64,000 nucleotides of DNA from Verrucomicrobiota bacterium (GTDB taxonomy: Bacteria; Verrucomicrobiota; Verrucomicrobiia; Limisphaerales; UBA9464), in contig VHCG01000010.1 in the NCBI GenBank assembly GCA_016871805.1, positions 1 to 64,000 on the forward strand, in the 5' to 3' direction. The translations under genes were made by a program, and so were the position numbers. Under the pieces are notes generated by a model. The model was not told where the DNA came from and ran no database searches. It saw only the letters and a list, made by a program, of their open reading frames with translations. Below, in pieces: positions 1 to 64,000 of the stretch. How positions within the stretch are numbered: position 1 is the stretch's first letter; each line of letters starts with the position of its first letter.

Positions 1-75
1 GATGTCCCAGGTGCGACCAGCCCGTACACGATCCCGCTGGGATCTCAGGTCAGGTTCTACCGCTCCTCGAACTGA
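1..75 (+). CDS. C-terminal end of a secreted protein (partial)
   Basis: The + strand is open from the window edge to a TGA at 73-75. The last residues read ...SQVRFYRSSN. Endings of the type RFYR... are frequent at the C-termini of secreted repeat proteins in Verrucomicrobiota, and the cyclophilin gene in this window ends similarly (FYRVRLGQ). The body of the protein lies outside the window, so no function can be given. A strong intrinsic terminator follows 21 nt after the stop, which supports this being a real gene end. Confidence 0.6.
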   Translation, partial: DVPGATSPYTIPLGSQVRFYRSSN

Positions 76-96
76 GGTCGGTCTGATCTAAACAGA

Positions 97-127
97 GGGG
101 CCGGGCAGCAATGCCCGGCCCCTTTTT
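97..127 (+). terminator. Rho-independent terminator with GCAA tetraloop
   Basis: A perfect 11-bp GC-rich stem (97-107 pairing with 112-122) encloses a GCAA tetraloop and is followed by TTTTT (123-127). It lies just downstream of the partial + strand gene ending at 75. Confidence 0.93.
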
Positions 128-182
128 CGTGTCCAGGCCCCATGTTCGGTGGACGGCACGCGGAGTGGAAGAGGGGAGACTC

Positions 183-210
183 ACACGGGGACGCGGAGAC
201 GCAGAGGAAG
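183..210. repeat. Purine-rich repeat-like spacer
   Basis: The spacer contains two near-identical 9-mers in a row (GACGCGGA / GACGCAGA) inside an almost pure purine tract that continues to about 238. Motifs of this style occur as dispersed intergenic repeats in several bacterial phyla (general recollection). Only one copy was noticed here, so the assignment as a repeat family member is tentative. No gene is visible between 128 and 271. Confidence 0.25.
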
Positions 211-271
211 AAGGGGAAACAGGGAAGAGGAGGAGGTTGAAGTTCTTCCGGCGGATCAGCCGGAACGATGA

Positions 272-1348
272 TCACAGGTCCATCATCGGCACGTTTTGTG
301 CGAGGCGCGGATCCTGTTCCTTGCTCGGCCAGTCCGCGTTCCATACCCGGGTGGCGGCGGGGCTGATGGGCGGAATCATCCAGGACCAGTCCGCCTGGAC
401 CTCACGGCCGGATCGCTGTTCGCGATCGCAGAACTTCATGAAGTCCATGGTGGCGGTGTGGTGGTCGATCATGGTGACCCCAGCCTTCGAGAAGCTCTCG
501 AGCACCGCCTGGTTCAGAACCACGAGGGCCTCGTCCCGCCACAGGGTGTCCTCGCGGGACTGGTCGAGTCCCAGGACGCGACCCAGTGCGTCGAGCCCGT
601 CATAGCGGTCGGGATCGACCAGGTTCCGCGCGCCGATCTCAGTCCCCATGTACCAGCCATTGAACAGCGCGGTGGGGTAAACGATTCCCCCGGCCTCCAG
701 CCGGAAATCGCTCAGGGCCGGGACCGCATGCCAGCTCCAGTCCAATTGCTCCAGTGATGGATGGCGACCATGACGGATGGCGATACGCAGGATCTCCTCC
801 GGGTGCCACTGGATCAGGCTGCCGGATCCAACAGGGGTCTCGATCCAGACGGGCAGAACATCGAAGGCGCACCGGGTTGCCGGCGGTTGCCAGCCCTTCC
901 CGATCAGGAACCGGGTGAGTTCCGCATTGGCCCGGTCCCCGACGCCTAGATCCTCCCACCACGCATACTGGATCAACTGGTGGTTCCGGATCCGAGGACC
1001 TGGTTTGCCGGGATGGTCGGGAGCGAACACGGTCATCACCGGCCGGATCGCACCTCCGTGCGTGGCCAGGCGCAGGTGGCGCCGGATGGCCTTCTCCTGC
1101 TGCTCCAGGGTGATGGCATCCCGGGCATCGAGGACGCGAAGGGACTTCCAGTAGAGGCGGCCGACGCATCGGGTGCTGTTGCGCCACGCGACACGACCGG
1201 CCCACTCGAGTTCGGATGTTGTGTGGGTGTAGGTACCCGTCGACGTCAGCTCCTGCTCCACCCTCCCCATCCGTCCTGCCGGATCGATGTCTGTGCCGTC
1301 CTTCCCGGTCTCGGATTGGTACTGGCTGATGAATTCACGGGCCGCCAT
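272..1348 (-). CDS. nos: Bacterial nitric oxide synthase, oxygenase domain only
   Basis: 358 aa; produces NO and citrulline from arginine using electrons from a generic reductase, because no reductase domain is fused. Visible hallmarks are the heme-thiolate motif WRNSTRCVGR (Cys61), the arginine-binding segment NGWYMGTEIGARN (Glu237), IDHHTA near 295-299, and WMIPPISPAAT near the C-terminus. Length and order match the stand-alone NOS of Bacillus (about 363 aa, Cys66 in B. subtilis, from memory). The ATG at 1348 is chosen because MAAREFISQ lines up with the family N-terminus; the frame is open upstream to an ATG at 1453, but that extension is not family-like. No convincing ribosome binding site is visible at either. 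The TonB receptor gene lies upstream on the same strand with a gap of about 175 nt, so the two may or may not be cotranscribed. Confidence 0.93.
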   Translation of the reverse strand: MAAREFISQYQSETGKDGTDIDPAGRMGRVEQELTSTGTYTHTTSELEWAGRVAWRNSTRCVGRLYWKSLRVLDARDAITLEQQEKAIRRHLRLATHGGAIRPVMTVFAPDHPGKPGPRIRNHQLIQYAWWEDLGVGDRANAELTRFLIGKGWQPPATRCAFDVLPVWIETPVGSGSLIQWHPEEILRIAIRHGRHPSLEQLDWSWHAVPALSDFRLEAGGIVYPTALFNGWYMGTEIGARNLVDPDRYDGLDALGRVLGLDQSREDTLWRDEALVVLNQAVLESFSKAGVTMIDHHTATMDFMKFCDREQRSGREVQADWSWMIPPISPAATRVWNADWPSKEQDPRLAQNVPMMDL

Positions 1349-1523
1349 GACACGGTCCGTGTGTTTCCCAGTCTCAGACGGGGCCGACGCCGGTCTCGAC
1401 GAGCGTCCAGTGAAGGGACAGACGGCAGTTCGGTGACTCGATCCGGAGAGCATCCAACGGACAGTGGGGCCGTACCCGTTCTCGGCAAGCGCTCCGTGAA
1501 AGGACGTCCCCTGGGGTCCCGGC

Positions 1524-4418
1524 TCAGTACTCGTAGGTCATGGTCAGACCGATGAGGATGCCGGTGGTCGAGGACGAGTAGATGGGTCCGCCTTCCTGGT
1601 CGCCGTAGGACATGACCTGCGGGGAGTTCAGGATGTTCCGCGCCGCGAGGCGGAGCTTCCAGTGCTCGGCGAGGCGTTGGGTGACCACGAAGTTCAGCTG
1701 CATCGGCGGGAACGCATAGACGTCGGGACCCGCGCGATCGACGATGAACACATACGGTCCGACGGCGGTGAGCGAGATCGTTGCCGTGGTGCCGGAGGCC
1801 TTCCGATCGTACGTGAAGTCGTAGTTCACGATCCAGGGCGACTGGTCGTAGAGAGGCCGGGTCGCGGAGACATTCGGGAAGAGGACCTTTTCGTTCGCAA
1901 GTTCGGTGGCCGTCAGCCGGACCTCGGATTGGATGAAGGCGAAATTGAATCCAGTGCTGAACTCGTCGAGGGCATCGTCGATGAAATCCAGCTTGGTGTT
2001 GGCCTCGAACTCGACGCCGTAGAGCTGGGCTTCCTGGCGGTTCTCGAAGGTCACGATGCCACCGCCGAAGGTCAGGGCGACCTTCTCGATGGGATTCCGC
2101 AGGGTCTTGTAGAACGGGCTGACCGACAGCACGGCCCCGGGTTTGGGGTACCACTCCCAGCGCAGGTCGTAGTTGTCGATGTGCGTCATGATCAGGTTGG
2201 GATTGCCCTCGATGATCATGTTTCCGGAGGGGTCATAGGACCGGTACGGCGCCATTTCCCGGAAGGACGGGCGTGCGACAGTTTGGCTGAAGCTGACGCG
2301 GACATCCATGTTGGTCCGGATTGAATAGGTGGCGCTCAATGCCGGCATCACATCGAGCTCGTTGATGATCGAGGATGCTGTTCCGGCGGCGCCTCCGTCG
2401 CCCTTGATCGTGAGGTAGGTGTTCTCGAGGCGGGCACCGCCGAGGAGTTTCCAGTCCTCGGCCACCGGTAGTTCGACCATCGCATACCCGGCGGGGATGT
2501 CCCGCTCACCGCTGTAGGAAGCCGGAGAGATGCCTTCCTGGAACCAGCGCTGGAAGTTGTAGTTGGTGCCCCGTGTTGTGGTCTGGGTGGTGTAGAGAAG
2601 GTTGCCCGGGGTGAAGTAGTTGTTGGGGGTCGGTGGCGTGCCCCATCCGGTGGTGCCGGCAAACTGGAAGGTCTGCTCCTCGAACTCCCGTTCCGCCCCA
2701 TTGTAGCCCCCGCCGAACTTGAAGAAGGACTCCTCGCCCGCCCACTGCTTGAACGGGATCTTGTTGTTGAGCGCGGCCCAGATGCTGTCCTCCTCGACGG
2801 TCCGGTAGAAGCGCGTGGGGAAGATCGGCTCTGGGATCGAGTTCGAGAAGACCGGATCGACCCCATATTCGGGATACCCGTAGTTGAAGTACTTCAGATC
2901 AGGCTCGTCCTGGGAGGTGTTGGCGATCGACACCAGCCAGTCCGTCCGGAGGTCGAGGAAGTCCTCGAAGTGGTCGTCACCCTTGATCTGGAAGGCATGG
3001 ATCTGACGCTGGATCCATTGGATCATGTTGAGGTCGACAGTGGGCTCGAAGTTCTCGATGTGCCCGACCTGCCGGCGCGCGGTGTCCTCACCGCTCTGGT
3101 TCCAGTAGAAGGTGAACCCGACGGTGTGGTCCTCCGGGATGATCTCGTAGGCGAGGTTGATGACATTGGCCCAGTTGACCTCCATGACGCCTCGGGGGTC
3201 CTGGAACTGCGAGTAGGGGGCGATGGTGTCGACTCCGATGGGGCGGTACCGGCCCTGCACACCGTCGTCGTAGAAGGTCCATTTACGACGGTAGACGCCT
3301 CCGACGAAGTACCCGAAGTCGTGTCCATTGATGTCGATGGTGTCGCCCACCGAGAAGTTTCCGGAGTAGTTGGGAGGAGGCGCCTGGGGGGTTCCGGCGA
3401 AGTTGTAGTCCTGGAACGAGTTGAGCGCGGTCTGGAGCTTGTTCGCCTGGTCGGCCCGCTGCTTCGCCTGGGCGGGGGTCTGGTTGGCCGGGGCCTTGAT
3501 GGGTCGCCTCAGGGTCGACCCCGTCTGGCCATCCAGTGCCGACGGCAGCGCCCGGGCATCGTCCCCGAAACCAGCCCAGTCGAAGGGGCTTCCCGCCGAG
3601 GCGAGGAAGTTGGGGTTCAGCGTGGACTGGGTGTTGTATTCGACGCCCAATTCGAGCTGCAGGAAGAACCTATCCGGGAACGACTTCGTCACGATGTTCG
3701 CCAGACCGCCGGCGAACCCGCCCGGGAGGTCCGGGGTGAAGGTCTTGCTGACGGAGATCTCCCGGATCATTGAGGCGGGGATGATGTCGAGCGGGGCTCC
3801 CTGGCGGTACGGATCGGCTGTCGGGATCTGCGCGCCGTTCAGCTCGGTGATGTTGTAGCGGTCGCTGAGGCCGCGGATGACCGCGAACTTGCCGCCGACC
3901 ACCGTGGTGCCGGGGAGTTTTGTGATGATCTGGGCGGCGTCGGTCGCCCCAAGTCGACGGAACTGCTCGGAGCTGATGGCGTCGAGAAAGGAGGTCGAGG
4001 CCTGCCGTTGCTCGATGATCTCGAGGGCCTCGACCTGGAACTCCTCGGCCGTGACCTCGTATTCCTCCATCTCGAAGAACTCCGGACGCAGAGCGCCGGG
4101 CAGTTCCCGGACGAGTCCCGGGGCCACCCTAACACCGGTAGCGGTGGCCTGGGCGAAGCCGGATTTGCTGAAGCGCACGCTGTGCTCTCCGGCGGGAACG
4201 CCTTCCAGGCGATACCGGCCTGTGACGTCGGAGGTGGTGGCCAGCACGGTGCCCCGCACGGTGATGATCACCCCGGGCAGGGGACGGCCGTCCCAGCTGT
4301 TCACGACCATGCCGGACAACGTTCCGGTCTCCTGGGCGTGCACCGTCGACACGGTCCAGACCAGCAGCAACAGGGTCAGTGCCCAGCCGAGGCGGGCCTT
4401 GGAGAGGATGGAATCCAC
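1524..4418 (-). CDS. TonB-dependent outer-membrane receptor with carboxypeptidase-like N-terminal domain
   Basis: 964 aa. A signal peptide (about 1-28, ending VHAQ) is followed by a CarboxypepD_reg-like beta domain (about 32-110), a plug domain (about 140-260, with VIRGLSDRYN and the GGFAGGLANIVTK segment), and a long beta barrel ending in the aromatic C-terminus TMTYEY. The family imports scarce nutrients across the outer membrane using force delivered by TonB. The gene sits 31 nt downstream of the TPR protein that ends the TonB2-type operon, so it is probably the main client of that system. The substrate cannot be read from sequence; the nearby pst and porin genes make a phosphorus-containing ligand a reasonable guess only. 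Confidence 0.9.
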   Translation of the reverse strand: MDSILSKARLGWALTLLLLVWTVSTVHAQETGTLSGMVVNSWDGRPLPGVIITVRGTVLATTSDVTGRYRLEGVPAGEHSVRFSKSGFAQATATGVRVAPGLVRELPGALRPEFFEMEEYEVTAEEFQVEALEIIEQRQASTSFLDAISSEQFRRLGATDAAQIITKLPGTTVVGGKFAVIRGLSDRYNITELNGAQIPTADPYRQGAPLDIIPASMIREISVSKTFTPDLPGGFAGGLANIVTKSFPDRFFLQLELGVEYNTQSTLNPNFLASAGSPFDWAGFGDDARALPSALDGQTGSTLRRPIKAPANQTPAQAKQRADQANKLQTALNSFQDYNFAGTPQAPPPNYSGNFSVGDTIDINGHDFGYFVGGVYRRKWTFYDDGVQGRYRPIGVDTIAPYSQFQDPRGVMEVNWANVINLAYEIIPEDHTVGFTFYWNQSGEDTARRQVGHIENFEPTVDLNMIQWIQRQIHAFQIKGDDHFEDFLDLRTDWLVSIANTSQDEPDLKYFNYGYPEYGVDPVFSNSIPEPIFPTRFYRTVEEDSIWAALNNKIPFKQWAGEESFFKFGGGYNGAEREFEEQTFQFAGTTGWGTPPTPNNYFTPGNLLYTTQTTTRGTNYNFQRWFQEGISPASYSGERDIPAGYAMVELPVAEDWKLLGGARLENTYLTIKGDGGAAGTASSIINELDVMPALSATYSIRTNMDVRVSFSQTVARPSFREMAPYRSYDPSGNMIIEGNPNLIMTHIDNYDLRWEWYPKPGAVLSVSPFYKTLRNPIEKVALTFGGGIVTFENRQEAQLYGVEFEANTKLDFIDDALDEFSTGFNFAFIQSEVRLTATELANEKVLFPNVSATRPLYDQSPWIVNYDFTYDRKASGTTATISLTAVGPYVFIVDRAGPDVYAFPPMQLNFVVTQRLAEHWKLRLAARNILNSPQVMSYGDQEGGPIYSSSTTGILIGLTMTYEY

Positions 4419-4449
4419 AAGGAGGTTGGGATGGGACGGTCGTGCCCGT

Positions 4450-5874
4450 TCAGGACCGGCGGCTCGCGTTGCGGGCGACCTGTTCGACCCGCTCGAGGTA
4501 GCGCTGGACGTTGTCGCGGGGCTTGACCTTCTGGGCCTTGCGCAGGAGTTCGAGGGCCGGTTCGTACTTCCGTGTGGAAACCATCAGCTGGGCCTGCTTG
4601 ACGAGGGAATCGGCCTCGAATCCATCGATCTTTCCGGCGGTCTCGTAGCGGAACAGCGCCTTCTCGGGCTGGCCGTTCCGGGCGTAGTAGTCGCCGGCCA
4701 TGATCAGCGCCTCGGCGTCGAGCGGGTTTTTTTGGATGACGCCCTCGAGCATCTCCATGGCCTTGGTGCCGTCCCCGGTCCCCAGCGCCACCTTGGCCGA
4801 CAGCTTGTACCACTTGAGCTCGTCGTTGCCGGTCAGGGCGGTGCCGGCCGTGGAGCGGATCTTCTCGAGCAGGTCGGAGGCCTCCTTGAACGCGCTGCGC
4901 GAGGCGAGGATGTCGGCCGCCCGCAGGGCCTTCGGAAGGTTGGTTCCTGGACCCTTCTCAACCGCTTCGTTGTAGGCGCCGAGGGCCAGGTCCCGCGCCT
5001 CCTGGTTCAGGTACAGGTCCCCAAGCATCAGGAGCTGGGCGGGGGTGGCCTTGCCGAGGCGCCGCAGCATCTCGAGCGACACCGCGGCCTTGTCCATCTG
5101 GCCCTTCTGCACGAACACATTGGCCTGCAGGGCCCAGAGGGCGTCGCGCTCGGGATGCTGCTGCAGGACCTCGTCGAGAAGCGCCAGCGCCTGGTCGTAG
5201 GACCCGAGGCCGATCGCGCTCTTCACCAGGCCGAGCTTGAAGTCGAGGTTGTCGGGCTCGAACAGCAGGGCCTGCTGATAGGCCCCCAGGGCGGAGGCGT
5301 TCCGACCCAGGTTGCCGTAGCAGTAGCCCAGGAACCCGAACACCTTCCCGTCGGGTCCGCCCAGGGAGAGAGTCTTCGACAGGGGCTGCACGGCCTTCTC
5401 GAACTGGCCGGTGCGGAGGTAGGCGAAGCCGAGGTTCTTCTGGGCGCGGAGGAAGTCCGGGAACTTGCCGATGGCCGCCTCGAAGGACGTGATGGCGTTG
5501 GTGAGGTCGTCGTTCTGGAAGTAGACGTTGCCGAGGGCGAAGTCGAACTGCGCGGTCGCTCCCGGCTTGGCGCGATCCTTGAGCAGGTCGATGGCCGCCT
5601 TGGCCTCGCCACGGAGTGCGGGCACGATCTTGTCGCGATACACGGCCTGCTCGTCAGGCGTCATGCGCGGCTCGATCTCCGACTTCATCCCATAGCTGCC
5701 CAGCATGCGGCGCTGGAACTCGGGATCGTTCCACATCGACGCCAGGGGGTTGGCGGCGGCGACCGGTGCGAAGGCGGCGGGGGTCTGTCCGGAGGGCGGG
5801 GTCGGATCCGCTGCGGCGAGGGGCAGGGACAGGACAACGGTCGCGAGGGCGGGGAGGAGGATGGGGGTTCTCAT
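4450..5874 (-). CDS. Periplasmic TPR-repeat protein of the TonB2-type operon
   Basis: 474 aa. A signal peptide (about 1-21, ending LPLAAA) precedes a long array of tetratricopeptide repeats (about 95-460), seen as recurring patterns such as LGFAYLRTGQFEKAVQPL, LGYCYGNLGRNASALGAY and AGDYYARNGQPEKALFRY. A TPR protein closes the TonB2 operon in Vibrio (established knowledge), where it is thought to act as a periplasmic scaffold. It lies 3 nt after tonB and 31 nt before the receptor gene, so the genes are almost certainly cotranscribed. Confidence 0.85.
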   Translation of the reverse strand: MRTPILLPALATVVLSLPLAAADPTPPSGQTPAAFAPVAAANPLASMWNDPEFQRRMLGSYGMKSEIEPRMTPDEQAVYRDKIVPALRGEAKAAIDLLKDRAKPGATAQFDFALGNVYFQNDDLTNAITSFEAAIGKFPDFLRAQKNLGFAYLRTGQFEKAVQPLSKTLSLGGPDGKVFGFLGYCYGNLGRNASALGAYQQALLFEPDNLDFKLGLVKSAIGLGSYDQALALLDEVLQQHPERDALWALQANVFVQKGQMDKAAVSLEMLRRLGKATPAQLLMLGDLYLNQEARDLALGAYNEAVEKGPGTNLPKALRAADILASRSAFKEASDLLEKIRSTAGTALTGNDELKWYKLSAKVALGTGDGTKAMEMLEGVIQKNPLDAEALIMAGDYYARNGQPEKALFRYETAGKIDGFEADSLVKQAQLMVSTRKYEPALELLRKAQKVKPRDNVQRYLERVEQVARNASRRS

Positions 5875-5877
5875 CGG

Positions 5878-6546
5878 TCAATTGCCCGGGGGGCGGAAAC
5901 GGAAGGTCTGCACGAGGTAGGTCCGGACGGCCTGGCCTTCCTTGCGGCCGGGGCGGAAGCGCCACTTGCGGATCGCTTCCAGACCGGACTTCTCGAACTC
6001 GGGATGGCTGGACTTCTCCACCCGGGCATCCTCGACACGGCCGTTCTCGTCGACGACGAACGCCACCGTGACGCTGCCCTCGACCTTGGCCTTGCGGAGC
6101 TCGGCCGGGTAGGCGGGTGGGGTCTGGGCGGTGGCCTGGGGGCGCTCCTCGAGATCGGCCGCGCTGAAGGCCTCGGCGACGCCCTCCGTCTCCTGGGCGG
6201 CCTGGGAGCCGGCGAGGCTGCTGAATCCGGGCAGGAAGCCGCCACCGCCCACGGCGACATCGAGGTCGGCCATGACCGGAACCTGTTGGGGGACGTCCGC
6301 GAGGGAAGGCGGCGGTGGGGTGTCCTCCTGGGGCTTCTCCTCCTCGGGCGGCGGTGGGGGTTCTTCCTCCGCCGGTGGCGGGATGTCGGCGACGCTCGCC
6401 TTCCGCAGCTCGAGGGTCCGCTCCGGCCGGGCCACCACATGGGTGAACGGCAGGATGAGGAAGATGCCGAACGTCATGGCGACCGACGTCGCCATGGCGA
6501 TCCACAGGCCCCGTTGGGAGTCCGTATGCTGGTAGACCTTCCGCAT
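5878..6546 (-). CDS. tonB: TonB-family energy transducer
   Basis: 222 aa. One N-terminal membrane helix (about 13-35), a Pro/Glu-rich periplasm-spanning stretch (about 50-80, with PPPAEEEPPPPPEEE), and a C-terminal TonB domain (about 135-220) with YPAELRKAKVEGSVTVAFVV and the WRFRPGRKEG segment. It transmits proton-motive force from ExbB/ExbD to outer-membrane receptors. The gene lies 14 nt after exbD. It is short, as is usual for TonB2-type proteins. Confidence 0.93.
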   Translation of the reverse strand: MRKVYQHTDSQRGLWIAMATSVAMTFGIFLILPFTHVVARPERTLELRKASVADIPPPAEEEPPPPPEEEKPQEDTPPPPSLADVPQQVPVMADLDVAVGGGGFLPGFSSLAGSQAAQETEGVAEAFSAADLEERPQATAQTPPAYPAELRKAKVEGSVTVAFVVDENGRVEDARVEKSSHPEFEKSGLEAIRKWRFRPGRKEGQAVRTYLVQTFRFRPPGN

Positions 6547-6560
6547 GCCGGTATCGGGGC

Positions 6561-6965
6561 TCAGCCCTTCTCGGTGGCCAGGCTCACGTCCTTGGCGCCA
6601 CCCAGTTTCGCCTCGTCGATCACCCGGATTAGGACCCCCGACTTGGAGTTCTCATCGCTCTGGATCACGACCGGCAGCGGTTCCTTGGCGCAGAGGCGCT
6701 TCACGGTGGGGCGGACACCGCCGAGCCCGATCTCCTTGCCGCCGTAGGCGACCTTTCCGTCGGAGGTGACGGCGAAGATGATGCTGTTCTTCTCGAGTTG
6801 ACGGGCACTGGCGGCCTGGGGCTTGTCGACCGTGACCCCGGGCTCCTCGACGAAGCTGGTGGTGGAGATGAAGAAGATCAGGAGGAACATGATCACGTCG
6901 ATGAGCGGGATCAGGTTCAGGTCGATGTTCTCCTCGGCCTCGGCGAGGTGGCGGCGGAACTTCAT
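6561..6965 (-). CDS. exbD: ExbD biopolymer transport protein
   Basis: 134 aa. A single transmembrane helix (about 17-38, NLIPLIDVIMFLLIFFISTT) carries the essential membrane aspartate (Asp23, equivalent to Asp25 of E. coli ExbD), followed by a periplasmic domain. It forms the proton channel stator together with ExbB. The gene is placed between exbB and tonB in the same direction with short gaps (22 and 14 nt). Confidence 0.95.
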   Translation of the reverse strand: MKFRRHLAEAEENIDLNLIPLIDVIMFLLIFFISTTSFVEEPGVTVDKPQAASARQLEKNSIIFAVTSDGKVAYGGKEIGLGGVRPTVKRLCAKEPLPVVIQSDENSKSGVLIRVIDEAKLGGAKDVSLATEKG

Positions 6966-6987
6966 GGAGAGGGGGGCGGGAGGAGGG

Positions 6988-7629
6988 TCAGGAGGGTTTC
7001 TGTCCCGTGGGCTTCGTGAACACGCGGGTCATGCCGTGGAACTGGGGGCGGAAGTGGCGGAGCGTGATGGTCTCGAGTCGGGCGAGGAACGAGACGAACT
7101 CGTTCCGGAGGATCTTGGCGATGTAGGCCGCAATGAGGCCTGGGATCGCCACCATCATCCCGGTCTGGGTCGCGACCAGTGCCTCGCTGATGCCCTTGGA
7201 GACGATCTCGGAGGCCGAGCCACCGCCGATGCCGATCGCCTTGAAGGTGAGGAGCATGCCCAGGACGGTGCCGAGCAGTCCGAAGAGGGGGGCGCCGACC
7301 ACCATGACGTTCAGGAAGGTGATCCGGCGGTCGACCTCCGAGACCTTGCTCGACTCGATCTCGCGGAATCGGCCCTCGATGTCCTCCAGCGAGCGCACTT
7401 CATCCTGCGTGTATCGGATCAGCTCCCGGAACTCGCCCGGGGCATTGGCCGGATCCCCCACCCAGCGACGCATGTCGGCATCGCTGATGCGGGTGATCCG
7501 GCGGTGGTAGAGGTTGACGACGAGGTAGGCGGCCGTGCCGTAGATGATCACCCCGAGGACCGCGAGGGCGATCATCACCCATCCTCCGGTGGACCACGCG
7601 TGGAGGAGTTCCTGGACGAAGGCGTTCAT
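6988..7629 (-). CDS. exbB: ExbB/TolQ-type proton channel protein
   Basis: 213 aa, MotA/TolQ/ExbB family. Three membrane helices are visible: about 12-38, 125-150 (VVGAPLFGLLGTVLGML) and 160-190 (ALVATQTGMMVAIPGLIAAY), with a cytoplasmic stretch between the first and second. The protein is ExbB2-like: short, without the periplasmic extension found in its upstream paralogue. It works with the adjacent ExbD and TonB. Confidence 0.93.
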   Translation of the reverse strand: MNAFVQELLHAWSTGGWVMIALAVLGVIIYGTAAYLVVNLYHRRITRISDADMRRWVGDPANAPGEFRELIRYTQDEVRSLEDIEGRFREIESSKVSEVDRRITFLNVMVVGAPLFGLLGTVLGMLLTFKAIGIGGGSASEIVSKGISEALVATQTGMMVAIPGLIAAYIAKILRNEFVSFLARLETITLRHFRPQFHGMTRVFTKPTGQKPS

Positions 7630-7647
7630 CGGCTGGCCGGCGAGGGG

Positions 7648-9069
7648 TCAGGCGAACGGGTTCTGCTCGGGAAGGCCGTTGATGAAGCCGACCGAGGTCT
7701 GCTCGAGGCTGCCCATGATCCCCTTGGCCTTGCGGCTGAGGAACGCGTGGAGGAGCAGGGCGGGGATGGCGACCATCATGCCCGAGGCGGTGGCGATGAG
7801 GGCCTCGGAGATGCCGGAGGCCAGCACCTTGGGATCCCCGCTGCCGAAGCTGGAGATGAGCTTGAAGAGCGCGATCATGCCCATGACGGTGCCGAGCAGT
7901 CCGAACAGGGGGCCGGTGGTGGCGGTCAGCGCCAGGAAGGGAAGACCGCGTTCGAGTCGGATCCGCCAGCCGAGCATCTTCTCGTACATGACCTCCTCGA
8001 TGTATTCCTTCTTCTCGTCCGAGTGCTCGACGGCGGCGGACAGAAGCTCGCCGGCGGGACCGGGGATGGAGCGGGCATGGGTCAGGGCTCCGGGCTGATC
8101 CCCCTTGCCGAGGTGCTGCAGCACGGTCTGGAGATCCTTCTCCGTGGCGAGGCGGACCCGGGAGAGCTGGATCCATTTCACCAGGGCCACGACGGCGGTG
8201 GCGAACCCGAGGATCAGAAGCGGTGCCATGACCCAGCCACCGTGTTTGATCTTCTCGAAGAGCGTCTCCTCCATCGCGCTGAGCTTGAAGGCGTTCCCGA
8301 GGGTGGGATCGAGGGTGATCCGGCCCTTGCCCGTGGTCACCAGCTCCCGGGTTGCCGTCTCCGTCTCGGGGTTGATGGCGATGACGGTGGGGTCGGACTT
8401 GTTCAGCTCCATCTGCAGCAGTCCAGCCGTGGTTCCTGCGGTGTCGGCAAACAGGGAAATGGGTCCGATGAGCGCAATCTTGCCCTTCTGGACCCGGCCT
8501 TGGCGGTCAAGGGCGCGGCCCTCGAAGATCTCGCCACCCAACGCGGAGCGGCCGCGTCCGAGGGCGGTCTTGAGGATGGCGGTACGGCGTTCGATCCGGT
8601 CCGCGGGTGCCAGGTCGGGTGCAACGGCGGCCTTCTCGGCCGCCTCGACGGCTGGCAGATACTTGGACTCCTCGGCGAAGTTGAGGCGCGACCGGAAGGC
8701 CCGCGTGTATTCGGTCAGGAGGGAATCGATGTAGCCGACCTCGTCGGCCCGGCGTTTGGCCTCCGCCTTGAGGGCGTTGAGCTCGACGAGCTGGTTCTCC
8801 TGGAAGCGCTGGGCCTTCGCCAGCTCGGCCCGTTGGTCTGCGAGGCGCTGCTCCAGGTCGTTGATCTCGCGTCCCATCGGGACCCGCTCGGCCTCGATCT
8901 TCTGTCGGACCTCGGCGAGGGTGGCGAGGGCCTTCTGGAGATCGGACTGGGCTCCGTTGGCGAGGCCGGTGAGGTCGGCCTCCGCAGCCTGGGTGCCGAG
9001 GGAAAGGATCGCCCCGAGGGCGAGCGCATGGAGAGGACGGAAGGACATGGGACGGAGGAGAAGGGTCAT
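7648..9069 (-). CDS. TtpC-like ExbB with large periplasmic coiled-coil domain
   Basis: 473 aa. A signal peptide (about 1-30) precedes a coiled coil (about 35-125, heptad-like, with MGREINDLEQRLADQRAEL), a beta-rich periplasmic middle, and a C-terminal MotA/TolQ/ExbB domain (about 270-460) with LFGLLGTVMGMIALF and IATASGMMVAIPALLLHAF. In Vibrio TonB2 systems the equivalent protein is TtpC, needed for TonB2-dependent transport (established knowledge). The start ATG overlaps the stop of the DUF3450 gene (ATGA at 9066-9069), which indicates translational coupling. Confidence 0.9.
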   Translation of the reverse strand: MTLLLRPMSFRPLHALALGAILSLGTQAAEADLTGLANGAQSDLQKALATLAEVRQKIEAERVPMGREINDLEQRLADQRAELAKAQRFQENQLVELNALKAEAKRRADEVGYIDSLLTEYTRAFRSRLNFAEESKYLPAVEAAEKAAVAPDLAPADRIERRTAILKTALGRGRSALGGEIFEGRALDRQGRVQKGKIALIGPISLFADTAGTTAGLLQMELNKSDPTVIAINPETETATRELVTTGKGRITLDPTLGNAFKLSAMEETLFEKIKHGGWVMAPLLILGFATAVVALVKWIQLSRVRLATEKDLQTVLQHLGKGDQPGALTHARSIPGPAGELLSAAVEHSDEKKEYIEEVMYEKMLGWRIRLERGLPFLALTATTGPLFGLLGTVMGMIALFKLISSFGSGDPKVLASGISEALIATASGMMVAIPALLLHAFLSRKAKGIMGSLEQTSVGFINGLPEQNPFA

Positions 9070-9890
9070 TCGACGGTGGCGGGGAGGCTCACGAAGCGCG
9101 CCGTACGCTCGTTGCGATAGATCCGGATCACCTCCCGGACGGGATCGGCCAGCTTCGGATCAAGGGTCCAGTCCCAGCCCTGGGCACCCGGTCGACCGTG
9201 TCCGGCGAAGTCCCCGGACTCGTTGACGAAATAGGCGGCACCCAGCCCGGCATAGACGGTTTCCACGGAAACCTCCTCACCGTTGGGACCCTTCCGCTTC
9301 TCGGTGAAGACCGTCACGGCGTTGTTGAACTTGTCGATCTCGTTGAGGAGGGACACGAGCGTCTGGATGCGCTCCGTCGGGGCGGCCTTGGTGGTGTTGG
9401 GGTCGGCCGGAAGCTTGTTGAGCAGGGGCTGGGCAGTGGATAGGACCGCCGCGGGAAGCAGTGGGAGGAGTGACTTCACCTCGGTCTCGAGGGATGCGGC
9501 GGCCACCTTGGCCCGCTCGAGCGCCTCGTTCGACCGCTTCAGCTCCGTCTCGGCCTTCAGCCGCTCGACATCGGCCACGGAGCTGTTCGTGCTCTGCTTG
9601 CCCATCTCGTCCTGGCCCGCCTTCAGCTCCCGTTCGAACAGGGCCTTGGACTGCTGGAGGAGTTCCCGGTCGGCCTCCCAGTCGCTGCGAGTCTTGGAGA
9701 TCAACTGCTGGGTCTGGACCCATTGGGCCACCGTCTCACGGGTCGAGTTCAGGGAGGGGTCGGCTGCCTGGACGGAGTGGATCAGGGCTGTGCCCAGCCC
9801 CACGGAGATCAGCAGCGTGCCGTAGGATGTCGGACTCATCCCGGCCAGCATCCCGGTCCACCGGTGTCGGCCATATGGCGCGAGCGTCAC
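9066..9890 (-). CDS. DUF3450 periplasmic protein, first gene of TonB2-type operon
   Basis: 274 aa from a GTG at 9890; in-frame ATGs at 9851 and 9839 are alternatives. The GTG start gives a positively charged N-terminus before the hydrophobic segment ending HSVQAAD, and a GGAG lies just upstream of it. The mature part is a coiled coil (about 50-140) followed by a C-terminal globular part with the family-like segment YAGLGAAYFVNESGDFAG. DUF3450 proteins precede ttpC in TonB2 operons; their role is thought to be structural or regulatory. The 268 bp upstream form the divergent promoter region shared with the porin gene. Confidence 0.85.
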   Translation of the reverse strand: MTLAPYGRHRWTGMLAGMSPTSYGTLLISVGLGTALIHSVQAADPSLNSTRETVAQWVQTQQLISKTRSDWEADRELLQQSKALFERELKAGQDEMGKQSTNSSVADVERLKAETELKRSNEALERAKVAAASLETEVKSLLPLLPAAVLSTAQPLLNKLPADPNTTKAAPTERIQTLVSLLNEIDKFNNAVTVFTEKRKGPNGEEVSVETVYAGLGAAYFVNESGDFAGHGRPGAQGWDWTLDPKLADPVREVIRIYRNERTARFVSLPATVE

Positions 9891-9911
9891 GACTCCGTGA
9901 CAACTCCCCTT

Positions 9912-9927
9912 GTTTCAGGCCTGAAAC
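9912..9927. promoter_or_regulatory. 16-bp perfect palindrome, candidate operator
   Basis: GTTTCAGGCCTGAAAC is identical to its reverse complement. It lies 22 bp upstream of the GTG of the TonB2 operon, inside the divergent intergenic region. Position and symmetry suit a dimeric repressor or activator site; no regulator is identified. Confidence 0.5.
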
Positions 9928-9955
9928 CTCCATGGAACCCCACTGGCACGGGGCC

Positions 9956-9973
9956 CGTAACAGGAACGTAACA
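9956..9973. promoter_or_regulatory. Candidate Pho box (two CGTAACA repeats, 11-bp phase)
   Basis: Two exact CGTAACA heptamers start 11 bp apart, separated by GGAA. The 7-4-7 geometry is that of PhoB boxes; read on the - strand the half-sites TTGTTAC / CTGTTAC partly match CTGTCAT. Read on the + strand, GTAACA resembles the TTAACA-type PhoP repeats of Bacillus. It lies about 190 bp upstream of a phosphate-selective porin and the pst-phoU genes. Which of the divergent units it serves cannot be decided from orientation alone. Confidence 0.5.
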
Positions 9974-10158
9974 AATCGGACTCCGATTCGGAACACTCCG
10001 ACCGCTGCCTTGGGTCCGCCATGAGTCCAAGACGTCTTCAGTCCGCCGAGAGAGTCCCAGCCCCGACTTCGTTTACCCATGCTGTGACGAAAGGGAAACG
10101 GTTCGGTGTCGATCCGGTGACTGGCTCCAATCGGGTGACGCTGCGGTCGTCCGTGCCG

Positions 10159-11649
10159 ATGGTTCCGGTCTGGCGGAAGTGGGGTGCCGGTCTCCTGGGT
10201 TTGGCGCTCGCGGTCCAGCCGGGTTGGGCGGCTCCGGATCCGGCGATGCTGCAGCTCTTCAAGATCCTGAGGGACCGGGGCTCGATCAGTCCCGAGGAGT
10301 ACCAGCTGTTGGTGAACATGGCTGGCGCGCCTGAGAATTCCGGAAAACCTGCGGTCGAAACCCCAGGTGTGGCGACCTCGGCACCGACGCCGACCCCTGC
10401 TCCAGGGAAGGCGGACGAGGTCGCCGTGCCGGTCCCGCCAGGGGTGGCCAACACCGCGTCGTCCACCAATGCCGTGGCCAAGGCTGCCGCGGCGGCGGTG
10501 CCGAAGGAGAAGGAGAAATGGTACCAGAAGTTCAACGTGGGCGGGTACACGCAGTTCCGGGTGACGGCGCTGCTCAATGAGGAGGCGGATGGGCTGGACG
10601 TCCCGAACGATCCGTCGGTGAGCCCCACCGCGCTGTTCACCATCCGCCGGGCCCGGTTCCGGATGGCGGGGGATGTGTCCCCCCACCTGTCCTTGTATGC
10701 CCAGGTGGACGCCTTCGCCAACATCGTCAGTGGCGGAGGCTCCTCCTCGGGGGTCCAGCTGCGTGACCTCTATGCCGATGTCTACCCGACCGATTCCCGG
10801 GAGGTCTGGTTCCGTCTGGGACAGTCCAAGGTCCCGTACGGATGGGTGAACATGCAGTCGAGCCAGAACCGGTCCCCGATGGAACGGCCGGACTCGATCA
10901 ACTCGGCGGCCGAGGGCGAACGCGACATCGGGGCGTTCGCCATGTACGCCCCGGAGGAAGCCCGCAAGCGGTTCAAGGAGCTCGTGCAGTCGGGGCTCAA
11001 GGGTTCGGGTGACTACGGGGTGCTGTCGTTTGGCGCCTACAATGGACAGGGCGCCAACAGGCCCGACCTGAATGGCTTTCCGCACTGGATTGCCCGGGCC
11101 GACTACCCGTTCAAGTTGGAGAACGGCCAGTTTGTTGAGGTGGGTCTCCAAGGCTACCTCGGACGGTATGTCCCCTCCGTCCAGACCGTCTCCTACAATG
11201 GAAGGCCGGTGACGCCCCGCTTCGACCCTGATGGGGTGATGGACCGCCGGGTCGCCGCGACGGCGGTGTGGTATCCGCAGCCGTTCGGGTTCGAGGCCGA
11301 ATGGAACATCGGCACGGGTCCGCGCCTGAAATACGACTTCTCGCAGATCAATTCGGGGTGGCTGAACGGCGGATACCTCCAGGCCAACTACCAGATCGGG
11401 GTGGGCAGCGGAAAGCTGTTCCCCTACTCACGCTGGCACTACTACCAGGGTGGACGGAAGTTCGGCAACAACGCGCCCTTTCAATACGTCAACGAACTCG
11501 ACTTTGGATTCGAGTACTCACCCTGGACCGATCTTGAGCTGAGTGTGCAGTACACTTGGACCTTCGACCGGACCAACACCAGAGGGGCGCCGTATGCCGA
11601 CGTCCAGGGGGCCAGCCGCATCGAGTTCCAGGCCCAGTGGAACTACTGA
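10159..11649 (+). CDS. Phosphate-selective porin O/P family protein
   Basis: 496 aa from the ATG at 10159, chosen because it places a signal peptide at the N-terminus (about 1-26, ending QPGWA). The frame is open upstream to 10021, but those residues look untranslated. A Pro/Thr-rich linker (about 65-115) is followed by a Porin_O_P-type barrel: KFNVGGYTQFRVTALL, FTIRRARFRMAGDVSPHL, the SRFKVPYG-like segment GQSKVPYGWVNMQSS, and a C-terminal strand ending in FQAQWNY. The family forms anion or phosphate channels in Pseudomonas (OprP/OprO). Its place directly before pstS strongly suggests outer-membrane phosphate entry. Confidence 0.9.
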   Translation: MVPVWRKWGAGLLGLALAVQPGWAAPDPAMLQLFKILRDRGSISPEEYQLLVNMAGAPENSGKPAVETPGVATSAPTPTPAPGKADEVAVPVPPGVANTASSTNAVAKAAAAAVPKEKEKWYQKFNVGGYTQFRVTALLNEEADGLDVPNDPSVSPTALFTIRRARFRMAGDVSPHLSLYAQVDAFANIVSGGGSSSGVQLRDLYADVYPTDSREVWFRLGQSKVPYGWVNMQSSQNRSPMERPDSINSAAEGERDIGAFAMYAPEEARKRFKELVQSGLKGSGDYGVLSFGAYNGQGANRPDLNGFPHWIARADYPFKLENGQFVEVGLQGYLGRYVPSVQTVSYNGRPVTPRFDPDGVMDRRVAATAVWYPQPFGFEAEWNIGTGPRLKYDFSQINSGWLNGGYLQANYQIGVGSGKLFPYSRWHYYQGGRKFGNNAPFQYVNELDFGFEYSPWTDLELSVQYTWTFDRTNTRGAPYADVQGASRIEFQAQWNY

Positions 11650-11745
11650 CACGCAACGGAGCCGGCCTTCATGGCGCGGTTGTTGCCATGTCGTCACACA
11701 ACTGGAAGAGGACTGCAACCTGCGTTATCTGAATTTAAGGGAATC

Positions 11746-12588
11746 GTGATTGGCTTTGTCCGAGTGCTGTGTCTGTGGGGTTGGATGGGTCTGGTTGGCC
11801 GTGTTTTGGCCGGGGAGATCACCGTTAAGGGATCCGACACCCTCGTGGTGCTGGCCCAGCGGTGGGCCGAGACCTACATGGCCGGGCACCCGGGCACCCG
11901 CATCCAGGTCACGGGCGGTGGGACCGGGACCGGGTTTGCGGCGTTGCAGAACCAGACCACCGACATCTGCACGGCCTCGCGTCGATTGAAAGCTCGGGAG
12001 CTTGAGACCTGCATCCGCACCTTCCGGAAGCGTCCGGCCGAGCATGCGGTCGCGATGGACGGGCTCAGCGTGTACGTGAATCCATCGAACCCCATTCGGG
12101 AGCTGAGTCTGGAAGATCTCCGGGAGGTATTCACCGGGCGGATCACCAACTGGAAGGATCTGGGAGGTCCCGACGCCCCGATCACCCTGTACAGCCGTGA
12201 GAGCAGCTCCGGGACCTATGAGTTCTTCAAGGAACGGGTGCTGTCGGGACGGGATTTCGCGCCCACGATGCAGACCCTCCAGGGCACGGCGCAGGTGATC
12301 CAGGCGGTCGGGCAAGATCGCCTGGGCATCGGCTACGGCGGGGCGGCCTATGGGTCGGGGGCCAAGACGCTGGGAATCGCCCGGACCCGGGGCGGCATGG
12401 CGGTGGAGCCCAACGAGAAGACAGTCCATTCCGGGGAGTATCCAGTGTCGCGCTACCTCTACTGCTATGTGAATCCATCGACCGACCGCCCGGAGATCGC
12501 CAACTTCCTCGGCTGGATCCGTGGTCCTGAGGGCCAGTCTCTGGTTCGCGACGTCGGCTACTATCCCCTTCCAGTCCGGCGGGACTGA
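11746..12588 (+). CDS. pstS: Phosphate ABC transporter substrate-binding protein
   Basis: 280 aa from a GTG at 11746 preceded by AAGGGA; this start gives a short signal peptide (ending GRVLAGE). The fold is that of periplasmic phosphate binders: ITVKGSDTL at the mature N-terminus, VTGGGTGTGFAAL, and the SRESSSGTYEFFKE loop whose Ser/Gly/Thr residues contact phosphate. It captures Pi in the periplasm and delivers it to PstCA. It follows the porin with a 96-nt gap and precedes pstC. Confidence 0.95.
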   Translation: MIGFVRVLCLWGWMGLVGRVLAGEITVKGSDTLVVLAQRWAETYMAGHPGTRIQVTGGGTGTGFAALQNQTTDICTASRRLKARELETCIRTFRKRPAEHAVAMDGLSVYVNPSNPIRELSLEDLREVFTGRITNWKDLGGPDAPITLYSRESSSGTYEFFKERVLSGRDFAPTMQTLQGTAQVIQAVGQDRLGIGYGGAAYGSGAKTLGIARTRGGMAVEPNEKTVHSGEYPVSRYLYCYVNPSTDRPEIANFLGWIRGPEGQSLVRDVGYYPLPVRRD

Positions 12589-12654
12589 TGTTTATCCCGG
12601 CTGGCGGCTTGCCTGAGGCCCTCCGCTGCGCGAAAACCTTCCCGGCTTCATCCC

Positions 12655-13848
12655 GTGCATCCGACTCCCACTTCCACCGCGGTCCCGACTTCCGGGTGGA
12701 TGGGGTTGCGCCGGGGTCATCGGGCCCGTCCGGGAGAGTGGATCATTGAGAAGCTCATCCAGGCCGTCGGGCTCTCCACGATCGGGTTGATGGTGTTGAT
12801 CCTCGTCTTCGTGGGTCGTGAGGCGCTTCCGGTCCTCATGGGCCGTATCAACACCGCCCTGGTCCAGCCCATCCTCCCGTCGAAGGAGATTGACTCGATC
12901 CCGCGGGACGACCTGCGGTCCTATCTGGAACTTTCGCGAAGCCAGTTCGAGGGCATGGATCGGGAGATGCTCATGGCGATGATGGAGGCCCGGGAGGAGG
13001 GGTTCAGGGACATCCCGGAATCCTTCAGGGCCGATCCGGATTCCACGGTCAACACGGCCGACTGGCGTCAGCTCCTCCTGCCCCGGCAGTGGACCGGCTA
13101 CACCCGTCCCGAATTCGTCTGGCAGCCCGTCGGAACGATCCACAAGTACAACCTGGTCCCGCTGTTGGTCGGAAGCCTCAAGGTGACCCTGGTGGGTCTG
13201 CTGTTCGCCGTGCCCCTGTCGCTGGGTGCCGCCCTCTACGTCAGCCAGCTGGCGCCGGTCCGGGTCCGTGAGTGGGTCAAGCCCACGATCGAACTGCTGG
13301 CGGGGATCCCCTCGGTGGTTCTAGGCGTGTTCTGCCTGCTCGTGCTGTCCGGCCTCCTCCAGTCCCTGTTCGGCTACCAGTTCCGCCTCAACGCGCTGGT
13401 CGCAGGGATTGGCCTGGGCCTCACCGCCGTACCCCTTATCTTCACGATCGCGGAGGATTCCTTCACGGGTGTCCCACGCGGATATGTCCAGGCCTCCCTC
13501 GCGCTCGGGGCCTCCCCGTGGCAGGCCGCCTGGCAGGTCGTCCTTCCCTCGGCGATGCCGGGTGTTGTGGCGGCGATGATCCTGGGATTCGGCCGGTGCC
13601 TGGGGGAGACGATGGTGGTGCTGATGGCCAGCGGCAACGCGAGCATGCTCTCGTGGAGCCTCTTCGATTCGACCCGGTCCATGACCGCCACGATCGCCGC
13701 GGAGATGGCCGAGGCGGTTTCGGGCGGGGGTCACTATCGGATGCTGTTCCTGCTGGGCACGCTGCTCTTCGCGATCTCGTTCGTGACCCACCTGATCGGG
13801 GGTCGGATCGTCCGGCGTCTCAGGCGTCGACTGGGGGGCGTGGCATGA
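12655..13848 (+). CDS. pstC: Phosphate ABC transporter permease PstC
   Basis: 397 aa from a GTG at 12655; an ATG at 12700 is an alternative, and neither has a clear ribosome binding site. One membrane helix (about 36-58) is followed by a periplasmic segment of about 100 residues and then the BPD permease domain (about 165-390) with the coupling motif EDSFTGVPRGYVQASLALGA. The long loop after helix 1 is larger than in E. coli PstC. The stop codon overlaps the pstA start (ATGA, 13845-13848). Confidence 0.94.
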   Translation: MHPTPTSTAVPTSGWMGLRRGHRARPGEWIIEKLIQAVGLSTIGLMVLILVFVGREALPVLMGRINTALVQPILPSKEIDSIPRDDLRSYLELSRSQFEGMDREMLMAMMEAREEGFRDIPESFRADPDSTVNTADWRQLLLPRQWTGYTRPEFVWQPVGTIHKYNLVPLLVGSLKVTLVGLLFAVPLSLGAALYVSQLAPVRVREWVKPTIELLAGIPSVVLGVFCLLVLSGLLQSLFGYQFRLNALVAGIGLGLTAVPLIFTIAEDSFTGVPRGYVQASLALGASPWQAAWQVVLPSAMPGVVAAMILGFGRCLGETMVVLMASGNASMLSWSLFDSTRSMTATIAAEMAEAVSGGGHYRMLFLLGTLLFAISFVTHLIGGRIVRRLRRRLGGVA

Positions 13849-14789
13849 GGCCGATCGGGGAATCCCGGCGCCTGGGACGGTGGGGTGGTCCCGCGGGGAT
13901 CGTGGGCCTCATCCTGACCGGGTTGGCCACCCTGGTGCTTCTGGCGTTTCTGGTCGCCCTTCTGACGACAGTGCTGTCCAAGGGCATGCCCGCTTTTTCC
14001 TGGCGGTTTGTGTCGACCATCCCGAGGAAGGATTTCTTCGATGTCGATTCGGCCGCCATCCTGCCGATGGTCGTGGGGACATCCCTGCGGGTCCTGATCA
14101 TGACGGTCTTCGTGATGCCTTTTGGTGTGATCACCGCCGTCTACCTGACGGAGTACGCCGATCCGGCCTCTCCCTTCACCCGCGGGATCCGCGCGGCGAT
14201 CGGCAACATCGCGGGTGTCCCCTCGATTGTCTTCGGGCTCTTCGGCCTGGGATTCTTCGTGAATTTTCTGGGTCGAGGACTGGACGGGCTCACGGGCTCT
14301 GGTGTGCCGGTATTCGGTCGACCGTCCCTTCTGTGGGCCTCCCTAACCCTTGCGGTCATGACGCTCCCGGTCGTCATCGTCGCCACCGAGGAATCGCTGC
14401 GTTCGATCCCGTCCGGATTGCGCGAGGCCAGTCTGGCCCTGGGGGCCACGAAGCTCGAGACGGTCTGGACGATCGTGCTGCCCCAGGCGTTGCCGGGAAT
14501 CCTCACCGGCGGGATCCTCGCGGTGGGCCGGGCTGCGGGCGAGGTGGCACCAATCCTTTTCACGGGGGCGGCCTATTACACGGCTGAGCTGCCAGGCCGG
14601 CTGACGGACCAGTTCATGGACCTGGGATACCATGTCTATGTCCTCGCCACGCAGTCACCGAATGTCGACCAGACGGCCCCGATCCTCTATGCCACGGCCT
14701 TGGCGCTGCTGGTGCTGACCCTGGCCCTGAATGCCGGGGCGATCCTCCTCCGAAGCCGCATGAGAAGGAACCTGCGGGAGGCTGTCTGA
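13845..14789 (+). CDS. pstA: Phosphate ABC transporter permease PstA
   Basis: 314 aa. The ATG at 13845 overlaps the pstC stop, so this start is preferred although the frame is open far upstream on the + strand. Six membrane helices are visible, with the coupling loop [19 protein letters not shown] and the C-terminal helix [18 protein letters not shown]. It forms the Pi channel with PstC. It ends 11 nt before pstB. Confidence 0.95.
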
Positions 14790-14800
14790 GACCCAGGACC

Positions 14801-15625
14801 ATGGAAACCCCCACATCCAGATCGATTCCGGCCGAGGATGCCTTGGATTCCGAATCCCCCTCGAGGACCTCCCCGCCGGCGATCGAGACCAAGGATCTGT
14901 GTCTTTCCTATGACGAGGCCCCGGCCCTGAGGGATGTGTCGCTGTCGGTTCCAGAACGCCAGGTCACGGCGCTCATCGGGCCTTCCGGCTGCGGCAAGTC
15001 CACCCTTCTGAGATGCTTCAATCGGATGAACGACCTCATCCCCGGGGTTCGTGTCACGGGCCAATGCAGGGTCGGGGGGCAGGACATTCTTGGCGACGGG
15101 GTCGACGTCATCGGGCTGCGCAAGCAGGTCGGCATGGTCTTCCAGCGGTCGAATCCGTTCCCGATGTCGATCCGGGCCAACATGGCCTATGGGTTGAAGC
15201 TGCAGGGACTCCGCAACCGGGTGGAGCAGGACCGGATCGTGGAGGAATCCCTCCGGGCGGCCGCCCTCTGGGATGAGGTGAAGGATCGGCTGGACCGCAA
15301 CGCCCTGGAGCTTTCCGGCGGGCAGCAGCAGCGGCTGTGCATCGCGCGCGCGATCGCCATCCGGCCACGGATCCTCCTCATGGACGAACCGGCCTCGGCC
15401 CTGGATCCAATCACCACGATGCGCATCGAGGAGCTGATCCTCGAGCTCCGACGGGACTACACCATCGTCATCGTGACCCACAACATGCAGCAGGCCGCCC
15501 GGATCTCGGATCGGACCGCGTTTCTCTATCTGGGAGAAGTGGTGGAATTCGACCGGACCTCGAGGATCTTCACCCATCCACGGGATCAGCGGACGGAGGA
15601 CTATGTGACGGGGCGCTTCGGGTGA
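14801..15625 (+). CDS. pstB: Phosphate ABC transporter ATPase
   Basis: 274 aa. Walker [13 protein letters not shown], the PstB-typical NRMNDLIPG, the Q-loop in [11 protein letters not shown], signature [14 protein letters not shown], Walker [15 protein letters not shown]-loop THNMQQA. It has about 30 extra N-terminal residues relative to E. coli PstB. It powers the PstCA channel. Confidence 0.97.
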
Positions 15626-15642
15626 GGGAGGAAGTCTGAGCC

Positions 15643-16308
15643 ATGAACCATTTCGACCAGGAAATCCAGGCGCTGAAGGACCGGCTACTTTCGATGGCAA
15701 GTCGAGCGGAGGCCTCCGTGCGGAATGCGATCCGGGCGCTTGTGGAGCGCGACGACGAGCTGGCCCGCGGGGTGAAGGGAAACGACGACCAGATCGACCA
15801 GATCGAGAAGGAGATCGACGAGCAGGCGATCCTGCTCCTTGCCAAGGCGCCCCTCGCCACCCAGCTCAGGCTCATCGTCAGCGCCACCAAGATCGCCCGG
15901 GACCTCGAGCGGGTGGGGGACGAGGCGACCACCATCGCACGGCGCTCGATCGAGCTCGGACGCGAGCCCCAGCTCAAGCCCTACGTCGACATCCCGCGGA
16001 TGTCCGACATGGCCCTGGCGATGCTCCGGGATGCCCTGGACGCCTTCGTGAGCCGGGACACGGCCAAGGCCCGTGGCGTCATTCCCCGGGACAAGGAGGT
16101 CGACGCCCTGAACCGCCAGCTCTACCGGGAGTTGGCGAGCTTCATGATCGAGTCACCGGCGACCACGACGCGGTGTCTGCATCTGATGACCATCAGCAAG
16201 GCCCTCGAACGGATCGCCGACCACGCCAAGAACATCGCCGAGGATGTCGTGTACCTCTACGAGGCCCGCGACATCCGACATGCGGAGCGGGAGGCGGACC
16301 CTGGATGA
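15643..16308 (+). CDS. phoU: Phosphate transport regulator PhoU
   Basis: 221 aa, all-helical, two repeated PhoU domains (about 10-95 and 115-205). Each carries the acidic metal-binding signature: ARDLERVGDEATTIA in the first and ALERIADHAKNIAEDVVYL in the second. PhoU links Pst transporter activity to the PhoR/PhoB sensor and restrains Pi uptake. It lies 17 nt after pstB. No phoB/phoR pair is in the window. Confidence 0.96.
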   Translation: MNHFDQEIQALKDRLLSMASRAEASVRNAIRALVERDDELARGVKGNDDQIDQIEKEIDEQAILLLAKAPLATQLRLIVSATKIARDLERVGDEATTIARRSIELGREPQLKPYVDIPRMSDMALAMLRDALDAFVSRDTAKARGVIPRDKEVDALNRQLYRELASFMIESPATTTRCLHLMTISKALERIADHAKNIAEDVVYLYEARDIRHAEREADPG

Positions 16309-16360
16309 GTGGGGCATCGGCCGCTTGCCCGACCGCATGAGCCTCGGCAGTGTCGTGACC

Positions 16361-17236
16361 ATGAAGGTGCTTGCCCTCGGCCTGGTCCTCCTCTGCCTGG
16401 CTGCCATCCCTGCCCGTGCTGGCTCGCTGGTGCAGGTCCGCACGGCGCTCGGGGACCTCGTGGTGGAGCTGTTCGACGAGGACAGGCCGGTGACGGTCCA
16501 GAACTTCCTCAGGTACGTCCGGGACGGGCGGTGGACCCATATGTTCTCCCACCGCATCGTGTCCGGCTTCATGGTCCAGGCCGGTGGCTTCGGGGTGACG
16601 AATCGGGGCACGACCAACATCGCCTTCGTCGACATCCCCGACTACGGGAAGATTACGAACGAGTTCAACGTCGGACCCCGCATCAGCAACACGATCGGGA
16701 CTCTCGCCATGGCGAAGGTCGGCGGCGACGTGAACTCCGCGTCGTCCGAATGGTTCATCAATCTCGCCGACAATTCCGAGAACCTCGACAACCAGAACGG
16801 CGGTTTCACCGTGTTTGGAAGGGTTCTGAACAGCACCAACGCCCTCTCGGTCTTCAACACCTTCACCTGGCTGGATACCCAGCCCACCAACCGGCTCTAC
16901 AACCTCGTCGGGACCGGGTTTCCGTTCAATTTCTGGCCCAATCCTCCCGCCTTCCCAACCCTTCGGAAGATCCTATCGTATCCGGAGGTGTTCGACAACC
17001 TGCTGTTCATCGAGGTGGTCGAGCTGCCGCTCCGGGTGCAGCCCCGCGTGGACGGGCGTCCGGGGCTGCAATGGACCTCGGTTCCGGGCATCGAGAACCG
17101 GGTCGAGGTCAGCGGTGGGGCCGGTTCCGGATGGACCCTGCAGGGCAGCGTGGTTCCGAACGGTCCGGTCTCGGCATTCGAGGACCCCTCCCCGGGTGAT
17201 GGGCCCCGGTTCTACCGGGTTCGTTTGGGACAGTGA
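16361..17236 (+). CDS. Secreted cyclophilin-type peptidyl-prolyl isomerase
   Basis: 291 aa from the ATG at 16361, which gives a good signal peptide (KVLALGLVLLCLAAIPARA); an ATG at 16337 is also possible. The cyclophilin domain (about 22-205) shows VTVQNFLRYV, FSHRIVSGFMVQAGGF, NTIGTLAMAKVGG and SSEWFINLADN. The C-terminal 80 residues form a separate beta-rich domain ending FYRVRLGQ, a tail type repeated in secreted proteins of this lineage. It catalyses proline isomerisation of exported proteins. It is 52 nt downstream of phoU but unlikely to belong functionally to phosphate uptake. Confidence 0.88.
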   Translation: MKVLALGLVLLCLAAIPARAGSLVQVRTALGDLVVELFDEDRPVTVQNFLRYVRDGRWTHMFSHRIVSGFMVQAGGFGVTNRGTTNIAFVDIPDYGKITNEFNVGPRISNTIGTLAMAKVGGDVNSASSEWFINLADNSENLDNQNGGFTVFGRVLNSTNALSVFNTFTWLDTQPTNRLYNLVGTGFPFNFWPNPPAFPTLRKILSYPEVFDNLLFIEVVELPLRVQPRVDGRPGLQWTSVPGIENRVEVSGGAGSGWTLQGSVVPNGPVSAFEDPSPGDGPRFYRVRLGQ

Positions 17237-17248
17237 CCCGGGTCGTGA

Positions 17249-17608
<360 letters not shown>

Positions 17609-17668
17609 TTAGAGAGGACATCCGCGGGGCTTCAAAATCAACATCCGGTTCAACACGGGTTCGCAGGG

Positions 17669-19483
17669 TCATGCGCGGAACTGAAGGGCATGCAGCCGGG
17701 CATAGGTGCCGTTGGCTGCCAGAAGCTCCTCATGCTGGCCCCGTTCCACGATCCGGCCCTGGTCCATCACCACGATGAGGTCCGCATGCTGGATGGTGGA
17801 CAGCCGGTGGGCGACGCACAGCGTCGTCCGGCCGCGCATCAGGGTCTCGAGGGCGATCTGGACCGCCCGCTCGCTCTCGGAGTCGAGGGCACTGGTCGCC
17901 TCGTCGAGGATCAGGATTGGCGCGTTCCTCAACAGGGCGCGCGCGATGGCGAGGCGTTGGCGCTGGCCGCCGCTCAGGCTGGCCCCGCGTTCCCCGATCA
18001 CAAAGTCGTAGCCCCCGGACTTCTCGAGGATGAACCCGTGCGCCTGCGCGGCGATCGCTGCGGCCTCGACCTCGGTATCGGTGGCCCCAGGTCGACCCAG
18101 CCGGATGTTCGCCCGGATCGTGTCGTTGAAGAGGATCGTCTCCTGGGTGACGACGGCGATCTGGTCGCGCAGATCCCGGGTTCTGACCTCGCGAAGGTCC
18201 ACGTCCCCGACCCGCACCGCGCCCTGCTGGGGATCGTAGAAGCGGAGCAGGAGGCTGGTCAGTGTCGTCTTGCCGCTTCCGCTGGCACCCACCAGGGCCA
18301 CGAGATGTCCGGGTTGGATCCGGAGTTGGACGTCCTGCAGGGCGTTCCGGTCGCCGAAGGAGAAGGTGACGCGGTCGAACTCCACCACCGCCCCGGCCGC
18401 CGCCACGGGGCGGGGGTTCGGTGGGTCGCTGATGTCCGGACGGGTGCCGAGCAGTTCGTCGACCCGTTCCACGGAGGCCCGGGCCTGCTGGGCCTGGCCG
18501 TAGAACCGGCTGAGGTTCTTGATCGGCTGGTAGAGCAGGAAGACGGAGCCGATGAACGAGAAGAAGTCGCCGGACGTCATCGTGGCGCCATCCCGGTTGT
18601 TCCGGAGCACGAAGAGGAAGACAAAGGCCACACCGAGCGCCCCGGCGAACTCCACCAGCACGGTCGGTATCTCGTTGCCCCGGACCGCCTTCATCACCTG
18701 GTGTACGATATGGGCCGAGGTGCTTGAGAAGCGTCGGCTGAATTCCGGTTCCAGGTTGTAGGCCTTGAGCACCCTCTGTCCGGTGAAGGCCTCCTGCATG
18801 GTGTCGGTGAGCTGTGCGCTGCCGAGCGACACCGCCTGGGCCGCCTTGCGGACCCTTCGGCCGAAGATCACCACCGGCAGCACGCAGACCGGGAACACGA
18901 CCAGCGAGATTAGGGTCAGCCGCGGCTGGAGCAGGATGAGATAGGCGAGCAGGAAGACGATCGTGATCGGCTCCTTGACCACGGTCGTGAGAGTGCCCTG
19001 AAGCAGGGTCAGGAGGGCTGTCGTATCGCCGCTGATCCTGGAGATCAGGTCGCCGGAGCGTGCCGCCGAGAAATACCCCACGGGCAGCCTCAGCACATGG
19101 TCGAAGATCTGTACACGGAGCTCATGGACCGCCTGCTGGCTGGCTCGGACGAGGTAATAGAAGTTTCCGAAGGAACCGATGAGGCGCAGTCCCATGGCCA
19201 TCGGGATCGTGGCGATGAGGGCGAGCCTCAGGACCATCGACTCGCTTCGGAGCCAGGCGTTGAGGAAGTCCTCTAGGTGCGGCCACAGCCGCTGGACCGT
19301 AGGTGAAAGCCGCGTCGTCGGACCTTCTGACCCGGCGACGAAGAGCAGGTCGCAGGTCAGCTTGAGGGCCATCATGAGCGCCGCATTGCCCGCGGCATAG
19401 AGCACCCCGGCCGAGACCCCGAGCACCAGCCGCGTCTTCTGCGGCCACATCAGACTGAGGAGTCTCCTGGCAAATGGGGTCAT
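17669..19483 (-). CDS. MsbA-like ABC exporter (fused permease and ATPase)
   Basis: 604 aa. An N-terminal six-helix ABC_membrane domain (about 15-310) is fused to an ATPase domain (about 345-595): Walker A GASGSGKTT, signature LSGGQRQRLAIARALL, Walker B ILILDEATSALDS, H-loop AHRLSTI. The ATG at 19483 overlaps the stop of the preceding glycosyltransferase (ATGA), so the two are translationally coupled. The family flips lipid A or other lipid-linked products. Pairing with a heptosyltransferase-like gene suggests lipopolysaccharide export, but the exact substrate is not visible. Confidence 0.9.
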   Translation of the reverse strand: MTPFARRLLSLMWPQKTRLVLGVSAGVLYAAGNAALMMALKLTCDLLFVAGSEGPTTRLSPTVQRLWPHLEDFLNAWLRSESMVLRLALIATIPMAMGLRLIGSFGNFYYLVRASQQAVHELRVQIFDHVLRLPVGYFSAARSGDLISRISGDTTALLTLLQGTLTTVVKEPITIVFLLAYLILLQPRLTLISLVVFPVCVLPVVIFGRRVRKAAQAVSLGSAQLTDTMQEAFTGQRVLKAYNLEPEFSRRFSSTSAHIVHQVMKAVRGNEIPTVLVEFAGALGVAFVFLFVLRNNRDGATMTSGDFFSFIGSVFLLYQPIKNLSRFYGQAQQARASVERVDELLGTRPDISDPPNPRPVAAAGAVVEFDRVTFSFGDRNALQDVQLRIQPGHLVALVGASGSGKTTLTSLLLRFYDPQQGAVRVGDVDLREVRTRDLRDQIAVVTQETILFNDTIRANIRLGRPGATDTEVEAAAIAAQAHGFILEKSGGYDFVIGERGASLSGGQRQRLAIARALLRNAPILILDEATSALDSESERAVQIALETLMRGRTTLCVAHRLSTIQHADLIVVMDQGRIVERGQHEELLAANGTYARLHALQFRA

Positions 19484-20565
19484 GATGCGCACGGGGTTCC
19501 CCGCCAAGGGTATGACTGCCGGAGAGCCTGCACCGCGGACTGGATCTCGGGAAGCCCCGGAAGCCCGGGGCACACCACGCAGCGGACCCAGGGGTGCCGG
19601 TGGATGGCGACCGGGAACTCGAAGTTGAACAAGGCCACCGTTGGGACCCGTAGCCCGACCCCGATGTGGTATGGACCCGAGTCGGACGAGATGAAGAGGT
19701 CACAGGCCCGGATGAGTCCCGGAAGCTCGACGAGGCTCGTCTTTCCAGCGGCGTCCACCCGGGGTGGTCCCGGCCGATCGACCATCCGCTGCAGGATCGA
19801 CTGGTTCGTGGTCGACTCGAAGGGCGCCCCGGTCAGGACCACCGCACAACCGTGGGTCTCCTGGAGCCACACGATGAGCGCCTCGATGAGCGCCCCATCG
19901 GGTCGACGACAGTCGGCTCCGGGCGTACCACAGCCCACATTGATCCCAACCACAGGCATTCCCTCAGGAATCCCGAGCCGGGACCGGAACGCCTTCCGGA
20001 AGGCGACCGCCTCCGGGGTCTCTTCGATCTCGATCGGAGTTCCCCGGCGTCGGATCCCCAGTCCCGCGAGGGCAACAAAATCCCTCTCGGAATACTCCAG
20101 TGGGAGGGTCAGCCCCTCGGTTGCGGCGTAGCTCGATCGGCTCGGCGAGGCGATGTCGTAGGCCCACCCTCGTCCGGGCCACTCGGCGATTCCAACGGTC
20201 CGGCTCCCGGTCCTGTACCGGGCCAGCAGACACAGTGACAGGGCTCGTATGCCATTCGTTTCGAAGTCGATGAGCATCTCCGACCGCGTCGTCTCGATGA
20301 TGCCGGTGACCCAGCGCACGGCCTCTGCCCAGTTCCTGCGGGTGTTCCGCCACTTGGCGCGCACATGGAAGGAACTGAGCAGGTGGTGTCGACCGATCAG
20401 GGTCTCCGAGACGTAGTGGGGTTCCTGGCTGCAGAAGGCCAGGTGGAGGCGGGTTCCCGGGTAGCGGTCCAGAAGTGCCCTCCATGCCGCCGATCCCCGG
20501 AGCAGGTCGCCCACCCCGGCGCTGTGGCTCTTGAGGAGCAGGATGTTCTTGGGAGCGGCTGGCAT
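19480..20565 (-). CDS. Glycosyltransferase family 9 (heptosyltransferase-like)
   Basis: 361 aa from ATG 20565. The N-terminal Rossmann segment KNILLLKSHSAGVGDLLRG and the C-terminal ACDLFISSDSGPYHIG motif (donor-sugar site) identify GT9. Such enzymes add ADP-heptose or related sugars to LPS core. It is the first gene of a two-gene unit with the MsbA-like exporter and is divergent from the DegT aminotransferase; the 201-bp spacer 20566-20766 should hold both promoters. A cysteine-rich insert near 235-240 (GCGTPGADCRRPDG) is unusual for WaaF or WaaC. Confidence 0.85.
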   Translation of the reverse strand: MPAAPKNILLLKSHSAGVGDLLRGSAAWRALLDRYPGTRLHLAFCSQEPHYVSETLIGRHHLLSSFHVRAKWRNTRRNWAEAVRWVTGIIETTRSEMLIDFETNGIRALSLCLLARYRTGSRTVGIAEWPGRGWAYDIASPSRSSYAATEGLTLPLEYSERDFVALAGLGIRRRGTPIEIEETPEAVAFRKAFRSRLGIPEGMPVVGINVGCGTPGADCRRPDGALIEALIVWLQETHGCAVVLTGAPFESTTNQSILQRMVDRPGPPRVDAAGKTSLVELPGLIRACDLFISSDSGPYHIGVGLRVPTVALFNFEFPVAIHRHPWVRCVVCPGLPGLPEIQSAVQALRQSYPWRGTPCAS

Positions 20566-20766
20566 GACAACGGGCGACGACCGTAGTTCCGGAATCCTCC
20601 CGGATGCGAGATCTCCCTTAGGACAGGGGTGGAGGTCCGCGGCGGTTTGCGCACTGTATCGGCTGGGGCCCCCACGCGGGGTTGGGACCGGGTTTCTTGC
20701 CAAGGCGCGGCGGGCACGGATAGCGTCACGGACCCGCAGCGAGTTGCGCTTCGGACCCAGCCCGCC

Positions 20767-21864
20767 TTGGAATTCATCGATCTCAAGTCCCAGTACCGCC
20801 TCCACCAGCAGGCCATCGATTCCCGCATCCGTGCCGTGCTGGACCACGGGGCCTATGTCATGGGACCCGAGATCGCGGAGTGCGAGGCGGCCCTGTCGGG
20901 GTTCCTGGGCATCCAGCATGCCATCACCGTCGCCAACGGCACCGCGGCCCTGGAGATCGCGCTTCGGGCCCTCGACATCGGTCCGGGGCATGAGGTCATC
21001 ACCGTGCCGTTCACCTGGATCAGCACGGCCGAGGTGGTGGGTCTGGTGGGGGCCCGCCCGGTGTTCGTCGATATCGAACCCCGCTCCTACAACATCGATC
21101 CCGCCCGCATCGAGGAGGCGATCACGCCGCGGACCCGGGCCATCATCCCCGTCAGCCTCTTCGGGCAGATGCCCGACCTCGAGGAGATCAACCGGATCGC
21201 CGGGCGCCATGGACTCACGGTCATCGAGGACGCGGCCCAGAGCTTTGGGGCCACCCGGAACGGCCGTCCGAGCGGGACCCTGACCCGGATCTCCACCACC
21301 AGCTTCTTCCCGGCGAAGCCGCTGGGCTGTTACGGGGACGGCGGGGCGATCTTCACGGCGGACAACGCATTGTCGGAACGGATCCGGGCGATCCGGACCC
21401 ATGGCGGCGTCGAGCGGCACCACCACCCGCTCCTCGGGACGAATGGGCGATTCGACACCCTGCAGGCGGCGGTGATCCTGGCAAAGCTGCCTCATTTCCC
21501 GTCGGAGGTGGACGCCCGACGGCGGATCGGCGCCCGCTATACGGAGCTCCTCAAGGACTGCTGTGTCACCCCGGAGGTTATGCCCGGCAACACCCACGTC
21601 TACGCCCAGTACACCCTCCGTGTGGCGGATCGTGATGCTCTAGGGCAGGAGTTGAGGCGCATGGGGATTCCCACGGCGATCTACTACCCCAAGTGCCTGC
21701 ATGAGCAGCCCGTGTTCCGGGATTGTGGATACCGGCCCGAGGATTTTCCGGAGTCCCTCCGGGCATCGCGGGAGGTGATCAGCCTGCCCATGCATCCTTT
21801 CCTCTCGGAGGCCGACCAGGACCGTATCGTCGGCGCGGTCCGCTCCGTCCTCCGTCCCGGTTGA
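20767..21864 (+). CDS. DegT/DnrJ/EryC1 sugar aminotransferase (WbpE-like)
   Basis: 365 aa. I choose the TTG at 20767 because LEFIDLKSQYRLHQQAID aligns with the family start; the frame is open to a GTG at 20629, but those residues are not family-like. PLP-enzyme motifs: ANGTAALEIALRAL, VIEDAAQSFGA, and the Schiff-base lysine in SFFPAKPLGCYGDGG. These enzymes make 3- or 4-amino sugars for O-antigen or glycans; WbpE (UDP-GlcNAc3NA pathway) is the closest type I recognise. Its TGA abuts the stop of the FkbM gene on the other strand, inside a 16-bp palindrome. Confidence 0.88.
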   Translation: MEFIDLKSQYRLHQQAIDSRIRAVLDHGAYVMGPEIAECEAALSGFLGIQHAITVANGTAALEIALRALDIGPGHEVITVPFTWISTAEVVGLVGARPVFVDIEPRSYNIDPARIEEAITPRTRAIIPVSLFGQMPDLEEINRIAGRHGLTVIEDAAQSFGATRNGRPSGTLTRISTTSFFPAKPLGCYGDGGAIFTADNALSERIRAIRTHGGVERHHHPLLGTNGRFDTLQAAVILAKLPHFPSEVDARRRIGARYTELLKDCCVTPEVMPGNTHVYAQYTLRVADRDALGQELRRMGIPTAIYYPKCLHEQPVFRDCGYRPEDFPESLRASREVISLPMHPFLSEADQDRIVGAVRSVLRPG

Positions 21865-21872
21865 TCAACCGG
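21857..21872. terminator. Perfect palindrome at abutting convergent stop codons
   Basis: CCGGTTGATCAACCGG is a perfect 16-bp palindrome whose centre lies exactly between the TGA of the aminotransferase (21862-21864) and the TCA (reverse TGA) of the FkbM gene (21865-21867). It might act as a bidirectional hairpin, but it has no loop and no T-run. Confidence 0.35.
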
Positions 21873-22536
21873 AAACCGTCCCACCGCGGATCCAGATCGA
21901 GTCGAACTCCAGATCCAGATGGAGTCGGTATCCCTGCTGGCCCAGGAACTCGCGCTTGGGCTGATCCTCCTCGGAGGTTTCGGTGATGATGACCGTCGGT
22001 CTGAAGCGATCGAGGTTTGCCCCCATCAGGACCCGAAGGTCGTGTCCCTCGGTGTCGATCGACAGAAGATCAAACCCCACCGGCACCCGGTTCTCTTCGA
22101 GGAGGCGTTCCAGACGATGGATACGCACTTGGGCGATGCCGATGGACCCGCCGATTCCCGAATGAGGTGCCGGTCCGCCATTTGGCGTCCCAAGGCGCGC
22201 GAGGCTTCCGCCCTCGTCGTCAGGTTGTGAGCACAGGGTCAGGGTCCCCTCCGAGTCGGAGCAGCCTGCCTGGATCACCGCGACCCCCGTTCGTCTGCGG
22301 TGCAGCCGGGTGGCCTTGGCGTGGGCCGAGGGGTGCGGCTCGATGAGCAGGCCTCTCCACCCGCGGGCCAGAAACGGATAGGAATTGGAGCTGAAGAATC
22401 CATCGTTCGCCCCGACATCCACCACCCATCGTGGGATACCGGGTGGGTCTAGCAGCAGGGGCGCCAGGGCCTTGAATTGTCCATGCCAGGTGGAGTCGCG
22501 GTGGATGAGAAACCGGATCCAGTGCTTGAGTTTCAT
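21865..22536 (-). CDS. FkbM-family methyltransferase
   Basis: 223 aa from ATG 22536. SAM-binding motif I WVVDVGANDGFFSS, the acidic loop GLLIEPHPSAH, and the FkbM signature FDLLSIDTEGHDLRVL. The family O-methylates sugars or polyketides; here the neighbours (glycosyltransferases, sugar aminotransferase) suggest glycan methylation. The frame continues open far upstream, but this ATG starts the conserved domain. The palindrome ATCGATATCGAT (22535-22546) spans its start codon. Confidence 0.85.
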   Translation of the reverse strand: MKLKHWIRFLIHRDSTWHGQFKALAPLLLDPPGIPRWVVDVGANDGFFSSNSYPFLARGWRGLLIEPHPSAHAKATRLHRRRTGVAVIQAGCSDSEGTLTLCSQPDDEGGSLARLGTPNGGPAPHSGIGGSIGIAQVRIHRLERLLEENRVPVGFDLLSIDTEGHDLRVLMGANLDRFRPTVIITETSEEDQPKREFLGQQGYRLHLDLEFDSIWIRGGTVSG

Positions 22537-22866
22537 CGATATCGATCTGCCTTGGCCGGGATCGGCCGGGTGTGCCGCCCTGTCGGCGAACGCTAGTGAA
22601 ATGTCGGCGATGACGGCATCCCTAATTCGGTGTTCTCCAAGTCTGTGGACTTCTGCTCGAGCACGCCCAGGTCGCTTTTTCCTCGCCCGCTCGGAAGCGT
22701 GCCGACCAACCTCGATCCATCGAAGGGCCTTCGCGAGACGGTCCCAGCGGCGGGAATGTCCGCCGAGGAATCCGGTGATGAAACCCATTGCGCGCAGAGA
22801 TCCCGGGGAGCCGTTCGCCCGAGGGGGCGTCGTGGCGTCCTCCAACCCCAAATCCGACCCGATCCC
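22537..22866. other. Divergent intergenic region (330 bp)
   Basis: This stretch lies between two divergently read genes, FkbM (-) and a family-9 glycosyltransferase (+), and should hold both promoters. Apart from the palindrome spanning the FkbM start I see no clear -35/-10 pair, hairpin or small gene. Both flanking frames stay open through parts of it, but the residues do not resemble either family. Confidence 0.5.
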
Positions 22867-23952
22867 ATGTCCGTGAACCGGTTGAAGGGCTTCTTTGGCG
22901 AGACCTGTCGCGCAAGAAAGGTGCTCGTTATCGAACCAGGTTTCCTGGGCGACGCAGTCCATCTCGTGCCCGCCCTGAGAGATCTGCGTCGCAACTACGC
23001 GGATGCCGAATTGCACGTGGTGAGCAGCCCGGCCGGCAGGGAGGTGGTCGAAATGGCGGGGTGCGTCGACCGCCAATGGATCCTTGAGCAGGCGCCTGGA
23101 CGGCGACGGCTTATGGATCAGGCTCGCGTGGGGCTCGCCCTCCGTAGACTGCGGTTCGATGTCTCCGTCAACCTCTCCGGCGGAGACAGGACCCTGATCC
23201 TCGCGAGGATTGTGGGGGCTCGGCGTAGGCTCGGATGGAGACAGGCCCGCTGGCACGGATGGAGTCCTTGGTGTGTCGACGCGTGGGCGGAGTCGATCGA
23301 TCCCTTGATTCCAGTGTTTGAGCAGCGGCGACGTGTCCTCGCCGCTGCCGGACTGTCGCTGGGATCGGTCGACATCACCCTGTCCCCGTCCCAGGAATCG
23401 ATGGCTGCCGCGATGGCCTGGGTGCCCGAACTGGCGATCCACGTCTCGGTAAGCGCGAGCCACTCGCTCAAGGAATGGCCGCTGGAACGATGGGTCGGAT
23501 TCATCCGCGGGTTTCTCTCCGTCCGTCCGGACTGGCATGTGGTGGCGACCGGTTCTCCGGGAGGCCGCGAGCAGGAGCGACTCGGCGAGCTCCGGGACCA
23601 GGTCGGTGACCGGCGATTGCTCTTTCCGGACCATCCGCTGGGCGTCCAGGGGCTGGCGGCGGTCCTGAAGCGATGCCGTCTGCATGTCGGGGCGGACTCG
23701 GGAGCGCTTCACCTCGCCCAGAGCGTTGGAACCCGCACCGTCAGCCTGTTCCGAGCCTACCACGATGCCTCCTCCTGGATGCCCCAGGGTCCAGGACATC
23801 GTGTGGTGTCGGTGCCCTGTCCCTGCCAGACGGGGATCGCGGAGTCCTGCGCCACGACCGGAATACCCAGGTGTCTGACCGACCTGGATGTCCAGCGGGT
23901 GTTCGGCGCGTGCCAGGAGCTCCTCGATCCTGCCGCGGATGGAACGTCCTGA
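22867..23952 (+). CDS. Glycosyltransferase family 9 (second copy)
   Basis: 361 aa from ATG 22867 (MSVNRLKGFFGE), just before the family N-terminus KVLVIEPGFLGDAVHLVPAL. The C-terminal donor motif is CRLHVGADSGALHLAQSVGT. This closely resembles WaaF-type heptosyltransferases and is more canonical than the copy at 19480-20565. It ends with a Cys-rich tail (VSVPCPCQTGIAESCATTG) of the sort found in GT9 members. Role inferred: LPS core or surface-glycan assembly. Confidence 0.87.
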   Translation: MSVNRLKGFFGETCRARKVLVIEPGFLGDAVHLVPALRDLRRNYADAELHVVSSPAGREVVEMAGCVDRQWILEQAPGRRRLMDQARVGLALRRLRFDVSVNLSGGDRTLILARIVGARRRLGWRQARWHGWSPWCVDAWAESIDPLIPVFEQRRRVLAAAGLSLGSVDITLSPSQESMAAAMAWVPELAIHVSVSASHSLKEWPLERWVGFIRGFLSVRPDWHVVATGSPGGREQERLGELRDQVGDRRLLFPDHPLGVQGLAAVLKRCRLHVGADSGALHLAQSVGTRTVSLFRAYHDASSWMPQGPGHRVVSVPCPCQTGIAESCATTGIPRCLTDLDVQRVFGACQELLDPAADGTS

Positions 23953-24136
23953 GCTCGAGGGACGACGTCTCCCCAAACCACGGAATCTTCGTTTGGGGCC
24001 AGTGACGATTCCAGTAAGTTTCCGGGAGATAGAAGGTGGGAAGAAGCTCCTGTTCGTTCGAGACATCGCTCGCTTTTCCGAAAAAGACCTTTCCCTCGAC
24101 CCACTAATCCACCATTGCTATCGCAGGAGGTGGGTT

Positions 24137-24772
24137 ATGGTCGAGGGTCTTCGCCAATTGCTTTGTGGCATGTTGGTTGCGGCAGCTGCGGATCGCGGCT
24201 GGGCGGCTACCACGGGTTCGCTGCTTGGGACATCGTCCCCGCCCGGGGACGTGGGCGGGCAGCCGCTTCTCGCGTTTCCTGCTGACGCGACCGCGGAATT
24301 CACCAGCGTCTCAACCGTTCCCTCGCCCTCGGGGCTCGACCTGACCTTCAATCAGCCGGTTCAACACCTCGTCGTGGGATCGTCTTGGCTTGGCTGGGGT
24401 CAGGGCTATTCGGGTGATATCTACGCAACGGATCCCACTTCCTTCTCGCTCACCATCACCCTGCCCGCCGACACCACCCGCTTTGTCTTCTACGCGATGC
24501 CGTCGGATCTTGTCATCCAGTCCTTCACCGTCAGCGAGACCTCGTCCGTCACGCCTCTTGTGCAGTCAATCGATGGCAATGCCGATGCGGCCGGTTTCCT
24601 CTTCGTCGCGGCTCCCGGGACGATGCTGAACCAGGTGTTCATCTCGTCGACTGGATCCTTCGCCGTGGGGGAATTCCTCGCGAACTCCATCCCAGAGGCC
24701 TCCAATGCGGGGGTTGGTGTCCTGTTGCTTCTTCTGGTGGCGAACCGCATCCGCAGGGAGACCCGTCCGTGA
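24137..24772 (+). CDS. PEP-CTERM-like secreted protein
   Basis: 211 aa from ATG 24137, preceded at ideal spacing by AGGAGG (24125-24130), the clearest ribosome binding site in the region. An N-terminal signal peptide (ending DRGWA) is followed by a Ser/Thr-rich beta-type body and a C-terminal tripartite tail: SIPEAS, a hydrophobic helix (GVGVLLLLLVA) and a basic end (NRIRRETRP). That is the layout of the PEP-CTERM exosortase sorting signal, in a variant spelling. No exosortase gene is in the window. The function of the body is unknown. Confidence 0.75.
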   Translation: MVEGLRQLLCGMLVAAAADRGWAATTGSLLGTSSPPGDVGGQPLLAFPADATAEFTSVSTVPSPSGLDLTFNQPVQHLVVGSSWLGWGQGYSGDIYATDPTSFSLTITLPADTTRFVFYAMPSDLVIQSFTVSETSSVTPLVQSIDGNADAAGFLFVAAPGTMLNQVFISSTGSFAVGEFLANSIPEASNAGVGVLLLLLVANRIRRETRP

Positions 24773-24920
24773 AATTCCGACCGTGTCCGGTGTGTGATAG
24801 CCTATCTCAGGTTGAACCGGTGTCGGGATTGAGCAGGTTTCCGAAGGTGCCGTCTTCGACGGTGTCGGTTCGGATTGGGTCGAGGACATCAGGACGATCC
24901 GGTCCACTTCCATTCTTTCT

Positions 24921-27900
24921 ATGACGTGGCGACATCATTGGGTGGCACTGCTGGCGTGGGTTGCGGTATCGGGGTCGGCGTGGGGCGGCGCCAAGCCCAG
25001 CGCTCCATCGGTGCCGGACCCCGTGAAGAAGATCCATCCCTCCCTCCGGAATGTCTCGACCGAGGTTGTGGCGGTGGTCCGGTTCAATGAGCGGCCCCTG
25101 CTGGCCCGACTGGGTCGCAACGCGAAGAATGTCGGCTCGAGGCTGACGGCATCCCAGCAGGCGGCCTACGTGAACCGCCTCCGGGCACGGCAGTCGACGA
25201 CGGTCGCTCAGGTCGTTGCAGCTGGTGGTACCACGCTGGGGCAGTTCACCAAGGCTCTGAATGCGGTGGTGGTTCAGATCCCTGGCCACCGGCTCCTCGA
25301 TCTGGCTCGCAGGCCCTCCGTCTTCTCGATCAATCCGGTCAGCGACTACCGCCTGGACCTCACCGATTCTCTTGGGGCGGTCGGGGATGCCGCGGTTCAG
25401 TCCTCAGGCCGGACCGGGCAGGGGATCCGCGTGGCCGTGATCGACACAGGTGTCGACTACACGCATCGAAACCTCGGCGGGATCGGGACAACCACCGCCT
25501 ATGGGTCGGCCTATGGGTCGGGCTTTGACGATCCCCTGAACACAACCCGCGATGGGTTGTTTCCCACGTCGAAGGTCGCGGGCGGATGGGATTTCGTCGG
25601 GGAATACTGGCCGGTGTTGCGGGATGGCGAATCGGTTCCAAGCCTCTCCCCTGACGAGGATCCGATCGACCGCCAGGGACATGGGACGCATGTGGCGGAT
25701 GTCCTCGCCGGGGCGAGCCTCGACGGCCTGCACCGTGGGGTCGCTCCTGGGGCGACCCTCTATGCCTTCAAGGCCTGCAGTTCCAGGGAACTTGCCTGCA
25801 GCGGTGTCGCCCTTCTCAAGGCTCTCGAGGCCTGTCTGACGCCCGACCAACCGGACGCGGTGGATGGGATCATCGACCCGGCCACCACGGTCGTCGACAA
25901 CCCCGTGGACATCATCAACATCTCCCTCGGAACCCGCTATGGGCAGTTCCAGGACGAGGCGGCCTACATGGTGGAGTGGCTGACCTACTTCGGCATCACG
26001 GTGGTCTGTTCGGGGGGGAACCGTGGGGATCTGCCTTACTCTGTCAGCTCTCCCGGCACCGCCCCCGGGGCGATCTCCGTGGCCCAGACGCAGATGCCCT
26101 CGGCGAAGGCCCAGTCCATCCGAATCTTCCGCAACAGCAACCGGGTCACGAGCACGATCATCAACACGGCCAGCATCGACTGGGCTCAGGTGACCGGCCT
26201 CATCAGCGGCCCCCTCGTCTACCTGGGCCAGGGTTGCGTCTCCGATCCCTACCCGGTTCCCGATGCCAGTGTCCGCAACGCCATCGCCGTCATCGACCGT
26301 GGGGGCTGCAACGTCAGTCTCAAGGTCGACCGGGCCGCCCGTCTGGGTGCCAAGGCAGTCATCGTGGTCAACAACGAGCCTGGCGATCCACCCACCTTCT
26401 CGCAGGGGGCGGGTTCCGTGTTCGTCCCGACCCTTGTGGTCACCCAGGCCGAGGGGGACGCCCTCAAGGCCACCCTCGGGTCGGGCGTGAACCGGGCCGC
26501 CATCGGCCCGGCCATCGCCACCTCGCTTGCTGGAAGCATGGTGGACACTTCGTCCCGGGGCCCCAGCATCAGTTTCCAGAGCATCAAGCCCGAGATCGCT
26601 GCGCCCGGCGCGCTGATGTCTGCCGAGGTCGGCACCGGGGCGTCGGAGTCGGCCTTCGCCGGCACGTCGGGTTCCACTCCCGTGGTGGCGGGTGCCGCCG
26701 CGCTGGTCCAGGAGGCCATGCTCGAGGAGACCGGTGACCTGCTGGAAAGCTGGGCCCTTAAGGCGGCCCTGATGAACAACGCCGATCCTGGTGTGCTGCT
26801 CAATCCGGTCTCGCGACCAGGGGTCCTCGCACCCGCCATGCTCGCGGGTTCGGGCGAGCTCCGGATCCCCGCGGCCCTGGCCACCCCTGCCGTCGTTGCC
26901 GTCGATGCCCCGACCCTGCCCTACGAGGACCGCCAGGCATCCCTTTCGTTTGGCTATCAGGCGTTCACCGGAACGACTCCGGTGACGCTCACCAAGCGGC
27001 TTCAGGTGTACAGCCTCACCTCCGGACCGAGGACGTACTCCGTGTCCGGTGGCTTCCGGGATTCGGTCGACCAGTCCCTCGGGGCGGTGACACTTCGGTT
27101 CTCGGCTCCAACGGTCGAGGTCGACGCCTTTGGGGTGGGTACGGTGGATGTCACGCTGGAGGTGGATCCCTCCAGGCTGCCCGTCTGGAACCTCGATGGG
27201 GGCTCGGGGGGCGGAGATGGTGAGGCGTTCCGGCTCCAGGAATTCGATGGAACCGTCACGCTGGCGAGTGGGTCGACCCGTCTGAGTCTGCCCTGGCACC
27301 TGCTACCGCGTCGCGCCGCCGATCTTGAGGTCGGCGATTCCGCGCTCGTCCTGGCCGGTAGCCCGGCAACCGTAGTTCTCTCCAACATCGGGGGGGCGAT
27401 CGCGGGTGTCTCCGAGATCTTTCCGCTCGGCGGGACGAGTCCGCAGGACTACGTGAAGCCGGATGAGTTCGGTCGTGGCGAGGCGTTCCCGGATCTCAAG
27501 GCGGTTGGCATTCGACGCGCCGGGACCTCCGTCGAGGTCGCCATCGCCACGCACGAGGAGCGCAGTCACCCGGCCTACCCCGCCGAATTCAATGTGTACC
27601 TGGATGTCGATCTGGACGGGGCCGAGGACTACGTCCTGGCCAATGCCATGCTGAACCTCGAGAATGGGGACCCCACCGGCGAGATGGAGGTCCAGGTGTT
27701 CGAGGTCCAGTGGACGGCTTCTGGATCCTCCTTCCAGCGCATCGGTTCGGGAGTCGCCGACTCCGATTTCAACAGCGCGACCTGCATCTTCTCGGTCGAC
27801 GCGGCGCTTGTCGGGCTCGCGGATTCCGGGTTGCTGAACTGGTACGTGATCGCGTTCGACAACTACTTCACCGGCGCCGCCACGGATTCGGTCCCGGCAA

Positions 27901-28124
27901 CCCTCGGCTACCTGGCGGATGACCTCGACCTGCCCCGTTACTCGGTCCAGGGATCCCAGACCCGCACCGTCCCGGCGGGTACGACGACGTCCCTGACGGT
28001 CGAGGAGGTGCCGGGTGGAGCCGTCGCCTCACCCACCCAGGGAGGCGTTCTCTTCCTCCACAGGAACGCGAAGCCCGGACGCTGGTCGGATGTACTCGGG
28101 ATCTCGGTCAATGTCCCGCAGTGA
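24921..28124 (+). CDS. Large secreted subtilisin-like serine protease with PA domain
   Basis: 1067 aa. A signal peptide (about 1-22) and a propeptide region (about 45-140) precede a peptidase S8 domain with the complete triad: Asp175 in VAVIDTGVDYTH, His254 in GHGTHVAD, Ser583 in GTSGSTPVVAG. A protease-associated (PA) domain is inserted in the catalytic domain (about 415-520, NAIAVIDRGGCNVSLKVDRA). About 450 residues of beta-rich C-terminal domains follow. This is the layout of large S8 proteases such as vpr-type or cucumisin-like enzymes. It is probably secreted to degrade proteins outside the cell. It lies 148 nt after the PEP-CTERM gene, possibly with its own promoter. Confidence 0.92.
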   Translation: MTWRHHWVALLAWVAVSGSAWGGAKPSAPSVPDPVKKIHPSLRNVSTEVVAVVRFNERPLLARLGRNAKNVGSRLTASQQAAYVNRLRARQSTTVAQVVAAGGTTLGQFTKALNAVVVQIPGHRLLDLARRPSVFSINPVSDYRLDLTDSLGAVGDAAVQSSGRTGQGIRVAVIDTGVDYTHRNLGGIGTTTAYGSAYGSGFDDPLNTTRDGLFPTSKVAGGWDFVGEYWPVLRDGESVPSLSPDEDPIDRQGHGTHVADVLAGASLDGLHRGVAPGATLYAFKACSSRELACSGVALLKALEACLTPDQPDAVDGIIDPATTVVDNPVDIINISLGTRYGQFQDEAAYMVEWLTYFGITVVCSGGNRGDLPYSVSSPGTAPGAISVAQTQMPSAKAQSIRIFRNSNRVTSTIINTASIDWAQVTGLISGPLVYLGQGCVSDPYPVPDASVRNAIAVIDRGGCNVSLKVDRAARLGAKAVIVVNNEPGDPPTFSQGAGSVFVPTLVVTQAEGDALKATLGSGVNRAAIGPAIATSLAGSMVDTSSRGPSISFQSIKPEIAAPGALMSAEVGTGASESAFAGTSGSTPVVAGAAALVQEAMLEETGDLLESWALKAALMNNADPGVLLNPVSRPGVLAPAMLAGSGELRIPAALATPAVVAVDAPTLPYEDRQASLSFGYQAFTGTTPVTLTKRLQVYSLTSGPRTYSVSGGFRDSVDQSLGAVTLRFSAPTVEVDAFGVGTVDVTLEVDPSRLPVWNLDGGSGGGDGEAFRLQEFDGTVTLASGSTRLSLPWHLLPRRAADLEVGDSALVLAGSPATVVLSNIGGAIAGVSEIFPLGGTSPQDYVKPDEFGRGEAFPDLKAVGIRRAGTSVEVAIATHEERSHPAYPAEFNVYLDVDLDGAEDYVLANAMLNLENGDPTGEMEVQVFEVQWTASGSSFQRIGSGVADSDFNSATCIFSVDAALVGLADSGLLNWYVIAFDNYFTGAATDSVPATLGYLADDLDLPRYSVQGSQTRTVPAGTTTSLTVEEVPGGAVASPTQGGVLFLHRNAKPGRWSDVLGISVNVPQ

Positions 28125-28145
28125 CGGGGCGCATGTCGTTCCCGC

Positions 28146-28166
28146 GATCGGGTTCGGTGGCCGATC
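28146..28166. terminator. Hairpin between convergent genes
   Basis: GATCGG (28146-28151) pairs with CCGATC (28161-28166) around a 9-nt loop in the 51-nt gap between the subtilase (+) and the aminotransferase (-). There is no long T-run, so termination is plausible but unproven. Confidence 0.35.
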
Positions 28167-28175
28167 TCCCGTTTC

Positions 28176-29351
28176 CTAGCCGGCCCGGACCTTGCGGACG
28201 TAGCGATCCATCCGCGTCATCGCCTCCTCGATCTGTGAGAAGGCGGTGGCGAAGCAGCACCGGACGAACCGCTCCCCACTGGTGCCAAACGCCCCTCCGG
28301 GCACACAGGCGACCTTCTCCTGCTGGAGCAGGCCTAGGGCGAACTCCTTTGCTCCGAGCCCGAGCCCATCGATGCTCGGGAAGGCATAGAAGGAACCCCG
28401 AGGCAGATGGCATCGCAGGCCCATCTCGTTCAGTGCCTTGACGATGAAGTTCCGGCGCAACCGATACTGTTCCCGCATCTCCGCAGTAGCCGCTTCCCCG
28501 TGCTCGAGGGCCTCGATGGCGGCTTCCTGGGCGATGATGCTCGCGCACAGCATCGAGTACTGGTGCACCTTCATCATGGCCTCGATCAGGGGGGCTGGTC
28601 CGCAGGCGTAGCCGATCCGGAAGCCGGTCATCGAATAGGCCTTCGAGAATCCGTGCAGGAACAGCGTCCGTTCCGCCATCCCCGGCAGGCTCGCGATCGA
28701 GACATGCTCCCCGTCGAAGGTCAGCTCGCTGTAGATCTCGTCGGTGATCACCAGGAGGTCGTGCTTCCGAGCCACTGCCGCGATCTCCTCCAGCTGCGAC
28801 CGGGCCATGGTCCCGCCAGTGGGGTTCGTCGGAAAGTTCAGCATCAACACCTTGCTGCGGGGGGTGAGGACGGCCTCGATGGCCGAGGCCCGGACCGCGA
28901 ATCCATCCTCCGCAAGACAGGCGACCGGCACCGGCTTGCCGTGGGTCAGCACGACGCTCGGGCTGTAGCTGACGTAGCAGGGCTCGTGATAGACCACCTC
29001 GTCCCCAGGATTGATCACCGCGCGCAGGGCGAGGTCGAGCGCCTCGCTGACGCCTACCGTCACCAGGATCTGGTTCTTCGGGTCGTAGTGGACACCGAAG
29101 TTCCTCGAAACGTACGCACTGATGGACTCCCGAAGCCGGAGCAGTCCGAGGTTGGAGGTGTACTGTGTGCGTCCGCGCTCCAAGGCGTAGATCGCAGCCT
29201 CTCGGATGTTCCACGGGGTGGCGAAATCAGGCTCACCGACGCCAAGGGAGATCACGCCGGGGGTGTTCTGGACGATGTCGAAGAAGTCGCGGATGCCGGA
29301 TCGCGGAATCCCGGCGACATGGCGGGCGATGGCGGCCGTGGGGTCGAACAT
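28176..29351 (-). CDS. Class I/II PLP-dependent aminotransferase
   Basis: 391 aa from ATG 29351; a TTG at 29381 is the upstream alternative. Fold type I motifs: ISLGVGEPDFATPW, the MLNFPTNPTGGT substrate loop, ITDEIYSELTFDG, and the PLP lysine in HGFSKAYSMTGFRIGY. The family includes aspartate, aromatic and LL-diaminopimelate aminotransferases; the sequence is closest to the AspC/PatA-type group, but the substrate cannot be assigned. It stands alone, convergent with the subtilase and 50 nt downstream of the lipoprotein gene. Confidence 0.9.
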   Translation of the reverse strand: MFDPTAAIARHVAGIPRSGIRDFFDIVQNTPGVISLGVGEPDFATPWNIREAAIYALERGRTQYTSNLGLLRLRESISAYVSRNFGVHYDPKNQILVTVGVSEALDLALRAVINPGDEVVYHEPCYVSYSPSVVLTHGKPVPVACLAEDGFAVRASAIEAVLTPRSKVLMLNFPTNPTGGTMARSQLEEIAAVARKHDLLVITDEIYSELTFDGEHVSIASLPGMAERTLFLHGFSKAYSMTGFRIGYACGPAPLIEAMMKVHQYSMLCASIIAQEAAIEALEHGEAATAEMREQYRLRRNFIVKALNEMGLRCHLPRGSFYAFPSIDGLGLGAKEFALGLLQQEKVACVPGGAFGTSGERFVRCCFATAFSQIEEAMTRMDRYVRKVRAG

Positions 29352-29401
29352 GGACGAGCAGGAAGTTTTGGCGGGAGACAACCCGGTAGGAGCCGCAGGG
29401 T

Positions 29402-29803
29402 CTACTTCGCGGGGGCCAGCAGGAGGGTCAATCCGTTCGTCGGACTACCCGGGGTCAGCACCTTGAGGCTCTGGCTCTCCATGAAGAGCACGCCATTTGC
29501 CTTCCGCACGGCCATTGCGACCAGCGTATACCCGTTCTCCGGGCGTACGCCTGCGGCGTTGTAGCGAACGGAGAACGCGACGGGCGAACCTCCCGAGAAG
29601 TTCAGCTGGTCCACACCGAGGATGTTGGTGGTGGCCGGCCTCGAAACCGTCTCGATCAGGTGGATCCGAAGGACGGAGTCGGCTGGAATCGAGCCCGGAA
29701 ACACCACCGTCCTGCGGAGCGTGGCCTGGACGACCTTGGCCTTGGAATGGGCGCATCCCAGCATCAGGCCGCAGAGAAGGGTCATGGCAACGTTTCGGAT
29801 CAT
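29402..29803 (-). CDS. YbaY/YscW-like small lipoprotein
   Basis: 133 aa. A lipoprotein signal peptide with lipobox (LMLGC, Cys17) is followed by one beta-sandwich domain: LRRTVVFPGSIPADSVLRIHL, PVAFSVRYNAAGVRPENGYTL and VAMAVRKANGVLFMES. This pattern fits the YbaY/YscW family (PF09619, type III secretion pilotin-like), found as stand-alone lipoproteins in many Gram-negatives. No secretion genes are nearby. Function unknown. Confidence 0.7.
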   Translation of the reverse strand: MIRNVAMTLLCGLMLGCAHSKAKVVQATLRRTVVFPGSIPADSVLRIHLIETVSRPATTNILGVDQLNFSGGSPVAFSVRYNAAGVRPENGYTLVAMAVRKANGVLFMESQSLKVLTPGSPTNGLTLLLAPAK

Positions 29804-29887
29804 GCGGCCGCGAGGGAAGACCAGCCACGGACCTGTCGCAATTCGAAATTCCCCGGAGACCCCGCCGAACGAGGCCCCACCGGACGG

Positions 29888-29909
29888 GTGATGCAGTGTC
29901 CTGCATCAC
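29888..29909. promoter_or_regulatory. Inverted repeat between divergent genes
   Basis: GTGATGCAG and CTGCATCAC form a perfect 9-bp inverted repeat around TGTC. It lies 85 bp upstream of the lipoprotein gene (-) and about 150 bp upstream of the ABC ATPase (+), a typical operator position. The remainder of 29804-30055 shows no gene. Confidence 0.45.
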
Positions 29910-30055
29910 TGGGCGCGAAGTCACCGATGACACACGACACGTCAGACCGGAGAGGGGATTGGACTTCATTCCATCGATCGAGCCCTCTTGATCGGGATGA
30001 CGGCTTTGATTCGGCAGGGCTTGGTTCGCAGACCTGATCCGTCCAGAATCACCCA

Positions 30056-31063
30056 GTGCCGGCCATCGACGTCCAGGGACTCACCAAGGAATTCCGCACT
30101 GCCAAGAAGGCCCCGGGACTGGGGGGTGCAATCCGGGGTCTGTTCCGCCGGGAGTCGGAGACCGGCGTGGCCGTCCGCGATGTTGGTTTCCGGATCGAGG
30201 AAGGGGAGTTCGTCGGATTTCTCGGACCCAACGGCGCCGGCAAGACGACGACGCTGAAGATGCTTTCGGGACTCCTGTATCCGACCCGTGGCACGGCCAG
30301 CGTCCTGGGACATGTCCCGTGGCACCGGGAGGACGGCTATCGCCGGCAGTTCGCGCTCCTGCTGGGCCAGAAGAACCAGCTCTGGTGGGACCTGCCGGCC
30401 CGTGAATCCCTGGAGCTCAATGGGCGCATCTATGGACTCGAGGAAGCCCGTTTCCGCAGGACCATCGATGAGATGTCCGAACTCCTGGGGGTCCGGGACA
30501 AGCTGTCGACCGCTGTCCGGGAGCTGTCTCTCGGTGAGCGCATGAAGTGTGAGCTCATCGCTGCCCTGCTCCATGAACCGCGGATCCTGTTCCTCGACGA
30601 ACCCACCATCGGTCTCGACGTCGTCTCGTCCCAGGTCGTGCGGGACTTCCTGAAACGTCACAACCAGACCCGGCGCACCACCATCCTGCTGACGAGCCAC
30701 TACATGGCGGACATCCAGGAGCTCTGCGAGCGGGTGATCATCATCGATCGCGGCACCGTGTTCTTTGACGGACGGCTCGAGGAAATCCTCGGCCGGTTTG
30801 CCGGACACAAGATCGTCACCCTCCGACATGATCCTACGCCGGTGGGCACGGTGGAGGCCTCGGGGTTTGGTGAGGTCGTCGAGCAGACCCCCGTATCCCT
30901 TAAGCTCAAGGTCCCTAGGGACCGCGTCATCCCGGCAGTGAAGGCGCTTCTGGACGCCTATCCTGTCCAGGACTTCAGCGTTGAGGAGGTCCCGGTGGAG
31001 GATGTCATCCGCCAGCTCTTTCGAAGGGATGCGCCGTCGGCCGATGCCCACCACTCCACCTGA
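30056..31063 (+). CDS. ABC-2-type transporter ATPase (NatA-like), no permease nearby
   Basis: 335 aa from a GTG. Walker A GPNGAGKTTTLKM, Q-loop LLGQKNQLWWDLP, Walker B ILFLDEPTIGLD, H-loop TSHYMADI. The signature is degenerate (LSLGERMKCEL rather than LSGGQ), a form seen in the ABC-2 subgroup that pairs with ABC2_membrane_6-type permeases. The partner permease normally follows, but here a cupredoxin gene follows after 122 nt, so the transporter half must be encoded elsewhere. Substrate unknown. Confidence 0.88.
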   Translation: MPAIDVQGLTKEFRTAKKAPGLGGAIRGLFRRESETGVAVRDVGFRIEEGEFVGFLGPNGAGKTTTLKMLSGLLYPTRGTASVLGHVPWHREDGYRRQFALLLGQKNQLWWDLPARESLELNGRIYGLEEARFRRTIDEMSELLGVRDKLSTAVRELSLGERMKCELIAALLHEPRILFLDEPTIGLDVVSSQVVRDFLKRHNQTRRTTILLTSHYMADIQELCERVIIIDRGTVFFDGRLEEILGRFAGHKIVTLRHDPTPVGTVEASGFGEVVEQTPVSLKLKVPRDRVIPAVKALLDAYPVQDFSVEEVPVEDVIRQLFRRDAPSADAHHST

Positions 31064-31099
31064 AGAACTGCATTGGTTCCGCGTCCACTCGGGTGCCCT

Positions 31100-31115
31100 T
31101 GTGAAAGATTTCACG
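31100..31115 (+). promoter_or_regulatory. CRP/FNR-like operator
   Basis: TGTGA, six bases, TCACG matches the CRP consensus TGTGA-N6-TCACA at nine of ten positions; GTGAAA/TTTCAC is a perfect dyad. It sits just upstream of the candidate -35 box of the cupredoxin/cytochrome oxidase cluster. Confidence 0.5.
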
Positions 31116-31121
31116 AAGAGC

Positions 31122-31149
31122 TTGACCCATTAACAAACCTGTTTAGCTT
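31122..31149 (+). promoter_or_regulatory. Candidate sigma-70 promoter for cupredoxin/cox cluster
   Basis: A -35 TTGACC (31122-31127) and a weak -10 TAGCTT (31144-31149) are separated by 16 bp in an AT-rich stretch, with the ATG at 31186. The -35 box is good, the -10 poor. Confidence 0.4.
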
Positions 31150-31185
31150 TTAGGCATCTTAGGAAGAAGAACTTCTCTTAACATC

Positions 31186-31887
31186 ATGAAAACGCTCGTT
31201 CCCATTGCTGCCACGGTTATTGCCACCTCGTTGCCCCTCTCCGCGGCTGAGATTAACGCTAAAGTAACCCTAAAGGGCACGCCCCCGCCTGCTGCGGTGA
31301 TTGCGGCGGTCAAGGCAGACGCCAATTGCGGCAAGGTGGCCGTGGGCGAGGCGAAGAGTCGGGTCTACGTCGTGGGGGCCAACGGGGCGCTCGCGAACAC
31401 GGTGGTCTACATCAAGAAGGGGCTCGAGGGTAAGACCTTCCCGGCTCCGACCACCAAGCCTGAGATCGATCAGAAGGGGTGCATGTACTACCCCTACGTC
31501 GCGGCCGTCATGGTGGGGCAGAAGTTCGACGTCAAGAATTCAGACCCGTTCATGCACAACGTGAACGCGACCCCGAAGGTCAACAAGGGATTCAACTTCG
31601 CGCAGGCATCGCAGGGGCAGGTCAACGAGAAGATGTTCGACAAGCCTGAGCTTGGGGTTCGCTTGGCCTGCAATGTTCATCCATGGATGATCACCTACGT
31701 GAGCGTGCTCGAGAATCCGTTCTTCGCGGTCACCGACGAAACCGGCGCCATTTCGATCAAGGGAGATCTCCCGGACGGCAAGTATACGATTGAGGCCTTT
31801 CACCAGAAGGCTGGGACCCAAGTCCAGGAGATCGAGGTCAGGGATGGCAAGGCCACCGTGGATTTCACCTTCGATGTGAAGAGTTGA
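31186..31887 (+). CDS. Secreted cupredoxin-like copper protein
   Basis: 233 aa, preceded by AGGAAGAAG. After the signal peptide (about 1-20, ending LPLSAA) comes a beta-sandwich with the type-1 copper ligands of plastocyanin: His124 in MHNV and Cys162, His165, Met168 in ACNVHPWM. The C-terminal 60 residues (about 172-233) look like a carboxypeptidase-regulatory-type beta domain (GAISIKGDLPDGKYTIEAFH). Two further cysteines (48, 99) may form a disulfide. Position directly upstream of heme A synthase and cytochrome oxidase suggests a periplasmic electron carrier or copper donor for the oxidase; this is inference. Confidence 0.82.
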   Translation: MKTLVPIAATVIATSLPLSAAEINAKVTLKGTPPPAAVIAAVKADANCGKVAVGEAKSRVYVVGANGALANTVVYIKKGLEGKTFPAPTTKPEIDQKGCMYYPYVAAVMVGQKFDVKNSDPFMHNVNATPKVNKGFNFAQASQGQVNEKMFDKPELGVRLACNVHPWMITYVSVLENPFFAVTDETGAISIKGDLPDGKYTIEAFHQKAGTQVQEIEVRDGKATVDFTFDVKS

Positions 31888-31899
31888 TGGGATGTCCTT

Positions 31900-31927
31900 T
31901 GAACCAGGATCCTTGAACCGGGATCCT
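31900..31927. repeat. Tandem 14-bp direct repeat
   Basis: TGAACCAGGATCCT is followed immediately by TGAACCGGGATCCT (one mismatch). The units also form an inverted repeat (AGGATCC / GGATCCT). A run of six T (31944-31949) just before the ctaA GTG might make this region an attenuator-like element. Confidence 0.6.
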
Positions 31928-31950
31928 AATTACGGCATTCCCGTTTTTTC

Positions 31951-33168
31951 GTGAACACCGACCGATATCGATTCCTGTTCGCACTGCTAACTTTCCTAGC
32001 GACGCTGGGGTTGGTCTGCATGGGGGGGCTCGTCACCAGCAAGGGGGTTGGCATGTCGGTCCCGGACTGGCCGACCAGCTTTGGCTACAACATGTTCGCC
32101 CTGCCGGTGAACCAGTGGCTCCACGGCGGCGTGTTCGACGAGCACACCCACCGACTCTGGGCCTCTTCGGTCGGGTTGCTGGTGGTTCTTCTAACCCGCT
32201 GGATGGGCGGATCTCCGGCCAGGAAATCGCTCGCGATGGTAGGCGTAGTCGAAATCGTCGCAGGCATCTTTCTTCTTAGGATCGGTCCAGAGTGGAGGGG
32301 AGGGGGCGCATTTCTCGCCAGCATTGGTGCTGTTGTTGTTCTAGTTGCGGCCATCCCGGGACTTCGGGTTCCTGCCGGAGGCGTGCTTCCCAGGCTCGCT
32401 TGGGCTGCCTTCCTGCTGGTCCAAGTCCAAGGACTTCTCGGCGGGCTCCGGGTGGTGCTCGACAAGGCGCTGGTCGGCCATGTGACGCTAGGAACCTTGT
32501 TCGGACTGGTCCACGGATGCCTGGGGCAAACGTTCTTCGTACTGTTAGGAGTCATTGCACTCCTCAGCTCCCCGTGGTGGGCCCGCCTTCCCGCCCACGG
32601 GTATGTCGCTGGAAGGTTTGAGGTTCGTGGGCTCCTGCTGGCCACGGGATTCGTAGCGTTGCAGCTGGTCCTTGGAGCCTCAATGCGGCATCAGCATGCC
32701 GGCTTGGCGATCCTAGATTTTCCGCTCGCCTACGGACGATGGTGGCCACTCACCGATCCAGAGTCGGTCGTCCGCTACAACCAAGTACGGATGGATGAGT
32801 CCACCGTGACAGCCTTCCAGATCCAGCTTCAGATGCTGCATCGACTGGGTGCGGTGGCTGCCGTGGTAGCCATCCTCACAATGACGGTGCGGGTCGGTCG
32901 CCGATTTGGTTGGGCCTCGTCGCTGGGTCGAGGGGTCGTCGTCTGGAGTGGCATCGCCCTCGCCCAATTCACCCTTGGGATGATGACGATCTGGACCAAC
33001 AAGGCGGCGGATGTCGCGACCGCCCATGTTGCCGGTGGAGCCTCGCTTCTGTGTCTGGGTACGGCGTTGGTTCTCACCGCCCGAAGGCTCACGATGCCGA
33101 TTTCGGCCGGGATGGAGTCGTACCGAACTCCGGGATTGCCCCGGGCCGTGCTGCAGGGAACGCCGTGA
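31951..33168 (+). CDS. ctaA: Heme A synthase
   Basis: 405 aa from a GTG (MNTDRYRFLF). Eight-helix COX15/CtaA protein: GGLVTSKGVGMSVPDWPTSFG near the N-terminus, heme-binding histidines in EHTHRLWAS, VHGCLGQTFF and LHRLGAVAA, and the final THVAGG-like segment ATAHVAGGASLL. It oxidises the C8 methyl of heme O to give heme A for the oxidase. The stop overlaps the ctaB start (GTGA, 33165-33168). Confidence 0.95.
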   Translation: MNTDRYRFLFALLTFLATLGLVCMGGLVTSKGVGMSVPDWPTSFGYNMFALPVNQWLHGGVFDEHTHRLWASSVGLLVVLLTRWMGGSPARKSLAMVGVVEIVAGIFLLRIGPEWRGGGAFLASIGAVVVLVAAIPGLRVPAGGVLPRLAWAAFLLVQVQGLLGGLRVVLDKALVGHVTLGTLFGLVHGCLGQTFFVLLGVIALLSSPWWARLPAHGYVAGRFEVRGLLLATGFVALQLVLGASMRHQHAGLAILDFPLAYGRWWPLTDPESVVRYNQVRMDESTVTAFQIQLQMLHRLGAVAAVVAILTMTVRVGRRFGWASSLGRGVVVWSGIALAQFTLGMMTIWTNKAADVATAHVAGGASLLCLGTALVLTARRLTMPISAGMESYRTPGLPRAVLQGTP

Positions 33169-34166
33169 ACTCTTCCCCAACATCCATCTCTCCGGTATCC
33201 GACCTCGTTCGCGAGCGTGGGGTGATGTCGGCGTTGATGGAGCTGACCAAGGCCCGGCTGACTCTGTTAGTCGTCCTGACCACTGTTGTAGGGTTCCATC
33301 TGGGTGCTCCCGCTTCGGTGGATCTCGGGCTCCTGACCGATGTGTTGGCAGGGACGGCATTGTTGGCGGCCGGTGCTGCGGTGTTGAATCAGGTCCTCGA
33401 ACGGGAATTCGACGCGAGAATGCGTCGAACCGCAGAGAGGCCGATCCCTTCGGGCCGTATCACGCCGACCTCGGCGCTGCTCGTCGGTTCCGCCCTGAGT
33501 CTCCTCGGCCTCGTCTGGCTATTGTTCCGGGTGAATCCCCTGACGGCCCTGTTGGGGGTCGCGACCTGGACCAGCTACGTGGCTGTCTACACCCCGCTCA
33601 AGCGGATCACGGTGCTGAACACCGTGGTGGGAGCGGTTCCGGGTGCGCTTCCGCCGCTCATGGGATGGTCGGCGGCGACCGATTCCGTCTCCGCACCGGG
33701 TTGGTCGCTTTTCGGGGTCCTCTTTTTCTGGCAGCTGCCGCACTTCATGGCGATTGCGTGGCTCTACCGTGAGGAGTACCAGCGTGCCGGTTTCCGGATG
33801 CTCTCCGGTGTGGACCCCGATGGGATCCGGACCGCCGCCTCAGCCGTCCGGAACACCCTGGCGTTGCTCGGCGTGAGCCTGTTTCCCTTCGTCTTTGGTC
33901 TCGTCGGCCACTGGTATCTGGTCGGGGCCGTGGTCCTTGGCGGGGCCTTCCTCGCATTCGCCATCCAGTTCGCCCGCACGCTGTCCCAAACTTCTGCGAG
34001 ACGGCTGTTCTTCGCGAGCATCGTCTACTTACCCGTATTGCTGGGTCTTCTGGTTTTGGACAAGCAGACCCGGCGATTGACATCCCAGCACCCAGCCTAT
34101 TCAACATCTGGAGTCTCCGTTCCGACGGAGAACTTGATGCCTTCGTTTTCCAGATCAATCGACTGA
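33165..34166 (+). CDS. ctaB: Protoheme IX farnesyltransferase (heme O synthase)
   Basis: 333 aa from the GTG at 33165 overlapping the ctaA stop. UbiA-family motifs: the first Asp-rich site NQVLEREFDARMRRTAERPIPSG and the second YTPLKRIT...NTVVGAVPGALPPLMGW, then FFWQLPHFMAIAWLY. Nine helices. It makes heme O, the substrate of CtaA. Ten nt separate it from coxA. Confidence 0.95.
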   Translation: MNSSPTSISPVSDLVRERGVMSALMELTKARLTLLVVLTTVVGFHLGAPASVDLGLLTDVLAGTALLAAGAAVLNQVLEREFDARMRRTAERPIPSGRITPTSALLVGSALSLLGLVWLLFRVNPLTALLGVATWTSYVAVYTPLKRITVLNTVVGAVPGALPPLMGWSAATDSVSAPGWSLFGVLFFWQLPHFMAIAWLYREEYQRAGFRMLSGVDPDGIRTAASAVRNTLALLGVSLFPFVFGLVGHWYLVGAVVLGGAFLAFAIQFARTLSQTSARRLFFASIVYLPVLLGLLVLDKQTRRLTSQHPAYSTSGVSVPTENLMPSFSRSID

Positions 34167-34175
34167 CACCTCCTT

Positions 34176-35990
34176 ATGGCGTCCACCTCATCTCACACTT
34201 CGGCCCCGCATGGCGTATCCCACGACGACCACTACCACCACGAGCCCGGATTCTTTGAAAAGTACATCTTTTCGACCGACCACAAAATGATCGGGATCCA
34301 GTATGGGCTCTCCTCCTTGGCCTTCCTGTTCTTCGGATTCTTGCTGATGATGGCCATGCGGTGGCAGCTGGCCTATCCTGGTAAACCGATCCCGGTGCTG
34401 GGTGCGATATTCGAGAAGGTATTAGGCGCCGATATGGCCCAGGGGGGGGTGATGCAGGCCGACCTCTACAACTCCTTTGGCGCCATGCACGGAACCATCA
34501 TGGTGTTCTTGGCGATTGTCCCGCTCGCGTTCGGTGCCTTCGGCAACTATGTCACTCCTCTCCAGATCGGCGCGCCCGACATGGCATTCCCGCGCCTCAA
34601 CATGGCGAGTTTCCACCTCTACTTCCTCGGTGGCGTGGTCATGCTCGGAAGCTTCTTCATCCCTGGCGGGGCGGCCAAGTCCGGCTGGACCAGCTATTCC
34701 CCCCTCGCGACCTTGGCAGATCCGGTCAACGTCATCGACGGCCAGACACTCTGGCTAATCGGCATGGTGTTGCTGATCACCTCGTCGCTTCTGGGTGCGG
34801 TCAACTTCATCACGACGATCATCCAGCTCCGGGCACGCGGTCTCACCTGGATGCGATTGCCCTTCTTCGTGTGGGCCCAATTTGTCACGGCCTTCCTGCT
34901 CCTGCTGGCCTTCCCCCCGCTTGAGGCAGCTGGCCTGATGCAGCTTGCCGACAACGTGCTTGGCACCTCGTTCTTCCTCCCGACTGGACTGGTTACTAGC
35001 GGCGGACAGGTGCCGGTGTCCGGCGGCGGCAGCCCGCTGCTTTGGCAGCACCTGTTCTGGTTCCTGGCACACCCCGAAGTGTACGTCCTGATCCTGCCAG
35101 CGATGGGTGTGGTCTCCGAGATCATCGCCAACAACACCCGCAAGCCGCTCTGGGGCTACCGCTCACTGGTCTTCGCTGTCCTTTCGATCGGCTTCCTCGC
35201 CTTCATCGTTTGGGCTCACCACATGTATATGACAGGAATGGGTACGAAAATCGCCACCTTTTTCCAAACGACTACGATGATGATCTCGGTTCCGTCGGTC
35301 ATTATCCTCTCAGCCCTTTTCATCTCGCTCTGGGGCGGATCCATCCGGTTCAACACCCCGATGTTGTTCGCCCTCGCGTTCCTTCCGATGTTTGGCATCG
35401 GTGGTCTGACCGGTCTTCCGCTCGGTCTGAACGCCACCGACCTCTATCTGCACGATTCCTACTACGTTATCGCCCACTTCCACTACGTCGTGGCTCCGGG
35501 AACCATTTTCGCTCTTTTCGCTGGGGTATACTACTGGTACCCGAAGATCACGGGCCGAGTGATGAATGAGACCTTCGGAAAGGTCCATTTCTGGGGTTCG
35601 TTGGTCTTCATGAACCTCATCTTCTCGCCGATGTTTATCCAAGGCATCCGCGGCATGAGCCGCCGCATGTATGACGGTGGGGCCACCTACTTCCAAGACG
35701 GTGTTGGTGCCGATCCGGGGATCCTCAAGCTGAACGTGTCCATCACCCACGCCGCTTTCGGCTTGGCGCTGTTCCAGCTGCCGTTCATTTTCAATTTCTT
35801 CTGGAGCATCTCGAACGGCAAGAAAGTCACCTCTGACAATCCATGGGAGGCGACCACCCTCGAGTGGCAAACCCCAACCCCACCTCCGCACGGCAATTTC
35901 GCTAGCGAGCCGGTCGTCTATCGGGGCCCCTACGAGTACAGCGTGCCTGGGGCCGAGAAGGACTTCAGCCCGCAGGGACAACCCGGCTGA
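34176..35990 (+). CDS. coxA: Cytochrome c oxidase subunit I (aa3-type, variant K-channel)
   Basis: 604 aa, 12 core helices. Visible residues: heme a ligands His105 (AMHGTIMVF) and His436, heme a3 ligand His434 (VIAHFHYV), CuB ligands His299, His348 and His349, Tyr303 of the His-Tyr cross-link ([11 protein letters not shown]), D-channel Asp135 ([11 protein letters not shown]) with Asn142, and Glu301. The segment that normally reads VPTGIKxF with the K-channel lysine reads VPSVIILS here, so that position is Ile377. The protein reduces O2 to water at the cytoplasmic membrane. The N-terminus is His-rich ([10 protein letters not shown]). Confidence 0.96.
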
Positions 35991-36028
35991 ACTGAAATCG
36001 AGGTCCTCACTTCCTCCGGCACACCTCC

Positions 36029-36892
36029 ATGGACATCCCGTATACAGTCAACCCCAGATCCGATACCGGCCTCTACAACGCCAAGGTAGGCATCTGGTTG
36101 TTTTTGGCCTCTGAAGTCATGCTCTTCGGAGCCTTCTTCTCTGCCTACATCCTCCTGCGCGTCACCGCCCAACAGGGGTTCTGGCCTGATGTCGCCGACG
36201 GCTGGCCCCACGGCCTCCTGAACATTCCCATTGGCACGTTCAACACTGCGGTGCTCATCAGTTCGTCGGTGACAGTCGTCATGGCATGGATGGCCCTGAA
36301 GGAGAACAATTTTCCGAAGTTCCGGAACTTCATGCTGTTCACGGTGGCCTGTGCACTTGGGTTCCTCGGGATCAAGACCTTCGAGTACAAGGAGAAGTTC
36401 AGCCACTACGTCATCCGCACGACGGATGGCAAGGTGGTCACCGGTCACTTCGACGTGGACGGCAAGTCGCCCCTCTTCTGGACTCTTGACACCGTGAAGT
36501 CTAAGAATATCGAGAAGCTCAAGGTGGAGGTTGACATCCCGAACAGATACCGCTTCCCGGTCGGCATGCAGGTTCCAGAGGACATCCACAAGGCCCACGC
36601 CGAGGGGCGACATCATGACGAGAGGGTAATAGAGGTTAGTCAGATCGATAGCCTCAAAGCCTTCATCCCGTCGACCCATCCGTTCTTCGCAATCTATTTC
36701 ACGATGACCTTCCTGCATGGTCTGCACGTGCTCGGCGGCGCCATCGTTCTTGCCTACTTTACCTTCATCGGAACAGACCTCTGGAGGAAGAATCCGGAGC
36801 AATTCACCAACCGCATCGAGGTCGGTGGCCTGTTTTGGCACTTTGTTGACTTGGTCTGGATCTTCCTCTTTCCGGTCGTTTATCTCCTCTGA
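36029..36892 (+). CDS. coxC: Cytochrome c oxidase subunit III with hydrophilic insertion
   Basis: 287 aa. Five membrane helices: about 18-45 (WLFLASEVMLFGAFFSAY), 66-90, 96-115, 222-248 (MTFLHGLHVLGGAIVLAYF) and 263-287. Between the third and fourth lies a polar stretch of about 100 residues (about 120-218) that is absent from ordinary subunit III. The conserved Glu in LASEVM is present. It follows coxA by 38 nt. Confidence 0.92.
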   Translation: MDIPYTVNPRSDTGLYNAKVGIWLFLASEVMLFGAFFSAYILLRVTAQQGFWPDVADGWPHGLLNIPIGTFNTAVLISSSVTVVMAWMALKENNFPKFRNFMLFTVACALGFLGIKTFEYKEKFSHYVIRTTDGKVVTGHFDVDGKSPLFWTLDTVKSKNIEKLKVEVDIPNRYRFPVGMQVPEDIHKAHAEGRHHDERVIEVSQIDSLKAFIPSTHPFFAIYFTMTFLHGLHVLGGAIVLAYFTFIGTDLWRKNPEQFTNRIEVGGLFWHFVDLVWIFLFPVVYLL

Positions 36893-36914
36893 TTGCAACG
36901 CCTCGCACCGCGCC

Positions 36915-37286
36915 ATGAGTCACAATCATCATTCGTCCCCCGGCCACGAGGCCGCCCACGGCGGCCATGACCACGATGCCGAGGGTCACAAGAAGATCTA
37001 TTGGGCCGTCGGAACGGCGCTGCTGGTCGGAACCGTGATCACGGTTCTCGCCCGGGAATGGGAGTTCAACAGTGTCGCCTTGACCATTGCCGTCGCTCTC
37101 TTCGTCGCCTCGATCAAGGCGTTTCTGGTATGCGGCTATTTCATGCATCTCCTGTCGGAGAAGAAGGTGGTTTACCTGACCCTGGCCACGACCGTGGCCT
37201 TCGCCATCGCCATGGTCGGGTTGATCCTCTGGTCCGACAAGGACCCTGTCACCGGAACCTCTCCCAAAACATTCTATGTCCCTTAA
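36915..37286 (+). CDS. Cytochrome c oxidase subunit IV-like protein
   Basis: 123 aa. A His-rich N-terminus (MSHNHHSSPGHEAAHGGHDH) precedes three membrane helices (about 30-46, 54-78 and 85-108), the layout of the prokaryotic COX4/CyoD-like subunit. ATG 36915 is chosen; the frame runs open upstream inside coxC. The 3' end overlaps the next small gene by 11 nt. Confidence 0.85.
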   Translation: MSHNHHSSPGHEAAHGGHDHDAEGHKKIYWAVGTALLVGTVITVLAREWEFNSVALTIAVALFVASIKAFLVCGYFMHLLSEKKVVYLTLATTVAFAIAMVGLILWSDKDPVTGTSPKTFYVP

Positions 37287-37482
37287 GACCTTCCACATCG
37301 TGTTCGTCACGGTCTCTGTGCTGCTGATGCTGGTCATCGCGGCTTGGAACTTTGGGAACTATCGCGACAATGGAACCCAAGCGGATCTGACCTGGGGTGT
37401 CGTATCTGTGATCGCGGCCGTTGGCCTGCTGATCTATGGAAAGATCTTCCTCCGGAAGTTCAAGAACGTCAGCTACCTGTGA
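37276..37482 (+). CDS. Small two-helix membrane protein of the oxidase operon
   Basis: 68 aa, two helices (about 6-24 and 41-60), basic C-terminus (KIFLRKFKNVSYL). It overlaps the subunit IV gene by 11 nt and the next gene by 3 nt, so it is surely cotranscribed. I do not recognise a named family; small accessory or assembly subunits are common in oxidase operons. Confidence 0.75.
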   Translation: MSLKTFHIVFVTVSVLLMLVIAAWNFGNYRDNGTQADLTWGVVSVIAAVGLLIYGKIFLRKFKNVSYL

Positions 37483-37724
37483 ACCGTCTCTTCTCCAGCC
37501 TCGTCCTGACCGTCCTCGCGAAGCCGGCGGTTTTCGGGTGTGCCGCCTGCTTTGGTCGCTCCGACTCACCGATGGCTTACGGCATGAATGCCGGGATCAT
37601 GACCCTGTTGGCCGTCATTCTGAGCATGCTGGCGCTGATCGCCACCTTCTTCGTCTTCATCATCCGCAGAGCCGCCCAGGTTACCCCGGACGTCTCGGAA
37701 CCCACCCCGCCGTCGAACCTCTGA
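37479..37724 (+). CDS. Small membrane protein of the oxidase operon
   Basis: 81 aa from a GTG overlapping the previous stop (GTGA, 37479-37482). An N-terminal segment resembling a signal anchor ends in a CAACF cysteine pair (FGCAACFGRSDSP), followed by one strong helix (about 34-60) and a short polar tail. The Cys-x-x-Cys pair might bind copper or form a disulfide; this is speculation. No family recognised. It ends 22 nt before coxB. Confidence 0.7.
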   Translation: MNRLFSSLVLTVLAKPAVFGCAACFGRSDSPMAYGMNAGIMTLLAVILSMLALIATFFVFIIRRAAQVTPDVSEPTPPSNL

Positions 37725-37746
37725 ACCTTTTCACCGTCCGTCTGCC

Positions 37747-38529
37747 ATGAGCCTCTGGAACTATCTCCTGCCTCCTTCGAATGCCTCCGCCCAAGGTCGG
37801 GCCATTGATGACCTGCTCGTGTACATCCACTTGCTGATGCTCGTCCTTTTCGTCGGTTGGTTGGCCTATTTCCTCTACACCGTGTTCCGCTTCCGTCAGT
37901 CCTCGAATCCGAAGGCCGACCACGTGGGAGCCCGCGGCCACGTCTCCACCTACGCCGAGATCGGTGTCGCAGTGGTCGAGGTTGTCCTGCTGCTCGGATT
38001 CGCGGTGCCGCTTTGGGCAAAGGCCGTCGATGAGTTCCCGATCAAAAAGGGCGATCCCAAGACCGATCCGATCGAGATCCAAATCATGGGCCAGCAGTTC
38101 GCCTGGAACGCCCACTACGCCGGCCTCGATGGCAAGTGGGGCAAGCAGGACATCAAGGATGCCTCCGCCAACAACCCCTTCGGTCTCGTGCCGTCCGACG
38201 CCGACGCGAAGGACGACGTGACCTGCCTGCGCGAGCCGTTCCTGATCCCGGTCAACCGCGACATCATCTGTCGCATCTCCTCTATGGACGTCATCCACAG
38301 CTTCAAGCTGCCGCGGATGCGCGTCACCCAGGACGCCATTCCGGGACTGACCATTCCGGTGCATTTCACCCCGGTCGAGAAGGGGGACTACATGGTCATC
38401 TGTGCCCAACTCTGTGGGAATCTCCACTCCACGATGAAGGGCGAGTACAAGGTGGTTAGCCAAGAGGAGTTCGAGACCTGGTACTCCGCCAAGTCAAAGG
38501 CCGGTGGTGCCGGAGCCTCCTTCGAATAG
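37747..38529 (+). CDS. coxB: Cytochrome c oxidase subunit II
   Basis: 260 aa. Two helices (about 24-48 and 72-95) are followed by the periplasmic cupredoxin domain with CuA ligands: His in VIHSFKLP and the loop CAQLCGNLHSTM (two Cys, His, Met). The usual Glu between the cysteines is Gln. There is no C-terminal CXXCH, so this is not a caa3-type subunit and needs an external donor. It is the last gene of the cluster, whereas coxB is usually first. Confidence 0.95.
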   Translation: MSLWNYLLPPSNASAQGRAIDDLLVYIHLLMLVLFVGWLAYFLYTVFRFRQSSNPKADHVGARGHVSTYAEIGVAVVEVVLLLGFAVPLWAKAVDEFPIKKGDPKTDPIEIQIMGQQFAWNAHYAGLDGKWGKQDIKDASANNPFGLVPSDADAKDDVTCLREPFLIPVNRDIICRISSMDVIHSFKLPRMRVTQDAIPGLTIPVHFTPVEKGDYMVICAQLCGNLHSTMKGEYKVVSQEEFETWYSAKSKAGGAGASFE

Positions 38530-38555
38530 GACCACTAGGTTGGTTTGTGATGGTC

Positions 38556-38581
38556 AATGACCCCGCTCCGGCGGGGTCATT
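38556..38581. terminator. Hairpin ending the cox operon (convergent with rsgA)
   Basis: A perfect 11-bp stem, AATGACCCCGC (38556-38566) with GCGGGGTCATT (38571-38581), around TCCG. It lies between coxB (+) and rsgA (-) and includes the rsgA stop codon. The T-tract is short, but stem strength and position support a shared terminator. Confidence 0.75.
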
Positions 38582-39653
38582 CCGTTTCGTCCCCGGACAT
38601 TTCCGATTCCAGGTCCCCGAGCCCGTCCCGCGGCGTTTTCTTCCGGCGGCCCTCGGGACGCTGGCGGCTGACACGCTGGATGAGGTCGGTACCCTCGCGG
38701 CTGATCTTCAGGAAGCGCTCATGTCGATCCTTGGCGATCGAACCTGCAGCCACGCCGGCCACAACCGCGCAGCCGGGTTCCGCGACATGGCGGCAGTCCC
38801 TGAAGCGGCACCCTCCGGCTGCCAGCTGGATCTCCGGAAACGTCTCCTCCAGCCCCTCGTCGTCAGCCCATACCTGCAGCTCCCGTAGACCGGGGGTGTC
38901 GATCACAAACCCCCCGGCAGGCAGCGGGATCAGCTCCCGGGAGGTTGTGGTGTGACGTCCCTTGTCGTCCTTCTCGCGGACCTCGATCGTGGCCTGGTAG
39001 ACATCTCCACACAGGCGATTCACCAGGCTCGACTTGCCCACGCCGGACGAGCCGATGAAGGCCACTGTCTGGCCCTCCCGGATGTGTTCTCTGAGTTGCC
39101 GCAGCCCCTTGCGTTGCGTCGCGCTGGTGACCAGCACGGTGACATTGCCGATGGAGGCCTGGATCTCGGCGATCCGGGCCTGTGGATCCGTGCAGAGGTC
39201 CGCCTTGTTGAGGATCACGACCGGACGGATGCCGCCCTCCAGAACCACGGCAAGGAAGCGTTCGAGACGCCGTATGTGGAATCGGGAATCCAGAGCCAGT
39301 ACGATGAAGGCAATGTCGATGTTGGCAGCGAGGATCTGCACCGCGGCGGCACGGCCGGGAATCTTCCGGGCCAGACGGGTCCGACGCGGCAGCACCCGTT
39401 GGATGACGCCCGAGTCCGGGTTTGACGTGCCGGAAATAAGGACCCAATCCCCGACGTGTGGCAGGTCGGCGGCCGACAGCGCCTCGTGTTCCAGCCGACC
39501 CGCCACGGAGACCCTACGCTCCCCAGATTCCGTCACCACCACCCGGGCTCCCCGATACTCGCTGACCACTCGCCCCGGGGCCAAGTCCGCCGGGACCTCC
39601 GGGCCCATGAGATCGGCCCACGCCTTCGACCAGCCGAGGTGCGTCAGATTCAT
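38577..39653 (-). CDS. rsgA: Ribosome small-subunit-dependent GTPase A
   Basis: 358 aa from the ATG at 39653, which overlaps the queD stop (ATGA). Circularly permuted GTPase: N-terminal OB domain (about 35-105), G4 LNKADL, then P-loop [12 protein letters not shown], switch [10 protein letters not shown]3 DTPGLREL, and a C-terminal zinc finger ([14 protein letters not shown]). It matures the 30S subunit and drives off RbfA. The basic tail (RRKKTPRDG) is common. Confidence 0.95.
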
Positions 39654-40006
39654 GCGCCCCGATACACGCACCGTGCCGTGCAGGTCTCTGCCACCACGAT
39701 CTCCGTGAGTAGCGGCAGCGCTGGCTGGAGCTCTGACCAGATCCACTCGGCGATCCGCTCGCTGGTCGGATTCTCCAGCCCAGGTATCTCGTTCAGGTAG
39801 TTGTGGTCTAGGCGCTGGTGCAGCGGTGCAAAGGCGGCCTTGATGTCGGCATAGTCCATCACCCAGCCCATCTTCTGATCGACTGGACCGTCGACGACGA
39901 TCTCGACCTGGAAACTATGTCCGTGAAGCCGCGCGCATTTGTGCCCGGTGGGCACATGGGGCAGCCGATGGGCGGCCTCGAACTGGAATGTCCTTCGGAG
40001 TTGCAT
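39650..40006 (-). CDS. queD: 6-pyruvoyl-tetrahydropterin synthase family (QueD-like)
   Basis: 118 aa. Zinc ligands His13, His28 and His30 and the catalytic Cys24 in the QueD-type motif CARLHGH; the segment [10 protein letters not shown] and [14 protein letters not shown] are typical. In queuosine synthesis QueD makes 6-carboxy-tetrahydropterin from dihydroneopterin triphosphate. It lies 5 nt after the LuxC-like gene and overlaps rsgA; queC, queE and queF are not in the window, so another pterin role is possible. Confidence 0.9.
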
Positions 40007-40011
40007 GGTGT

Positions 40012-41436
40012 TCAGACGGTTTCCCAATCGGTCCAGCTGACGAGATCCCCCAGCGTCGGACGTCCATCGTGACGCCATCCTACGGGCGGTTCCTGCATGC
40101 GGCCGATCGGGCAGATCCGGGTGATGCCCCACTGGGCAATCGTTGGAACCATCTCGGAAAGCCGGCTTTCGCCGACCGCGGTGCCCAGGGTGCTGACCTG
40201 ACCCCGGACCACCTCGGCATGACGCAGCAGGTCCTCGAGACCTCGACAGGGTTTGACGTACACGAATCGGTTCAGGCACGAAGTGCGGAAGCGGGGGTCC
40301 TCCTCGAAGACCACCGTCCACGCGGTCGATTCCGGACTGGTCCAGACGCGGGTACCGGCCTGGGGCGCCTCGAAGAATGCGCCTCGCGGCACCGTCTTGG
40401 CCTCCTCCCGGGTGATGCGATGGTGGGCCTGGCGGAGCTCGTGCAGCGAGCGGCGACCAGCGATCTCGGCCGCGACCCCGACGGGCAGGGGGCCACGCGG
40501 CTCGGTTGTCTCCCGCTCTGCGAGCGCGGCCGCGAGGAATTCCGCGAATCCCTCCGCTGACATGCTCCCACGGTCCTCGACGTAGAACACATGCGGTGAC
40601 AGGCAGCCCAACTGGTTCCAGGCGGTGATGTCGGCCGCCGCCCGATGGGCGATCCGGGGTGCTTGGTAGGACGACAGCTGGTCGCTGCCGATGAACCCGA
40701 AGCTCAAGCGATGCCCGTGCGGGATCCATCGGCAGCCGGGACGGAGCCGCGGGGCGATCGACTGGAGCGTTTCATCGCTGCCCTGTGCCGTGACGCAGTC
40801 GGCCTCGTGGAATAGTGCCGCCTCGAGCGGCTCGTGTCCCCCGGTCCACACCGCCAACTCAAGGCAGCTTCCGAGCTTCGGTTCGAGATCGGCGAGGGAG
40901 TGGGCGAAGAGGCGGGGAATGAGGTTTCCGTTCCGGGGCAGCTTCATGAACTGCGCCGACCGGGTCAGGATCCCCAGAACCAGCGAGAACAGCGCCGAGT
41001 TGGGCAGGTTGCCCGCCGCGATGTGCACCAACATCTCCGGGCCTCGGGCGAAGGCGAGACGGCCCTGACGCAGCTCGGCCGCTGGCGCGGCGAACCCGTC
41101 CAGACGCTGCACATCCCCGAGGTCCTGCATCAGCAGGGCCTGCAGTCCCTCCACGGTCAGCTGCCGGAAGAGCGCATCCAGCCCGCGGCCAAGGGTCGCC
41201 GGACTGAACCCCGTCTCGGCCGCCCCTTGCTCGAGGGCGATGCGACGGAATCCGGAGTCCGGCTGCATCCAGCGCTCCGCCGCAAAGGCGATCAGCTCCA
41301 CGAGCTCCTGGGTCCGACGCTGCGCCAGCCAATTGGCCCGATTGCGTTTCACCGCGATGCAGGCGTCCCGGATCAGCTGGGGCGTCAGCACCGCGTCCGA
41401 GGGCAGATCCGCGAGGAACAGTTGCGGGAGGATCAT
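40012..41436 (-). CDS. LuxC-family acyl-CoA reductase
   Basis: 474 aa. Aldehyde-dehydrogenase-like fold of the LuxC group (PF05893): [19 protein letters not shown] (about 130-148), [13 protein letters not shown], and the catalytic Cys278 in [16 protein letters not shown]. LuxC reduces activated fatty acids to aldehydes. It overlaps the upstream LuxE-like gene (ATGA, 41433-41436), so the two proteins should act as a complex as in luciferase operons, but no luxAB genes are near. Confidence 0.88.
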
Positions 41437-42509
41437 GACGCAGGCGGGTTGGAGGACATCAGCGAGCAGCCCCGGGGCTCGGCGACAGGAGAGCGTCCGA
41501 TCAGACGGATCCCGTCGTCCTCGCGCCGGGCAAGGTCCGCGGTCTGGATGATCATGGCCGACCAGAGGTTCGCCAAGTCGCAGATCTGGAGCAGCCCCAC
41601 CTCGCCTGGCGCCGCGGGGCGTCCCGTCTCAGGCGACACGATCCGGGTCCGGGTCCAGGGTGGAAATTGGATCAGCGCGTGATCCTCAGGCTCATCCGGG
41701 ATGGAATACCCCGGGGAGCTCATCTCGCTCATCCCATACTCGGTCAGGACGGATCGGGTCGGGATCCCGAACGTTCTCGCGAGTCCCCAGTGCAGTTCGC
41801 TCCGGGGTAGCACCCGGGAACGTCCCTTGTAGCCTCCCGTCTCGAGGATCAAGGACCCTTCAGGCAGAACCCATCGCCGCTCCGGTTGGGCATCCAGGAC
41901 ATGGACGAAGTTGAACGCGGTGCCGCACAGCAGGATCGGGCGATCCAAAGTGGTCAATGCGGTCGACAGTCCCTCGATGTCCACCTCCCAGCCCTCGGGC
42001 GAGATCTGTCCCCAGAACCGTCCGGGTCCGGGGCAGGGGTCCCTTGAAAGAGTGCCCATCATGTGGGCGAGGGAGGAATGGGGAGCGACCTCGGGTGGCG
42101 GGGTGAGGGACCACAGTTCCGGGAAACGCCGAGTCCCGCGGTGGAACACGATGCCCTGCCGCAGGGACATCTCATACAATCTCAACGAGACGGGACCGTG
42201 GATGTGCCGACTCGGCTTCTGCCCCGTGGTCCCACTGGAGTGGAACACCGTGGTCTGTTCCGATTCAGGGATACAGGTGATCTCGTTCTCCTTGAACGCC
42301 TCTGTGGGTAGGGCCGGGATACGATCCCAGGTGAGGTCTTCCGATGGAGTCACCGAATGCTGCAGGGCCCAGGTTCGGACCATCGGATTGTTGCGGAATT
42401 GGGCCTCGAAAATCCGTCGGCACCACGCATTGAAGACGTGCTCCGAGAGGAACGAGACGCCGCGCTCCGCCAGCGCCTCCTCGAGGTTCTGGCTCAGCGC
42501 GACAAGCAC
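41433..42509 (-). CDS. LuxE-like acyl-protein synthetase
   Basis: 358 aa, adenylate-forming enzyme. ATP motif SSGTTGQKP (91-99), TEYGMSEMSS later in the chain, and the C-terminal RGCS motif with Cys348 at the position of the acyl-accepting cysteine of LuxE. LuxE activates a fatty acid and passes it to LuxC. Its start at 42509 opens the unit luxE-luxC-queD-rsgA; 126 nt of apparently empty sequence precede it. Confidence 0.87.
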   Translation of the reverse strand: MLVALSQNLEEALAERGVSFLSEHVFNAWCRRIFEAQFRNNPMVRTWALQHSVTPSEDLTWDRIPALPTEAFKENEITCIPESEQTTVFHSSGTTGQKPSRHIHGPVSLRLYEMSLRQGIVFHRGTRRFPELWSLTPPPEVAPHSSLAHMMGTLSRDPCPGPGRFWGQISPEGWEVDIEGLSTALTTLDRPILLCGTAFNFVHVLDAQPERRWVLPEGSLILETGGYKGRSRVLPRSELHWGLARTFGIPTRSVLTEYGMSEMSSPGYSIPDEPEDHALIQFPPWTRTRIVSPETGRPAAPGEVGLLQICDLANLWSAMIIQTADLARREDDGIRLIGRSPVAEPRGCSLMSSNPPAS

Positions 42510-42635
42510 GTCGATGGACAGGGCGGTTTTGATGGCGGCAGTGCGGACTGGTTTTCCGCAACAGTCCGGTCGGGATGAAACCGGATCCCGCGGGGCAGGG
42601 CAAGCGGAGGGGCTGGGTCAGGTTCCTCCCGGCCC

Positions 42636-43178
42636 TCATCCCGTCGTCGAGCGCCGGGCAATCCGATACCAGCCCAGACTCAGGAGGCTCCACAGCAGCG
42701 CGACGGCCCACGGCACCCACCCGGCGACGTCGTTCGCAACGAGCGCAGGTCCGGTCAGCATGAGGGAGCAGTGGGCCAACGTCCAAAGCGAGAGGGCGGG
42801 GGCCACATCCATGACATAGCCCCAGGCACCGAGGATCATGCCGGCGGGCAGCAGCATCGCGCCCACCGTCCACGGCGGTGGAAACCCGCCCCAGGTGACC
42901 ACCCCGTAGAGACAGGCAATCGGCCAAAGAATTGAGTTTCTCAGGACCTCCCATCCCAGCATGGGGAGAAAGGGGATGGCCAGAAACACGGACAGGGTCA
43001 GCCAGACCAAGAGGAATCGTCCCAAAGCCGACGGAATGCCAAGGACGAGGGCCGCGACGGGATGGTGGTCCGGATTGTCCACTGCTCGAGATTCGGCCAC
43101 TGCCGAGACCCGAGGGCAAGAATCGACGGGTGGACTGGCAGATGCAGTGCTCTGCAGCCTTTGGCGAACGGCACCCAT
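42636..43178 (-). CDS. Hypothetical integral membrane protein
   Basis: 180 aa from ATG 43178. A polar N-terminus (about 1-40) is followed by four to five hydrophobic segments (about 42-70, 75-92, 98-118, 128-145 and 150-172) and a short basic end (RIARRSTTG). No known family recognised. It lies between the kelch gene (45 nt) and luxE (126 nt), all on the - strand, so cotranscription is possible. Confidence 0.65.
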   Translation of the reverse strand: MGAVRQRLQSTASASPPVDSCPRVSAVAESRAVDNPDHHPVAALVLGIPSALGRFLLVWLTLSVFLAIPFLPMLGWEVLRNSILWPIACLYGVVTWGGFPPPWTVGAMLLPAGMILGAWGYVMDVAPALSLWTLAHCSLMLTGPALVANDVAGWVPWAVALLWSLLSLGWYRIARRSTTG

Positions 43179-43223
43179 GTCACCTGGGGCCTTCCTCTCC
43201 ACCAAGGTGTCCCCAAACGCCTC

Positions 43224-44297
43224 TCATCGCAGTCTCATCCACCACACCTCCGGTGAGCGAACGCCCGGGCGCACCTCGCCACTCGGCAGCACCCATCCGC
43301 CCCGCCAAGCGACGCACGGCAGCGTCACACGAGGCGCAGGCAGGGTGCCCACGGTCGTCCATGAGGGATGCTTGAGATCGAGTCGAAGGATGTCGCCGGA
43401 GAATCCCGGGTGGTCTGCCGAAGCCGGCCTGCCTGCCCGGGAGCCGTCGTCGCCCCCCAGGAGGTAGACGGCAGTCCGATCCACCGGCGCGGGCGAGGCG
43501 CCAGCGACACACGGGTGCGGCAGATCCGGAAGGCGCTCCCAACCCCGTGCCGCGCTGTAGCGCCAGGCATCGCGCAGATAGCGTCGGACCGTCCTTCCAC
43601 CCCGGGATTCCAAGGCTGCGCCACCGACAAGGCAGAACCCGTCCGCCAGTCCGGCGATGACGGGGAGGATGCGCGGTTCTGCGGGCAGCAGCGGAAGTTC
43701 CCGCCAAACCGCGCCGCGTTTTCCGGGTGTCAGGGTGAAGACTCGTCCCGAGGCGACGCGTTCCCCGGGCTCCGGACTGCCGCACGCGACGTAGGCCACA
43801 CCGCGGTCGTCGAGGACCCCGGCGGCGTTGGCCAACGGAAGAGGCAGCTGAGGCGGAAGGTCCCGGGGGGCGAGGGTCTCAAGTCGATCCCGTCGCCATC
43901 GGAACCCCCCCACCTCCGCCGTCGGCCCCGAGGCATCACTGCCACCAAGGCACAAGACCCGGTCCTTCACGGAGATCGAGATGCCGTAGGCACGTGGTGC
44001 CGGCAGGGTGCCCGCCCTCCGCCAAACACCCTCGGGTTTGTCGAGAACCCAGACCGCGTCGTGCCAGACCTTGGTGCCGCCCTGCCAGGGGGGACGGTCC
44101 GGGAAGTTGGCCCCGCCCGCGACGATCAGCGCCCCTCCGGAGACTCCCGCAAAAGGAGCCGCAACCCCGACCGGGTCCGGAATCGGAGGGAGTGGCTTCC
44201 AGAGGGGCTCCGCCCAGAGGGTCAGGGTGGATAGCACGGCCACAACACCCCAGGAGAGGCTTGGGAACCGTCCCGGGTGGCGGTGGAAGGGCGGCAT
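43224..44297 (-). CDS. Secreted kelch-repeat protein (NanM-like)
   Basis: 357 aa from ATG 44297 (MPPFHRHPGR), giving a signal peptide (about 1-29, ending LTLWAE). Five or six kelch blades: LPPIPDPVGVAAPFAGVSGG, ALIVAGGANFPD, VLCLGGSDASG, FCLVGGAALES and VYLLGGDDGS. The start of the first blade and the VAGGANFPD pattern resemble N-acetylneuraminate epimerase (NanM) and related YjhT proteins. Sialic-acid genes are absent nearby, so the substrate stays open. Confidence 0.8.
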   Translation of the reverse strand: MPPFHRHPGRFPSLSWGVVAVLSTLTLWAEPLWKPLPPIPDPVGVAAPFAGVSGGALIVAGGANFPDRPPWQGGTKVWHDAVWVLDKPEGVWRRAGTLPAPRAYGISISVKDRVLCLGGSDASGPTAEVGGFRWRRDRLETLAPRDLPPQLPLPLANAAGVLDDRGVAYVACGSPEPGERVASGRVFTLTPGKRGAVWRELPLLPAEPRILPVIAGLADGFCLVGGAALESRGGRTVRRYLRDAWRYSAARGWERLPDLPHPCVAGASPAPVDRTAVYLLGGDDGSRAGRPASADHPGFSGDILRLDLKHPSWTTVGTLPAPRVTLPCVAWRGGWVLPSGEVRPGVRSPEVWWMRLR

Positions 44298-44322
44298 CGG
44301 GCTCCGTGGAGGGGCTTCGAGT

Positions 44323-46545
44323 TTACTGCCGTCGCACCCGCAGGAGCTGTCCCGAACCGGCATCGGGGATGCGGTAAGTAAACCGGGTCAGGGGAGGAGT
44401 GGATACGATGTCCTTCTGGACCGTGACGAAGGCCTGGCCGATGCCCTCGCTGGATTCCACCGTGTACGACTCCCCCGGTTGGCTCGGCCAGCTGAGGAGC
44501 ACCGAGGTTTGTGTCCCTGAACCTGGATCGAGCGTGATGGCATTGGTCCCGTCCAGGACGGTTACGGAGTTCGTGGTGGGCTTGTATACTTGGGCCTTGG
44601 CCACCAGGGCATGGGTGCCGTCCTCGAGTCGGAATCGAACCGCGGCAGGACCGTCGTGACATCCCCAGTATCCACTTCCAATCGTGATGGAGGCGTCTGG
44701 GATGGGCTCACCCGTGGAGGCATCGACAACGGCGACATCGAGGTTCGTCAGGCAGCACGGGACCGAGTTTGGGAACCAGGAGGAGCCGATCCGGGTCTGC
44801 CAATTCCCACGGGTGGATTGGGTCAGATCGTTGTCCACAGATCAGGAGGTCGAGTCGTCGAGCGGATCGACCGACAGGCTGTTGTAGTCACCCCAGCGGA
44901 AAAATCCCTGGGAGGCGGAGCTGGCCTGCAGGATGGCTTCTGATCGGTTGAGTCCTCCCAGCGGGGCGTCATCGGTTCGGCCAGCGTAGCGGATACCGGC
45001 GAAGGTGTTGGTGCTCGAGACGCTGTAGCCAATGGCGAGATTGCCCTGCCAGTCCAGCGCCGCGCTACCCCTCCATCGGCTGTCGGAATCCGTCGCGTGC
45101 GTGCTCTGGTCATGGAGGAACGGCGCTCCTCTGGGAAGGATCCGTCGAATCTCATAGTAGCGTACACCGACGATCCCGGATGGATCCACCTGCACCGAGT
45201 GGTTGACCACCAGCGCGTCGTGTCCCACGAAATGCCGGAACTGGAGGCGGTTCATCAGGCGATCGGTCAGGGGGTCGAGCCCATTGGTGGAGCCGCGCTG
45301 CGGAACGAGGCGATCACCCAGAACAATCCGGTAGGGAGCGACGGGGATCATCGGCAACTCGACAAGGGTCGAGGCCGACGTCTGGTTGAAATCCGGGTTC
45401 AGGGTGAAGAGTCGGAGGGCCTATGGAACGGGTTTTCCGTCCGAACCAATCTCCGTCGACCCGGTGCCACGCACCGGCGAGCGGGGTTTGCTGGGCGGAT
45501 TGGCGACGATCTCCGGGGAGATGAGGCAGGCGAAGACATGGGGCGTCCCTGCCGCCGGTGGGGCGCCATCGAGATCCGCCGGCAGCAGGCCATAGGGCAT
45601 GTTGTACAAGCCACCCAGATCCACATACACCGACGCCGCTCCTGGGTCGCCACGCAGCATCCCGATCCGGTCGAACGCGAAGACCCCCGCGCCCGACATC
45701 GTGGTTTCGGGAGGGGGACCAAACTGGTTCACCGAGACGTAGTAGCCGTCTGGCCAGACGCCCAGTTTGGGATAGTCGTTCATGAAGTTGTTGGGCATCG
45801 GGAAGTCATACAGAAAGAAGGGCCCGGTCGGGTCCGGCGTCTTTGAGACGGCCACGACCGTGCGGGCCGGGCCGAGGCCTTCCAGCCAGTCACCGACAAC
45901 GAACACGGTGACCACCCAGCGATCGGCCATGCGGTCGTAGCGCACGACCGGGTCGCCGTTGTCGTACTTCGATGCCGGTTCCCCGAGCCCGGCGAAGAGG
46001 GTGCTGTATTTCGCGGACGGCATGAGGGGCCTCCCGCTGCGATCGAAGACCCGGTAGAGGTTGTTGACGGCCTCGACGTAGTGATTCGGTCCGATGTCCC
46101 CGACGCAGTCGGAGGGGGACCACGACCGGCCATAGACGTTCCAGTTGTCCAGATCCGACAGCCCCTCGAAGGTGGCGATCGGCTCCCCCATCCGGCCCGT
46201 GAACCGATCGGATCGCAGCAACGGGTCCAACAGAGGGGCGGTGTCCTCGCCGTGGCGCCCGACCGTCTTGAGTCGGGGAGGGGTGGGTCCCTCGATGTCG
46301 TTGGGTGACGGAGGGCGGATCCAACGGGGACTGGCTGACCCAGCGGCCTCCTCGGCGAGTTTGCTCCAGGGTCGACTCTCCGCGAACCGTGCGGCCTCGA
46401 ACCGGATAGGGTGGGTGGTGGGAGCGTTTGGAGCCGCCTCGGAGGGAGCGACAGCCAGTTGGATCAGCAACAGTACCAGGAAAAGCCGAAAGGACGAACG
46501 GAGGCCCTTTGGCCTGGGGAATTGCATCCCCGAAAATCGCTTCAA
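44323..46545 (-). pseudogene. Secreted beta-propeller-like protein gene interrupted by two in-frame stops
   Basis: One continuous - strand frame from ATG 46545 to the stop at 44323 (741 codons), broken only by TAG at 45421-45423 and TGA at 44842-44844, with no frameshift. The three pieces (374, about 190 and about 170 residues) read as one protein: a signal peptide (ending PSEA), then SDCVGDIGPNHYVEAVNN, NDYPKLGVWPDGYYVSVNQF, ALVVNHSVQV, SRWRGSAALDWQGNLAIGYS and GNWQTRIGSSWF. That order of motifs is typical of a widespread secreted family. The TGA falls where homologues I recall usually have Trp (DDCTFW; here DDSTS then stop), consistent with TGG to TGA. A C-terminal beta domain ends LLRVRRQ. 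It is either a recent pseudogene, a readthrough case or sequence error. Confidence 0.8.
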
Positions 46546-46810
46546 GATCCGACTCCCTTCAACCGCAAAGCGGCCGTTTCTGAATGGTTAGGCGATGGAA
46601 ACCACCATTGGTGTCCGATGGTGCGAACACCTCAGCGCAGCATTCCACGGTTCGGATGATTCCTGGATCATTGTGGTTCGTGAGTCCCGTCTGGAACCTC
46701 CAGGGATCCGAAAATTTCCAAAAAACGTATTGCAGTGAAGGGTCTGTCCGATAGGCTTCCGAGCCCCGTTGCCGGTGTCCGGTACGGATCTGAAACCCGT
46801 TCGGCCTTAC
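46546..46810. promoter_or_regulatory. Divergent leader of the str operon (265 bp)
   Basis: This space must hold promoters for rpsL (+) and the secreted-protein gene (-). It contains the near-palindrome CACCATTGGTG (46603-46613) and the inverted repeat ATGAT/ATCAT (46656-46660 and 46667-46671), then an AT-rich stretch (46707-46735). I could not identify a convincing -35/-10 pair. Confidence 0.4.
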
Positions 46811-47203
46811 ATGCCCACGATCAACCAGCTGGTCCGCAAGGGCCGCAAGAAGATGGACTACAAGAGCAAGGCGCCTGCTCTCAATGGTTCCCCATTCCGC
46901 CGCGGCGTCTGCCTCCAGGTGATGACCCGTACGCCGAAGAAGCCGAACTCCGCCATGCGGAAGGTGGCGAAGGTCCGCCTGAGCCACGGCACCGAGGTGA
47001 TCGCGTACATCCCGGACGAGGGACACAACCTCCAGGAGCACTCGATCGTGCTCGTCCGTGGGGGTCGTGTGAAGGATCTTCCTGGTGTCCGGTACCATAT
47101 CGTCCGCGGCACCCTCGACTGCACCGGCGTTGAGAAGCGCCGCGTCAGCCGTTCCAAGTACGGCGTGAAGCGCCCGAAGGCTGCCAAGCCGGCCGCCAAG
47201 TAA
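46811..47203 (+). CDS. rpsL: 30S ribosomal protein S12
   Basis: 130 aa from ATG 46811 ([11 protein letters not shown]), the universal start. Decoding-site loops [11 protein letters not shown] and [13 protein letters not shown] match wild-type, streptomycin-sensitive sequences. It heads the str operon. Confidence 0.98.
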
Positions 47204-47235
47204 TCCTCTTCCGATAACCTACCACTGTTCTTTGT

Positions 47236-47709
47236 ATGGCTCGTCGTCGTCAGGCAAATAAGCGTCCCGCTTCGGTGGACGCCAAGTTCAACAGCACGTT
47301 GGTCAGTCGCCTCATCAACGTCTTGATGCGGGGTGGCAAGAAGGCCACGGCGCGTCGCATCGTCTATGATGCCCTCGATGCGTTGGCCGAGAAGAATCCG
47401 GGGGTGAACACCCTCGAGATCCTCCAGAGGTCCATCGACAACGCCAAGCCGAGGATCGAGACCAAGGCGCGACGTGTGGGTGGTGCCACCTATCAGGTTC
47501 CGATGGAGATTCCGGCCGATCGGCAGACGGCTCTCGCGATGCGCTGGATCACCTCGTTCGCCGACAAGCGGAAGGGGATCCCCATGAAGGAGGCTCTCGC
47601 TGCCGAGCTGATGGAGGCCTTCCAGGGGCAGGGCAATGCTATCCGCAAGCGGGATGATGTGCACAAGATGGCTCAGGCGAACAAGGCATTCGCCCACTTC
47701 CGCTGGTAA
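47236..47709 (+). CDS. rpsG: 30S ribosomal protein S7
   Basis: 157 aa, full length. MARRRQANKR start, NVLMRGGKKATARRIVYDA, and the C-terminal KRDDVHKMAQANKAFAHFRW are universal S7 features. It binds the 3' domain of 16S rRNA and often autoregulates the operon. A strong terminator-like hairpin follows. Confidence 0.98.
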   Translation: MARRRQANKRPASVDAKFNSTLVSRLINVLMRGGKKATARRIVYDALDALAEKNPGVNTLEILQRSIDNAKPRIETKARRVGGATYQVPMEIPADRQTALAMRWITSFADKRKGIPMKEALAAELMEAFQGQGNAIRKRDDVHKMAQANKAFAHFRW

Positions 47710-47724
47710 CCAGGACAATTTTGT

Positions 47725-47754
47725 AAACGCCCCGTCCTTCGGCGGGGCGTTTTT
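47725..47754 (+). terminator. Intrinsic terminator between rpsG and fusA
   Basis: AAACGCCCCG (47725-47734) pairs perfectly with CGGGGCGTTT (47743-47752) around an 8-nt loop, and T residues run on (47750-47754). It lies 16 nt after the rpsG stop inside an otherwise collinear operon, so it may attenuate fusA and the downstream genes. Confidence 0.85.
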
Positions 47755-47795
47755 CATCCCTCCGAACCGAACCGAGTCGAACCCGATCCGAGCCC

Positions 47796-49982
47796 ATGAG
47801 CGACGTCGCTGCCGTCAATCCCACTCTGAACCACGCTGGCCGCCAGTACCCACTGGAGCGGACCCGGAACATCGGTATCTGCGCCCACATCGACGCGGGC
47901 AAGACCACCACCACCGAGCGTATTCTCTTCTACACCGGTCTGATCCATAAGATTGGTGACGTCGATGACGGCAACACGGTCACCGACTGGATGGAGCAGG
48001 AGAAGGAGCGCGGGATCACGATCACCTCTGCTGCGGTCACCTGCTTCTGGACCCAGAAGAAGGAGGAGGGTCTCTTTAAGTCCCGCGAGAGCATCGCCCA
48101 TCGGATCAACGTTATCGACACTCCAGGACACGTCGACTTCACCGCCGAGGTCGAGCGTTCGATGCGCGTCTTGGATGGCGCCGTTGCCGTCTTCTGTGGT
48201 GTCGCGGGTGTGCAGCCGCAGTCCGAGACCGTCTGGCGCCAGGCGACCAAGTACAAGGTTCCCCGCATCGCCTTCGTCAACAAGATGGACCGCACCGGGG
48301 CGAATTTCTACAACGCCTTGGATGACATGCGCAAAAAGCTCAATGCGTATGCCTATCCGATCATGCTCCCGATCGGTGCCGAGGATGCCTTCGCCGGTGT
48401 CATCGACGTCGTGAATCAGAAGGCCATTGTCTGGGGCCCGGGTGAGGTTCTCAACGAGGGTCTGAAGTACGAGATCAATCCCGTTCCGGCCGAAATGGAG
48501 GAGCAGGCGAAAATCGCGCTCGCCGAGTTGATCGATGCCGTCTCGAACAAGGATGACGCCATCGCCGAGATGGTTCTTGAAGGGAAGCCGGTGTCGGCCA
48601 CCGATCTAAAGGCCGCCATCCGCCGGCTGACCTGCAAGATCGAGTTCGTGCCGGTTCTCTGTGGCTCTGCCTTCAAGAAGAAGGGTGTGCAGGTGATGGT
48701 CGATGCTGTCATCGACTACCTCCCGTCACCGCTCGACATTCCCCAGGCGGTTGGTCATGTGCCTGGTACCGAGGATCAGATCTCTGTGGAGTCGAACGAC
48801 AACTCCAAGCTCTGCTCGCTGGCCTTCAAGCTCTGGACCGATCCCTACGCCGGCAAGCTGGTGTTCTTCCGGGTCTACTCCGGCATGCTCAAGAAGGGTG
48901 ACACCATCTACAATCCCCGTACCCGCAAGCGCGAGCGCGTCAGCCGACTGATGGTCATCCAGGGCAGTGAGCGCAAGGATGTCGATACGGTGTATTCCGG
49001 CGACATTGCCGCACTGGTGGGTCTGCGCAACATCACCACGGGTGATACGCTGTGCGACGAGTCGTTCGACGTGATGCTGGAGCCGCCGACCTTTCCTGAA
49101 CCGGTCATCAGCATGGCGATCGAGCCCAAGACGAAGGCTGACCGCGACAAGATGTCCGAGGGTCTTCAGCGTCTGGCCGAGGAGGATCCGACCTTCCGCG
49201 TGTTCACCAACGAGGAGACGGGCCAGCTGATCATCGCAGGAATGGGTGAGCTCCACCTGGAGATCATCCGCGATCGTCTCAAGCGTGAGTTCAAGGTCGA
49301 GGCCGACGCAGGCGCTCCACAGATCGCGTTCCGCGAGACGATCACCAAGGCGGCCGACGGCGAGGGCAAATTCATCCGCCAGTCCGGCGGTCGTGGCCAG
49401 TACGGGCATGCGTGCGTCAAGGTCGAGCCGAACGAGAGCGGCAAGGGTGTGGAGGTGCTTGACGAGATCGTCGGCGGTGCCATTCCCCGCGAGTATATCC
49501 CGGCGGTCGAGGACGGCATCCGCGAGGCCATCAAGTCGGGCGTCTACGCCGGCTACCAAGTCATCGACATCAAGGTTAGCATCGTCGACGGCTCGTTCCA
49601 CGAGGTCGACTCCAACGAGCTGGCATTCAAGATGGCGGGCATCTTTGCCCTTAAGGACGCCTTCCCGAAGGCGGGTCCCAAGCTGCTCGAGCCGATCATG
49701 AAGGTCGAGGTGGCCACTCCGGACGAATATCAGGGCGACATCCTTGGCGACATCAATCGCCGCCGGGGGGTCATACAGGGCGTCGATGCCAAGGCAGGCC
49801 AGACGATCGTCACTGCCAACGTCCCTCTCAAGGAGATGTTCGGCTATGCGACTGCGATCCGCTCCCTCTCCAAGGGACGCGCCTCGTACTCGATGGAACC
49901 GTCGGCCTTCCAGGAAGTGCCGTCCTCCGTGCTGGCCGAGGTGATGGACGCCGCGAAGAAACGCCCGGCGGCCCGCAGCTGA
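47796..49982 (+). CDS. fusA: Elongation factor G
   Basis: 728 aa. GTPase motifs [32 protein letters not shown] and NKMDRTGAN; domains II-V follow with [12 protein letters not shown] and the domain IV segment [16 protein letters not shown]. It drives translocation and ribosome recycling. Slightly longer than E. coli EF-G (704). A start at 47796 follows the terminator hairpin by about 40 nt. Confidence 0.98.
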
Positions 49983-50018
49983 CCCATTTTGTAGGAACCA
50001 ACTCAACCTGTTCTTTGT

Positions 50019-50327
50019 ATGGCTGGACAACGCATCCGCATTCGCCTCAAAGCCTACGACCATCGGGTGATTGACGCCTCGGCGAGTGAAATCGTCGAGA
50101 CGGTCAAGCGCTCCGGTGCCCGTGTGGCTGGCCCCATCCCGCTCCCGACCAATATCGAGCGGATCACCGTCAACCGATCTCCCCATGCCGACAAGAAGTC
50201 GATGGAGAGCTTCGAACAGCGGACGCACAAGCGGCTGATCGACATCCTCGACCCGACCGCCAAGACGGTGGATGAGCTCAAGAAGCTCAATCTCCCGGCG
50301 GGCGTGGACATCACCATCAAAATCTAA
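50019..50327 (+). CDS. rpsJ: 30S ribosomal protein S10
   Basis: 102 aa, full length: [34 protein letters not shown] and the C-terminal [13 protein letters not shown]. It follows fusA where tuf is placed in many genomes; tuf is not between them here. Confidence 0.98.
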
Positions 50328-50340
50328 CCGACCCTAGATC

Positions 50341-51093
50341 ATGCCTCTCGGACTCATCGGAAAGAAGATCGGTCACACCCGCGTCTATGACGCGAATGGT
50401 GTCTCGACCCCGGTCACTGTCGTTCAGGTCGGCCCCAACTACGTGCTGCAGGTCAAGAAGGCCGACGGCCCGGATGGCTACAACGCAGTCCAGCTGGGAT
50501 TCGACTCCCAGAAGGAGTCGCGCCTGGCCAAGCCCCTGATCGGCCACATCAAGAAGCACAACGGCACCGCGGTGAAGCGCATCCGCGAGTTCCGGGACTT
50601 CAGCAAGGACGTCAAGCCCGGCGACCAGGTCGGTGCGGATCTCTTCGAGGTCGGCCAGTTTGTCGACTGCATCGGCATCACCAAGGGTCGCGGTTTCGAG
50701 GGCGTCGTTGGACGCTGGTCGTTCCGCGGCGGTGATATGACCCACGGTGCCAAAGGTTGGCATCGCCGGTCGGGCGCCATTGGTTGCCGTCTGTTCCCCG
50801 GTCACGTCAATAAGGGTCTGAAGATGCCCGGTCACATGGGTGTCGAACGCCGCACGGCCCAGAACCTCGAGATCATCCAGGTTCGCAAGGAGGACGGTGT
50901 CCTTTTGATCCGCGGCTCGTTCCCCGGCAGCGAGGGCGAGTATTGCGTGGTCCGCGAGTCCAAGAAGGTGGGGATCGGATCGGCCCGTCTGAAGCAGATC
51001 CACGAGTTCCGCGCCAAGCTGAAGGCGGCCGCCCTGGCCGCCGGTGAGAGGAAGGCCGAGAAGAAGGGCGCCCCTGCCAAGGGCAAGAAGTAA
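50341..51093 (+). CDS. rplC: 50S ribosomal protein L3
   Basis: 250 aa. MPLGLIGKKIGHTRVYD, TKGRGFEGVVGRWSF and NKGLKMPGHMGVERRTAQN are the L3 core; the C-terminus has a Lys/Ala-rich extension of about 35 residues (AAALAAGERKAEKKGAPAKGKK region), longer than in E. coli. Confidence 0.97.
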   Translation: MPLGLIGKKIGHTRVYDANGVSTPVTVVQVGPNYVLQVKKADGPDGYNAVQLGFDSQKESRLAKPLIGHIKKHNGTAVKRIREFRDFSKDVKPGDQVGADLFEVGQFVDCIGITKGRGFEGVVGRWSFRGGDMTHGAKGWHRRSGAIGCRLFPGHVNKGLKMPGHMGVERRTAQNLEIIQVRKEDGVLLIRGSFPGSEGEYCVVRESKKVGIGSARLKQIHEFRAKLKAAALAAGERKAEKKGAPAKGKK

Positions 51094-51106
51094 AGGATCC
51101 TGAGCC

Positions 51107-51757
51107 ATGAAACTCCCAGTCAAAGACATCCAGGGAAGAGCGGCAGGTGAGCTCGAGGTGAAATTCGAGGTCATCCCCAACGGTCGCGGCACGCAGGCCG
51201 TCCACGACGCCGTGGTTGCTTACCAGGCCGCCCAGCGTCAGGGCAATGCCTGCACCAAGACCATGGGCGAGGTCGCCGGCCCCGGAAAGAAGCCGTGGCG
51301 CCAGAAGGGTACTGGACGCGCGCGCGCCGGTTCCTACGCCTCCCCACTGTGGCCCGGCGGCGGCGTGACCTTTGGTCCAAAACCCCGCGATTACGACAAG
51401 AAGGTCAATAAGAAGGTGCGCCAGCTCGCCCTCCGGAAGGCCTTGGGCGAGCGCCTCAAGGCGGGCGACGTGGTAGTCGTCAACGACCTCAAGCTGACAT
51501 CCGCCAAGACCAAGGAGTTCGTCGCTGTTGTCCGCAGCCTCGGCTGTGACGGGACCGCTCTCTTCGTGATCGGTGGTGTCGACGCCGATGTGGAGCGCGC
51601 CTCCCGCAACGTAGTTGGCATTGGTCTCACCACGGGGTCCCGCCTCAACACCTACGACGTCCTCAAGTACGACAAGCTCGTGTTCACCAAGGGTGCCTTC
51701 GAGCAGGTCGAAGCCCGCCTCGTGAAGCCCGCCCGGGCCGGAAAGACCAATCCATGA
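51107..51757 (+). CDS. rplD: 50S ribosomal protein L4
   Basis: 216 aa. The exit-tunnel loop KKPWRQKGTGRARAGSYASP and the C-terminal LNTYDVLKYDKLVFTKGAFEQVE are diagnostic. The end overlaps rplW by 4 nt (ATGA). Confidence 0.97.
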   Translation: MKLPVKDIQGRAAGELEVKFEVIPNGRGTQAVHDAVVAYQAAQRQGNACTKTMGEVAGPGKKPWRQKGTGRARAGSYASPLWPGGGVTFGPKPRDYDKKVNKKVRQLALRKALGERLKAGDVVVVNDLKLTSAKTKEFVAVVRSLGCDGTALFVIGGVDADVERASRNVVGIGLTTGSRLNTYDVLKYDKLVFTKGAFEQVEARLVKPARAGKTNP

Positions 51758-52035
51758 ACGCCTACGACGTGATCAAGACGGTCCGCGTGACCGAGAAGGG
51801 GACGATCCAGTCCTCCAAATTCAACCAGTACACTCTAGTCGCCGACCGCCGTGCCACCGCCCCGCAGATCAAGCGGGCCGTGGAGCAGCTCTTCAAGGTC
51901 TCGGTGGTCCGGGTCAACACCCTCAATGTCCGCGGCAAGTCCCGCCGTCAAATGACCAAGGCCGCCGGCAAGGACAGCGACTGGAAGAAGGCGATCGTCA
52001 CCCTCAAGCAGGGTGACAAGATCGAGCTGGTCTGA
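51754..52035 (+). CDS. rplW: 50S ribosomal protein L23
   Basis: 93 aa: NAYDVIKTVRVTEKGT, NQYTLVADRRATAPQIKRAVEQLF, then KGKSRR-like KSRRQMTK and WKKAIVTLKQGDKIELV. It is the last ribosomal gene here. The usual next gene rplB is absent, replaced by a hairpin and a radical SAM gene. Confidence 0.97.
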   Translation: MNAYDVIKTVRVTEKGTIQSSKFNQYTLVADRRATAPQIKRAVEQLFKVSVVRVNTLNVRGKSRRQMTKAAGKDSDWKKAIVTLKQGDKIELV

Positions 52036-52062
52036 GGTCTACCAGGCCCTCGATTTTCACCT

Positions 52063-52091
52063 ACGGCGCACGGTTCTCCGCGCGCCGTTTT
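52063..52091 (+). terminator. Terminator after rplW
   Basis: ACGGCGC (52063-52069) pairs with GCGCCGT (52082-52088) around a 12-nt loop that can pair further internally, followed by TTT. It marks the end of the ribosomal operon. Confidence 0.65.
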
Positions 52092-52129
52092 CATTTGGGA
52101 CTTGGGCTTCCGGACCCGTTTCGGGTGCA

Positions 52130-53080
52130 ATGACCAGAATGGATTCGCTCCCGATCGACCCTCAAGCCTGGGATCGTTGGATCCTGTCCCAGCGCCCCGA
52201 CCTCTCGGAATATCGTCGGTCCCTCGACCCCCATCAAGCCGCCCGGTGGATGGTCGAGGAGGAACTGCAGGCCGACGGACGCCTAGCCACCGGGGTCACC
52301 CTGTTCCTCACAAACCGCGAGTGTCCCTGGCGGTGTCTGATGTGTGATCTGTGGCGTGAGACTATCTCGCGGAAGATCCCCCCGGGAGCGGTCCTCGACC
52401 AGATCGATAGGGCGCTTCGGCAGACACCGCCTGCCGAGTGGATCAAGCTCTACAACGCGGGTTCGTTCTTCGATGCAGGGGCCATTCCCACGACGGACCT
52501 GCCCGGGATCGCCCGACGGGTCCAGCCGTTCCGGCGGCTCATTGTCGAATGCCATCCAACCCTTGTCGGGCCGCGCGTCGTGGAATTCCGAGCCCGGCTC
52601 GAGACGACCCACCTTGAGGTCGCTCTCGGGCTCGAGAGTTCGCATCCCGAGGTTCTGCAGCGTCTCAACAAGGGCATGACCGTGGATGACTTCCGTCATG
52701 CCGCCGGATTCCTGGTGGAAGCGGGGATCCAGGTACGGGCCTTCGTCCTAGTGAAACCACCGTTCCAGTCCGATCAGGAGGCCTTGGACTGGGCTCTGCG
52801 TACGACGGAGGTGGCCTTCGCCGCAGGCGCATCGGTCGTGTCATTGATTCCGACCCGTGCCGGCAACGGCGCCCTGGACACACTTCGGGCCCGTGGGCTC
52901 TTCGCGGAACCAAAATTGGATCTGCTTGAATCCGTCATGGAAAGGGCGTTGGCGAAGCCTCGGGGAAGAGTCTTTGCGGATGTCTGGGACCTGGAGCGGT
53001 TCCATCAGGGGCCCGATCTTCCCGCCCGCCAGGCCCGGTTGGAGCGGGCCAATCGGACGCAACACTGGTCCGGTCTCTGA
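52130..53080 (+). CDS. Radical SAM protein (Elp3/TIGR01210-like)
   Basis: 316 aa from ATG 52130. The iron-sulfur motif CPWRCLMC (CxxxCxxC) lies near residue 63-70, followed by LYNAGSFFDAGAIP (glycine-rich SAM site) and ALGLESSHPEVLQRLNKGMT, as in the Elp3/MiaB superfamily. The pattern RECPWRCLMCDLW is closest to the uncharacterised TIGR01210 type. The reaction and substrate are unknown. It directly follows the ribosomal operon, perhaps by chance. Confidence 0.8.
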   Translation: MTRMDSLPIDPQAWDRWILSQRPDLSEYRRSLDPHQAARWMVEEELQADGRLATGVTLFLTNRECPWRCLMCDLWRETISRKIPPGAVLDQIDRALRQTPPAEWIKLYNAGSFFDAGAIPTTDLPGIARRVQPFRRLIVECHPTLVGPRVVEFRARLETTHLEVALGLESSHPEVLQRLNKGMTVDDFRHAAGFLVEAGIQVRAFVLVKPPFQSDQEALDWALRTTEVAFAAGASVVSLIPTRAGNGALDTLRARGLFAEPKLDLLESVMERALAKPRGRVFADVWDLERFHQGPDLPARQARLERANRTQHWSGL

Positions 53081-53106
53081 ACCTACTCCGGAGTTCCGAG
53101 GTTCAG
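53077..53106. terminator. Symmetric hairpin holding both convergent stop codons
   Basis: CTGAACCT (53077-53084) pairs with AGGTTCAG (53099-53106), with CTCCGGAG inside the loop. The stem contains the stop of the radical SAM gene on one strand and of the aldolase-like gene on the other. Confidence 0.5.
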
Positions 53107-54185
53107 GCGACCGTCGCCCGGAGGTCGGCCGCAAAGGCCCGCACGTCCTCCTCGGTCGTATCCCACGAGCACATGAGGCGGCAGCCGCCCTCGCCGATGA
53201 AGTTGTAGAATAGCCATCCGCGGCCGTAGAGGGCTTGGATCGTCGTCTTGGGGAGGTCGACGAATACTGAGTTGGCTTCCTGGGGAAACAGGATCCTCAC
53301 CTGGGGCAGGTTATGGATGAGGCTGTGAAGGAGTCGCGCCATCCGATTGGCCTGCGACGCATGGCGGAGCCAGGCGCCGTTCTGCAGCATCCCGACCCAC
53401 GGTGCGGCGACAAAACGCATCTTGGAGCAAAGCTGTCCACCCTGTTTGGCCCGGAGGTCGAATTCCCGGGCGAGGTCCCGGTTGAAGAACACGACGGCCT
53501 CGCCGACATGGATGCCATTCTTGGTACCGCCGAGGCAAAGGACGTCGACCCCTGCCTGCCAGGTGATCTCCCGGGGTGCAACCCCCAGCGAGGCGACGGC
53601 ATTCGCGAACCGTGCGCCGTCCATGTGCAGGCGCAGTCCATGTTTTTTGGCCATCGCCCCGATGGCCCGGACCTCCGCGGGGCTGTAGAGGGTACCCACC
53701 TCGGTGGCCTGGGTGATGCTGACGACACGGGGTTTCGGGTAGTGGATGTCGTTCCGTCGCAGCACGGCTTCCTCGATACCCGAGGGGTTCAGCTTGCCGT
53801 TCTCTCCTAGCAGCAACAGTAGTTTCGACCCATTGGCGAAGAATTCCGGCGCACCGCACTCGTCCTTCTCGATGTGTGCGACATCATGGCATAGGATGCT
53901 GTGGTAGCTCTGGCAGCAGTGGGCGAGGGCGAGGGAATTCGCGGCGGTTCCGTTGAACACGAAGAATACGTCGCAGGGGGTCTCGAACAGGTCCCGGATC
54001 GCGTCTGCTGCCCGCTGGGTCCAGGGATCGTTTCCATAGGCAGGTGCGTGGCCGGAGTTGGCCTCCGCCAGAGCCATCCACGCCTCCGGGGCGATGCCGG
54101 CGTAGTTGTCCGAGGCAAACTGCCGACGGGACGCGGTGGATCCCTGGGCGGAGGGAAGCGTCCTGGACGATGGAGCCGAGCTCAT
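53103..54185 (-). CDS. Low-specificity threonine aldolase-like PLP enzyme
   Basis: 360 aa from ATG 54185. Beta-eliminating lyase family: FASDNYAGIAPEAWMAL, FVFNGTAANSLAL, HIEKDECGAPEFF, LHMDGARFANA, and the PLP lysine in CLGGTKNGIHVGEAVVFF. The family cleaves threonine or related beta-hydroxy amino acids to glycine and an aldehyde. Substrate specificity is not visible. It is monocistronic by spacing, 46 nt downstream of the response regulator. Confidence 0.9.
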   Translation of the reverse strand: MSSAPSSRTLPSAQGSTASRRQFASDNYAGIAPEAWMALAEANSGHAPAYGNDPWTQRAADAIRDLFETPCDVFFVFNGTAANSLALAHCCQSYHSILCHDVAHIEKDECGAPEFFANGSKLLLLLGENGKLNPSGIEEAVLRRNDIHYPKPRVVSITQATEVGTLYSPAEVRAIGAMAKKHGLRLHMDGARFANAVASLGVAPREITWQAGVDVLCLGGTKNGIHVGEAVVFFNRDLAREFDLRAKQGGQLCSKMRFVAAPWVGMLQNGAWLRHASQANRMARLLHSLIHNLPQVRILFPQEANSVFVDLPKTTIQALYGRGWLFYNFIGEGGCRLMCSWDTTEEDVRAFAADLRATVA

Positions 54186-54231
54186 GCTGGGAACGGTGCG
54201 GATCCGCAAGGGCGCGGCTGGGCCGGCCTGT

Positions 54232-55707
54232 TCACTCGCCGTCGTCGGCGAGCTTCCGATAGAGAGTGGCAAGGCTGATGTCGAGCAGACGTGCCGCCTC
54301 CTCCTTGTTGTCGTTCGTCTTGTGCAGGACCTGGCGCAGGTAGTTCACCTCCTGGTCCCTGGCGAACTTCTTGAGCGAGACGATGGCACCCAGCGGGCGG
54401 ACCGCCTGAGGGGTGACATCGACTCGCTGGGGTTGTGTTGGGACGCCTTTCGCCTTGCTGCGAATCTCGGTTCCGACGGGCTCGACGATCTCTGCGGCCT
54501 CCTTCTCCTCCTGGCCTTCATCCTTGGGCGCATGTTTCTGGAAGGCGGGTGGCAGGTCGCGACACCGGATGAGGGGGGCCTCGGCCAAGACAGTGGCCCG
54601 TTCGATCACGTTTGCCAGCTCCCGCACGTTGCCGGGCCATGGGTACGACATGAGCGTCTCCATCGCGCGCAGGGAGATCCGGAACCGCTGGCCGGACTCC
54701 ATGTGGACCTTCTCCCGCAGGAAGTGCACCGCAAGCATCGGGATGTCGTCGACCCTCCGGCGGAGCGGAGGCAGCTGCACGCTGACGACGTTCAGGCGGT
54801 AGAATAGATCCTCGCGGAAACGGCCCGACTTGATCAGCTCCTCGAGATTCTCATTGGTGGCGGCCAGGACCCGGACATCGACCTGGGTCGAAACGTTGTC
54901 ACCCACGCGGCGCACCTCCTTCTCCTGAAGCACCCGGAGAAGTCGGCTCTGGAGCGTCGCAGGCATGGTGCCGATCTCGTCGAGGAAGATCGTTCCTCCG
55001 TTCGCTTCGTGGAAAAGACCCTCCTTGTCGGCGATGGCCCCGGTGAAGGCTCCCTTGCGATGGCCGAACAGCTCGGATTCCAACAGGTTTTCAGGCAGCG
55101 CGGAGCAGTTGAGCGGCACAAAGGGACTGCGCGACCGGCTGGAATTGTAGTGGAGAGCCCGCGCCACGAGCTCCTTGCCGGTGCCGCTCTCGCCGAGGAT
55201 CAGCACCGTCGTGTCGGTGTCGGCCACGCGTTCCACGATGCGGAAGACCCCCTGCATCACAGCATTCGCACCCACGATCTGGTTGAAACTGTACTGGCGC
55301 TTGAGTTCCTTGCGCAGCTGAGTGTTTTCGGTGACGGCCTCCCTGTAGTTCAGGGCCCGTCCCACGCAGAGCTTGAGATCGTCGAGGCTGAACGGTTTCC
55401 GAAGGAAGTCGAAGGCTCCGACCTTCATGGCCTTGACCGCGTCCTCGACCGTGCCGAGACCGCTGATGATGATGACCGTGGGTGGCGGCTGGAGCGCGCG
55501 TGCCTTCTCCAGGACTGCGTGACCGGTGGGGCGGGACTTGTCTAGGTACAGGTCCGTGATGACAAGGTCCGGCTGCTGTGTGGCGATCGCCTCGATCACC
55601 CCGGCATCGCTGGTGAACGGCAGGACCTGGTGTCCATCCGCCCTCAAAACCTCCGCGACCATCTGGACCATGGTCAGCTCATCCTCCACCAAAATGATCT
55701 TGGCCAT
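54232..55707 (-). CDS. Sigma-54-dependent response regulator (NtrC family)
   Basis: 491 aa from ATG 55707. Receiver domain (1-120) with phospho-acceptor Asp52 (VITDLYLD) and the Lys in LRKPFS; AAA+ domain (about 145-380) with Walker A GESGTGKE, the sigma-54 contact loop GAFTGA, and GTIFLDEIGTMP; a variable linker; and a C-terminal Fis-type helix-turn-helix (about 455-488, DNKEEAARLLDISLATLYRKL). It activates sigma-54 promoters when phosphorylated. No histidine kinase is adjacent, so its signal is unknown. The linker is basic and acidic rich and longer than usual. Confidence 0.93.
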   Translation of the reverse strand: MAKIILVEDELTMVQMVAEVLRADGHQVLPFTSDAGVIEAIATQQPDLVITDLYLDKSRPTGHAVLEKARALQPPPTVIIISGLGTVEDAVKAMKVGAFDFLRKPFSLDDLKLCVGRALNYREAVTENTQLRKELKRQYSFNQIVGANAVMQGVFRIVERVADTDTTVLILGESGTGKELVARALHYNSSRSRSPFVPLNCSALPENLLESELFGHRKGAFTGAIADKEGLFHEANGGTIFLDEIGTMPATLQSRLLRVLQEKEVRRVGDNVSTQVDVRVLAATNENLEELIKSGRFREDLFYRLNVVSVQLPPLRRRVDDIPMLAVHFLREKVHMESGQRFRISLRAMETLMSYPWPGNVRELANVIERATVLAEAPLIRCRDLPPAFQKHAPKDEGQEEKEAAEIVEPVGTEIRSKAKGVPTQPQRVDVTPQAVRPLGAIVSLKKFARDQEVNYLRQVLHKTNDNKEEAARLLDISLATLYRKLADDGE

Positions 55708-55903
55708 AGGGCTAAGGATAGGGAATCCCACCGCCAGGCCAAGCAGGAAGGCCACGCAGGAAGCGGGGGGCGGACGGTTGCGTGCGGCCGGTCGGGGGGG
55801 GAGCGATGGGCCCCTTCGGGAGTCGGTGGTGATCCGAAGATGCCGCAACCACATCACCGGGCACGGAGCGCCGGCTGGGGATCCGCCGCCTCAACACCCG
55901 TCC

Positions 55904-57556
55904 TCAACCCTTCCATCGCTGGGCGATCGGTATGCGGCGGCCCACACCAAAGGCCCGGGAGGTCACCTTCAGGCCGGGGGCGGCCTGGCGTCGCTTGTAT
56001 TCCGAGCCGTCTATGAGGCGCACCACCCGGCGGACTGCTACGGCGTCGAGACCCGATCGGATGAGATCCTCCGCCGATTGGTCCTCGACCACGTAGCCTT
56101 CAAGTATCGCGTCCAGAACATCATACGGCGGCAGGCTGTCTTGGTCGGTCTGGTTCGGGCGTAGTTCTGCCGACGGCGGCTTTGTGATGCTGGACTCGGG
56201 GATCAGGAGTCCTCCGGTCCGACGCAAGGCGTCCTCATTGATCCAGCGCGCGAGCCGATAGACGAGGGTCTTCGGGACATCGCTGATCACCGCGAGCCCG
56301 CCGCACATGTCGCCGTAGAGTGTGCAGTAGCCGACCGCGAGCTCGGACTTGTTCCCGGTCGTGAGGAGCAGCGAGCCGAACTTGTTCGACATCGCCATCA
56401 GCGTCACGCCACGGAGCCGCGCCTGGAGATTCTCTTCGGTCGTATCCTCTGGACGTCCCGCGAACAGCGGGGCCAGCCGAGTCTTCATGGCCTCGAAGGG
56501 GGGCTGGATCGGCACGACGTCGTAGGCGATCCCCAGGTTGCGGGCGAGGTCCCGGGCGTCATCGAGGCTGCCCTGAGAGCTGAACTCGGACGGAAGGGAG
56601 AGTCCGCGCACGTTGTTTGGCCCGAGGGCGGCCACGGCGAGACAGGCGACGACGGCGGAGTCGATGCCTCCGCTCAACCCCACGACTGCGGAACGAAAGC
56701 CGCACTTCTCCAGATAGTCCCGGGTGCCCAGCACCAGCGCGTCGTGGAGCCGCTGCTCGTCGCAGGGCGACTCGGGGTTGGACGGTTGGGATGCCCTCAG
56801 ATCCACGAGCGCCTGGTCGCTGGCGAAGGCGCGTGCCTGCGAGATCCGGTGTCCATTGGAGTCCAGAACACAGCTCTGGCCGTCGAAAACAAGTTCGTCG
56901 TTCCCTCCGACGAGGTTCACGTAGACCACCGGGACCCGGCTCTTTGCGGCAAGCTGCGACAACATGGCGTGTCGGGTCCTCTCCTTCCCGAGGTGCCAAG
57001 GGGAGGCCGACAGGTTGATCAGCACGGTGGCCCCGGCCTCGACCAGTCGGGCGGCAGGATTCAATCGGTGCCGCCGCTCACGCCAGAAGTCCTCGTCATT
57101 CCAGAGGTCCTCGCAGACGGTCAGTCCCAGTTGGTGACCGCGGAATGGCACCGGGTCGTTCGCCTCGGCGGGGTCGAAGTACCGGTCCTCATCGAACACG
57201 TCATACGTCGGCAGCAGGGTCTTGTGTCGGAGGGCCACGATGGTGCCCTCGGCGAGTAGGGCGACCGAGTTGGTGAGGCCCCGTCCCGGGTTGCGGCCGC
57301 TCCGACCGACGAAGCCCACCACCAACCCAGCCTTTCCTGTGGCCTTCGCCAGGCGGTCGAGAGCAGCGAGGTTGGCCTCGACGAATGCGTCCTTCAGGAG
57401 CAGGTCCCGCGGCGGGTAACCCGTGAGGGTGAGTTCGGGAAACACGACGAGGTCGGCCCCGGAGTCCGACCCCGAGCGATAGGCCTTAAGGATCCGGGAT
57501 TCGTTGCCGGGAAGGTCCCCGACCGTGGTGTTGATCTGGGCGAGGGCGACACGCAT
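55904..57556 (-). CDS. nadE: Glutamine-dependent NAD+ synthetase
   Basis: 550 aa. An N-terminal nitrilase-type glutaminase (about 1-265) shows the Glu/Lys/Cys triad in FPELTLTGYPPRD, LRHKTLLPTYDVFDE and LTVCEDLWND. The C-terminal synthetase (about 285-550) has the ATP loop GLSGGIDSAV and TTGNKSELAVGYCTLYGDM. It converts nicotinic acid adenine dinucleotide to NAD+ with glutamine nitrogen. Full length for the bacterial fused type; 5 nt from the upstream DUF192 gene. Confidence 0.96.
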   Translation of the reverse strand: MRVALAQINTTVGDLPGNESRILKAYRSGSDSGADLVVFPELTLTGYPPRDLLLKDAFVEANLAALDRLAKATGKAGLVVGFVGRSGRNPGRGLTNSVALLAEGTIVALRHKTLLPTYDVFDEDRYFDPAEANDPVPFRGHQLGLTVCEDLWNDEDFWRERRHRLNPAARLVEAGATVLINLSASPWHLGKERTRHAMLSQLAAKSRVPVVYVNLVGGNDELVFDGQSCVLDSNGHRISQARAFASDQALVDLRASQPSNPESPCDEQRLHDALVLGTRDYLEKCGFRSAVVGLSGGIDSAVVACLAVAALGPNNVRGLSLPSEFSSQGSLDDARDLARNLGIAYDVVPIQPPFEAMKTRLAPLFAGRPEDTTEENLQARLRGVTLMAMSNKFGSLLLTTGNKSELAVGYCTLYGDMCGGLAVISDVPKTLVYRLARWINEDALRRTGGLLIPESSITKPPSAELRPNQTDQDSLPPYDVLDAILEGYVVEDQSAEDLIRSGLDAVAVRRVVRLIDGSEYKRRQAAPGLKVTSRAFGVGRRIPIAQRWKG

Positions 57557-57561
57557 GCGGG

Positions 57562-58143
57562 TCAGTTGAATCCAAATTCCTCACGGAGCGTCCGCTTGGT
57601 GCTGCGGATCAGGGTGCCAGGCTTGATCCCATTGCGCTCGAACCAACCCGGTGCCGTCTCGAGCACAAACTGGATGTTCTCGGATTTCGAGGGCACGGGG
57701 TTCTCATCGAGTTTCTTGAGGCGGACGACCTCCTGGATGACCCCCTCGGAGTCGATGTAGGCCGCATCGATGTCGAAGGTGACATTCCGCATGTAGAAGT
57801 GGGCCTGTTGCGGCTGGGGCAGGACGAACAGCATGGAATCCCCGTCGGCGATGCCGGGGCGGAACATCAACCCGGTCGCGATCTGCTGTACGGTCAGGCA
57901 CATCTCGGCGTCGATCTCCTTGGGGCCGACCCACAATCGCAGGGTCGGCAGTTTGGGTAGGGTACGGTTCAGGTGGAACTGGACCGCATTGGTCGCCGAC
58001 TTGGCATTGCCTGCGGTGGTCGCGGTGGCTGGAGCCGCGGGCGCGGCCTTGGCTGCCGGGGCCCCGGATTCCTTTGGGCCGTCACATCCAGCGGTGAAGG
58101 TCCCAAGGATTCCTGACAGTATGAGAAGGCAGCTCACGCGCAT
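57562..58143 (-). CDS. DUF192 lipoprotein
   Basis: 193 aa from ATG 58143. A lipoprotein signal (lipobox FTAGC, Cys20) and an Ala/Pro/Lys linker precede a DUF192 domain (about 65-190): WVGPKEIDAEMCLTVQQIATGLMFR, SMLFVLPQPQQAHFYMRNVTFDID and NIQFVLETAPGWFERNGIKPG. The biochemical role of DUF192 is unknown. Operon with nadE. Confidence 0.87.
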   Translation of the reverse strand: MRVSCLLILSGILGTFTAGCDGPKESGAPAAKAAPAAPATATTAGNAKSATNAVQFHLNRTLPKLPTLRLWVGPKEIDAEMCLTVQQIATGLMFRPGIADGDSMLFVLPQPQQAHFYMRNVTFDIDAAYIDSEGVIQEVVRLKKLDENPVPSKSENIQFVLETAPGWFERNGIKPGTLIRSTKRTLREEFGFN

Positions 58144-58247
58144 GCCGCAACGGTGACGGGTAAGGAGGCGGGAGACAATACCGGCGGGCGCCACGCCAGC
58201 CGGGTCTCCGCGTGACGACATGCTCCTCTCCCGACATAGTCACGCCC

Positions 58248-60500
58248 ATGTCGCAGCGCATGCAGAAGACGCCGGAGGAGCGCCGGGCCACCTGGGTGCC
58301 GTTCGGGTTGGGTCAGACCAAGCCGAAGCACTTCCGCGAAATGCTCGATGTCGTCTGGAAGAACCGCGACAACCTTGGCTACGCCTGGCAGGTGCTGTCG
58401 AAAGGCGTCTGCGACGGCTGCGCTCTGGGTGTGGCCGGGCTTCATGATTGGACGATCCCCGGGGTCCACTTGTGTATGACCCGGTTGAACCTGCTCCGAC
58501 TCAACACTATGCCGGAGTTCGATCCCGAACTGGTGTCGGATGTGTCGACGCTGGCCGGAAAGTCGAACGAGGAATTGCGTCAGCTCGGGCGTCTCGCCTA
58601 TCCGATGCTTCGCGAGACGGGGCAACGCGGGTTCCGTCGCATCTCCTGGGACGAGGTCCACCAGCGGCTCGGGCCGCGTCTTCGCAGGACCGACCCGGAT
58701 CGGATGGCCTTCTTCATCACGGCTCGGGGCGTGACCAACGAGGTCTACTACGTGTCTCAGAAGGTGGCCCGGTTCCTGGGCACGAACCATGTCGACAACG
58801 CCGCGCGGCTCTGTCACGCGCCCAGCACCGGGGCGATGAAACATGCGCTCGGCTGCGCGGCGAGCACGTGCAGCTACAAGGACTGGTATGGGACGGATCT
58901 GATCGTCTTCTTCGGGGCGAATCCCGCCAATGACCAGCCGGTCACGACCAAGTACCTCCACGAGGCGAAGCAGTTGGGGACCAAGGTCGTCCTCGTGAAT
59001 CCCTACCTCGAGCCCGGCATGCGCCGCTACTGGGTCCCGAGCAGCACCCAGAGTGCGTTGTTCGGCACCGACATCACGGACTGGTGGTTCCCGGTCACGC
59101 AGGGCGGCGACATCCCGTTCATCTACGCGGTGCTCAAGGTCCTTATCCGGAGAGGGTGGATCCGCCAGGAGTTCATCGAGCGCCACACCTCGGAGTGGGA
59201 GGACCTCCGGAAACGATGCGAGGAGCTCGACCTGTCGGAGCTGGTGACGGCCTCGGGACTGACCTTGGCCATGATCGAGGAGTTTGCCGAGATCCTGCAC
59301 AACGCAAAGAACGCGGTGTTCGTCTGGAGCATGGGCATTACGCAACATGCCTATGGTGGCGATGCGGTCTCGATGGTCCTGAATCTCGGATTGGCGCGGG
59401 GCTATGTGGGACGTCCGAAGAACGGCCTGATGCCGATCCGCGGCCACAGCTCCGTCCAGGGCGGTGCCGAGATGGGCTGCTATTCGACGGCGTTCCCCGG
59501 AGGCAAACCGGTCACGCCTGAGAACGCCGCGGCGCTTTCTGAGATGTACGGGTTTCCGATCCCCGAAAAGCCCGGCATCAACTCGGTCGAGATGGTCGAT
59601 GCCGCCGGTCGCGGCGACCTGGATGTGCTCTACTGTGTGGGTGGGAATTTCCTCCGGACCCTGCCGGAACCCGATGTCGTGGCGGCCGCCCTGCGTCGGG
59701 TGCCGGTCCGGGTGCATCAGGACATCATCCTCACCGACCAGATGTTCATCGAGGCGGGGGAAGAGGTGCTGTTGCTGCCGGCCAAGACCCGCTACGAGCA
59801 GGATGGCGGTGGCATCGAGACCACCACCGAGCGGCGGGTGGCGTTCTCGCCGGAGATTCCGCGCCAGGTTGGGGAGGCCAAGGCCGAGTGGAGGATCCTT
59901 CGGGACCTCGCTGCCGCGGCCTGGCCTGAGCGGGCGCATCTGCTCCGCTGCGAGACGGGACCGGCCATCCGACAGGAAATCGCGCGGGTGGTCCCGTTCT
60001 ACAAGGGCTGCGAGACGCTGTCGGAAACCGGCGATGCCATTCAGTGGGGAGGGGAGCGGCTGTGTGACGACGGCAAATTTGAGACGCCCGACGGTAAGGC
60101 CCATTTCAAGGTGATCGGGATTCCCCCGCATCCGTGTGGTCATCCCGCGGCCTCGGATGCCGTCCTCAATGGAGGCCGGCGTTTCATGGTGTCTACCCGA
60201 CGGGGCAAGCAGTTCAACACGCTGATCTATGCCGAGGTGGATCCCCTGACCGGCGCGCCACGCGACGCGATATTCATGCATCCGGACGATGCCCGGACGA
60301 TGGATCTTGTCGCCGGTGAGCGCATCGTGTTGGTCAACGGGACGGGTCGGTATACCGGGACCTTCTTCCCAGCGCCGATCGCCCCCGGCAACCTGCAGGT
60401 CCATTGGCCCGAGGGGAACGTCATCCTGCCCCGGGGTGTCGTGGATCCAAACTCTGGCGTCCCGGACTACAACGCCGAGGTCCGGATCGAGCGGCCCTGA
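58248..60500 (+). CDS. FdhF/YdeP-type molybdopterin oxidoreductase
   Basis: 750 aa from ATG 58248. Molybdopterin oxidoreductase domain with an N-terminal Cys cluster (Cys55, Cys58, Cys76) and the Mo-ligand pair Cys189-His190 in NAARLCHAPSTGA, the position of selenocysteine in formate dehydrogenase H. Further family segments: IVFFGANPANDQPVTTKYL, LMPIRGHSSVQGGAEMG and the C-terminal molydopterin-binding domain (about 640-745). The YdeP subfamily has no defined substrate. No partner electron-transfer subunits or formate-transport genes are nearby. Confidence 0.9.
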   Translation: MSQRMQKTPEERRATWVPFGLGQTKPKHFREMLDVVWKNRDNLGYAWQVLSKGVCDGCALGVAGLHDWTIPGVHLCMTRLNLLRLNTMPEFDPELVSDVSTLAGKSNEELRQLGRLAYPMLRETGQRGFRRISWDEVHQRLGPRLRRTDPDRMAFFITARGVTNEVYYVSQKVARFLGTNHVDNAARLCHAPSTGAMKHALGCAASTCSYKDWYGTDLIVFFGANPANDQPVTTKYLHEAKQLGTKVVLVNPYLEPGMRRYWVPSSTQSALFGTDITDWWFPVTQGGDIPFIYAVLKVLIRRGWIRQEFIERHTSEWEDLRKRCEELDLSELVTASGLTLAMIEEFAEILHNAKNAVFVWSMGITQHAYGGDAVSMVLNLGLARGYVGRPKNGLMPIRGHSSVQGGAEMGCYSTAFPGGKPVTPENAAALSEMYGFPIPEKPGINSVEMVDAAGRGDLDVLYCVGGNFLRTLPEPDVVAAALRRVPVRVHQDIILTDQMFIEAGEEVLLLPAKTRYEQDGGGIETTTERRVAFSPEIPRQVGEAKAEWRILRDLAAAAWPERAHLLRCETGPAIRQEIARVVPFYKGCETLSETGDAIQWGGERLCDDGKFETPDGKAHFKVIGIPPHPCGHPAASDAVLNGGRRFMVSTRRGKQFNTLIYAEVDPLTGAPRDAIFMHPDDARTMDLVAGERIVLVNGTGRYTGTFFPAPIAPGNLQVHWPEGNVILPRGVVDPNSGVPDYNAEVRIERP

Positions 60501-60573
60501 CCCCAGGGGGGCGCGTCGGGTGGGCTGAGGGTGCGCTCTTGTCTCAAGGGCCTCCCTCCGTACCTTCGCCGGC

Positions 60574-61923
60574 ATGTCGTCGCCCGTCCGCGTCCGCTTC
60601 GCCCCATCCCCCACCGGCTACCTCCACATCGGGGGCGCCCGGACCGCCCTCTTCAACTGGCTCTATGCCCGGCACCACGGGGGACAGTTCATCCTCCGGG
60701 TGGAGGATACCGACACGGCCCGCAACACCCAGGCAGCCGTCGACGTGATCGTGGAGGGGCTTCGCTGGCTTGGGCTGGATTGGGATGCGGGACCGCAGTC
60801 CAGCGATCCGGACGGACCCAGTCGCGGGGACCGGGGGCCCTACTTCCAGAGCCGGCGAGGCCAGATTTACCGGCGTCGACTTCAGGAACTCCGGGACCGA
60901 GGCCTCGCTTATGACCGGGACGGGGCGGTGTACTTCCGGATGACCCGGGATCCGATCACGATCCCCGACCTCATCGTGGGTGACATCATCCGTCCGCTGA
61001 CGGATCGCGAGCAGGCGGATCCCGACTGGGTGTTGTGGCGCAGCGACGGGCAGCCGGTCTTCCACTTCGTCAACGTAGTGGACGACCTGGAGATGGGGGT
61101 GACGCATGTCATCCGCGGAGAGGACCACATCAGCAACACGGCCAAGCATCTGGCGCTGTTCCGCGCCTTCGGGGTCGAACCGCCAAAATACGGCCACATG
61201 CCGCTGATCCTCAACGAGGACGGCACCAAGATGAGCAAGCGCGACCGCGGTGCGGTAGTGACGAACTACCAGGAGGACGGATTTCTGCCCGAGGCGGTCC
61301 TGAACTACCTGTCCCTTCTCGGGTGGAGCCCGGCGGACGGCCAGGAGTTCCTGTCGGTGGCCGAGCTGATCGCGCGGTTCGATCTGGACCGGGTGAACCG
61401 GAGTGCGGCGCGGTTCGACGTGAAGAAGCTGGAGGCGCTCCACTTCGAGCATACGCGCCGACTGGCTCCGGAGGCCTTCCTCGCGGCGGCTGTGCCGTAT
61501 CTGTGGAAGGCCGGCGTCCCCGTCGACACCTTCCCGACCGGGTATGTCCGCGCCGCGCTCCTGACGGTGCAGGAGAAGGGGAAGCTGTTCCGGGAGCTGC
61601 TGTCGTGGACCGACTTCTATTTTGTCGCGGACGACACCGTGGTGTACGAGCCCGAAGCGCAGGCCAAGGCGTTGACGCCGACGGCGAAGCCCCTGTTGGA
61701 GGCGTTGGTGGTGGCCTTTGGTGCCGTGACTCCCTTCTCGGCGGCCGGTCTCGAGGCGGCGCTGAAGCAGCTCGCGACCCAGCTCGGTGTGAAGGCCGGA
61801 GCGCTCGTCCAGCCGTGTCGGGTGGCCTGCACGGGTCGCCTCGTCGGTCCCAGCCTGTACCACCTGCTCGAGGTGCTCGGATCGGACCGCGTCCGGGTCC
61901 GAATGCAGCGTGCCCTGAAGTGA
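60574..61923 (+). CDS. gltX: Glutamyl-tRNA synthetase
   Basis: 449 aa, class I synthetase. HIGH-type motif in APSPTGYLHIGGARTALFNWL (HIGG) and KMSKRD in the second half; the anticodon-binding C-terminal part covers about 320-449. It charges tRNA-Glu (or tRNA-Gln in a non-discriminating form, not decidable here). A small hairpin (61926-61938) separates it from the convergent HlyD gene. Confidence 0.96.
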   Translation: MSSPVRVRFAPSPTGYLHIGGARTALFNWLYARHHGGQFILRVEDTDTARNTQAAVDVIVEGLRWLGLDWDAGPQSSDPDGPSRGDRGPYFQSRRGQIYRRRLQELRDRGLAYDRDGAVYFRMTRDPITIPDLIVGDIIRPLTDREQADPDWVLWRSDGQPVFHFVNVVDDLEMGVTHVIRGEDHISNTAKHLALFRAFGVEPPKYGHMPLILNEDGTKMSKRDRGAVVTNYQEDGFLPEAVLNYLSLLGWSPADGQEFLSVAELIARFDLDRVNRSAARFDVKKLEALHFEHTRRLAPEAFLAAAVPYLWKAGVPVDTFPTGYVRAALLTVQEKGKLFRELLSWTDFYFVADDTVVYEPEAQAKALTPTAKPLLEALVVAFGAVTPFSAAGLEAALKQLATQLGVKAGALVQPCRVACTGRLVGPSLYHLLEVLGSDRVRVRMQRALK

Positions 61924-61939
61924 TGCCGCATGTTGCGGT

Positions 61940-62866
61940 CTATCGGGCCTCGATGAACACGTCGAGCTGTTGTCCTGGGAACAGGTTCGTGCGCCCCGGT
62001 TCAATCCGGTAGATCGCCTGGAGCACCCGGGTGTCGACCCGCTCCCCGGCGTCGCCCGTCAGGGATTTCTTGGGAATCACCAGGGGTTCCACCCGGACGA
62101 ACCCGAGCGGGATGCTGTCCTGAGGATGGCCCCGAACATGGCCTTTCGCCGGGGCTCCCGCCGCCACCCTGGCGCCCTCGTGCTCGTCGATATCCACCCG
62201 CACGTGCAGCGGGTCGAGTCGCCCCAGGAGCATCAGCGGACCCGGGGCAGCCCCCGTCGCGATGGATTCGCCCGGCTTGATCTTCACCTGCAGCACGGTG
62301 CCGTCGATCGGGGATCGGACGAGACTGCGTTCAAGTTCGGTCTCAGCGGACCTGAGGGAGGCCGCCGCGGCATCCCGTTCCGCCTCGGCCTCGGTCACAC
62401 GTGCCTTCGCGAGACGCGCGGCAAAGCGCTTGCGGGTCACCTCCTCGGTGCTGACCACGGTCTGGCTCTCGAGCTTCTCGGCATGGGCAAGTTGGTCCGA
62501 CAGATCCTCGAGCTGGGCACGGGCGGTCTCGACACGGGCCTTCGCCGTGTCCACCTGGGACTGCTGCAGAGCCGCTGCCGCTCGGAGGTGTCGGTCGTCG
62601 AGCTGGAACAGGGGATCACCGGATCGGATCGCCTGGCCCGCCTTGGCCATCACGGCTGCCACAAGCCCCGGATGGGGGGATCCCACGGTGATAATCTCGG
62701 AGGAGGGCTCGATCATCCCGACGGCGGCCACGGTCCGCTCGAACGCAGGTCGGGCGGGGGGGACGACAGGATCCCTTAGCGAGCGCTGGGGCTGGGTCCG
62801 GGCGATCGACCAGGCGGCTAAGAGCCCCGCCAGGGTGGCCAACGCGGTCAGGAGATGATGCTTCAT
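61940..62866 (-). CDS. Periplasmic adaptor (HlyD/DevB-like membrane fusion protein)
   Basis: 308 aa from ATG 62866. An N-terminal membrane anchor (about 5-22), a lipoyl half (VGMIEPSSEIITVGSPHPGLVAAV), a helical hairpin (about 95-180, coiled coil), the second lipoyl half (LVRSPIDGTVLQVKIKPGESI) and a beta-barrel end. It couples inner-membrane transporters to the outer membrane. It overlaps the ATPase gene (62863-62866). Confidence 0.9.
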   Translation of the reverse strand: MKHHLLTALATLAGLLAAWSIARTQPQRSLRDPVVPPARPAFERTVAAVGMIEPSSEIITVGSPHPGLVAAVMAKAGQAIRSGDPLFQLDDRHLRAAAALQQSQVDTAKARVETARAQLEDLSDQLAHAEKLESQTVVSTEEVTRKRFAARLAKARVTEAEAERDAAAASLRSAETELERSLVRSPIDGTVLQVKIKPGESIATGAAPGPLMLLGRLDPLHVRVDIDEHEGARVAAGAPAKGHVRGHPQDSIPLGFVRVEPLVIPKKSLTGDAGERVDTRVLQAIYRIEPGRTNLFPGQQLDVFIEAR

Positions 62867-63618
62867 GGAGAGGGGCGGGGTTGCGCCGATGGCTTCCGGG
62901 ATCCCGGGCTTTCCCACGAGACGATCCGGCCGTCGTCCATGTGGGCGATCGCATCCGCAAAATGGTACACCCGCGTGTCGTGGGTCACGACAATCACCGC
63001 CCGGTCCGGATGCACTGCGGCGGTGGCGAGCAGGGACATGACGGACTCGCCCGAGGCGTGGTCGAGGGCGGCCGTCGGTTCGTCGCAGATGATGAGTCGT
63101 GGCTCGTGGATCAGCGCCCGGGCGAGAGCCACCCGCTGCTGCTGTCCGCCCGACAGCTCGCGGGGATGGGCTTCCAGACGATTTCCCAACCCCAGCCGAT
63201 CCAACAGCTCTCCGGCGCGACGGAGCGCCTCGCGTCGGGGGACTCCGGCGGTCAGGAGCGGCAAGGCCGCGTTCTGAGCCGCGGTCAGTGCCGCCAGCAG
63301 ATTGTACTGCTGGAAGACGAACCCAAGGTTGTGGCGTCGGAACAGCGTCTGGTTCTCCGACGAGAGGTCGGCGGTGGACCGGCCGAACACCTCGACCCTT
63401 CCGGCCGAGGGCGACAGGAGGCCGGCGATCAGCGAGATGAGCGTGGTCTTGCCGCAGCCGCTGGGGCCCACGATGAACGACAGCTTCCCGAGGTCGCCGG
63501 TGAACTCCACGCCGCGCAGCACTTCCGTGCGGGCTTCGCCCTCTCCGAAATGCTTGTACACCCCGGTGCAGCGGACGGCCGGGGACCTGGATCCTGGGGT
63601 CTCAGGGACGGGGTTCAT
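62863..63618 (-). CDS. ABC transporter ATPase (DevA/LolD-like)
   Basis: 251 aa from ATG 63618, which overlaps the end of the permease gene. Walker A GPSGCGKTTLISL, Q-loop VFQQYNLLAALT, signature [15 protein letters not shown], Walker B LIICDEPTAALD, H-loop THDTRVYHFAD. It belongs to the MacB/LolD/DevA subgroup that energises FtsX-type permeases. Confidence 0.94.
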   Translation of the reverse strand: MNPVPETPGSRSPAVRCTGVYKHFGEGEARTEVLRGVEFTGDLGKLSFIVGPSGCGKTTLISLIAGLLSPSAGRVEVFGRSTADLSSENQTLFRRHNLGFVFQQYNLLAALTAAQNAALPLLTAGVPRREALRRAGELLDRLGLGNRLEAHPRELSGGQQQRVALARALIHEPRLIICDEPTAALDHASGESVMSLLATAAVHPDRAVIVVTHDTRVYHFADAIAHMDDGRIVSWESPGSRKPSAQPRPSP

Positions 63619-64000
63619 CGGAACACGCTGGCCGGTTCGAGCCGTTGCACCTGGCGGAAGCTTAGGACCACGGCCCCTCCGGTGACGATGGCGAGGGAGA
63701 GACAGGTCCAGACCGCCACCCAGACGGGCAGGTAGAGCCCACGCAGGAAAGGCTGCTGGCGCATCAGTTCGCAGACCGCCGCGGCCAGTCCGGATCCGAT
63801 GCACGAGCCGAGGAAGAGAATCAGCCCTGCTTGGGCCGCCATCATCCAGCCCAGCTGTGTGTGGGTTGTGCCCACCACCTTGAGCATAGCGAGGGAACGG
63901 GCGTTCTCCTTGACGAACATGAGGAAGGTCTGACCCGTGATCGCGGCACCGACGACAAGTCCTATGGCGATCGTCACCATGAACAGCATCGGCACCCCCT
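63615..64000 (-). CDS. FtsX-like ABC permease, C-terminal part (DevC-like)
   Basis: The frame runs off the right edge; the visible 128 residues hold the C-terminal FtsX domain with three helices (about 6-28, 50-75 and 95-115) and the typical VKENARSLAMLKVVGTTH and ending RQVQRLEPASVFR. Together with the ATPase and adaptor it forms a DevBCA/MacAB-type exporter. The 5' end, the signal anchor and the large periplasmic domain are outside the window. Confidence 0.88.
   Translation of the reverse strand, partial: GVPMLFMVTIAIGLVVGAAITGQTFLMFVKENARSLAMLKVVGTTHTQLGWMMAAQAGLILFLGSCIGSGLAAAVCELMRQQPFLRGLYLPVWVAVWTCLSLAIVTGGAVVLSFRQVQRLEPASVFR

Follow-up and report, generated by a model that had tools for sequence, protein, structure and literature searches.

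A predicted stand-alone nitric oxide synthase and its TonB-associated neighbourhood in a Verrucomicrobiota genome

Does a nitric oxide synthase (NOS) gene that lies next to a TonB-dependent receptor in a Gram-negative bacterium encode a conventional member of its family, and does its position tell us what it is for? These questions are raised by a 64,000-nucleotide stretch of a Verrucomicrobiota genome (the window), in which a preliminary description had recognised a stand-alone bacterial NOS (bNOS) at positions 272–1348, downstream of a TonB receptor and near phosphate genes, and had taken this setting as a hint of a role in metal or oxidative stress.

The gene and its product

The open reading frame at 272–1348 is intact and lies on the minus strand, which the preliminary description did not give. 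It codes for 358 residues and stays open further upstream to an ATG at 1453, giving a protein of 393 residues (272–1453, minus strand). The start at 1453 is probably the correct one, so that the frame as first delimited would be 35 codons short. This start is favoured because 12 of the N-terminal 14 residues (MLSGSS-x-RTAVCP-x, except at two positions) are identical in a same-genus gene (locus L024), while the DNA from the receptor to the ATG shows no recognisable likeness to that locus. Over the first 36 residues the two proteins share 17, the divergence coming after the first 14. Across the whole gene dN/dS between the pair is approximately 0.20 (0.125/0.629; NG86), which indicates purifying selection.

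The contig is 81,677 bases long and the window starts at one end of it, with the NOS gene 271 bases from that end. In the interval lies a GC-rich, terminator-like hairpin (97–122, between NOS and a convergent gene), which has a folding energy of −36.9 kcal/mol within a stretch of 60 bases and whose sequence is also found downstream of NOS at L024; a consensus terminator scan listed no terminator at the hairpin. The contig end truncates the convergent gene (window 1–75), leaving the tail of a large Laminin_G_3 protein, whose 24 residues are 92% identical to a 1489-residue Laminin_G_3 protein of the same-genus genome G001 (L024:8840–13309).

The protein matches the NOS oxygenase family PF02898 at 398.7 bits, where the cut-off is 22.7 (E 2.9e-119; profile positions 8–355 of 362), and contains the motifs WRNSTRCVGRLYW, NGWYMGTEIGARN and WMIPPISPAAT. 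A search of NCBIfam matched no family. No other Pfam family scored above its cut-off in the 393-residue frame, so there is no fused reductase. By sequence search of the PDB the best solved relative is the Bacillus subtilis NOS (bsNOS; PDB 1m7v and relatives) with an E of 1.7e-90, followed by a 1468-residue NOS chain, labelled 'Nitric oxide synthase' and 'Ferredoxin--NADP reductase', and mammalian NOS. A model of the monomer, predicted from 32 aligned NOS with a mean pLDDT of 84.4, superposes on bsNOS with a Z score of 44.2 over 357 residues (1.6 Å, 36% identity). Like bsNOS, the window protein has a single oxygenase domain and no reductase, and shares the heme cysteine, the Trp, Tyr and Glu of the arginine site and the pterin-site tryptophan. 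It differs in having Leu247 where bsNOS has Ile218, Leu263 in place of a proline, and an N-terminal extension of approximately 28 residues with a CPF motif (pLDDT below 50 at residues 1–26).

A Cys-Pro pair followed by a hydrophobic residue, 38–115 residues ahead of the heme cysteine, is more widespread: it occurs in 25 of 100 NOS against approximately 3.7 expected by shuffling, and in 11 of 20 from Verrucomicrobiota. These counts come from the 100 of 109 sequences in which the heme-Cys pattern was matched, and from stop-to-stop frames, so that some copies may precede the true start. The window copy is at 1418–1420. Presumably the motif lies near the place of the zinc site of mammalian NOS. 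We do not claim it as a zinc site: the mammalian type is Cys-X4-Cys, whereas the window protein has CPFTGR, with one cysteine (Cys12) and none at the fifth residue on, and the same-genus protein has CPWSGH, giving Cys-X4-His.

Active site and proposed reaction

Conservation was assessed in 106 aligned NOS domains, with 80 of the 585 confirmed genome matches kept, a set that is biased in being mostly from Actinobacteria and Bacilli. A duplicate of L029 (L005) and the broken or partial sequences L018, L022 and L023 had been left out beforehand. The proximal heme ligand, Cys96, sits within WRNxxRCxGR (WRNSTRCVGR; codon 1166–1168, minus strand, in coordinates from the 1453 start), and is kept in all 106 domains, as are Arg91, Tyr163, Glu272, Trp356 and Trp358. 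Trp356 and Trp358 are at the pterin site, and one of them we take to be the tryptophan that stacks on the pterin. At the arginine site Trp267 (98 of 106), Tyr268 (105 of 106) and Glu272 (NGWYMGTEIG; codon 638–640, minus strand) all align with those of other NOS; the roles of these Tyr, Trp and Glu residues are set out in PMC9500659. A comparison of heme, arginine and pterin residues had been proposed in the preliminary description, as had the profile search reported above. Both came out in favour of a stand-alone bNOS in a Gram-negative phylum, with a clear family match and with the heme and arginine sites complete.

It is almost certain, in our judgement, that the gene encodes a bacterial NOS oxygenase of the stand-alone type. 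To judge from its homologues, the product would be a heme-thiolate homodimer that converts L-arginine to citrulline and NO in two steps on the Cys-ligated heme, by way of N-hydroxyarginine. The pterin would likely be tetrahydrofolate, and the electrons would be borrowed from a general cellular flavoprotein; activity, cofactor and donor are predictions. A FolE2-type GTP cyclohydrolase is encoded in the genome (PF02649, 313 bits), which fits folate as the source of the pterin. Neither a classical FolE nor an H-NOX sensor partner was found in the genome, and as it is approximately 91% complete both absences are weak. No dedicated partner gene adjoins NOS. A 609-residue flavodoxin-FAD-NAD diflavin reductase, probably a sulfite-reductase-type flavoprotein, is encoded at C5 of the genome and could act as the electron donor. 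General reductases supply electrons to other bNOS, according to PMC3701330.

Lineage, substitutions and fused relatives

The family tree took in 54 of the 106 sequences. The window NOS forms a clade with full support (100/100) together with L029, from the same genus (84% identity), and L004, from G017 of the same family (approximately 55%); its stem branch is 0.85. The tree suggested in the preliminary description gives the protein a clade of its own, but not a supported sister group. AU tests rejected none of three placements of the clade: with 14 other verrucomicrobial NOS (p 0.203), with the fused NOS described below (p 0.319) or with 18 actinobacterial NOS (14.1 log units worse, p 0.185).

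Among the matches listed, the best-scoring named ones outside the phylum are actinobacterial. The bNOS of Pseudonocardiales (Umezawaea, Saccharothrix, Lentzea) are likewise stand-alone and approximately 45–50% identical in the best segments, but the tree lends them no support as sisters. A recent transfer from Actinobacteria, considered on the strength of these matches, is at most a possibility, as the tree gives no supported sister and the actinobacterial grouping is one of three placements that the AU tests do not reject. A viral origin was also considered, but the 57 pattern matches obtained from viral contigs included no gene for a relative.

Counting the window's own genome, NOS was found in 18 of the 387 Verrucomicrobiota genomes drawn, in 5 of 320 from the order and in 4 of 50 from the family. 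The gene is accessory and patchily distributed. The genomes G414 and G526, which belong to different orders, carry an identical 2,944-base NOS-bearing sequence (L018 and L116), with an in-frame TAG that breaks the NOS frame in both. This points to cross-binning, with one copy or both probably assigned to the wrong genome; G526 is one of the 5 in 320.

NOS has also been reported from freshwater verrucomicrobial MAGs, including one of Opitutae, in PMC5673642. These other verrucomicrobial proteins are stand-alone oxygenases from the same phylum, though the window NOS falls in a separate clade. Given this report and the count of 18 in 387, a NOS in a Gram-negative bacterium is not new. The view that bNOS is less common in Gram-negative phyla, repeated in the preliminary description, is out of date, as proteobacterial, cyanobacterial and verrucomicrobial NOS were all found here. 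What the locus adds is a clear Verrucomicrobiota clade under purifying selection, and a correction to the view of NOS as a Gram-positive trait. Judged on its sequence, the window protein belongs to a well-known enzyme family, within which it is somewhat divergent.

Some of the divergence concerns the distal pocket, where the clade supplies natural variants at two positions. Leu263 (codon 665–667, minus strand), beside the distal heme pocket, replaces a residue that is Pro in 102 of the 106 domains and Val in one, leucine being confined to the three members of the window clade. Phe250 stands for a methionine kept in 102 of the 103 NOS outside it. Both substitutions are common to all three clade members and occur in no other sequence of the set. 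At the NO-release gate, I218 in B. subtilis by the PDB-match alignments, the window protein has Leu247 (codon 713–715, minus strand), where isoleucine is found in 73 of the 106 domains, valine in 23 and leucine in 10. Leucine at the gate was considered as a unique mark of the clade and rejected, since it is also found in 7 of 103 sequences outside. An exchange of Ile for Val at this gate is described in PMC9500659. All three substitutions lie near the distal pocket, and could alter or weaken catalysis.

Such changes could mean that the protein is a diverged paralogue which has kept the NOS fold but carries out a changed reaction, with slower NO release, nitroxyl or nitrate as the output, or another substrate. 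The long, fully supported stem is consistent with this, as are the otherwise rare substitutions, which besides Leu263 and Phe250 include Trp165-Trp166, Val312 and Glu319/Arg319. However, the heme-, arginine- and pterin-binding residues have all been kept and the leucine gate recurs outside the clade, and we consider a changed reaction unlikely. A conventional NOS reaction remains the preferred reading.

A second type of NOS was encountered in relatives, in which the oxygenase is fused to other domains. It is encoded in G001 (L027:3112–6510), in G005 (L026:8146–11397) and in a Gammaproteobacteria MAG (L107:5832–9083), and G001 holds both the fused and the stand-alone form. The order is cyclic-nucleotide-binding domains, a BFD-like 2Fe-2S domain, a flavin reductase region and a C-terminal NOS oxygenase. 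Two cyclic-nucleotide-binding domains are present in L027 and L107, and one over threshold in L026. Within the reductase region FAD_binding_6 is matched in L026 and L107 and NAD_binding_1 in L107, with no reductase family over threshold in L027. In a class-level relative, G217, fragments on two contigs (L022 and L023) resemble a similar fused NOS, L022 ending in a NOS domain after a stretch that by eye is similar to L002 and L003 in their BFD/reductase part.

The domain order matches that of the inverted scNOS of Sorangium cellulosum as this is described in PMC3701330. The window NOS is like scNOS in coming from a Gram-negative bacterium and in its oxygenase domain family, but it lacks the N-terminal Fe-S/FAD/NAD reductase that scNOS has and that the second NOS type of G001 and G005 also possesses. 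We found no bacterial NOS with cyclic-nucleotide-binding domains in open-licence PMC, and the fused architecture may be published elsewhere. From its domains the fused NOS is possibly controlled by a second messenger. This enzyme would matter more: if the domains bind cyclic nucleotide, a second messenger would be directly coupled to bacterial NO synthesis.

A broader picture might be drawn, in which the window clade is a separate lineage with a distal pocket rebuilt by the leucine gate, Leu263 and Phe250, so that its NO release or product would differ from that of known bNOS. In this picture the same family would also hold a self-sufficient NOS regulated by cyclic nucleotides, with one genus having two NOS types under different control. 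Taken as a whole we regard it as doubtful.

The uptake genes beside the synthase

The TonB receptor and the phosphate-type genes near NOS are real. The receptor gene (1524–4418, minus strand; PF00593, PF07715, PF13620) lies upstream of NOS. By their Pfam matches the genes that follow at 4450–9890, also on the minus strand, encode a TPR protein, TonB, ExbD, ExbB, a large ExbB-like protein and a DUF3450 protein, and make up the energy-transduction operon of the receptor. Divergent from the operon is a Porin_O_P gene (10021–11649; Pfam), and genes for a phosphate-type PBP-like protein, a permease and an ABC ATPase occupy 11671–15625, where the specificity for phosphate is a prediction.

The arrangement could suggest that NOS belongs functionally to this TonB/phosphate operon, being transcribed together with the receptor and supplying NO or citrulline under metal or phosphate limitation. 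The gene is on the same strand, with its ATG 70 bases past the receptor stop (1454–1523), and G001 keeps the same order with a gap of approximately 80 bases. Scans of the gap for promoter-like and terminator-like sites listed neither, though they have little power in a GC-rich, non-model phylum. Against this, the gaps within the operon are at most 31 bases, and the association itself is rarely kept. Receptor matches were found in 35 of 50 family genomes, and of 20 receptor loci examined, a subset of the family's matches, NOS lies beside the receptor in only two, those of the window and G001. In the same-genus genomes G002 and G003, extended stretches contain the receptor but no NOS, and in G017 NOS lies by a PQQ-propeller gene away from the TonB operon, while its own receptor has no NOS. 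Membership of the operon is thus very unlikely, and a functional link to it, considered as the leading view, was rejected on the count of receptor loci.

It follows that the neighbourhood of NOS gives no grounds for linking its role to TonB, metals or phosphate, and the suggestion of a metal or oxidative-stress role from the position next to the receptor falls with it. The position beside the operon is a local arrangement in one genus, in which the uptake genes are probably chance neighbours of NOS rather than its partners, and gene order here is a poor guide to role. The GC3 of NOS is 0.79, against 0.86–0.92 for the operon genes, which may hint weakly at a separate history, though many other genes in the window have similar values.

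The uptake genes form an arrangement of their own between 4450 and 15625, where the DUF3450 TonB system stands back to back with the Porin_O_P and phosphate-type ABC genes, perhaps for the TonB-driven uptake of a phosphate compound.

Follow-up and report, generated by a model that had tools for sequence, protein, structure and literature searches.

The window, a 64,000-nucleotide stretch of contig C10 in a 3.9-Mb draft genome of 124 contigs (G000), carries on its minus strand, from about 46545 to 44323, a single open frame with exactly two internal stops. A preliminary description made from the letters alone had reported this arrangement, with a TAG at 45421 and a TGA at 44842, and both were borne out. 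It had also read the three resulting segments as one secreted protein; all three indeed align to one orthologue of 1133 amino acids in a sister species of the same genus. The description placed the start at 46545. However, the alignment begins at ATG 46527, which is probably the true start rather than TTG 46545, because the equivalent TTG frame in the sister is itself closed by a TGA after two codons. The gene is present in a single copy in the draft genome.

The sister orthologue lies at 14961-18362 of SYEM01000188.1 (Verrucomicrobiales bacterium MAG F1-60-MAGs043; G001:C150) and is uninterrupted from ATG to stop over 1133 codons. The two genes occupy the same slot, between the divergent rpsL and, immediately downstream, a NanM-like kelch gene (Pfam PF24996). 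They are 82% identical over 663 residues and have the C-terminal tail in common, whereas the sister gene keeps a BACON-like, Calx-beta and jelly-roll-like region that is absent from the window copy. A scan of genome contigs returned the sister record and three distant homologues, and no further close species. Among 50 family genomes, a close orthologue was found only in the window genome and the sister. The features of the locus are collected in Table 1.

Table 1. Features of the interrupted frame and its lesions (window coordinates)
Feature	Position	Strand	Basis or remark
Probable pseudogene of a secreted multidomain protein	44323..46527	-	Syntenic 1133-aa orthologue in G001:C150, ~82% identical over residues 1-663; all-beta, propeller-like core, CarboxypepD_reg and C-terminal tail
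Putative ancestral start	ATG 46527	-	Alignment to the G001 orthologue
Segment 1, 368 codons	45424..46527	-	Signal-peptide-like N-terminus and first half of core; relaxed constraint not seen
First internal stop, TAG	45421..45423	-	Tyr369 in the G001 orthologue; inside the conserved core domain
Segment 2, 192 codons	44845..45420	-	Second half of core; conserved residues lost on the window branch (G475S, G536S, F561S, others)
Second internal stop, TGA	44842..44844	-	Trp562 in the G001 orthologue
Segment 3	44326..44841	-	Core end, truncated CarboxypepD_reg, deletion junction and 72-aa C-terminal tail; fastest-evolving part of the window branch
Deletion junction, ~1.2 kb (399 codons), in frame	44536..44545 (~44541)	-	blastn gap at G001:C150 15178-16380 and protein alignment

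Pfam and NCBIfam scans found no family over the core (segments 1 and 2) and a weak CarboxypepD_reg match in segment 3, and the core has no significant sequence relative in the PDB. A structure model of the sister core, built from four sequences, is all-beta and of low confidence (pLDDT 61). Its best fold matches are sialidase-like beta-propellers, at a weak TM-score of 0.5 or less, and we treat this fold for the core only as a lead. We infer that the ancestral protein was a secreted multidomain surface or polysaccharide-related protein.

Several other features of the window were recorded. The slot beside rpsL (window 43200-46700) is variable among relatives, though it adjoins the conserved ribosomal operon; judging by their translations, the rpsL-divergent gene is MIP/aquaporin-like in one relative (G003) and a lamin-tail-like secreted protein in another (G011). 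On the far side of the kelch gene, the DNA between it and an acyl-CoA-reductase/LuxE-like pair differs between the two genomes (window 42500-43300 against G001:C150 12427-13851), and the sister stretch holds a dihydroorotate-dehydrogenase-like ORF, again named from its translation, that has no window counterpart. Two short repeats, at 140-245 and 29882-29918, each occur in at least 40 copies in the window genome and are widespread in the sister. On several contigs the former is an inverted pair about 350-450 bp apart with the latter between (for example G000:C1 206250-206647 and G000:C8 97970-98413), and the inner repeat motif carries a 9-bp hairpin. This suggests a MITE-like non-autonomous element with terminal inverted repeats of about 60 bp. 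Apparent stops elsewhere in the window were rejected: those at 9738-9162, 29447 and 40082-39917 lie in 5' extensions of the sister's ORFs, where substitutions do not follow a coding pattern, and those at 18725-19328 and 51837-53892 in antisense shadow frames.

Lesions relative to the sister orthologue

The two stops fall at sites that differ in conservation. The column of Tyr369, replaced by the TAG, is variable in the wider family, whereas that of Trp562, replaced by the TGA, is tryptophan in the sister and in every one of the 14 distant homologues; a Trp is thus expected where the TGA stands, as first proposed. Orthologues might have ended at the same stop, a possibility that the preliminary description had allowed for, but the sister gene ends at neither. 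The TAG halves the conserved core, whose best-conserved motif, RWGDYS...DP...FW, is thereby lost; translation stopping there would give a 368-aa product without the RWGDY...TFW part of the core. Around the TGA the TFWY motif is further eroded in the window copy by F561S, Y563S, Y567D and F583S, at four columns that are all invariant in the three closest outgroups. No sigma-70-like promoter that would give the fragments a separate start was found.

A third lesion lies further downstream. Residues ~662-1060 of the sister protein, comprising the end of CarboxypepD_reg, the BACON-like domain, Calx-beta and the jelly-roll-like stretch, are absent from the window copy, which retains 735 of 1134 codons (64.8%) and has thus lost more than a third of its length. 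Two family genomes, G011 and G017, contain relatives of the jelly-roll-like stretch. Because the junction cuts the CarboxypepD_reg domain, the window lineage more likely lost the missing residues than the sister gained them by insertion. Furthermore, a distant Nitrospirae homologue has CarboxypepD_reg followed by a jelly-roll-like domain (a weak BLAST match, E 4e-4), so that the absence is probably derived. No repeat or mobile element was found at the junction.

The window copy aligned to the sister orthologue contains neither a frameshift nor a small indel. The preliminary description was therefore right that the frame is unshifted, but not that there was no other decay, given the 1.2-kb in-frame deletion and the outgroup-polarised loss of conserved residues. 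Nor do the two stops stand with nothing else: about 399 codons are missing near 44541, the motif surrounding the TGA has lost conserved residues, and the window branch evolves faster after the TAG.

Constraint along the gene and on the two branches

In every segment, differences from the sister gene show a strong bias to third codon positions, with 96 third-position against 21 second-position changes in segment 1, 69 against 13 in segment 2 and 44 against 15 in segment 3. Pairwise dN/dS is low throughout (0.18, 0.15, 0.23 and 0.19, the first value being that of segment 1). This low ratio together with the third-position bias indicates that most of the divergence arose in a working gene, and that, measured against the split of the two species, the gene was inactivated recently.

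Pairwise dS itself climbs along the gene away from rpsL, from 0.42 through 0.66 to 0.90. Over the wider interval 43224-47700, dS against the sister rises from about 0.29 at the 5' end of the probable pseudogene, on the rpsL side, to about 0.79 in the kelch gene; this could stem from codon-level constraint or from recombination near the conserved ribosomal genes. Because dS increases in this way, any asymmetry between the two lineages is hidden in the pairwise ratios, a problem that is removed by polarising the changes with three outgroups, themselves distant (35-39% identical).

Polarised in this manner, the two branches are equal upstream of the TAG (residues 101-368; 0.072 in the window and 0.057 in the sister). 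Downstream of it the window branch has roughly four times the length of the sister branch (0.251 against 0.058), and 99% of 100 bootstraps give a positive difference. For segment 3 by itself the values are 0.475 against 0.036 (98% of bootstraps), and for segment 2 by itself 0.152 against 0.065, which is not significant (86%). The adjacent kelch gene is without branch asymmetry (0.158 against 0.144). Individual residues tell of the same imbalance. At columns identical in the three outgroups, with the stop sites excluded, the window copy deviates 14 times and the sister once (binomial p 0.001); downstream of the TAG the counts are 12 and 1 (p 0.003). Among 39 columns shared by 12 or more of 14 homologues, the changes found in the window alone affect G475, G536, F561 and W562, each of which lies beyond the TAG. 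The broken lineage thus shows relaxed constraint downstream of the TAG but not upstream of it.

The stops had been proposed to be fresh nonsense mutations. They are recent in that frameshifts have not yet accumulated, but the downstream part of the gene is already under relaxed constraint.

Probable gene loss and its alternatives

Against the intact orthologue, three inactivating lesions (the TAG, the TGA and the 399-codon deletion) and an asymmetric loss of conserved residues after the TAG are directly observed, and we consider the locus very probably a pseudogene at an early to middle stage of decay. Some points weigh against this reading: the lack of frameshifts and small indels and a dN/dS of 0.15-0.23 in every segment, by which decay cannot be old, the unrelaxed segment 1, the distance of the outgroups and the non-significant asymmetry of segment 2 taken singly. 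Of the three explanations first put forward for the stops, nonsense mutation in a pseudogene is well supported, while readthrough and sequencing error are unlikely on the following grounds.

Programmed or tolerated readthrough, or recoding of the selenocysteine or pyrrolysine type, would yield a full-length protein and would suit the unbroken frame over both stops and the third-position bias throughout; peptides are also known from many bacterial pseudogenes, according to PMC13345370, which cites a Salmonella survey. Yet two different stop codons would need decoding, and neither is conserved among orthologues, the sister having sense codons at both sites and the 14 distant homologues no stop there. 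Neither a suppressor tRNA (anticodons CTA, TCA or TTA) nor a tRNA-Sec was found among the tRNAs recovered, an absence that is not absolute in a genome about 91% complete. One match to RF01852 (tRNA-Sec) over the cut-off was rejected, being tRNA-Ser(TGA). TGA terminates 25 of the 29 conserved window genes checked, which upholds the earlier exclusion of genome-wide UGA reassignment and also weighs against readthrough. Relaxed constraint after the TAG on the window branch is, moreover, unexpected for a translated full-length product, and we regard readthrough as extremely improbable. Sequencing or assembly error, by which the stops and perhaps the gap would be artefacts of metagenome assembly, draws some plausibility from the source being a draft genome in 124 contigs. 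However, no other true gene is interrupted among those of the 64-kb window that are comparable with the sister, and error would leave unexplained the missense losses around the stops, the cleanly in-frame 399-codon deletion and the branch-length asymmetry; it is very unlikely.

A gene shortened rather than lost is a somewhat better contender, though still an improbable one. The 368-aa N-terminal product would then still be made, secreted and selected, while the DNA beyond the TAG decays, as in 3'-to-5' remodelling by nonsense mutation. The equal branches over residues 101-368 fit this, as does the fact that no near-invariant residue was lost in the window alone upstream of the TAG, the four such losses all lying downstream. 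On the other hand, the TAG splits the conserved core and takes away its best-conserved motif, and the pattern would be no different if the whole gene were dead and the TAG recent. The contrast in window deviations at outgroup-identical columns, 2 of 32 before and 12 of 70 after the TAG, is not significant (Fisher p 0.22), and we therefore make no claim of continued selection on the N-terminal part.

For the pseudogene reading, the following course is proposed. The common ancestor of the two species would have carried, next to rpsL, an intact gene of about 1133 codons encoding a secreted multidomain protein. This gene as a whole was presumably no longer needed in the window lineage, where it would then have gained at least three inactivating lesions, namely the in-frame deletion of about 399 codons near the 3' end, the TGA at the invariant Trp and the TAG at codon 369. 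Since constraint is most relaxed towards the 3' end and not relaxed before the TAG, the 3' lesions probably preceded the TAG, which would be the latest of the three. Any product still made would be a truncated and probably non-functional N-terminal half. We conclude that this is a fairly young pseudogene of what was a patchily distributed accessory secreted-protein gene; with such a distribution, its loss is unsurprising.

The case is an ordinary instance of gene loss and nothing categorically new. Like other bacterial pseudogenes, it has in-frame stops that split an ancestral ORF into adjacent fragments matching one homologue, with relaxation downstream, and it would be a fragmented gene by the definition of Pseudofinder (PMC9336565). 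PMC13345370 distinguishes near-complete pseudogenes, with in-frame stops or indels, from truncated ones of less than 65% of the ancestral length; with 64.8% of its length and in-frame stops, the window copy stands on the border of the two classes. It differs in no way in kind, being set apart by its origin in an uncultured verrucomicrobial lineage and by an order of decay, 3' to 5', that is partly readable. In annotation, its pieces are not to be called separate genes. With a tryptophan expected at the TGA, the locus could be mistaken for readthrough or recoding, but a single sister genome reveals ordinary gene loss in progress; the locus is also a minor illustration of constraint being relaxed first in the part of a gene beyond a premature stop.
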